Origin: Cyclobacteriaceae bacterium
GTDB taxonomy: Bacteria; Bacteroidota; Bacteroidia; Cytophagales; Cyclobacteriaceae
Reading direction: 5' to 3'
Length of the DNA: 34,482 nt
Assembly: GCA_018224645.1 (NCBI GenBank)
Contig: JAGTVG010000457.1
Span: forward strand, 1-34,482
A model generated the notes under the pieces. It did no database searches. It worked only from the letters and a program-made list of their open reading frames with translations, and was not told the origin of the DNA. Positions 1 to 34,482 of the stretch are shown in pieces; position 1 is the stretch's first letter, and the number at the start of each line of letters is the position of its first letter. Made by a program: the position numbers and the translations under genes.

Positions 1-1511
1 AGCGGTTCTATGAACGTTATAATGGGGTTACCTATAAATACATTGATGATGATTATTCCAAAAAGATACTCGACAGGAGGGTATTTGTCTATCCGGAACA
101 AAAATATTCACGGAGAAACACACTGGAAACCCAGCGTCAGCTTGTCAACCTCGATAATTTCAAGTTTGTCAATCTGAATTATGATACAACAGGAGGGAAA
201 TTCATCGCCAATATATTCACCAGTCCGCTCAAAAAATACCAGATGACCAATGAGGTCGGGGTGAATGTTACCCAGGGATTCCCCGGGCCATTTTATAATC
301 TTACCCTGAAAATAAGGAACATCTTCCATGGGTTGGAGATCCTTGAAATATCAGGAAGGATCGGTTATGAGGGCGTTGCCTCAGTAACGGATGCCTCAAA
401 AATATACAGCAGTACCGAAGCTGGGGCATCAATGAATCTGATCTTCCCGCAATTCATCCTGCCCCTGAGTTCAACCATGAAATCCAATCTGGGTAAGTAC
501 AATCCAAAAACCAACCTGGTCTCTGGCTTTGCCTTTACCAACCGTCCCGAATATAAAAGATCGAATTTCAACTCCTACATCAATTATGGCTGGCAGAAAG
601 GCCAGGAAAAACTTTTCAGCGTAACCGCCGCGGATTTCAGTCTCATAAAATCGACCATTAAGGATTCGACTTTCCAGGCAGAACTTGACAGGATCAGGGA
701 CAGGGGAAATAATTTCTGGCGGACATTTGAACCATCATTTGTGCTTTCTTCCAGTTTTTCCTTTACCCGGAATTTTAACCGGTATACATCCTATCAAAGC
801 AGGGCCGCGGCTTTTTTAAAGTCATACATCGAAATGGGTGGTTCGGTACTGAATTTTTTTGATATCAACTTCAATGATACAACGGGGTTGGAATTGTATA
901 AATACATTAAAATTTCAGGGGATTACAGGAGGTATGTTTCCATCTCTCCCAGGAGCCAGATCGCTTTCCGTGTGCATATCGGCGCAGCAAAATCCTATGC
1001 TCCGAATGATATATTGCCCTACGAAAAATATTTTTTCTCAGGCGGGTCAAACAGTATCCGAGCCTGGAGGCCACGGCGGCTGGGGCCGGGATCCTATTTT
1101 CCGGCGGATACGGTCATGGGGGAAGGAAATGTTGTGGTGAGGTATAGCGATGATTTTGAACAGCCCGGAGAATTGATATTTGAATCCAGCATTGAACTGC
1201 GCACAAAGGTCGTTGGTTTTTTTCATACCGCCCTGTTTGTGGATGCAGGCAATATCTGGGTCTTTTCAAATGATGATCAGCGTCCCGGCAGTGCTTTCAG
1301 CTTCAATGATTTCTATAAGGAAATCGCCATAGGTGCGGGAATAGGTGCCAGGTTTGATTTTACATTTTTGCTCTTGCGACTCGATGCCGGGGTGAAGATC
1401 TACAACCCGGGACTTCCCCCGGGACAAAGATTCTACTCCCAGGTGAATAAGGAAAAAATAACAGGTGTTGATCCGATCATTCTGAACCTGGCCATCGGTT
1501 ATCCTTTTTAA
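1..1511 (+). CDS. BamA/TamA-family outer membrane protein, 5' end cut by the window edge
   Basis: The reading frame is open from the left edge (codon phase starts at base 3) to the TAA at 1509-1511, giving about 502 codons of a longer protein. The first ~75 visible residues look like the end of a POTRA domain (NTLETQRQLVNLDNFKFVNL). The remainder is rich in alternating aromatic beta strands and ends in GYPF, the terminal aromatic residue expected of an outer-membrane barrel. A segment near bases 1040-1100 reads GGSNSIRAWRPRRLGPG and matches the loop-6 region of the Omp85 family, where (V/I)RG(F/Y/W) is usual; here Ala replaces Gly. By family it would insert or translocate outer-membrane proteins, and the closest match in memory is the TamA-like lipoprotein (TamL) of Bacteroidota. 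The internal ATG at 243 is not the true start. The family is firm; TamL versus BamA is not settled without the N-terminus. Confidence 0.87.
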   Translation, partial: RFYERYNGVTYKYIDDDYSKKILDRRVFVYPEQKYSRRNTLETQRQLVNLDNFKFVNLNYDTTGGKFIANIFTSPLKKYQMTNEVGVNVTQGFPGPFYNLTLKIRNIFHGLEILEISGRIGYEGVASVTDASKIYSSTEAGASMNLIFPQFILPLSSTMKSNLGKYNPKTNLVSGFAFTNRPEYKRSNFNSYINYGWQKGQEKLFSVTAADFSLIKSTIKDSTFQAELDRIRDRGNNFWRTFEPSFVLSSSFSFTRNFNRYTSYQSRAAAFLKSYIEMGGSVLNFFDINFNDTTGLELYKYIKISGDYRRYVSISPRSQIAFRVHIGAAKSYAPNDILPYEKYFFSGGSNSIRAWRPRRLGPGSYFPADTVMGEGNVVVRYSDDFEQPGELIFESSIELRTKVVGFFHTALFVDAGNIWVFSNDDQRPGSAFSFNDFYKEIAIGAGIGARFDFTFLLLRLDAGVKIYNPGLPPGQRFYSQVNKEKITGVDPIILNLAIGYPF

Positions 1512-1587
1512 ACTTGAAAATTCATAAATTCTTCCCCCGAAAGGCCGATAAAGCACAATTTCAATTAAATTTAAAAAAGGATGTTCA

Positions 1588-1595
1588 TATATTTC
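1588..1595 (+). promoter_or_regulatory. Possible Bacteroidota -7 box upstream of hemF
   Basis: TATATTTC matches TAnnTTTG at all fixed bases but the last and lies about 40 bp before the preferred hemF ATG. No clear -33 TTTG is visible at the usual spacing. This is a weak call based on position and partial match. Confidence 0.3.
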
Positions 1596-1636
1596 AGATA
1601 ATTTAATTACTGAATCATTTGGGTTCACCTGTTTGT

Positions 1637-2536
1637 ATGGAAAAAGAATCAATTTCGGCCTGGTTTAAAAAATTGCAGGAAGAATTATGTGAAAACCTTG
1701 AACAACTGGACGGATCCGGAAAATTCCGGAGGGATCCATGGCCAAGAAAAGGGGGAGGCGGAGGCATTACCAGGGTCCTGGAGGAAGGGAATATAATTGA
1801 AAAAGGGGGCGTGAATTTTTCGGAAGTATTTGGTAAAACAAACAGCAGTCTGGTAAATGACCTGAATACTTCGGAAAGCGATTTTTATGCAACCGGCATA
1901 TCGGTTGTATTGCATCCCATCAGCCCGATGATCCCAATCATTCATATGAATACCCGCTATTTTGAAATGGGTTCCGGAGAAAGCTGGTTTGGCGGGGGGA
2001 TTGACCTGACACCTCACTATGTTCTCCCTGAAGATGCCGTCTATTTTCACAAGGCCCTGAAAAATGTCTGTGATAAATTCGATCCTGATTTTTATCCAGC
2101 TTTTAAAAAAGAAGCGGATGACTATTTTTTTATCAGGCATAGAAATGAGACCCGCGGCATTGGCGGAATATTTTTTGACCGGCTTTCTGACCCTGACGAT
2201 AAGAAAATGAAAGAATTGTTTGAATTTACAAAGGCTGTAGGATCATTCTTTTTTCCTGTCTACCGAGACCTCGTAAGCAGGAACAAAACCAGACCCTATG
2301 GCAACAGGGAAAGACAATGGCAGGGACTCAGGAGGGGAAGATATGTGGAATTCAACCTCGTCTGGGATAAAGGAACAAAGTTTGGACTGGAAACAGAAGG
2401 CCGGACTGAGTCAATCCTGATGAGTCTGCCAAATTCAGCCTGCTGGATCTATGACCATCAGACCGATCCGCATTCAAATGAACATAACACGCTGAAATGG
2501 CTGAAGAAAGGCGTAGACTGGATCAACCTGAAATGA
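1637..2536 (+). CDS. hemF: Oxygen-dependent coproporphyrinogen-III oxidase
   Basis: The 299-residue product, the same length as E. coli HemF, converts coproporphyrinogen III to protoporphyrinogen IX using O2, in the cytoplasm, late in haem synthesis. Family hallmarks are clear: WPRKGGGGGITR (residues ~35-46), EKGGVNFSEVFG, HMNTRYFE, WFGGGIDLTPHY, and the C-terminal block YGNRERQWQGLRRGRYVEFN followed by GLETEGRTESILMSLP. I chose the ATG at 1637. The frame extends to a TTG at 1619, but those six codons add nothing family-like. The PAP2 gene starts seven bases after the stop, so the two are probably co-transcribed, though no functional link is known. Its presence implies life with oxygen. Confidence 0.97.
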   Translation: MEKESISAWFKKLQEELCENLEQLDGSGKFRRDPWPRKGGGGGITRVLEEGNIIEKGGVNFSEVFGKTNSSLVNDLNTSESDFYATGISVVLHPISPMIPIIHMNTRYFEMGSGESWFGGGIDLTPHYVLPEDAVYFHKALKNVCDKFDPDFYPAFKKEADDYFFIRHRNETRGIGGIFFDRLSDPDDKKMKELFEFTKAVGSFFFPVYRDLVSRNKTRPYGNRERQWQGLRRGRYVEFNLVWDKGTKFGLETEGRTESILMSLPNSACWIYDHQTDPHSNEHNTLKWLKKGVDWINLK

Positions 2537-2543
2537 AAATGCG

Positions 2544-3119
2544 ATGATAGAATACCTGGACAGGATCGATCAGGAAATTTTTCTTTTGCTGAACGGATTT
2601 CATAATGAGTTTTTTGATACGATCATGTTCTGGATCACCAATCAGGAAACCTGGTATCCATTTTATGCGATCATCCTGATCTGGATGTTCTGGAAGTTCA
2701 GGCGTAATGCCATCATACCCCTGGTGCTCATCATTCTGGTCATTACAATTTCAGACCAGGTCACATCCAGCCTGATGAAACCGTTTTTTGAACGTTTACG
2801 GCCTTGTCATGATCCGGAAATCCAGGACCTTGTCCATACCGTTTCCGGCTGCGGGGGAATTTATGGTTTTGCTTCCGGACATGCCGCCAATTCATTCGCC
2901 CTGGCCACCCTCCTGTTTCTGTTTTACAGGCAGGAAAGCAGATATTGGATCCTGGTATATTTATGGGCAGCAATTGTTGCCTATAGCAGGATATATGTGG
3001 GAGTTCATTATCCGGGGGATATTATTGCAGGAGGTCTGATCGGAACAGGTGCCGGAGGTGCTGCCTATGGGGCCTACAGTAAATTACCTCCCCGGTTAAC
3101 CGTCACGGATAAATCATGA
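2544..3119 (+). CDS. PAP2-family membrane phosphatase
   Basis: A 191-residue integral membrane protein with the three PAP2 acid-phosphatase motifs in order: KPFFERLRP (residues 79-87), SGH (111-113, here ASGH rather than PSGH), and SRIYVGVHYPGD (148-159). Hydrophobic segments alternate with these motifs (about residues 24-50, 57-75, 115-127, 134-150 and 160-178), giving the usual multi-pass layout with the active site at one membrane face. Known substrates of the family are phosphatidic acid, undecaprenyl pyrophosphate and phosphatidylglycerophosphate; the sequence does not say which applies. It lies seven bases after hemF. The C-terminus is short, with no lipid-A-specific features I can recognise. 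Confidence 0.92.
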   Translation: MIEYLDRIDQEIFLLLNGFHNEFFDTIMFWITNQETWYPFYAIILIWMFWKFRRNAIIPLVLIILVITISDQVTSSLMKPFFERLRPCHDPEIQDLVHTVSGCGGIYGFASGHAANSFALATLLFLFYRQESRYWILVYLWAAIVAYSRIYVGVHYPGDIIAGGLIGTGAGGAAYGAYSKLPPRLTVTDKS

Positions 3120-3320
3120 AATTTTCATGGTATGCATACGGGTTCAATATTTATAGACCCTGTTAACCTGAGAAATTCAAAAACCTGTGACGAAGTTGAA
3201 AAAATCATGATTTAAGCAGTTTAAACCCCGTGAAATATCTGAATCAAATTGGATACAATTTATAAATAGAGTATGAATAGTTAGGGTTAAATATTAATTT
3301 TAAGGAATAATTAAAAGTAT

Positions 3321-3974
3321 ATGCTGGAGGATAGTTACCGTCATAAGGGACTCAGAAGAAAATTGGCCCAGACCCTGAAAAAGAAGGGTATCCGGGATGA
3401 ACGGATCATCAGGGCCATTGAAAAAGTCCCGAGGCATTATTTCTTTGATCAGGCATTTCTGGAACATGCTTACCAGGACAAGGCATTCCCGATTGGGCAG
3501 GGCCAGACGATCTCCCAGCCATTTACCGTGGCATTCCAGACACAATTGCTCGAAATCGAAGAAGGAGATAAAGTCCTTGAGATTGGGACCGGATCAGGTT
3601 ATCAGGCCTGTATCCTGCTTGAACTTGGTGCGGAGGTTTTTACCATCGAATATATCAGATCACTGTTTCAAACGACAAAAGCATTTTTGCCGAGAATGGG
3701 CTACAACCCTCATTTTTTCCATGGAGACGGGACAAAGGGACTTCCAGCCTTTGCACCCTTCGACAAGATCATCGTAACTGCCGCCGCCCCTGAGGTTCCC
3801 AAACCCCTGCAGGAACAATTGAAGACCGGGGGAATCCTCGTGATTCCTGTTGGGGATGATTCGCTTCAGAAAATGATGCGGATCATCAAGTTAAATGAAA
3901 CGGAATTCAGGGAAGAAGCCCATGATTTTTTCAGTTTTGTTCCTCTTGTCGGAAAGTTCGGCTGGAAAAAATAA
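3321..3974 (+). CDS. pcm: Protein-L-isoaspartate O-methyltransferase
   Basis: A 217-residue cytoplasmic enzyme that uses S-adenosylmethionine to methylate isoaspartyl residues in damaged proteins, starting their repair. Visible signatures are PIGQGQTISQP (residues 57-67, the substrate/active-site segment) and SAM motif I VLEIGTGSGYQA (85-96), followed by FDKIIVTAAAPEVPKPL and GGILVIPVG. The length is normal for the family. The ATG at 3321 precedes a typical N-terminal helix. The next gene begins at the very next base after the TAA stop, so translation of the pair is probably coupled. About 200 bp of AT-rich sequence before the gene should contain its promoter, but no convincing box is visible. 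Confidence 0.95.
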   Translation: MLEDSYRHKGLRRKLAQTLKKKGIRDERIIRAIEKVPRHYFFDQAFLEHAYQDKAFPIGQGQTISQPFTVAFQTQLLEIEEGDKVLEIGTGSGYQACILLELGAEVFTIEYIRSLFQTTKAFLPRMGYNPHFFHGDGTKGLPAFAPFDKIIVTAAAPEVPKPLQEQLKTGGILVIPVGDDSLQKMMRIIKLNETEFREEAHDFFSFVPLVGKFGWKK

Positions 3975-4457
3975 ATGGAAAACTACCTGAAATATTTAAT
4001 CCCTGAGGAAATTTACCTGGTCAATGAGGAGCGGGATCATCATATCCTTGAAAATACACCCGGAGGGGACGATCAGGTTGAAGACCTGGTAAAAAAGACC
4101 CTGGTGTTGATCCATTACCCGGGAGCCGGTTCCATTTCCGAAAGCGGCCATCAACTTCTTTCCGGAATTTTAAGGGCTGTCAAACTGCAACCGGAAGAAG
4201 TTTTCCTGCTTGACCTTGGGAAACCCGGCCTTCATCAGAACCTGTTGAAGAATTTTAACCTTGAAGACTGCAGAATCCTTGGATTCCTCGAAACTCTGTC
4301 TGAACAGGTGCAGGATGTTTTTCCAACCCGGAAATATCAAATACGGTCAACGGGGAATTTCAGAAGCCTCATGGCTGATCCGCTCGAAACAATTGGCCAG
4401 GACAGGGCGAAAAAGAAAATTCTCTGGGAAAAACTGCAGGATCTGTTTCAGATGTAA
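3975..4457 (+). CDS. Small conserved-looking protein, possibly DNA polymerase III psi (HolD)-like
   Basis: A 160-residue acidic soluble protein with no signal peptide or membrane segment, starting directly after the pcm stop codon. I do not recognise it as a named Bacteroidota family. Its pattern is a hydrophobic strand (TLVLIHYPG), a helix ending SGILRAVKL followed by PEEVFLLDL, then CRILGF, and a C-terminal block with SLMADPLE, an aspartate/lysine stretch and ILWEKLQDLF. The order and spacing resemble E. coli HolD (psi), which has a strand, a '..VLRALTVSPDQV' helix and a C-terminal '..L..NP.AR.ALW'. That resemblance is recalled from memory and is only a hypothesis. It converges on the TlpA-like gene, with just two bases between the stop codons. 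Confidence 0.8.
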   Translation: MENYLKYLIPEEIYLVNEERDHHILENTPGGDDQVEDLVKKTLVLIHYPGAGSISESGHQLLSGILRAVKLQPEEVFLLDLGKPGLHQNLLKNFNLEDCRILGFLETLSEQVQDVFPTRKYQIRSTGNFRSLMADPLETIGQDRAKKKILWEKLQDLFQM

Positions 4458-4459
4458 TC

Positions 4460-5569
4460 CTAGCCAAAGATCTCCTTTAGCTTGTCTTCCAGTGATTTAC
4501 CCCTTAAATTTTTACCGATGATCTTCCCATCCTGATCGATCAGGTAGGTTGCAGGAATGGCATTGATGTTATAGATTTTCGCAGCTTCCGAATTGAAATA
4601 TTTCAGATCCGATACGTGAGTCCAGATCAGTCCGTCATTTTTAATGGCTTCCACCCAGTCTTCCCGCTGCCGGTCCAGGGAAACCCCGAAAACTTCAAAA
4701 CCTTTTTCGTTATACTGATTATACATCCGCACGACATTCGGATTTTCTTTACGGCAGGGTCCGCACCAGGCTGCCCAAAAATCAATCAATACAAAATTTC
4801 CCCGCAGGGAAGATAATTTAACCATCTCCCCTTCCGGATTTGGCAATTCTATTTCCGGTGCAACCGATCCGACCGCAAGTTTTCTCAGATCCTCGATCTC
4901 CATAAGAAAATCCTTTTTAATCTGATAATCCGGCATGTTTTTATCAATTTCCAGGGCCACACTGTCAATAAATTGAAATTCCTGCTCTTTATCCAGGTAA
5001 TTGATGGCCTGTAACACGGCAACGGAGGTTCCCATTCCCCGGATTTTATCCTTGATTTTTTCATTCACTGCCGTCAGAAGAGCCTGGTATTCCTGCTGGA
5101 TCTTTTCAACCTCTTCCTGGTTCTCCGATTTTACTGCAGCGCCATACGCCTCGTTGATCAGTTGTACCTCCCTTTTGAAATCATTCATAATCTGGTTCAT
5201 GTCAGTCAGTGCATCCATGGAAGGTGATCCCTTGATTTCGAAGGGTGCATTCGGGCCCGATCCATCAACATTAACGACGATCGGTTCTTCCGTGAGGATA
5301 ATGTTGACAAACTGTGTATCGTAGAAGTTTATTCTGAAATATCCCGGTTCTTCGGGATGATAGGTTGAATGAAAGGTGCCATCCTCATTCACGGTGAGTG
5401 TATCTACATTGAAAATCTGGCCATTTTCGAATTTCTGAAGCACTACGTGCCCGACACCTACCTGATCAATCTTACCCGATATGAGCTGGGAATCATCATG
5501 ATTTTTATTCTGTGCAGAGGTGCAGGCCATAAACAGCAGCATGATCAATAAACTATTCAAATATTTCAT
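4460..5569 (-). CDS. DUF4369 plus TlpA/AhpC-type thioredoxin-fold lipoprotein
   Basis: The 369-residue product begins with a lipoprotein signal, a hydrophobic core ending LLFMAC, with the lipobox Cys at residue 16. An N-terminal beta-rich region of about 100 residues (ISGKIDQV...VLQKFENGQ...DTLTVNEDGTF) is typical of DUF4369. A helical linker rich in Glu/Lys follows, then a thioredoxin domain with GSVAPEIELPNPEG, the redox centre CGPC (Cys269 and Cys272) and the cis-proline segment NAIPATYLID. It probably acts in the periplasm as a membrane-anchored thiol-disulfide reductase. The preferred start is the ATG at 5569; a TTG two codons earlier is possible. It is transcribed alone and converges tail to tail with the small gene to its left. 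Confidence 0.93.
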   Translation of the reverse strand: MKYLNSLLIMLLFMACTSAQNKNHDDSQLISGKIDQVGVGHVVLQKFENGQIFNVDTLTVNEDGTFHSTYHPEEPGYFRINFYDTQFVNIILTEEPIVVNVDGSGPNAPFEIKGSPSMDALTDMNQIMNDFKREVQLINEAYGAAVKSENQEEVEKIQQEYQALLTAVNEKIKDKIRGMGTSVAVLQAINYLDKEQEFQFIDSVALEIDKNMPDYQIKKDFLMEIEDLRKLAVGSVAPEIELPNPEGEMVKLSSLRGNFVLIDFWAAWCGPCRKENPNVVRMYNQYNEKGFEVFGVSLDRQREDWVEAIKNDGLIWTHVSDLKYFNSEAAKIYNINAIPATYLIDQDGKIIGKNLRGKSLEDKLKEIFG

Positions 5570-5725
5570 ATTCAATGGAAAGGTTTAATTTCTTCGTTTA
5601 GAACGTAAGTATACTTAAAATGTTTTATTCCGGGGGATAGCCACCCGCTGGAATTTCTGATGATCCACCCGGGCATAAATCGTATGGTAAATCTTCGCAG
5701 ATATGCGAGACCTGCTATAGAATCC

Positions 5726-7174
5726 CTAATCCAGAAAATTACGGATCAGTTGGTTTGTCAGTTTCGGGTCAGCTTTCCCCCTGGTCTTTTTCATGACCTC
5801 TCCCATGAACATCCCGATGAGACCCTTTTTCCCCTTTTTATAGGCCTGCACTTTTTCGGGATGATCTGACAATACATTTTTTATAATGTCCCTGATATCG
5901 GAAGATTCGATATTTTTTACCAGATCCTGCTGTTGGATATAATGTTCAAGGGATATCGTTCCGTCCTTCAGCAGGGCAGGAAAAATCTCCTTCGATGCAG
6001 TCGTATGGGAAATTTTGTCCTGCTGGATCATGTCGATCATTTCCGCGAGGGTTTCAGGGCGAACCGGGAATTGATCGATGGTGATACTCCTTTCATTTAA
6101 AAAGGATTTGACCGGTCCCATGACCCAGTTCGAAACTATTTTATAATGGCTGGAATATTCGCAGACCTCCAGAAAATAGGTGGCAATTTCCCTGGATTCC
6201 GTTAGCACCTGGGCATCATAGGTTGGCAGGTTTAAATCCCGCTGAAGCCGTAAGGCAAGCTCCTGTGGCAATTCCGGCATTTCTGACCGGATCTCATCCA
6301 GCCATTCCTCCCGGATCTCCAGGGGACTCAGGTCCGGATCCGGGAAATACCGGTAATCATTGAGCTCTTCCTTCGTCCGCATTCCGGATGTTTTTCCCGA
6401 AACCGCATCATATGTACGCGTTTCTGATATAATGGCGTTGCCTTTCCTGAGCTCCCTGATCTGACGGGATATTTCATAATCGATCGCCTTTTGCACATGG
6501 CGGAAAGAGTTCAGATTTTTAATTTCTACCTTCCGCCCCAGGATCTTCTCCTCCTTCTTTTTTACCGAGACATTGGCATCACATCTGAGCGACCCCTCCT
6601 CCATATTGCCGTCACAGATATCCAGATACCTGAGTAATTTGCGGATCTCCGCCATCACAAGGTAAGCCTCTTCGGAAGAATAGATATCGGGCTCCGTGAC
6701 AAGTTCGATCAATGCCACGCCCGCCCTGTTAAGATCGACAAGTGAGTCCATTCCCGGCTGATGTATGGATTTGCCGGCATCTTCTTCCAAATGGATCCTG
6801 TTCAGCCTGATGATCCGGTCAGTTCCGTCACTCCGCTGTATCCTGATTTCACCGCCACGGCAGATGGGTGTTTTATCCTGGGTAATCTGATATCCCTTCG
6901 GAAGATCAGGATAAAAATAGTTCTTCCTGTCAAAAATCTGGCGCCTTGAAATTTCACTTCCACAGGCAATACCCATTTTCAACGCGAACTCCACTGCACG
7001 GCGATTCAGCATCGGAAGCACCCCGGGATGTCCAAGTGTAATCACACTTACCTGGGTATTGGGCTCCGCCCCAAACCTGGTTGAATCACCCGAGAAGATT
7101 TTACTTTCTGTCTGTAACTGTGCGTGAACTTCAAGTCCTATGACAGGGATATAGGGATCTGCCTCTTCCTTCAC
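5726..7174 (-). CDS. gatB: Asp-tRNA(Asn)/Glu-tRNA(Gln) amidotransferase subunit B
   Basis: The 482-residue product is the tRNA-binding and kinase subunit of the GatCAB complex, which converts Glu-tRNA(Gln) or Asp-tRNA(Asn) to the amidated forms. Signatures are VIGLEVHAQLQT at the N-terminus, FDRKNYFYPDLPKGYQ, the cradle segment GSLRCDANVS, and the C-terminal YqeY-like helical tail (LKDGTISLEH... and GMFMGEVMKKTRGKADPKL...). The start codon is GTG at 7174. A TATATTTG box 30 bp upstream supports separate transcription from alaS, whose stop lies 71 bp away. gatA and gatC are not in the window, so the complex is encoded at scattered sites here. Confidence 0.96.
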   Translation of the reverse strand: MKEEADPYIPVIGLEVHAQLQTESKIFSGDSTRFGAEPNTQVSVITLGHPGVLPMLNRRAVEFALKMGIACGSEISRRQIFDRKNYFYPDLPKGYQITQDKTPICRGGEIRIQRSDGTDRIIRLNRIHLEEDAGKSIHQPGMDSLVDLNRAGVALIELVTEPDIYSSEEAYLVMAEIRKLLRYLDICDGNMEEGSLRCDANVSVKKKEEKILGRKVEIKNLNSFRHVQKAIDYEISRQIRELRKGNAIISETRTYDAVSGKTSGMRTKEELNDYRYFPDPDLSPLEIREEWLDEIRSEMPELPQELALRLQRDLNLPTYDAQVLTESREIATYFLEVCEYSSHYKIVSNWVMGPVKSFLNERSITIDQFPVRPETLAEMIDMIQQDKISHTTASKEIFPALLKDGTISLEHYIQQQDLVKNIESSDIRDIIKNVLSDHPEKVQAYKKGKKGLIGMFMGEVMKKTRGKADPKLTNQLIRNFLD

Positions 7175-7203
7175 TTTAACTATTTTTTAACAAAATTAGT
7201 AAT

Positions 7204-7211
7204 CAAATATA
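7204..7211 (-). promoter_or_regulatory. Bacteroidota -7 promoter box for gatB
   Basis: Read on the minus strand, TATATTTG matches the TAnnTTTG consensus exactly. It sits 30 bp before the gatB GTG, in the AT-rich gap after alaS. No TTTG is visible at the -33 position. Exact match plus position makes it plausible; the predicted transcript would start about 20-25 nt before the start codon. Confidence 0.5.
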
Positions 7212-7245
7212 ATAATTTTAATATAATGTATATTTTATTAGTATT

Positions 7246-9864
7246 TTATATATAAGAAAGAGATTTTTTTAAGACATTATCAATTCCGTCCGGATCCTTG
7301 CCTCCGGCGGTAGCATAAAAAGCCTGTCCACCGCCTCCGCCGTCAATCTCCCGGGCAAGATCCTTGACAATTTTGCCGGCATGGAGGTTTTTCTGTTCCA
7401 CCAGGTTTTCCGAAATCATCACGGTTATCAGCGGTTTTCCATCTATTTCAGTCGCCAGGACAAGATAAAGATCTTTTACCTGCTGTCTGATCTGGAAAGC
7501 CAGGTTCTTCAATACGGAGGCATCGGGTACCTGGATTCTTTCCGTGATCACATTGATTCCATCCTTGCGTTGCATCCTGGAGATCAGTTCATCCTTGAGC
7601 GCAAGTGCCTTCTGTGCCCCGAGTGATTCAATTTCTTTCTGAAGTTTATTGTTTTCAGTCAGCAGGGTTTCGACCGCCCTGAGGGGATTTTTGGGATTTT
7701 TCAGGGCCAGATTGATCTCCTGCAGCAGGTCGAGCTGATCATTGATATAGGATTCAGCTTTGTCGGCGGTGATCGCCTCGATCCTTCTTACCCCTGCCGC
7801 AATTGAACTTTTGGAAATTATTTTAAAGATCCCGATCGTCCCGGTGGCTGCCACATGTGTCCCGCCGCAAAGTTCCACCGAAAATGCCGGGTCGAAGGAG
7901 ATCACGCGGACAAAATCCCCGTATTTTTCACCAAAAAGAGCCATGGCCCCTAATTTTTTTGCTTCATCGATGCGGATATTCCTTTTTTCATCGATCATTA
8001 TATTTTCACGGATCTTTTTATTCACAAGCTGTTCCACTTCCCTGATCTCGCCGGGAGTCATCCGCGCGTAATGTGAAAAATCAAAACGGAGCAGTTCTTC
8101 ATTGACAAGCGACCCTCTTTGCTGTACATGATTTCCCAGGACTTTTCTCAATGCAGCATGCAGTAAATGAGTGGCGCTATGATTATTTTCTGTAAGTCTC
8201 CTTTTATGTTCATCTACGACGCAGGTGAATTCCGCCAGGGGATCCTCAGGCAATTTATGGGTGATGTGGATGATCAACTCATTCTCCTTTTTGGTATCCA
8301 GGATATGGACGCGTTCGCCGTCAGCCTGAATATAACCCCTGTCGCCCACCTGACCTCCGCTTTCGGCATAAAACGGGGTTTGGTCGAGTACGATCTGAAA
8401 CTGGGTCCTTTCCTTAATTTTCACCGCCCGGTACCGCGCAATGAAGGCCTTTGCCATTATCCTTTCATATCCGAGAAATTCCACCCTGTCGATCTCTTTT
8501 AATATGGTCCAATCCCCCGCTTCCTGTCTGGCAGCCTGTTTCGATCTTTCCTTCTGTTTATTCATTCCCGACCTGAAACCTTCTTCATCGATCGATAATC
8601 CGTTTTCTTTTGCAATGAGAGCGGTCAGGTCGACAGGAAAACCATAGGTGTCATACAATTCAAAAACCGTGTTCCCTGCTATGGTATTACTGCCTTTTTT
8701 CATCTGGGATTTTATCTGGTCGAACCGCTTAAGCCCATTTTCCAGGGTTTTCAGGAAGGATGATTCCTCTTCGAAGATCACCCTTTTAATGAATTCCTTC
8801 TGATCGTGAATTTCAGGAAAAACATTTCTGAATTGTCCGGAAAGTACATCCACCAGCTGATAAATGGTCGGATCAGAAAAATGGAGATAGGTAAAGCCAT
8901 ACCTGACTGCACGGCGCAGGATACGGCGGATCACATAACCCGCCTTATTGTTGGAAGGTAGCTGCCCATCGGCAATGGTAAAGGCTACGGCACGGATATG
9001 ATCAGAAATTACCCGCATCGCTATGTCCGTTTTTTCATCCCTGCCGTATTCCGTATGAGCCCTGGAGGCTATTTCGCAGATCAGCGGTTGAAATACATCC
9101 GTATCATAATTGGAGGTTTTTCCCTGTATGGCCATGACGAGCCGTTCAAATCCCATACCCGTATCGACGTGCTTTTCCGGCAGATTTTCAAGTTTTCCAT
9201 TGGCAAGCCGGTTAAATTGAATAAACACCAGATTCCATACTTCTATGACGCGCGGATGATCCTGGTTCACAAGTTTACTTCCGTTGACCTTCCGTATTTC
9301 GTCTTCAGGCCTTAAATCGATATGAATTTCTGAACACGGACCACAGGGTCCCGTTTCACCCATTTCCCAGAAATTGTCCTTTTTTGATCCATAGAGAATA
9401 CGGTTTTCCGGCAGGATATTTTTCCAGATCTGATAAGCTTCATCATCTTTTTCCAGGCCATCCCCGGTGTCTCCCTCAAAAACTGTCGCATAAATCCTCT
9501 CTTCCGGGAGGCCGAAAATTCCGGTAAGCAGCTCCCAAGCCCATAAAATGGCCTCTTTTTTAAAATAATCACCAAATGACCAGTTGCCCAGCATTTCAAA
9601 CATCGTATGGTGATAGGTATCGATACCCACCTCTTCAAGATCATTGTGCTTCCCGGAAACGCGCAGGCATTTCTGGGTATCTGCCACCCTGGAAAATTCC
9701 GTATCCTTTGTTCCTAAAAAGATATCCTTGAACTGATTCATCCCGGCGTTGGTGAACATTAATGTGGGATCATCCTTCACCACCAGGGGAGCGGAATTCA
9801 CGATTCGATGCTCCTTTGACTTGAAAAAATCCAAAAATTTCTGTCTGATTTCTTCAGAATTCAT
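7246..9864 (-). CDS. alaS: Alanyl-tRNA synthetase
   Basis: The 872-residue class II synthetase charges tRNA(Ala). The N-terminal catalytic domain starts with the canonical RQKFLDFFKSKEH and APLVVKDDPTLMFTNAGMNQFK. The editing domain shows both zinc/editing motifs: HSATH (His562 and His566) and CGGTH (Cys666 and His670). The C-Ala domain ends with DGGGGGQAFYATAGG near the terminus. Length and motifs are complete. It starts at an ATG, and 154 bp separate it from the divergent M23 peptidase gene, so the two promoters share that gap. A four-base spacing of family motifs and no frame breaks indicate an intact gene. Confidence 0.98.
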   Translation of the reverse strand: MNSEEIRQKFLDFFKSKEHRIVNSAPLVVKDDPTLMFTNAGMNQFKDIFLGTKDTEFSRVADTQKCLRVSGKHNDLEEVGIDTYHHTMFEMLGNWSFGDYFKKEAILWAWELLTGIFGLPEERIYATVFEGDTGDGLEKDDEAYQIWKNILPENRILYGSKKDNFWEMGETGPCGPCSEIHIDLRPEDEIRKVNGSKLVNQDHPRVIEVWNLVFIQFNRLANGKLENLPEKHVDTGMGFERLVMAIQGKTSNYDTDVFQPLICEIASRAHTEYGRDEKTDIAMRVISDHIRAVAFTIADGQLPSNNKAGYVIRRILRRAVRYGFTYLHFSDPTIYQLVDVLSGQFRNVFPEIHDQKEFIKRVIFEEESSFLKTLENGLKRFDQIKSQMKKGSNTIAGNTVFELYDTYGFPVDLTALIAKENGLSIDEEGFRSGMNKQKERSKQAARQEAGDWTILKEIDRVEFLGYERIMAKAFIARYRAVKIKERTQFQIVLDQTPFYAESGGQVGDRGYIQADGERVHILDTKKENELIIHITHKLPEDPLAEFTCVVDEHKRRLTENNHSATHLLHAALRKVLGNHVQQRGSLVNEELLRFDFSHYARMTPGEIREVEQLVNKKIRENIMIDEKRNIRIDEAKKLGAMALFGEKYGDFVRVISFDPAFSVELCGGTHVAATGTIGIFKIISKSSIAAGVRRIEAITADKAESYINDQLDLLQEINLALKNPKNPLRAVETLLTENNKLQKEIESLGAQKALALKDELISRMQRKDGINVITERIQVPDASVLKNLAFQIRQQVKDLYLVLATEIDGKPLITVMISENLVEQKNLHAGKIVKDLAREIDGGGGGQAFYATAGGKDPDGIDNVLKKSLSYI

Positions 9865-10018
9865 ACATTAAACGGATATTGGAGAAATTTTAATTTTTTT
9901 TTCTTAAAATATTGATAAATTGCGTTCAGTAAAGCCCTATTTTTACAGTCGACTTAAACAACCAAATTTTTTATTATTATTACAGCAAAATTAAGCTATT
10001 AATTGCTTATAATACATT

Positions 10019-10996
10019 ATGGCACGTATAAAATACTATTACGACACTGAATCCTGTAAGTATGAACGGATTAAGGTTACCACGTGGGATGTTGTCCTGA
10101 ACTTGCTTGGATTTTTTTCGGTATCGTTAATTATTTCCGTCATTATCGTGATCCTTTTCAGCACCTATTTCGAATCGCCCAAGGAGATGCTCCTGGAAAA
10201 GGATAATCAGGAACTGAAGATCTACTATGAACTGCTTGAGAAGGAACTTACCGATCTGAATTCCATGATGGCAGCCCTTCAGAAGAGAGATGATAATGTA
10301 TACCGTGTGATATTTGAAGCCGAACCTATTCCTTCCACCATCAGGATGGCCGGAACGGGAGGTACTGACCGGTATAAGAACATCCTTGAAAGCAACCTGG
10401 TAAATGAGGAACTGGTGATCGAGTCCCTGAAAAAAGTTGACCAGCTAAAAAGGCAGATGTATATCCAGACAAAATCCTACGATGAGATTTTGCAGATGGC
10501 ACGGAACAAATCCAAACTGCTTGCAGCAACTCCGGCCATCCAGCCTGTTTCGAATCAGAGTCTCACCCGGCTGGCATCAGGCTACGGGATGCGGATCCAT
10601 CCGATCCTTAAATATAAACGCATGCATTTTGGTTGTGATTTTACCGCCCCCCGCGGTACTCCCATTTATGCCACCGGCGACGGCGTTATTGAACGGGTTA
10701 TCATGAACTTCGGGGGTTATGGGAGACAGATCATCATCCGGCATGGCTTTGGCTATAAAACCCTTTATGCCCATATGCAGGATATCGAAGTTAAAGTAGG
10801 CGCCAAGGTGAAAAGGGGCGATAAGATCGGCACTGTGGGAAATACGGGATTGTCAACGGCACCCCACCTGCACTATGAAGTACTGAAGGATGGTCAGAAA
10901 GTAAACCCTGTTAATTATTTTTTCATGGATCTGAATGATACGGAATATGAAAAAATTCTTGAACTGGCATCCATTGAAAATCAGTCATTATCATAG
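10019..10996 (+). CDS. Membrane-anchored M23 (LytM-type) metallopeptidase
   Basis: A 325-residue bitopic protein. It has a short basic cytoplasmic head, one transmembrane helix (about residues 27-49), a helical coiled-coil region (about 58-95 and 125-160), and a C-terminal M23 domain. Zinc ligands are present: MHFGCD (His203, Asp207) and HLHYE (His283, His285), with the flanking SGYGMRIHPILKYKRMH and GNTGLSTAPHLHYE. It should therefore be catalytically competent, cutting peptidoglycan crosslinks or stem peptides in the periplasm. The domain order resembles the coiled-coil M23 proteins of cell shape and division in other bacteria. It is monocistronic, with a strong terminator immediately after it. 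Confidence 0.94.
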   Translation: MARIKYYYDTESCKYERIKVTTWDVVLNLLGFFSVSLIISVIIVILFSTYFESPKEMLLEKDNQELKIYYELLEKELTDLNSMMAALQKRDDNVYRVIFEAEPIPSTIRMAGTGGTDRYKNILESNLVNEELVIESLKKVDQLKRQMYIQTKSYDEILQMARNKSKLLAATPAIQPVSNQSLTRLASGYGMRIHPILKYKRMHFGCDFTAPRGTPIYATGDGVIERVIMNFGGYGRQIIIRHGFGYKTLYAHMQDIEVKVGAKVKRGDKIGTVGNTGLSTAPHLHYEVLKDGQKVNPVNYFFMDLNDTEYEKILELASIENQSLS

Positions 10997-11019
10997 AAAA
11001 TCATAATTTAATGATAATC

Positions 11020-11056
11020 AACGCTTTTATCGGACCGGTAAAAGCGTTTTTTATTT
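11020..11056 (+). terminator. Intrinsic terminator after the M23 peptidase gene
   Basis: AACGCTTTTA (11020-11029) pairs perfectly with TAAAAGCGTT (11039-11048), leaving a nine-base loop, and a T-rich run follows (TTTTATTTTTG). It begins about 24 bp after the peptidase stop. The ten-base perfect stem and T tract make this the clearest rho-independent terminator in the window. Confidence 0.9.
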
Positions 11057-11104
11057 TTGTTAAAAACTTTTACAATTTCTTCTGGCATAACTCTAAAATT
11101 TTGA

Positions 11105-11112
11105 TAATTTTG
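11105..11112 (+). promoter_or_regulatory. Possible -7 promoter box for the merR-dprA pair
   Basis: TAATTTTG matches TAnnTTTG exactly. It lies about 82 bp before the GTG start of the MerR-type gene and just after the upstream terminator. No good -33 TTTG is seen. The call rests on match and position. Confidence 0.4.
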
Positions 11113-11193
11113 GTTTCAGAATTATCTAATCACCGGGGTTTGTATTTTTTATCATGTAACTGAGTCTGTTCATTGCTTTTAAGTTAAATTACT

Positions 11194-11529
11194 GTGCCTT
11201 ATAAAGAAAAAGTAATAGAAAAAAAGTATTTTTCAATCGGTGAAGTTGCGGAGCAATTGGATGTTGCCACCTCGTTGATCCGCTTTTGGGAAAGTGAGTT
11301 TGATACAATAAAACCAAAGAAAAATAGAAAAGGAAACCGTCAGTTTACACGGGAAGACATTCAGAATGTAAAACTGATCTATCACCTTGTAAAGGAAAGA
11401 GGATTCACCCTTCAGGGAGCAAAAGATCTGTTGAGAAACAATTCGAGCCCGATCAAGGACCGGATGTCCCTGATCGATTCCCTGAAAGATATAAGGTCGT
11501 TCCTGGTAGAATTGAAGAACCAGCTTTAA
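11194..11529 (+). CDS. MerR-family transcriptional regulator (short Bacteroidota type)
   Basis: A 111-residue protein made almost entirely of a MerR winged-helix DNA-binding domain: YFSIGEVAEQLDVATSLIRFWESEF (helix-turn-helix, about residues 12-36), then GNRQFTREDIQNVKLIYHLVKERGFTLQGAKDLL. A short helical tail follows and there is no effector domain, so no ligand can be inferred. Translation starts at GTG 11194; MPYKEK at the N-terminus matches the usual start of this group in Bacteroidota as I recall it. dprA starts 44 bp downstream, so they are probably one transcript. Whether the regulator controls dprA is unknown. Confidence 0.93.
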   Translation: MPYKEKVIEKKYFSIGEVAEQLDVATSLIRFWESEFDTIKPKKNRKGNRQFTREDIQNVKLIYHLVKERGFTLQGAKDLLRNNSSPIKDRMSLIDSLKDIRSFLVELKNQL

Positions 11530-11573
11530 AAGACCTGCTTATTTAGACACAACCAGCATATTTCAGAACCTGT

Positions 11574-12686
11574 ATGGACCAGCTGTACATCCCCAGGGTG
11601 GGAATCACCCTGATTCCGGGTATTGGCAATGTGCTCGCCAAACAATTGATCAGTTATTGCGGATCAGCCGAAAAAGTATTTAACACGCCCAGAAACAAAC
11701 TGCTGAAGATCCCGGGTATCGGGATCAAAATCGCCGATTCGATCCGGAAAAGTATCCAGCTTGAAAAAGCTGAAAACATTGTGAAACAATGTTCCAGGTC
11801 AGGTATCCGTATCCTTTATTTTACCGATCAGGATTATCCCTCCCGTCTGAAGGATCTCTACGATTCACCGGTCATCCTCTATGGCAAAGGAAAGGGAAAC
11901 CTGAACCCTGAAAAATCGATCGGTATCGTTGGGACACGCAGGGCTACGGTTTATGGGAAATCAACCGTAGAGGAGATCATCCGGGAAATGAAATATCACA
12001 ATCCGACCATCATCAGCGGCCTGGCATACGGGATCGATTACAGGTCGCATGTTTCAGCACTCGCCCATGATCTTCCCACCATCGGCGTGATTGCAGGAGG
12101 ATACAGGCATTTATATCCCGCCCTGCACAAAAGAACGGCACTTGAAATGGAAATTACTGGATCAATTATTTCGGAGTCTGCGCCAGATATCATACCTGAA
12201 GCCCATTTTTTTCCGGAAAGGAACAGGATCATCGCCGGGATGTCGGACGTGCTCGTGGTTGTTGAGGCTGCCCTGAAAGGTGGCGCATTGATCACGGCGG
12301 AATATGCAAATAATTATAACCGGGAAGTATTCGCCCTGCCCGGAAACATCCATTCCAGGTTCAGTGAAGGATGCAACAACCTGATCAGGAAACATAAGGC
12401 GCATATATTGACCTCGGTGAAGGATATTGAATATATCATGAACTGGAGCAGGGAAGGTCCACCCGCCGTTCAAACTGCCCAAAAGGAGATCGACTGGTCG
12501 GATCTTTCCATCCCTGAAAAAAAGATCATTCAGATATTTAAAAACTCGGGCAATGAAATTCTGATCGATGAACTCAGCTGGAAATCCCAGATACCCGTCA
12601 ACCAGCTGGCGTCACACCTGTTGAACCTGGAATTCAGGGGCTACATCAAAGCCCTGCCAGGAAAAAAATTCAGGTTTAAGGAATGA
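11574..12686 (+). CDS. dprA: DNA-processing protein A (DprA/Smf)
   Basis: The 370-residue protein binds incoming single-stranded DNA during natural transformation and helps load RecA; the family also occurs in species not known to be competent. The N-terminus has helix-hairpin-helix segments (LIPGIGNVLAKQLI and KIPGIGIKIADSI). The Rossmann-type core follows: SIGIVGTRRATVYG, ISGLAYGID, IGVIAGGYRHLYP, FPERNRIIAGMSDVLVVVEA, GALITAEYA and REVFALPGN. A C-terminal winged-helix-like domain (LSIPEKKIIQIF to the end) matches the extra domain many DprA proteins carry. The start ATG at 11574 gives the expected N-terminus. No other competence gene is in the window. Confidence 0.96.
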   Translation: MDQLYIPRVGITLIPGIGNVLAKQLISYCGSAEKVFNTPRNKLLKIPGIGIKIADSIRKSIQLEKAENIVKQCSRSGIRILYFTDQDYPSRLKDLYDSPVILYGKGKGNLNPEKSIGIVGTRRATVYGKSTVEEIIREMKYHNPTIISGLAYGIDYRSHVSALAHDLPTIGVIAGGYRHLYPALHKRTALEMEITGSIISESAPDIIPEAHFFPERNRIIAGMSDVLVVVEAALKGGALITAEYANNYNREVFALPGNIHSRFSEGCNNLIRKHKAHILTSVKDIEYIMNWSREGPPAVQTAQKEIDWSDLSIPEKKIIQIFKNSGNEILIDELSWKSQIPVNQLASHLLNLEFRGYIKALPGKKFRFKE

Positions 12687-12713
12687 CTTAACCCGAAAAA
12701 TTCATGAATTTTT

Positions 12714-12786
12714 CCTACCTGTCGGTAGGCAGGCCTGCATAACGGCTTTGCTCCACTGAAGCTATGCGAAAGGGATGCAGGCAGGC
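12714..12786. repeat. Intergenic palindromic element (REP-like) between dprA and metH
   Basis: CCTACC (12714-12719) and GGTAGG (12724-12729) form a hairpin with a four-base loop. GCCTGCAT (12733-12740) and ATGCAGGC (12775-12782) form a second, longer inverted repeat enclosing GC-rich sequence. The block lies between two convergent genes and contains no gene. Similar GC-rich palindromes are scattered through many Bacteroidota intergenic regions, but copy number here cannot be assessed. Confidence 0.6.
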
Positions 12787-12818
12787 ACGTTTCCAGTTTT
12801 CCAGGTATCCAAAATCGC

Positions 12819-12850
12819 CAGTGAACCAGTGAACCAGTGAACCAGTGAAC
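12819..12850. repeat. Perfect 8-bp tandem repeat, four copies
   Basis: CAGTGAAC is repeated four times without change, just before the 3' end of metH. There are no spacers, so it is a simple tandem repeat and not a CRISPR array. Such tracts can vary in copy number by slippage; it lies outside both flanking genes. Confidence 0.85.
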
Positions 12851-12857
12851 CATTTCA

Positions 12858-15800
12858 TCAGGGATCATATCCAAGGATTGGTGAAAGCCATCTTTCCGTT
12901 TCTTCCACGCTCCGTTTGATCCGGCCGGCATATTCGGTCACCTGGTCCTTTGTGATCTTATTGATCCCGAAATAACGTGATTCCGGGTGGGAAAAATACC
13001 AGCCGCTTACCGATGAGGCGGGCGACATGGCATAACTTTCGGTTAATTTCACTCCGATATTTTTTTCCGCCTTGAGTAAATCGAAAAGGTATCCCTTCTC
13101 AAGATGGTCCGGACAGGCAGGATATCCCGGTGCAGGCCTGATGCCCGTATATTTTTCACGGATGAGTTCTTCATTTGACAGGGTTTCATCCGGTTCATAT
13201 CCCCAGTATTCTTTTCTGACACATTCGTGTAAACGTTCGGCAAAAGCTTCAGCAAGCCGGTCAGCAACAGACTTGATCATGATGCTGTTATAGTCGTCAT
13301 GATCCCTTTCGAAACGTCTGGCTTCCTGGTCCACACCGAAACCGGTTGAAACCACAAAAGCACCCAGATAATCCGGAATGCCACTATTTTTCGGGGCGAT
13401 AAAATCGGCCAGGCTGAAATTAGGCAGGCCATCCGCCTTTTTATTCTGCTGGCGGAGATGATGCACAACCGCCTTTATTTTCGACCTGTCTTCAGCCGCT
13501 CCGTTAAAACCATATATTTCAATATCGTCATCAACAGCAGCGGCAGGGAAAAATCCGATAACCGCCCTTGCCTGGATGATCTTTTCAGCTATAACCCGGT
13601 CCAGTAAAAGATTTGCATCGCGGAACAATTGCTTGGCTTCCCTGCCATAGGTGCTGTCTTCAAAGATGGCAGGATAACGGCCCTTGATCTCCCAGCTGTG
13701 AAAAAAAGGAGTCCAGTCAATGTATTTCCTGATTTCTTCCAGCGGATAATCAGTGAAGGTTTTCAAACCCAGAAATGTCGGCCGGATAATTTCCCGTTTT
13801 TTCCAGTCAGTTGGGAACCTGTTTTTCCTGGCTTCCTGCAGGGATATGAGCGTTTTATTTTCCTGTCTGCTGGCATGGTCCTCCTTTAACTTCTTATATT
13901 CCTTCTTAAAATCCCTGGTGAAGGTATTCACAGCATTTTTATTGGATTGCAGTAAATTACTGGCCACAGGAACACTTTTTGAAGCGTCCAGCACGTGGAT
14001 CACGGGGCCATCATAATGGGGAACTATTTTAACCGCCGTATGAATCCGGGAAGTCGTAGCCCCTCCGATCAGCAGGGGTGTATTCATCTTTCTCCGCTGC
14101 ATTTCCTTCGCCACATAAACCATTTCATCGAGTGACGGAGTGATCAGCCCGCTGAGGCCGATGATATCCACATCTTCATTCACAGCTGTATCCAGGATCT
14201 TTTCCATGGGAACCATCACACCGAGATCGATGATCTCAAAATTATTACAGGAAAGAACCACACCAACAATATTTTTCCCGATATCATGAACGTCGCCCTT
14301 TACCGTTGCCAGTAGAATTTTCCCGGCAGACCTTGATTTGGTTTCTATCCCTCCGGCGGCATTTTCCTTTTCTATAAAAGGGATAAGATAGGCCACGGCC
14401 TTTTTCATGACCCTGGCACTTTTTACCACCTGGGGAAGGAACATTTTGCCCGCGCCAAAAAGATCCCCGACAATATTCATCCCTGCCATCAGGGGGCCTT
14501 CAATGACCTCGATGGTCTGTTTGAATATATGCCTGGCTTCTTCCACATCCTGCTCGATAAATTCGACGATGCCCTTGATGAGGGCATGGGAGATCCGTTT
14601 ATCGACAGGATCCCGGCGCCACGCATCATCCACCTCCACCTTCATGCCGCCCCCCTTAATCTTTTCGGCAAAATTAATGAGTCTCTCGGTTGAATCCGGC
14701 CGCCTGTTAAAAAGCACATCTTCTACCCGGGAGAGCAGATCCTTTGGGATTTCCTCGTAAACTTCGATCATGCCTGCATTGACGATCCCCATATCCAGAC
14801 CGGCATCTATGGCATGGTATAAAAAAGCGGAATGCATGGCCTCGCGTACCACATTATTCCCCCTGAATGAAAATGAAACATTACTCACGCCTCCCGAAAC
14901 CTTCGCATAGGGGAGATTTTGCTTGATCCATTTGGTGGCTCTGATAAAGTCTACGGCATAATTGTTGTGCTCTTCGATGCCTGTTGCAACCGTCAAAATG
15001 TTCGGATCGAAAATGATGTCTTGAGGAGGGAATTTTACTTTATTCACAAGAAGATTATAGCATCTCCGGCATATCTCAATCCTTTTCTCAAAGTTGTCGG
15101 CCTGCCCCCGTTCATCGAAGGCCATTACAACCACCGCGGCACCATACCTTCTGACCAGTTTTGCCTGGTGCAGAAAACTTTCCTCCCCTTCCTTCAGGGA
15201 AATCGAGTTCACGACGCCTTTCCCCTGTATGCATTTCAACCCGGCCTCAAGTACCGACCATTTTGATGAATCCACCATGATGGGTACCCGGGAAATTTCC
15301 GGTTCCGAGCCGATCAGATTCAGGAAACGGGTCATGATCAACTCCGATTCCAGTAATCCTTCATCCATATTGATATCGAGGATCTGGGCGCCATTCTGTA
15401 CCTGTCTCAATGCGATTTCAAGCGCCTCATCCAGTTTATTGTCGATGATCAGCCTGGCGAATTTTTTGGAACCGGCGACATTGGTGCGTTCGCCGATATT
15501 CACAAAATTTGTTTCAGGACGGATGGTAAGGGGCTCCAAACCGCTAAGATGCAGGTAATTGTCCTTTTCCGGGATTTGCCTCGGCTTGAAGTTTGATATT
15601 TTTTCGCTGATGGCCCGGATATGTACCGGGGTTGTCCCGCAACAGCCCCCGACGATATTGATAAATCCTTCCGCTGCAAAATCGGCCAGGATGGATGACA
15701 TATGTTCTGCCGATTCCTCATACTCTCCGAATTCATTGGGCAATCCGGCATTGGGATGTATGCTTACTGGAACCGGAGCGATCCTGCTTAACTCCTGGAT

Positions 15801-16562
15801 ATATGGCCGCATCATATCGGCTCCGAGGGCACAATTCAGGCCAACGGACAATAAATCAAAATTTGAGATGCTGTACCAGAATGCCTCGGTGGTCTGCCCG
15901 GAAAGGGTCCGACCGCTGGCATCCGTAATGGTTCCGGATACCATCACAGGTATCCGTTCACCTTTTTCTTCAAAAAGCTCCTCAAGACCAAACAGGGCTG
16001 CCTTTGCATTCAAGGTATCAAAAACCGTTTCAAGCATGAGGAGATCCACTCCGCCTTCCATAAGGGCTTTGGCCTGGTTTTTATATACTTCCTTTAAGAC
16101 ATCAAATGTAATAGCCCTGTAACCCGGATCGTTGACATCCGGTGACAGGGATGCCGTCTTATTGGTAGGCCCTAATGAACCGGCCACAAATCTCGGTTTT
16201 TCCCCTTGACTTTGATTAAATTCGGCTGCGACTTCTGCAGCCAGCCTTGCGGCCTCAAAACTTAATTCATAGGATATATCCCTGATCCCATAATCGGACT
16301 GGGATATGGAATTTCCTGAAAAGGTATTGGTTAAAACGATATCGGCCCCAGCTTCAAAATATTCACGGTGTAATCTTTTAAGGATGTCAGGCCTCGTAAT
16401 GGATAAAATATCATAGTTTCCCTTCAATGATGTATCATGATCCCTGAACCGCTCTCCCCTGTAATCCTCCTCGGACAATTTCAGCTGCTGGATCAGTGTT
16501 CCCATAGCACCGTCGAGGATCAGGATCCTTTCCTTTAATAATAAAGCAATGTCTTTTTTCAT
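12858..16562 (-). CDS. metH: Cobalamin-dependent methionine synthase
   Basis: The 1234-residue enzyme transfers a methyl group from methyltetrahydrofolate, through cobalamin, to homocysteine. All four modules are present. The homocysteine-binding barrel (about 1-325) has ILDGAMGT and zinc cysteines in GLNCALG and GGCCGTT. The pterin-binding domain (about 350-610) starts at [13 protein letters not shown]. The B12 cap and binding domain (about 640-890) carries GDVHDIGKN, with His759 as the lower-axial cobalt ligand. The C-terminal reactivation domain (about 925-1234) includes [12 protein letters not shown] and [12 protein letters not shown]. It is full length with no frame breaks. A SAM-I riboswitch sits in its leader, so high SAM should reduce expression. 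The cell needs cobalamin, made or imported. Confidence 0.98.
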
Positions 16563-16611
16563 GAAGCATCAAATATATGTGAATATCAAGAAAGGAGTTC
16601 AGGAAGGACCA

Positions 16612-16712
16612 TCTCATCATTTCCTTCTGACAAGGATGGGTATTAGCACCTTTGCCAATCGCAGGTTGCTAAGACATCAACGGGCCCATTCCCTCCGTCT
16701 TTCTTGATAAGA
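16612..16712 (-). promoter_or_regulatory. SAM-I (S-box) riboswitch aptamer in the metH leader
   Basis: Read on the minus strand, the conserved S-box landmarks occur in order: CTTATCAAGA, then GGAGGGAATGGGCCC (kink-turn and P2), GCAACCTGC, GGTGCTAA (P3 3' side and core) and a closing GATGAGA. P1 forms from TCTTATCA and TGATGAGA (eight pairs, one G-U). P2 closes with AAGAC and GTCTT. P3 uses ACCTGC with GC..GGT. P4 is TCCTT/AAGGA with a GTCAG loop. The aptamer ends about 50 nt before the metH ATG. The family senses S-adenosylmethionine and lowers expression when it is abundant, which fits its place before a methionine synthase. No T-tract terminator follows, so control may be translational. Confidence 0.93.
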
Positions 16713-16716
16713 GAGA

Positions 16717-16724
16717 GCAAAGTA
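16717..16724 (-). promoter_or_regulatory. Weak candidate -7 box for the metH leader transcript
   Basis: Minus-strand TACTTTGC resembles TAnnTTTG with one base missing from the spacer. It would place the transcript start at about 16711, right at the first bases of the riboswitch P1 stem. The match is imperfect, and it is listed mainly because the position fits. Confidence 0.25.
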
Positions 16725-16766
16725 CGTCAAGAAAATTCAAATAATGAAATAATTTAAGGGAATAAT

Positions 16767-18881
16767 TCAAACCAGGCAAACCTGGTTAAGGTCTTCAGGT
16801 TTGATTTTGAAGAATTCACGATGAATATTAAACGGTTCTTCTCCAACCGGTACTTTTACCGTATAGGTTCCGTCTTCGTTCATTTTATAGGCGTTGACGT
16901 TATCCCGGAGGTTGTATCTGAGGATGGTGATCGCCTGAGCCCTGACCTTTTCATCCTTGATCTGGAACAAGGATTCGATGCGTCTTTCAAAACTTCTGAC
17001 CATAACATCGGCACTTCCGCCATAAACTTTCGGATCTCCTTCATTATGAAAATAATACAGCCTTGAATGTTCGAGATATTCCCCCACGATCGAATAAACT
17101 TCAATATTATCACTTAAGCCTTCCCTGCCCGGGCGTAAACAGCAGATTCCCCTGACGATCAATTTGATAGGGACCCCTGCTTTCGAAGCCTTGTACAATT
17201 CGGCGATGATGTGCTTGTCCTGCAATGAGTTGATTTTGATGACAATCCCGCTTTTTTTGCCATCCTTGGCATGCAGTGCTTCCTTTCTGATCAGGTCGAT
17301 CAATTGCTGCCGCATATCCTTTGGAGCTGTGATCAGGTAATCATAAATATTGGGAAGCGAATGACCGGTGATCGCATTGAAAAACTCAGAAACATCCCTT
17401 CCATAATCATCATCGGCGGTAAGTATACCGATATCCGTATAAAGATTCGCAGTCTGTTCATTATAATTCCCGCTCGACATATGCACGTAACGGGTCACCG
17501 AATCACCCTCCTTTCTTACGATCAGCAGAAGTTTAGTATGGGTTTTGACATTACTGATCCCGTAAATAACAAAACAACCTGCCCGCTGTAATTTCTGGGC
17601 CTCATGTATGTTGTTTTCTTCATCAAAACGAGCCTTCACTTCAAATAGTACCGAAACGTGTTTTCCGTTTTCGGCCGCCTTTAACAGGGCCGCAGTCACC
17701 CTCGATTCCTTGGCCAGCCGGTATACGGTCACTTTGATGGAAAGCACCTTTGAATCCTCTGCTGATTTTTCAAGCAATTCGATCAGGAGTTCCATGCTGT
17801 TATAGGGGTGGTGCATCAGGATATCACGGTTTTTGATCACATCGAATATGCTGTCGTCGCCATCCTCAGGGTACATCAGTGGAAGCATCTGTTTCGGACT
17901 TTTTGCCAGCCTGTCCTTGAATTCCTGGTGTTTGATGATCTGCCAGAGTGCATCAAAATCCATCAGCTCATTTTTCCTGACCAGGAAAAAATTATCATCC
18001 TCCAGTTCCCACCTGTTCATCAGGACAGATTTGAGATAATCATCAAATCCCTCCTCCATTTCTACCCTGACAACCCGGCCGGTCCTTCTTGTTTTGAGTT
18101 TTCTTTTCAGCTCCTCAAGAAAATTAGCTTCAATATCATCACTTTCTTCCAGGGTAAAATCCCCATTCCGTGTCAGCCTGAACTGGCTCACCGAGACAAT
18201 TTCAATATTTCTGAACAATTTGTTGATATGTGCCCTGATCACCTCTGAAATTGGAACAAATACGATCAGGTTTCCCCTTTCTATTTCAAAAAATTTTGGC
18301 AGATTCTGAGGGATCTGAATGAAGGAAAGTTTCTTTTTGATGGGTTTTTCTGTTGTCAGTGTCACCACGGCAAAGATCTGCAGCAGGTTCATCAGCATGG
18401 GAAAAGGATGGTAATTATCATATACCATCGGTGTGAGCATCGGAAAAACGGTCTTCTTGAAATAATCTTTGACTTTTTTCCTTTCATCCTCATTCAATTC
18501 GTCAACATTGGCGATGACGAATCCATTCTTTTTGAATTCGGGAGCGAGTTTCTTTTTATAAAAATCTTTCTGTTCAAAGATGAACTCATTGATATTTTCA
18601 AACAATAATTTCCGGAATGGTTTTTCCCTCAAACCGCAATAATCCGTTCTTTCCTTTTTAAAATCCAGGTAATTATATAAACTACCCACCCGGATCATAA
18701 AAAACTCATCGAGGTTTGAATCTGTAATTGCCAGGAACTTCAGCCGGTCGAACAGTGTCCTGTCCAGATGTTTCGCCTGGTCAAGGACCCGCTGGTTGAA
18801 CTTCAGCCAGCTAAGATCACGGCTGATAAGTTTACTCTGGTATATTAATTTTTCTGTTTGAACCGTCTCAGTTACTGCCAT
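16767..18881 (-). CDS. ppk1: Polyphosphate kinase 1
   Basis: The 704-residue enzyme reversibly polymerises the terminal phosphate of ATP into inorganic polyphosphate. It starts with the family N-terminal region (LISRDLSWLKFNQRVLDQA) and includes LAITDSNLDEFFMIRVG. The catalytic half has VLSIKVTVYRLAKESR, VLFEVKARFDEENN and THTKLLLI, where His448 corresponds to the autophosphorylated histidine (His435 in E. coli). The C-terminal part contains VHMSSGNYNEQTANLYTD and IVRGICCLRPG. Length is usual. It lies between gyrB (68 bp upstream) and the metH leader, all on the minus strand. No phosphatase partner such as ppx is present. Confidence 0.97.
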   Translation of the reverse strand: MAVTETVQTEKLIYQSKLISRDLSWLKFNQRVLDQAKHLDRTLFDRLKFLAITDSNLDEFFMIRVGSLYNYLDFKKERTDYCGLREKPFRKLLFENINEFIFEQKDFYKKKLAPEFKKNGFVIANVDELNEDERKKVKDYFKKTVFPMLTPMVYDNYHPFPMLMNLLQIFAVVTLTTEKPIKKKLSFIQIPQNLPKFFEIERGNLIVFVPISEVIRAHINKLFRNIEIVSVSQFRLTRNGDFTLEESDDIEANFLEELKRKLKTRRTGRVVRVEMEEGFDDYLKSVLMNRWELEDDNFFLVRKNELMDFDALWQIIKHQEFKDRLAKSPKQMLPLMYPEDGDDSIFDVIKNRDILMHHPYNSMELLIELLEKSAEDSKVLSIKVTVYRLAKESRVTAALLKAAENGKHVSVLFEVKARFDEENNIHEAQKLQRAGCFVIYGISNVKTHTKLLLIVRKEGDSVTRYVHMSSGNYNEQTANLYTDIGILTADDDYGRDVSEFFNAITGHSLPNIYDYLITAPKDMRQQLIDLIRKEALHAKDGKKSGIVIKINSLQDKHIIAELYKASKAGVPIKLIVRGICCLRPGREGLSDNIEVYSIVGEYLEHSRLYYFHNEGDPKVYGGSADVMVRSFERRIESLFQIKDEKVRAQAITILRYNLRDNVNAYKMNEDGTYTVKVPVGEEPFNIHREFFKIKPEDLNQVCLV

Positions 18882-18949
18882 CTGAATGAAAATTTCTGTT
18901 GAAAAAAGTCTCTCCTTACAGGTCTCTACTATAATATACTGTAAAGCGG

Positions 18950-21022
<2,073 letters not shown>

Positions 21023-21085
21023 TCAGATATCCGCTATTGCCGGATCCGGATTTCCGCAAATAAGTTACCGTTGTATAGGGAGGTT

Positions 21086-21463
21086 TCAGTAAAGATTCCT
21101 GCCCAACATGACCAGTGTACAGTCATGTATAGTTTCAATATGATGTGCCCTGGCCAGTCTGGCAAGTTCCTCATTCTCAGTCCCCGGATTGAATATGATC
21201 CTTCTGGGTTTCAGCCGTTGAATATACTCATAATACGGCACCTGGTTTTTCGGGTTGATATAAAGCGTAATGGTATGTACATCCTTGATCATGGGCTTTT
21301 CGCGTATATCCAGGATCTCCTTACCGGCTACAGCTCCCTTTTTGAGCCCAACCGGAACAAAATCAATGCCCTTCTGATTTAACCTGTTGGCGGCATGGAA
21401 GGAAAACCTGGAAGGATTGGTACTGGCTCCTAAAATGACGGTCTTTTTATTTTCAGATTCCAT
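21086..21463 (-). CDS. CoA-binding domain protein, YccU type
   Basis: A 125-residue soluble protein with a single Rossmann-like CoA-binding domain: KTVILGASTNPSRFSFHAANRL (nucleotide-binding loop), then FVPVGLKKG, ITLYINPKNQ, IIFNPGTEN and a final HDCTLVML. This matches the stand-alone CoA-binding proteins related to the N-terminal domain of succinyl-CoA synthetase alpha chains. The precise role in cells is not established for the family. It is transcribed alone, between gyrB and the divergent sigma-factor operon, with 132 bp to the latter. Confidence 0.9.
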   Translation of the reverse strand: MESENKKTVILGASTNPSRFSFHAANRLNQKGIDFVPVGLKKGAVAGKEILDIREKPMIKDVHTITLYINPKNQVPYYEYIQRLKPRRIIFNPGTENEELARLARAHHIETIHDCTLVMLGRNLY

Positions 21464-21595
21464 AAAAAAAACAGGTAAAACCAGTTACTAATTTACATCA
21501 ATGGCTAATATACGCATGGATATATATGATAAATTATCAGGGATAAATTAAACCATTCCCTCCGTTTATTTGTCTAAAGGCTGAAATTAAAAACC

Positions 21596-22135
21596 TTGGA
21601 GGATAAAGAGATCTTAACAAAAATCCGGGAAAAGGAATACCGGGAAACCGGTTTTTCTCTGCTTGTAAAAAAATACCAGCAGAGGATCTACTGGCATATC
21701 CGGAAAATGGTGATCGATCATGACGATGCAGATGATATCCTTCAGGAGGTTTTTATAAAAGTTTGGAAGGGTATTGATAAATTCAGGGAAGACAGCAGTT
21801 TATATACCTGGATTTACCGGATCGCTACCCATGAGAGTCTGAATTATCTTAACCGGAAAAGACGGCGATCCATGTTTTCCTTGGACGATGTGAACCAGGA
21901 ATTGAGCAGAAAGCTGGATCAATCCTCCCACATAGATGGCACCGAGATCCAGATGAAACTTCAGAAAGCTTTGCTGAAACTGCCTGATAAGCAACGGCTC
22001 GTATTCAACATGAAATATTTTGATGACATGAAATATGAAGAAATTTCAGCGATCACCGATACAAGCGTGGGAGGGCTGAAAGCCAGTTATCATCATGCAG
22101 TAAAAAAAATTGAAGAATATTTAACCCGCGATTAA
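21596..22135 (+). CDS. ECF-type RNA polymerase sigma factor
   Basis: A 179-residue sigma factor with region 2 (about residues 20-90: LLVKKYQQRIYWHIRKMV, DADDILQEVFIKVWKG, SLYTWIYRIATHESLNYL) and region 4 (about 120-172: KALLKLPDKQRLVFNMKYFDDMKYEEISAITDTSVGGLKASYHHAVKKIEEYL). There is no region 1 or 3, as expected for the extracytoplasmic-function group. The only start that keeps region 2 is the TTG at 21596; the protein start MEDKEIL fits the group. It heads a four-gene cluster encoding envelope proteins, the usual arrangement for a sigma factor that senses envelope state through its neighbour. Its target promoters cannot be read from here. Confidence 0.95.
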   Translation: MEDKEILTKIREKEYRETGFSLLVKKYQQRIYWHIRKMVIDHDDADDILQEVFIKVWKGIDKFREDSSLYTWIYRIATHESLNYLNRKRRRSMFSLDDVNQELSRKLDQSSHIDGTEIQMKLQKALLKLPDKQRLVFNMKYFDDMKYEEISAITDTSVGGLKASYHHAVKKIEEYLTRD

Positions 22136-22176
22136 ACCATTTAATCTGTAAATTGTCTAAAAGAATAAAACCTGTA

Positions 22177-22611
22177 ATGAAACTTGACGATAACCATAAA
22201 AAGACCCCTTTCAGGATTCCGGATCAGTATTTTGAAGAATTCCCGGATCGTCTTGGAAAAAGGATCAGAGAGGAGTCTGGGAAAGGCGGCGGAAAACTGG
22301 TATCGTTACCGGCATTCATTAAAATGGGCATTGCAGCAAGTTTTCTTGTGCTGATCACCTTCGGGATCTTTCATCTGACATCGGGGGACAGATCGGCTGA
22401 TCAGATGCTTGCCAAAATCCCGACCGAAAGCCTCCTCGTTTACCTGGAAGAGAGTGAAATGAGTTTCGATGAGCTTATGGAAACAGTCGATGCGGAATTG
22501 ATTGTTCCGGATGGAAATTTAATGGAATCCGGATTGATATCCGACGAGGAAATCGAGAATGAACTGATCGAGGATATTATCACTGACTATGAATTGGAAT
22601 TTGAAATATAA
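22177..22611 (+). CDS. Single-pass membrane protein, probable anti-sigma factor
   Basis: A 144-residue protein from the ATG at 22177 (a TTG at 22153 would add eight residues). A cytoplasmic head of about 50 residues has PFRIPDQYFEEFPDRLGKRI, a motif I associate with proteins encoded next to ECF sigma factors in Bacteroidota. One transmembrane helix follows (FIKMGIAASFLVLITFGIF), then a strongly acidic periplasmic tail of about 75 residues ending DYELEFEI. I cannot identify a known anti-sigma domain (zinc finger or RseA type), so the function is inferred from topology and position: 41 bp after the sigma gene and a few bases before the next gene. Confidence 0.82.
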   Translation: MKLDDNHKKTPFRIPDQYFEEFPDRLGKRIREESGKGGGKLVSLPAFIKMGIAASFLVLITFGIFHLTSGDRSADQMLAKIPTESLLVYLEESEMSFDELMETVDAELIVPDGNLMESGLISDEEIENELIEDIITDYELEFEI

Positions 22612-22614
22612 ATT

Positions 22615-23124
22615 ATGAGTGGTATGAAAACCTGCATGTATATACTGATACTATCCGTATTCTTCATTAGCCAGCAGGGATTTGGACAGGGAAATGATGC
22701 CCGGGAAAAAATTGAAGCCGCCAGGATCGCATTGATCTCCGAACGCATGGGCCTCACACCCGAACAGGCAGAAAAATTCTGGCCGGTTTACAACGAATAC
22801 GACCAGAGAAGAAGGGAATTATCCCGGGAACTCCAAGGGGCAAGGAATGAGGTTGACATGAATAATATTACAGAGGAACAAAGCCAACAGCTGATGAACC
22901 TGTCGCTGAACGTAAAGGAAAGACAGCTTCAACTGGAAAAGCAGTATGCCCGTCGATTGACTAATATTATTTCATCACAACAATTGCTTTCGCTTAAAAA
23001 AGCTGAAGATGATTTCAGAAAAATGATCCTTCGCAGACTTGAGGAAAGAAAAGAACAGCAACTGAGAAGGGAACAGATGCGTGACCGGAGAGAAGACATT
23101 ATAAGAAACAGATCCAATAACTGA
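22615..23124 (+). CDS. CpxP/Spy-like periplasmic protein
   Basis: A protein of 169 residues (or 166 from the ATG at 22624) with a signal peptide ending near QQGFGQ, followed by an almost wholly helical, highly charged mature part. The segment ISERMGLTPEQAEKFWPVYNEYDQRR and later NITEEQSQQL resemble the LTxxQ repeats of the CpxP/Spy/CnrX group, which act as periplasmic chaperones or sensors of envelope or metal stress. The C-terminus is very basic (RREQMRDRREDIIRN). It starts three bases after the preceding gene's stop, so it is co-translated with the probable anti-sigma factor and may modulate it; that last step is inference. Confidence 0.87.
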   Translation: MSGMKTCMYILILSVFFISQQGFGQGNDAREKIEAARIALISERMGLTPEQAEKFWPVYNEYDQRRRELSRELQGARNEVDMNNITEEQSQQLMNLSLNVKERQLQLEKQYARRLTNIISSQQLLSLKKAEDDFRKMILRRLEERKEQQLRREQMRDRREDIIRNRSNN

Positions 23125-23164
23125 GTGCTGATGTAGCAAAGCGGACCATAAAGCAGGCCATGTC

Positions 23165-24184
23165 TTGATAGCGTATATTAAAAAATGGGTGGTTATCAGT
23201 CTCCTGGCAACATTCGTTATCCTGGGCAGAATAACTACGTCACAAGCCCAGCACCAGCAGGCAGATTCATTACTTGAGGCCACGCTGGCTATGGATTCCC
23301 TGCTCCTCGCGGAACTTGCCCTTGATTCCCTTACGATCCTGGACCTGATCGATAGCCTTATCGCTGCAGATTTCAGGTATTCATCGCTTGTGATCCGGGC
23401 AGGTTATATCAGTGATATCATCAATGCGGGGAGAGACTTCGGAGTCAATCAATATGGTTTATCCGGCGGATTAAGTTATTATCATAAAAGCGGATTGTTT
23501 GGCGACATAACCGGGTACTGGAACAGTGATTTGGAACCAAATTACGGACCCACGATCCTCAGCCTGGGGTATATGGGAAATATCCTGCACAGGTGGAATC
23601 TGATCAGCAGTTATGAGCATAATTTCTATCAAATCGGAGAAAATGACGCCGATGCATATTTCCCGCTGACCGAATCATTGAATTTAACCACATATTACGA
23701 TCTGGATTTTATCTCATTCGGATTCGATTATACGTTCTTATTCGGGGAGGAAAATGCACACAGGCTCCGGCCTCATGTTTTCAGTACGATCCGGTTTCCG
23801 GACGTCGGCTTCATCGATGAAATTTCCCTGATTCCTTCGGCCTCGGTATTATTCGGGAACCAGAACATCTATTACCTCAACGGAAACTACTGGAAACTCC
23901 GGTATCTCATCAGGCGATACGGTCTCCAAACCGTATTGAGGAAGTACAGGAATAATCCTGAATTGATCGAATCCCTGCTTCCGGAAGAAGAATTCAATAA
24001 TGTATTCGGGCTGATGAATTATTCTTTCTCCCTCCCAGTAAACTTCAAATTCAGCAATCTTTCGATTTCGACAGGATATTTTTTAAATATCCCGGTTGCA
24101 CTGCCGGGCGAAACCATCGATGAAACCCCCAATCATTTCTTTAATGTAATGGCATTGTATTTTATCCCATTCCGGAAAAGATAA
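23165..24184 (+). CDS. Predicted outer-membrane beta-barrel or secreted protein, unknown function
   Basis: A 339-residue protein with a signal peptide (KKWVVISLLATFVILG to about TSQAQ). A leucine/aspartate-rich linker then repeats LAMDSLLLAELALDSLTILDLIDSL. The remainder is a long series of aromatic beta strands (YGLSGGLSYYH, GLFGDITGYW, LISSYEHNFYQIG, FISFGFDYTFLFG, FKFSNLSISTGYFLNIP) ending YFIPFRKR. It looks like an outer-membrane barrel of the kind annotated only as hypothetical. The start is TTG at 23165, since no ATG precedes the signal peptide. It is the last gene of the sigma-factor cluster, 40 bp after the CpxP-like gene, and could be a target or sensor of the pathway. Confidence 0.83.
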   Translation: MIAYIKKWVVISLLATFVILGRITTSQAQHQQADSLLEATLAMDSLLLAELALDSLTILDLIDSLIAADFRYSSLVIRAGYISDIINAGRDFGVNQYGLSGGLSYYHKSGLFGDITGYWNSDLEPNYGPTILSLGYMGNILHRWNLISSYEHNFYQIGENDADAYFPLTESLNLTTYYDLDFISFGFDYTFLFGEENAHRLRPHVFSTIRFPDVGFIDEISLIPSASVLFGNQNIYYLNGNYWKLRYLIRRYGLQTVLRKYRNNPELIESLLPEEEFNNVFGLMNYSFSLPVNFKFSNLSISTGYFLNIPVALPGETIDETPNHFFNVMALYFIPFRKR

Positions 24185-24239
24185 AAAATTATTGAAAAAT
24201 GAATGCGGGCGGAGACTCCTGTTCCGGATGTTCAATCTA

Positions 24240-25133
24240 CTATTCCTGATTACGCCTGTCTACGAGAATCAGCTTCACGGCCCTGGGAACTACTTCAATG
24301 GTTACCTCGTCAAGTCTTCCGATAAACTCACCATCCACCTGAACACTAACCGGCCTGTCGGCCTGAATCCTGGCCTTACAAATGCTGTAGATATCCAAAG
24401 AATCGTCCCTGCCCAGATCTTCGCTCAAGGTGGTCATGCCGGCCAGCAGCAGGGTCCTGATATTTATATCCCTGGCGATCACAATTTCGATTTTACCATC
24501 GAAAAGATCCCCCTTCCAGTTAAGGACCACCCCGGAACCATATTTCCTGGCATTGGCAAAGGCGATCATATATGCTTTTTCATCGATCTGCCGGTTATCA
24601 AGCTCAATGCTGAAATTCACAAGTTCGCTCTGTGGCAATTCTTTCAGGAAATGTTTGGCGTAGGAGAGCATACCCCTTCCCTCCTCTTTTTCATAGCCTT
24701 CCACGATGCGGGCATTCAACCCGATATCGCCGATATGCATGCCTATATATTTATCGTTGACCTTGTACAGGTCCAGCTTCCTGTATAAATGTGATTTCAG
24801 AAAATCATCGAGGGCATCTTCCGGATCTTCGCTTAATTCCAGTTCCCTGGCCATGCCGTTTGCACTGCCGAAGGGAATAATGCCCAGGGCTATGTCCTTT
24901 CCCATGATGCATTTTGCACAGATCGTGACAGTCCCATCCCCGCCGACACTCAACAGCCGATGTGGCCTGAAAGAATCGATCAGGTTTTTAATGGTCTTTT
25001 CATCATCCTTCCCCTCTGTCTGGTGAATTTTAAAATCAATGTCGTATTTAGTAAACTGTATTTGCAGATAGCTGATGAAAATATCCTTATCTGAGCCTCC
25101 TGCAACCGGGTTTATAACAACCAATACCTTCAT
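24240..25133 (-). CDS. Diacylglycerol-kinase-family lipid kinase (YegS/BmrU type)
   Basis: A 297-residue soluble or peripheral enzyme with the DAGK catalytic core: VVINPVAGG near the N-terminus, the ATP-site loop GGDGT (residues 64-68), GIIPFGSANGMARELEL, and the C-terminal QVDGEFIGRLDEVTIEVVPRAVKLI typical of the second domain. Members phosphorylate diacylglycerol or related lipids to the phosphatidic-acid-type product. The exact substrate cannot be read. It starts at an ATG and is divergent from an App1-type phosphatase gene whose reaction would be the reverse; only about 60 bp separate the likely starts, so regulation may be shared. Confidence 0.93.
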   Translation of the reverse strand: MKVLVVINPVAGGSDKDIFISYLQIQFTKYDIDFKIHQTEGKDDEKTIKNLIDSFRPHRLLSVGGDGTVTICAKCIMGKDIALGIIPFGSANGMARELELSEDPEDALDDFLKSHLYRKLDLYKVNDKYIGMHIGDIGLNARIVEGYEKEEGRGMLSYAKHFLKELPQSELVNFSIELDNRQIDEKAYMIAFANARKYGSGVVLNWKGDLFDGKIEIVIARDINIRTLLLAGMTTLSEDLGRDDSLDIYSICKARIQADRPVSVQVDGEFIGRLDEVTIEVVPRAVKLILVDRRNQE

Positions 25134-25193
25134 AGTCTGTTATAAATGCATTTTTTGTATATTCGCACCAATGCAATAATATATATTTTTATT

Positions 25194-26177
25194 TTGGAAA
25201 CCCCTATCACCCGGTATACAATTTTGCCATTGATCGGTTTACAGAACAAGAATAAATTCTGGCTTGAAGGGCATATTGTTAAAATAAATCAGAAACTCCT
25301 GCACATCAAGGATCAGGAAAAATACTGGCGGAATATTTTCAGGGTGATCAATTCCTACATGCCCGGGAGCATTGAGCGGAGAATACTTGAGATTCATTTC
25401 AACAGCCAGGTTTTCCGGGTGATTACAAACCGGTTTGGATTGATGAGAATTAAAATCCCCTTAGAAAACGGGAACATGATCCGGCAGGAGGATCTGAAAT
25501 TCTATCTGCTCAAAAAGAATGAAAAATTAAGGATAGAACTACCCGGATCATTCATGCAATGTTTTTATTCAAAAGAGCATCCTTCCAGGGGAGTGATTTC
25601 GGATATCGATGATACGATCCTGGTGACGCACACCAGGAATGCTGTTAAAAAAATCCATACACTGCTTGTGAAAAATGCCTATAAAAGAAAGGCCGTGAAG
25701 GAGATGCGTGATTTTTACCGGGCATTTGCCGATCAGGGCTATTCCTTCTTCTATGTTTCCAACAGTGAAGCAAATTTATTCCCAATGATCCGGCTTTTCC
25801 TTGAACATCAGAATTTACCCCTTGGACCGGTTTTCCTGAAATCGTTCAAAAAATGGGAAAATCTTTTTGAAAGGAAAAAAAAGATAACGGCGGAGATTCA
25901 TAAACGGGAAAAGATTGCCCTCCTGCTGGAGGTGTTCCCCGATATGAAATTCATCCTGATCGGTGATGACAGCCGTCAGGACCCTGAGATCTATTCATTT
26001 TTCGCCCGCAATTTTCCCGAAAGGATCCAGGAGATCTACATCCGGAATGTCATGAAGAAGCCATCACCGTTAAGGCTTGCTGAAAAACAGAATTTATGGG
26101 AAGAATTCCGTATCCCGATGATTTTTTTTAATAGCCCGGCGGACATATTAAAATCTGAAAAAATAAGTGTTAATTAG
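25194..26177 (+). CDS. App1/DUF2183-type phosphatidate phosphatase
   Basis: A protein of about 328 residues from the TTG at 25194. The frame is open to an ATG at 25146, but that would leave only 12 bp to the divergent kinase start, and residues MHFLYIRTNAIIYIFI look non-native. An N-terminal beta-rich part (FWLEGHIVKI...) precedes a HAD-like phosphatase domain. It has the nucleophile motif SDIDDTI (Asp137 and Asp139), FFYVSNSEANLFP, and a late acidic motif ILIGDDSRQDPEIYSFFARNFPERIQ, as in yeast App1 and DUF2183 proteins. By family it removes phosphate from phosphatidic acid to give diacylglycerol. No signal peptide or membrane helix is evident. Confidence 0.88.
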   Translation: METPITRYTILPLIGLQNKNKFWLEGHIVKINQKLLHIKDQEKYWRNIFRVINSYMPGSIERRILEIHFNSQVFRVITNRFGLMRIKIPLENGNMIRQEDLKFYLLKKNEKLRIELPGSFMQCFYSKEHPSRGVISDIDDTILVTHTRNAVKKIHTLLVKNAYKRKAVKEMRDFYRAFADQGYSFFYVSNSEANLFPMIRLFLEHQNLPLGPVFLKSFKKWENLFERKKKITAEIHKREKIALLLEVFPDMKFILIGDDSRQDPEIYSFFARNFPERIQEIYIRNVMKKPSPLRLAEKQNLWEEFRIPMIFFNSPADILKSEKISVN

Positions 26178-26212
26178 CGGTGATTTTTAAAGGCATTCTA
26201 GCCAGATCAACA

Positions 26213-26900
26213 ATGAAGAAATTTATATTCCTGCCCTTTTCCTGATTTTCGGATTTGTTCTGCATCATCGTTCATACGGTCAATCTGAACTTTATACAAC
26301 CTCCGGTGCGGAGATAATTTTTTCCTTCGCGAGCATTGAACAGGGTGGCAAAGAAACGGGATCAATTTTACATTTTGCACCTGTATTGAACATACTGTCC
26401 TTTTTGAATTATGACCGTTCCGAAAGGGCAGGTGTATTTCTCGGTCTGGGTATCCGTAACGTCGGATTAATCTATGACCAGGACCAGGACATCAGGAAAA
26501 AATTCAGGACCTATAACCTGGGGATCCCTGTCGGTTTTAAAATAGGCAACCTTGATAAAGCTTTTTTTATGCCGGTTATGAATTGGAGATCCTTTTCAAC
26601 CATAAGGAAAAAACATTCATCAATGAACAGAAGGATAAATTCACCGTGTGGTTTTCCGACCGGGTCCCGAATCTAACTCATTCCCTGCTGCTGGGGGTCC
26701 AGTTTCCCTAGGGTGTGAACCTGAAATTCAAGTATTGCTTTAACGGATTTTTCAAACAGGATGTTGAAGAAGTGGACATCGATACGGGTGAAAGATTCAA
26801 GCCCTATGAAAACCTGGATGTCATTGTCATGTATTTTTCCGTGGCCTTCAATCTTTTCAGGAACTTTGAGCTAAATGAGGATTATGAATTTATAGAATAG
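26213..26900 (+). pseudogene. Broken outer-membrane beta-barrel protein gene (two frameshifts and one stop)
   Basis: One protein can be followed through three breaks. It opens MKKFIF at the ATG 26213, which runs to TGA 26243 in its own frame. Moving one frame gives PALFLIFGFVLHHRSYGQ, a good signal-peptide core and cleavage region, then SELYTTSGAEIIFSFASIEQ and a barrel-like sequence as far as a T7 run at 26562-26568. A second frame shift there gives YAGYELEILFNHKEKTFINEQ and VPNLTHSLLLGVQFP, interrupted by TAG at 26709-26711, after which the same frame continues to TAG at 26900. Typical outer-membrane strands and a shared protein character on both sides of each break support one former gene of about 225 codons. 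Family not identified. Sequencing error in the T run is possible, but would not explain the in-frame TAG. Confidence 0.82.
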
Positions 26901-26910
26901 CATCCACCAT

Positions 26911-26947
26911 AAACTCATGCCATCACCCGGCGTGAAGACATGAGTTT
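26911..26947. terminator. Inverted repeat between the pseudogene and the convergent OmpH-like gene
   Basis: AAACTCATG (26911-26919) pairs perfectly with CATGAGTTT (26939-26947) around a 19-base loop, in the gap between two convergent genes. There is no strong T tract on either strand, so it is only a possible bidirectional terminator or an mRNA 3'-end hairpin. Confidence 0.4.
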
Positions 26948-26963
26948 CTGGGAACGAAGTGTA

Positions 26964-27620
26964 TTATTTAACGGCCGTGGTATCGGTTTTTGCTTTTTCA
27001 GCAGGTTTTTTGGCGGTGGCAGTATTTTTTGATTCTTCATATGCCGCGTTCAATCCATCCACCACTTCTTCGGTGACGTCCATTGCCTGATGCCCATACA
27101 GCAGGACACTGCCCGGTTTATAGTTCAGGACAACCGTATATCCATTATCCATGGCATATCCTTCCACATACTCAGAAACCTTCTGAAAAAGTTTCAGGTT
27201 TACATCCGACTCCTCCTTCATCATATCCTGTGCAAGGGTTTCCTGGTATCTCATCAGGTTCTGCTGTTTTCTGACAAGATCCTCCTCAACGGCACGGGCC
27301 TGGCTCATGGTCATATTCCCTGCATTCTGCTGAAAATTCGCGATCTCAGTCTGCAGTCCCTGGGCCTTCGAGGTATAATCCGTTTCCAGGTTTTTCCTCT
27401 TGCTTTCCAGGCTGGCAGCCAGTTCCTTGAAATATACATAATTCTCCAGCAATGAATCTTCATTTATGTATACAATGCTGATCTTTTCAGGCATGGTGGT
27501 ATCGCTGGCAAGTATTTCCGGATCCGCTGATGAAGGTTTATTCCCGGAAAAATGTAACACAAAAAGTATGATGACTGCGGCCAGCAGCACCAGGTTCAGA
27601 ACTATTGAAAAATATTTCAC
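26964..27620 (-). CDS. OmpH/Skp-like periplasmic chaperone-family protein, membrane anchored
   Basis: A protein of 218 residues from the GTG at 27620. An N-terminal hydrophobic helix (SIVLNLVLLAAVIILFVLHF) is followed by a low-complexity linker. The OmpH region starts ISIVYINEDSLLENYVYFKEL and continues through a long charged coiled coil rich in Lys, Glu and Gln, ending in a beta segment YTVVLNYKPGSVLLYGH. An Ala/Lys/Thr-rich tail (TATAKKPAEKAKTD) closes it. Skp-type proteins bind unfolded outer-membrane proteins in the periplasm; here an uncleaved anchor is likely. The frame extends to a TTG at 27650, but that codon lies inside an exact TATATTTG promoter box, so the GTG is preferred. Confidence 0.88.
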   Translation of the reverse strand: MKYFSIVLNLVLLAAVIILFVLHFSGNKPSSADPEILASDTTMPEKISIVYINEDSLLENYVYFKELAASLESKRKNLETDYTSKAQGLQTEIANFQQNAGNMTMSQARAVEEDLVRKQQNLMRYQETLAQDMMKEESDVNLKLFQKVSEYVEGYAMDNGYTVVLNYKPGSVLLYGHQAMDVTEEVVDGLNAAYEESKNTATAKKPAEKAKTDTTAVK

Positions 27621-27647
27621 GATTTTATCCTCATGTTTAAACGAGCG

Positions 27648-27655
27648 CAAATATA
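27648..27655 (-). promoter_or_regulatory. Bacteroidota -7 promoter box for the OmpH-like gene
   Basis: Minus-strand TATATTTG is an exact TAnnTTTG match, 28 bp before the GTG at 27620. The TTG at 27650 that could serve as a longer start overlaps this box, which argues against that start. No -33 element is clear. Confidence 0.5.
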
Positions 27656-27688
27656 GGAAAGAAATAATTATTTTGAATTAACTTAAGG

Positions 27689-28504
27689 CTAATTTGATAA
27701 ATCAGGTTTTCCCGTCTCCCCCGGTTCCTGTTCATTTTCGTTCTTTTTGAAATCATAATGGAGATGAATATTCCCGGGATAGGTATGATCCCATTTCACT
27801 TTATTGACAGTATGGAAGACCTGGTCTTCCTGATCATGATAATGAGATGCTGGAGGGGATTCTCCGATATAAATGGGTACCTTTTTAAAGTAAATGGCCA
27901 GAAATATCCCCGCCACCGACCCCATCAGGTGCGATTCCCAGGATACATTTTCATCACCCGGGAACAGGCCATAGATCATGTATCCGTAGAGGAAAAAAAT
28001 AATCATGGATATGGCCAGGGATCGTGGATTTTTCCGGAAAACACCTCCCCAAAAAATGAACATCATCAATCCATACACGATACCGCTGGCACCGATATGA
28101 TAAGCTTCCCTCCCGATCACCCAGACCCAGAAACCCGTGGCCAGGTAGATCCAGGCAAAAACCTCGAGGGCTATTTTATGATAAAAATAAAACAATCCGA
28201 GTCCGAGTATCAGGAGCGGGAACGAATTTGACATCAGGTGCAGCAGATCCCCATGGATCAGCGGACCGGTGATAATGCCGATGCTGCCCTTCAGTGTGCG
28301 GGGAAGTATTCCAAAGTATCCGAGATCTATATCCTTTGCCCATTCAATGGACTTGATACCCCAGAGAAGAAGTACAAAGGAAAGGGTAAGATAAATACCC
28401 CGTTTAAATATTACTAATTCCCTTACCTGGAACATATGGTTTTTCAGATTCTGTAATCGATACGCCGTTCTATAAATATAATCAAATCGACGTCTAAAAT
28501 CCAT
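27689..28504 (-). CDS. Rhomboid-family intramembrane serine protease
   Basis: A 271-residue multi-pass membrane protein. The rhomboid catalytic pair is visible: GASGIVYG (Ser140) and SWESHLMGSVAG (His192). The conserved LIHGDLLHLMSNSFPLLILG (His84 and Asn93 of the oxyanion region) lies upstream. Hydrophobic segments fit six membrane helices between about residues 35 and 207. A hydrophilic tail of about 65 residues, rich in His, Asp and Glu, follows and has no recognised domain. It cleaves substrates within the membrane, but the substrate cannot be told. Its ATG overlaps the stop of the deacetylase-like gene by one base (TAATG), so the two are translationally coupled. Confidence 0.93.
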   Translation of the reverse strand: MDFRRRFDYIYRTAYRLQNLKNHMFQVRELVIFKRGIYLTLSFVLLLWGIKSIEWAKDIDLGYFGILPRTLKGSIGIITGPLIHGDLLHLMSNSFPLLILGLGLFYFYHKIALEVFAWIYLATGFWVWVIGREAYHIGASGIVYGLMMFIFWGGVFRKNPRSLAISMIIFFLYGYMIYGLFPGDENVSWESHLMGSVAGIFLAIYFKKVPIYIGESPPASHYHDQEDQVFHTVNKVKWDHTYPGNIHLHYDFKKNENEQEPGETGKPDLSN

Positions 28505-29406
28505 TAAAAATAGATTTCACTTGCCTGCCTGAAAGTATTGGCATGAGCTTCGATAATGGATCCTATGTTGTCGGAATAACCCCCGCCCATCACAACCACC
28601 GCTGGTATTCTGTTCTTTTTACATACATTCAATACCATGCGGTCCCTTTCTGCGCATCCCTCCCCGGTAAGCCCAAGTCTACCGAGTTTATCGGAAGCCA
28701 ATACATCAACTCCTGCCTGATAGAAAAGGAAATCAGGCTCACAGATATCCACCAGTTCGTTCAAATGATGGTCCAGCTTTTCCAGGTAGAAATTGTCGGT
28801 AGTGCCGTCAGGCAGGGCAATGTCCCTGAAGGACCTTTCCTTGTAAAGCGGATAGTTATTTTCACCATGCATGCTGAAAGTAATAACCTGATCGTATCCC
28901 TCGAAAATTTTTGCCGTACCATTTCCCTGGTGAACATCGAGATCGACGATCAGGATTTTTGAAGCCAGCCCCTTTTCAGCCAGGAATGAAGCCGCAACCG
29001 CTATATCATTGAGGAGACAGAATCCTTCACCCCTGTCGCGGTAAGCATGGTGCGTACCTCCTGCAACGTTAAAGGAAATGCCCGATTCGAGGGCGTACAA
29101 CGCGCACTGAATGGTCCCCCGGGTAATGCAGATTTCCCTGCTGATCAGGCCTGTTGAAAGCGGGAATCCAATTCTCCGGATTTCCTGTACCGATAAATCT
29201 CCTTTTTTCAGTTTTTCAAGGTAATCGCTATCATGCACCCGTAATATATCCTCCTCATCCGCAGGTCCCGGATCAAAAATATTTGAAGGATTGATCGTGC
29301 CTTCATACATCAGCTGTTCCGGAATTAAATCATACTTTTCCATGGGAAACCTGTGCCCTTCGGGAAGGGGGTGGCGGTAGGATTTATTCCATGCGATTTT
29401 TAACAT
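28504..29406 (-). CDS. Histone deacetylase-family metal-dependent amidohydrolase
   Basis: A 300-residue cytoplasmic protein of the arginase/deacetylase fold. Active-site residues are in place: GGTHHA (His119 and His120), VDLDVHQGNGT (Asp157 and His159 as zinc ligands), YQAGVDVLASD (Asp239 as third ligand) and a late VVVMGGGYSDN with the transition-state tyrosine position. The length, EGHRFPMEKYDLI near the start and the GVDVLASDKLGRLGLT segment resemble the short class IV-like bacterial group rather than acetoin-utilisation AcuC. By family it removes acyl groups from acylated amines such as acetyl-lysine or polyamines; the substrate is unknown. It is the first gene of an overlapping pair with the rhomboid protease. 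Confidence 0.94.
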   Translation of the reverse strand: MLKIAWNKSYRHPLPEGHRFPMEKYDLIPEQLMYEGTINPSNIFDPGPADEEDILRVHDSDYLEKLKKGDLSVQEIRRIGFPLSTGLISREICITRGTIQCALYALESGISFNVAGGTHHAYRDRGEGFCLLNDIAVAASFLAEKGLASKILIVDLDVHQGNGTAKIFEGYDQVITFSMHGENNYPLYKERSFRDIALPDGTTDNFYLEKLDHHLNELVDICEPDFLFYQAGVDVLASDKLGRLGLTGEGCAERDRMVLNVCKKNRIPAVVVMGGGYSDNIGSIIEAHANTFRQASEIYF

Positions 29407-29590
29407 AGGATGAAAACAGTGAACCTTTCAAATTGTTTCACCTTGATGTCATAATCTAATAAAATTATGAAAATGTATGAATTACATGCAGTTTGCATTC
29501 TATTTTAGAAAAAATTTATGAATAACCGGGGTTAATTGCCCATTGGCTATAAATTGTTTTAATTACGCCCCGGGGAGCAGGGGTGACGCG

Positions 29591-29609
29591 CCTGCCTGTT
29601 GCAGGCAGG
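29591..29609. repeat. Perfect GC-rich palindrome upstream of the VCBS gene
   Basis: CCTGCCTG (29591-29598) and CAGGCAGG (29602-29609) form an eight-base stem with a three-base loop. The same CAGGCAGG core occurs in the element near 12777-12785. It is immediately followed by an 8-bp tandem tract. Confidence 0.7.
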
Positions 29610-29614
29610 GGGAA

Positions 29615-29646
29615 GCGGAGACGTGGAGACGTGGAGAAGCGGAGAA
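29615..29646. repeat. 8-bp tandem repeat, four copies with variation
   Basis: Four consecutive units of the form G(C/T)GGAGA(C/A) occupy 29615-29646: GCGGAGAC, GTGGAGAC, GTGGAGAA and GCGGAGAA. Unit length and copy number equal those of the unrelated CAGTGAAC tract at 12819-12850. Confidence 0.75.
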
Positions 29647-30013
29647 ATAATGCGGTTGATCCTGAGCCCATCCTATAGGAGCTTTGAGAACGCCTCCTCT
29701 CATGCCGGCAGACCAGACATCCAGCCTATGGCGTGATCGTCGGCAAAAGTGGAAATGCGTTTCCCCGGTAACGAGGGTCAGGAAGTTACTTCCTTTGAAA
29801 ACCCCGGGATGTGTTTTGACTGGCTCAGGATTCATTCAACTGTCCGTTGACGAAGAGCTGAGACAAGATCTTCGTTTCATGGGTATAAAAATTTGAAGAT
29901 CAACTGCCTCTCCGCCGGAGGGGTGCAGGGGTGGGTTTACACACCAACAGGTTCTCTTGAAAAGGACCCTGATGTCATCTCAAAGGGATGTTATCGCTTC
30001 CGGAGAAATTGGA

Positions 30014-30021
30014 TATCTTTG
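30014..30021 (+). promoter_or_regulatory. Possible -7 promoter box for the VCBS lipoprotein gene
   Basis: TATCTTTG matches TAnnTTTG exactly and lies directly before the ATG at 30027. If it is used, the transcript begins at or near that codon, and the ATG 39 bp farther upstream (29988) could not be the start. No -33 TTTG is visible. Confidence 0.4.
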
Positions 30022-30026
30022 TGTCC

Positions 30027-31760
30027 ATGTTTTTGAACCTAAATCTATGCCGTTGGTATTTCAGGAAAGCCTGGAAATGGATTATTATGCTCATGGCCTT
30101 CCTGACCCTGGCTTCCTGCCAGCCCGGGATGAAAAAAAACCAACTTTTTACCCTTCTGAAACCATCCCGTACCGGGATAGATTTTAACAATGCACTCACC
30201 GAAACGCATGAAATGAATGTGATCATCTACCAGGATTTTTATAGCGGCGGCGGGGTGGCCATCGGCGATATCAATAACGACGGATGGCCTGATGTGTTCC
30301 TGACTGGTAATATGGTCCCGTCAAAACTATATCAGAACCTGGGTGATTTCAGGTTCAGGGATATTACCGGCCAGGCCGGCCTGGCCAATATGGGTCCCGG
30401 CTGGTTTACGGGAACCACCATGGTAGATATCAACAACGACGGCTTCCTGGACATCTTCATTGGAAAATCGGGACTGGAGGAAGCCGAGGACCGCCTTAAT
30501 TTACTGTACATCAACCAGGGTGATGGAACCTTTCTGGAGCGTGCACGCGATTTCGGCCTGGACCATGCCGGTTATGCCGTGAATGCCACATTTTTTGATT
30601 TCGATAACGACGGCGACCTGGACATGTACCTCGTGAACCAGGGCCCTGAAAAATATGAAGGGGGCAATGCTGAGTTTCTAAGAAATGAAGTACATGTTTT
30701 TGCAGGCGATAAACTTTTTGAGAATACCGGAAATAAATTCATAGATATCACAACGGAGGCAGGCATCTATAGTTCGATCATCGGATTTGCACACGGTGTG
30801 TCAGCCGGCGACATCAACAACGATGGATGGGAAGACCTTTATGTAAGCAATGACTTTTTCGAACATGATTATATCTACCTGAACAACGGCGATAAAACCT
30901 TCAGGGAAGTCACCAAATCCGCCACCAGACATATCTCATATTTTTCCATGGGAAATGATATGGCCGATTTCAACAACGATGGCCTGCTGGATGTCATGGT
31001 TCTCGACATGGTTGCGGAAGATAATCGCAGGCTGAAAGAAAACCTTGGCGGCATGAAGGATCATCGCTTCAGTGTAGCCCTGAAACTGGGATACCATTAT
31101 CAGTATATGTTCAACGTACTCCACCTGAACAACAGCAATGATCCCAACGGCGAACTATCATTCAGTGAGATCGGGCAACTGGCAGGCGTTTCAACAACAG
31201 ATTGGAGCTGGGCTCCCCTGTTTGCTGATTTTGACAATGACGGATGGAAAGACCTTTATATCACCAACGGGATCAGGAAGGATATCAGGAACATCGACTG
31301 GGGTGATCTTTATCATGATCTGCGGGGGTTGTCAGGGAATACGATGAATTTTGAACCCAGGTACTGGGACTTTTTGTTAAATTCCATGCCCTCTAAAAGG
31401 GTTCCCAACTATATGTTCCGGAATAACGGTGATCTCACCTATTCCAAAGTTACCGGAGAATGGGGTCTTTCGGTACCTTCTTTTTCAAACGGGGTTGCCT
31501 ATGGCGACCTGGATAATGACGGCGATCTTGACCTGGTTGTAAATAATATCGACGATCATGCTTTTGTATTTGAAAATCATTCGGAAAAGATCAGGGATGA
31601 CCATTTCCTGAGAATTAAACTCACCGGGGATGAAAAAAATAAAATGGCATTGGGAACAAAGGTCAGGATCTATCATGGGGATCATTTTCAATACCAGCAG
31701 CACTACCTGACCCGTGGATACCGCTCGAGCATGGAACCAGTCATGCATTTCGGGCTGTGA
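30027..31760 (+). CDS. FG-GAP/VCBS-repeat lipoprotein, N-terminal half of a gene split by TGA
   Basis: A 577-residue open part with a lipoprotein signal (KAWKWIIMLMAFLTLASC, lipobox LASC). At least seven FG-GAP/VCBS calcium-type motifs of the form D-N-DG--D follow (GDINNDGWPDVF, VDINNDGFLDIF, FDFDNDGDLDMY, GDINNDGWEDLY, ADFNNDGLLDVM, ADFDNDGWKDLY, GDLDNDGDLDLV), predicting a surface beta-propeller. It stops in the middle of an ASPIC/UnbV domain (LGTKVRIYHGDHFQYQQHYL...SSMEPVMHFGL then TGA at 31758-31760), and the domain continues in the same frame beyond. The start is taken at ATG 30027 because of the promoter box; 29988 and 30087 are alternatives. By family it is an exported protein of unknown ligand, often found near SusCD systems, but none is visible here. 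Confidence 0.88.
   Translation: MFLNLNLCRWYFRKAWKWIIMLMAFLTLASCQPGMKKNQLFTLLKPSRTGIDFNNALTETHEMNVIIYQDFYSGGGVAIGDINNDGWPDVFLTGNMVPSKLYQNLGDFRFRDITGQAGLANMGPGWFTGTTMVDINNDGFLDIFIGKSGLEEAEDRLNLLYINQGDGTFLERARDFGLDHAGYAVNATFFDFDNDGDLDMYLVNQGPEKYEGGNAEFLRNEVHVFAGDKLFENTGNKFIDITTEAGIYSSIIGFAHGVSAGDINNDGWEDLYVSNDFFEHDYIYLNNGDKTFREVTKSATRHISYFSMGNDMADFNNDGLLDVMVLDMVAEDNRRLKENLGGMKDHRFSVALKLGYHYQYMFNVLHLNNSNDPNGELSFSEIGQLAGVSTTDWSWAPLFADFDNDGWKDLYITNGIRKDIRNIDWGDLYHDLRGLSGNTMNFEPRYWDFLLNSMPSKRVPNYMFRNNGDLTYSKVTGEWGLSVPSFSNGVAYGDLDNDGDLDLVVNNIDDHAFVFENHSEKIRDDHFLRIKLTGDEKNKMALGTKVRIYHGDHFQYQQHYLTRGYRSSMEPVMHFGL
31758..31760 (+). other. In-frame TGA splitting a VCBS/ASPIC gene
   Basis: The codons around it read His-Phe-Gly-Leu-TGA-Thr-Asp-Thr-Leu-Val-Asn-Arg-Ile-Glu-Ile-Thr-Trp. 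ASPIC/UnbV domains normally have HFGLG followed by a short loop and a strand ending in I.WP.G, so a glycine codon (GGA) is expected and one G-to-T change would give TGA. Frame is kept on both sides from 30027 to 33416. Confidence 0.85.
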
Positions 31761-31772
31761 ACGGATACGCTT

Positions 31773-33416
31773 GTGAACAGGATCGAAATAACCTGGCCAA
31801 ACGGGAAAACTTCCCTGTTGGAAAAGGTAAAACCGGACCAGGAAATTACCGTCGATATAAAAACCTCCGGAAATGTACCCTTTGAAGAGAGGAGGGAATC
31901 CTCACCCTGGTTTTCCGGCATGGATGAAAAAACCGGAGTGAATTTCAAACATACCGAAAATGAGATCGACGATTTCTCCCGTGAACCATTGTTGCCCTAT
32001 AAATATTCCATGCTCGGACCTGCCCTGGCCACAGGGGACATCAACGGGGATGGCCTGGATGATTTTTTTATCGGTGGAGCTTTCCGTTACCCGGCTACCC
32101 TTTACCTTCAAAAACCGGATGGTTCGTTTGAACCGGTGAATGAAGAACGCTGGTGGGAAGAAAGGCTGTTCGAGGATGTTGGAGCCGTATTCTTCGATGC
32201 CGATAATGATGGTGATCTTGATCTTTACGTAGTCAGCGGGGGAAATGAATACAAGGAAGGCACGGACGGCCTTCAGGACAGGCTGTACCTCAATGACGGT
32301 AACGGCAACTTTTCCAAAGATCCGGATGCCTTGCCAACCATGCTGACAAGTGGTTCAAGGGTTGTTCCTTTCGATTACGACCAGGATGGTGACCTGGACC
32401 TGTTCGTAGGCGGCCGGCAGGTTCCGGGCGGCTATCCAAAGCCAGCCGACAGTTATCTGCTTGAAAACCGGAAAGGAAAATTTATTGACGTCACTCTTGA
32501 AAAGGCGCCGGATCTTAAAAAACTGGGCATGGTAACCGATGCTGTATGGATCGATTTTGACCAGGATGAAGATCCGGATCTGATCCTTGCCGGGGAATGG
32601 ATGCCCATCACGATTTTTGAAAATAAAGATGGGAAATTCCGGAAAATTGAAAACGCCGATAATGGACTGGAAAATTCTTCCGGGTGGTGGTTCAGCATTG
32701 CCGCCCATGATTTCGACAATGATGGTGATATGGATCTCGTTGCTGGTAACCTTGGGCTGAACTACAAATATAAGGCTTCAGCCGAAGGACCTTTTGAGGT
32801 ATTTTATCTGGATTATGATCAGAATAACTGGCATGAGATCGTTCTCGCCTACCACCAGGATGGTAATCTTTATCCGGTGAACGACCGGATGGATCTTGTC
32901 ACTACCATCCCGGCCCTTGAAGATAAATTTCCAAAAAACGATCCGTTTTCAGTGGCCACCATGTCTGAAATTTTCGGGGATTCCGTCCTAAACAATTCCC
33001 TCCATTACAAGGCCTGTACTTTTGCTTCAAGTTACATTGAAAACCTGGGCAATGGGAAATTCCGGATTACACCTTTTGATAATTTAGCCCAGATAACATC
33101 CCAGCATGCCATATTGTGCGAGGATGTCGATCAGGACGGAAATATGGATATCATTATGGCCGGTAATCTTTATGGGGCAGAAGTGGAGACTACGCGGAAC
33201 GATGCGGGTATCGGCATCCTGTTGAAAGGTGACGGGAAAGGGAACTTCAAGACCGTTGCGTATATGCAAAGCGGATTATTTGCCGAAGGAGACATCAGGG
33301 ATATGAAATGGCTCAGGACACCGACCGGAAAAATAATTGTTTGTGCCAGGAACAGCGATACCATTCAGTTTATCCGCCTCAATCAAAAGAAAGAGTACGC
33401 AGAAGTCCGTGATTAG
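31773..33416 (+). CDS. FG-GAP/VCBS-repeat protein, C-terminal half of the split gene
   Basis: A 547-residue open part in the same frame as the preceding half. Its nominal GTG start is only the first possible codon after the TGA. It begins with the second half of the ASPIC/UnbV domain (NRIEITWPNGKTSLLEKVKPDQEITVDI). Then come a second propeller-like region with six calcium-type motifs (GDINGDGLDDFF, FDADNDGDLDLY, FDYDQDGDLDLF, IDFDQDEDPDLI, HDFDNDGDMDLV, EDVDQDGNMDII) and the characteristic AGEWMP, GWWFSIAAHD, AGNLGLN and SYIENLGNGKFRI. There is no signal peptide, so this half alone would not be exported. Together the two halves make about 1,130 codons, a normal length for the family. Its last 38 bases overlap the 3' end of the opposite-strand paralogue. 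Confidence 0.87.
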   Translation: MNRIEITWPNGKTSLLEKVKPDQEITVDIKTSGNVPFEERRESSPWFSGMDEKTGVNFKHTENEIDDFSREPLLPYKYSMLGPALATGDINGDGLDDFFIGGAFRYPATLYLQKPDGSFEPVNEERWWEERLFEDVGAVFFDADNDGDLDLYVVSGGNEYKEGTDGLQDRLYLNDGNGNFSKDPDALPTMLTSGSRVVPFDYDQDGDLDLFVGGRQVPGGYPKPADSYLLENRKGKFIDVTLEKAPDLKKLGMVTDAVWIDFDQDEDPDLILAGEWMPITIFENKDGKFRKIENADNGLENSSGWWFSIAAHDFDNDGDMDLVAGNLGLNYKYKASAEGPFEVFYLDYDQNNWHEIVLAYHQDGNLYPVNDRMDLVTTIPALEDKFPKNDPFSVATMSEIFGDSVLNNSLHYKACTFASSYIENLGNGKFRITPFDNLAQITSQHAILCEDVDQDGNMDIIMAGNLYGAEVETTRNDAGIGILLKGDGKGNFKTVAYMQSGLFAEGDIRDMKWLRTPTGKIIVCARNSDTIQFIRLNQKKEYAEVRD

Positions 33417-34482
33417 CATTGTAAATTTCTATCTGGCGAACCTGTTTTCCCGTGAACAAGTTATTTCCCTGCGTTGAGAGGTAGCCGTATCCTTTATAAA
33501 ACTCGATTTTCTGACGGCTGTTATCGTTGAAACGAATGTATCCATAGGCACTATCTTCCGGCAATCCCACCACTTTCCCGGCGCCTCTTTTCTGTCTGAA
33601 GAAAGAAAGGCTGTCGTCATTGTTCGCAACCACAACCAGTGATCCGGTATCCCGGTAATTAAGCCTTACCAAACTTTTCACATCCCCGTCAGCAAATAAA
33701 TGCGATTCGGTTCCATCCATCACTGAAAAACTTCCATCCCCCATGCCTTTAAGCAGATAACCGATCGATGCATCATGCCAGCCCAGGGTCAGATTGGAGG
33801 TTTTTGAATTCCCCGTGAGTATAACATCGTAATTTCCATCATCATCAAAATCATCTGCGAGCATCCCGTAAACCGGTGCGAACTGCGTGATTACAGGAAG
33901 AGGACTCAAGCGGAACTTATTATTGCCAAGATTTTCAATATAACTCGACCGGAATTCATAAATGTTAAGATTCCTGGCCTGTTTCAGCTGGGTTTCATCA
34001 AGTATCTCATGCAGACCGGCGGCCGCAAAATCCCGGTAGGTCGGAAATTGCCGTTCAAGATAATTCATCTGCATGACCAGGGCACTTCTCGGATGAAAAG
34101 GGACATTCTTACCATTGACATAATGGAACACCAGCGGATCCACCTGTCCGTTCCTGTCAAAATCATCTGCAAACATACTGAGGGGTTCCCCGGGACTGGC
34201 TTTTAACCAGCTGTTCAATCCCAAATTCCCTGCAACATAATCGATATCCCCATCCTTATCAAAGTCTGCACCCACAATGCTGTTCCACCAGCCATTTGAA
34301 AATTCAAGTCCGGTTTCACTGCCGAGAGGCCTGAACGAGGATCCCGTATTTTCAAAAAAACTTACAGGCATCCATTCACCCACCAGTACGAGGTCCACCA
34401 GGCCATCGTTGTTGAAATCGGTAAATAAACCTCCGCTCACCATTCCCGCCACCCGCAATTCTGGGGCAATGGAATCTGTGAC
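33379..34482 (-). CDS. FG-GAP/VCBS-repeat protein, 5' part beyond the right edge
   Basis: About 367 codons from the right edge, where the frame is still open (the TTG at 34458 is internal), to the TGA at 33379. It matches the C-terminal half of the neighbouring VCBS protein along its length: GEWMPVSFFEN, GWWNSIVGADFDKDGDIDYVAGNLGLN, SSYIENLGNNKFRLSP, MLADDFDDDGNYDVILTGN, and ASIGYLLKGMGDGSF. It ends with an extra 90 residues or so (YGYIRFNDNSRQKIEFYKGYGYLSTQGNN...QIEIYNANHG), a region that resembles the ends of other exported Bacteroidota proteins and is missing from the paralogue. It is probably exported, since the N-terminal half should carry the signal. The two paralogues converge and overlap at their 3' ends. 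Confidence 0.88.
   Translation of the reverse strand, partial: VTDSIAPELRVAGMVSGGLFTDFNNDGLVDLVLVGEWMPVSFFENTGSSFRPLGSETGLEFSNGWWNSIVGADFDKDGDIDYVAGNLGLNSWLKASPGEPLSMFADDFDRNGQVDPLVFHYVNGKNVPFHPRSALVMQMNYLERQFPTYRDFAAAGLHEILDETQLKQARNLNIYEFRSSYIENLGNNKFRLSPLPVITQFAPVYGMLADDFDDDGNYDVILTGNSKTSNLTLGWHDASIGYLLKGMGDGSFSVMDGTESHLFADGDVKSLVRLNYRDTGSLVVVANNDDSLSFFRQKRGAGKVVGLPEDSAYGYIRFNDNSRQKIEFYKGYGYLSTQGNNLFTGKQVRQIEIYNANHGLLRTLSFD

Follow-up and report, generated by a model that had tools for sequence, protein, structure and literature searches.

A single in-frame TGA (31758–31760) interrupts the lipoprotein gene on the plus strand at 30027–33416. The gene belongs to a large paralogous family of FG-GAP/VCBS-ASPIC surface lipoproteins in a genome that appears to be of Bacteroidota type, and the stop is probably a nonsense mutation of recent origin. 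The window, the whole stretch of 34,482 nucleotides that was analysed, corresponds to contig C457 of an assembly of 561 contigs and 4,685,930 bases (87.8% complete). The interruption, the uninterrupted homologs and the undecayed sequence past the TGA were observed directly.

Translation of the 30027–33416 frame yielded 1130 codons, i.e., 577 sense codons, the TGA at residue 578, 551 further sense codons and the final stop, in agreement with the first-pass annotation, which had described one TGA splitting a 1,130-codon gene. In the coding-score scan the open frame began at 29973. The in-frame ATG at 29988 would give 590 amino acids before the TGA, and the ATG at 30027 provides a lipoprotein-like start. 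The first part (30027–31760) encodes a signal peptide with a lipobox-like LASC motif, FG-GAP/VCBS repeats and positions 1–37 of the 68-position UnbV_ASPIC model, and ends at the TGA. The second part (31761–33416) comprises the remainder of the ASPIC domain, more FG-GAP repeats and the 551 open codons with the final stop, and carries a coding signal. The coding score was 0.45 immediately before the TGA and 0.41–0.50 past it. It had also been claimed that the ASPIC/UnbV domain runs across the stop, and this was borne out: when the stop was replaced by X, PF07593 matched residues 541–608 (31647–31850) with 71.7 bits (4.8e-20), whereas the halves scanned separately scored 34.9 bits (model positions 1–37) and 20.9 bits (positions 41–68; cut-off 23.4). 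For the read-through protein the Pfam scores were 259.3, 80 and 71.7 bits against cut-offs of 26.9, 22.1 and 23.4, respectively. With FG-GAP repeats and UnbV_ASPIC above the curated cut-offs, the predicted product is assigned to the FG-GAP/VCBS-ASPIC lipoproteins. As many as 365 single-base changes could create a stop in the frame.

The comparison set consisted of matching non-self loci, same-genome paralogs included, in 108 rows representing 107 distinct loci (L010 and L112 being one gene). This is a sample of the homologs, drawn from several searches, one of which contributed the best 80 of its 582 matches and another the loci for 20 of its matches. One open frame spanned the TGA column in all 107 distinct loci compared and none shared the stop. 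Glycine occupied this column in 93 of the 107 loci, with Ala and Ser in three each, Pro and Asp in two each, and Lys, Tyr, Glu and Asn in one each. The claim that a conserved glycine had been lost therefore holds for most of the family, but the column is not invariant. The four preceding columns were H, F, G and L in 88, 97, 108 and 79 of the 108 rows, respectively. Among the best 80 of 582 matches, the best one in the named genomes was L029, from a Cyclobacteriaceae metagenome-assembled genome, near which the host may be placed; the G001:C93 locus was 58.8% identical over 1114 aligned positions, and in general the nearest relatives of the interrupted gene were approximately 58–65% identical in protein, a distance at which synonymous sites would be expected to be saturated. 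Three internal-stop matches among those listed (in G001, G009 and G046) were considered as candidates for a shared stop and rejected, their stops lying at match residue 3 or 7, upstream of the gene start, with an open frame of 1105–1178 codons behind.

In domain order and length the gene resembles the Bacteroidota two-part FG-GAP/VCBS lipoproteins with a central UnbV_ASPIC (PF13517, PF01839, PF07593); it differs from them in the stop within ASPIC, seen in none of the 107 compared loci. Of two solved structures matched in sequence by the first part, the better was CRTAC1, cartilage acidic protein 1 (PDB 9etn; E 2.4e-8, residues 73–224), a weak and partial match, and the other was integrin alpha-V (E 9.6e-4).

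The state of the second half bears on the age of the lesion. In the decay test, performed on alignment columns of at least 90% identity with the 103 full-length homologs (of 107) as the control, the interrupted gene was changed at 5 of 112 conserved columns before the TGA and at 3 of 66 past it; equal or higher rates of change were found in 36 and 40 of the 103 homologs, respectively. Under a stricter threshold, at which the homolog control failed, it differed at 3 of the 82 columns preceding the TGA and at 1 of the 48 following it. Mean identity to the homologs past the TGA was 0.42, compared with 0.41 for L112, 0.37 for L114 and 0.39 for L029. No further premature stop and no loss of frame were detected in 31761–33416. 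The annotated clean C-terminal frame is thus open and undecayed, but the 547 codons given for it count from the GTG at 31773, four codons past the TGA, and the open stretch is 551 codons long. When neutral drift of the second half was simulated under an assumed rate of one indel per 10 substitutions, with two thirds of the indels shifting the frame, the share of runs without damage was 45% at 0.5% divergence, 19% at 1%, 4% at 2% and 0.5% at 3%. Since the second half is undecayed, three possibilities follow: the stop arose recently, the DNA does not contain it, or expression of the second half continues. The lack of decay alone does not separate a young stop from an assembly error or readthrough, being equally expected under each. 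The undecayed second half and the uninterrupted homologs are together consistent with the suggestion that the change is recent or an assembly error.

Uninterrupted relatives, a single lesion and an undecayed remainder, all expected of a young nonsense pseudogene, were found. The gene likewise resembles the bacterial nonsense pseudogenes and in-frame-stop genes treated in PMC7918605 in having one in-frame stop, no other damage seen and intact relatives; it differs from them in being known here from one genome of its species. According to that source, in-frame stops are common across bacterial genes and for the most part transient; as a counterpoint, many genes with in-frame stops are argued there not to be pseudogenes.

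A consensus base error or a strain-mixture artefact in a metagenome-type assembly, with the gene intact in the cell, might also have produced the TGA; we regard such an origin as possible but less likely. One error per several megabases would suffice. The fragmentation and incompleteness of the assembly speak for this explanation, as do the undecayed second half and the end of the contig 1066 bases beyond the gene, inside a member of the same family. Against it, no chimera was seen, L112 and L029 being the nearest loci both before and past the TGA. Moreover, internal stops were absent from 12 SusC frames above the cut-off, 7 SusD places and 15 other ASPIC places, so stops are not scattered throughout the assembly, a point mildly in favour of a real allele. 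Among the 16 ASPIC places in the genome the interrupted gene was the sole one with an internal stop (one TGA). Three short partial SusC-model matches below the cut-off were listed with TAA or TAG, and a paralog match on C365 runs past a TAG located after 1128 codons, which looks like an ordinary gene end.

The relative at the contig end is a convergent FG-GAP family member on the minus strand (33379–34482). It is truncated at the contig end, has a 38-base overlap with the 3' end of the interrupted gene and matches the second part of that gene at 41% identity. The other minus-strand neighbours encode a histone deacetylase-like protein, a rhomboid protein and an OmpH-like protein. The matches listed between the window and L112, L113, L114 and L029 were confined to the interrupted gene, the convergent relative and the frames overlapping these two; hence, gene order is not shared, and these loci may not be strict orthologs.

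The coding-score scan for other split genes covered 101 loci, 926,267 of the 4,685,930 bases, on contigs that were not a random choice: 17 of 20 regions in one batch, all 20 in another and C424 were picked for holding matches, and the others by contig number. In-frame coding continuation past a stop was found at 46 places in this sample, or at 10 under a stricter version. The 46 places were translated with X in place of the stop and searched for Pfam domains, using a threshold of E 0.001 for 5 of them and E 1e-6 for the other 41, with only the best stretch per family retained. A Pfam domain gained score across the stop in one of the 46, the TGA at 31758–31760, and three of the 46 gave no Pfam family. 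A PF12679 match in L147:3085–5358 was rejected, as it scored 37.7 bits crossing the stop vs. 41.6 bits ending before it in an overlapping frame, so that the crossing adds nothing; the next gene there has its own start.

Two of the scanned loci deserve separate mention. L131:4095–4700 holds a sulfatase fragment that covers just positions 1–62 of the 301 in PF00884 and is followed by a TAA; the match does not resume in that frame, and the gene may be another broken one in this genome. In L138:3–1727 transketolase is encoded by two adjacent in-frame genes separated by TAG (the N part, then the pyrimidine-binding and C parts), which looks like the normal split-subunit arrangement.

The first-pass annotation had also proposed that the stop is read through or suppressed at some rate, so that short and long versions of the surface protein arise. 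Readthrough of the TGA at a functional rate appears very unlikely. The frame, the coding signal and the conserved columns do persist past the TGA, and PMC7918605 describes UGA as leaky and argues that readthrough of in-frame stops is widespread in prokaryotes. A predicted RNA fold spanning the TGA was somewhat better than shuffled sequences (z −1.85; 9 of 200 as good), but the fold past the TGA was ordinary (z −0.44). The stop is, however, private to this copy, being found in 0 of the 107 distinct homologs compared (which may not be strict orthologs), RF2 is present (prfB, 494.9 bits vs. a cut-off of 370) and UGA acts as an ordinary terminator, with TGA ending 242 of the 657 sampled coding frames. 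Reassignment of UGA (codes 4/25) does not apply to this genome, as UGA terminates and RF2 is present. The suggested check for a suppressor tRNA revealed no UCA anticodon among 18 tRNA places in the 87.8% complete assembly (150 of 212 candidates scored), a weak negative at this level of completeness. Altogether, no positive support was obtained for the production of two protein forms, since the stop is private, neither a suppressor tRNA nor a selenocysteine system was found in the incomplete genome and the stop would cut the short product within ASPIC.

As to the selenocysteine system, tRNA-Sec, SelA and SelB were not found, a negative weakened by the 87.8% completeness. Three matches to the tRNA-Sec model (one of 48 bits, cut-off 47) were identified by ARAGORN as Ser (UGA anticodon), Tyr and Ser tRNAs; the same model also matched in all 14 control genomes, above the cut-off in five. 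The SelB model remained far below its cut-off (102.6 vs. 242.25). The L135 match to the SelA family in Pfam (51.7 bits) was discarded because its nearest NCBIfam model was the DgaE ammonia-lyase subfamily (198.1 of 385.3), with selA reaching 50.4 of 267.9. A small catabolic cluster may be present at this locus (L135:3106–7576), where genes for an amidohydrolase, an L-PSP-type protein, a DgaE-like PLP enzyme and a polysaccharide deacetylase adjoin one another.

In E. coli, UGA readthrough can be increased by a tRNA-Trp whose anticodon stem has four pairs (PMC13092985). In the same-genus genome G001, the tRNA-Trp(CCA) found by ARAGORN has a 5-pair anticodon stem with G-U as the top pair. Neither nusG nor tRNA-Trp was found in the 87.8% complete assembly with its mere 18 tRNA places, and an empty tRNA-Trp result shows little under these circumstances. 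ARAGORN also listed, outside the 18 places, an own-genome tRNA-Phe with an unusual AAA anticodon, which may be spurious.

The ends of other ASPIC genes show where a short form would be expected to stop. Fourteen of the 15 other ASPIC places in the genome were checked (C136 was left out). The gene ended 6, 9 and 22 codons past the domain in three places and 117 codons past it in one; two reached the contig end, and eight were long forms with 442–588 further codons. Natural short forms thus end past the domain, whereas the TGA falls 31 codons before the domain end, so the truncated product is not equivalent to a natural short form; this, too, argues against functional readthrough. It seems highly improbable that the TGA recently arose as a functional attenuation switch, in which leakiness of the stop would lower the amount of the full two-part lipoprotein and leave the truncated form as the main product. 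Reinitiation at the GTG at 31773, yielding the second part as a separate protein, is likewise very unlikely. The 547 open codons from this GTG begin just four codons past the TGA, but the product would begin within the ASPIC domain and would be devoid of a signal peptide, and a split at the TGA position was seen in 0 of the 107 homologs compared.

For the recent nonsense mutation, which we consider the probable reading, we infer that the base is truly present in the cell, that the function of the gene has been lost and that the loss is tolerated. The ribosome would then halt at residue 578, and the product, if stable, would consist of the first repeat region and a truncated ASPIC domain. The second part would be unmade, or made at the background level of UGA misreading, and the gene would represent a young pseudogene or a loss-of-function allele of the strain. 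The loss is probably tolerated because other family members exist.

A young nonsense allele or a base error would be expected to look just like this, with a lone premature stop in one draft genome and clean sequence following it; such a pattern does not in itself point to recoding. The interrupted lipoprotein gene is an ordinary finding, and taken alone it matters little, being a single copy in a family with many paralogs.
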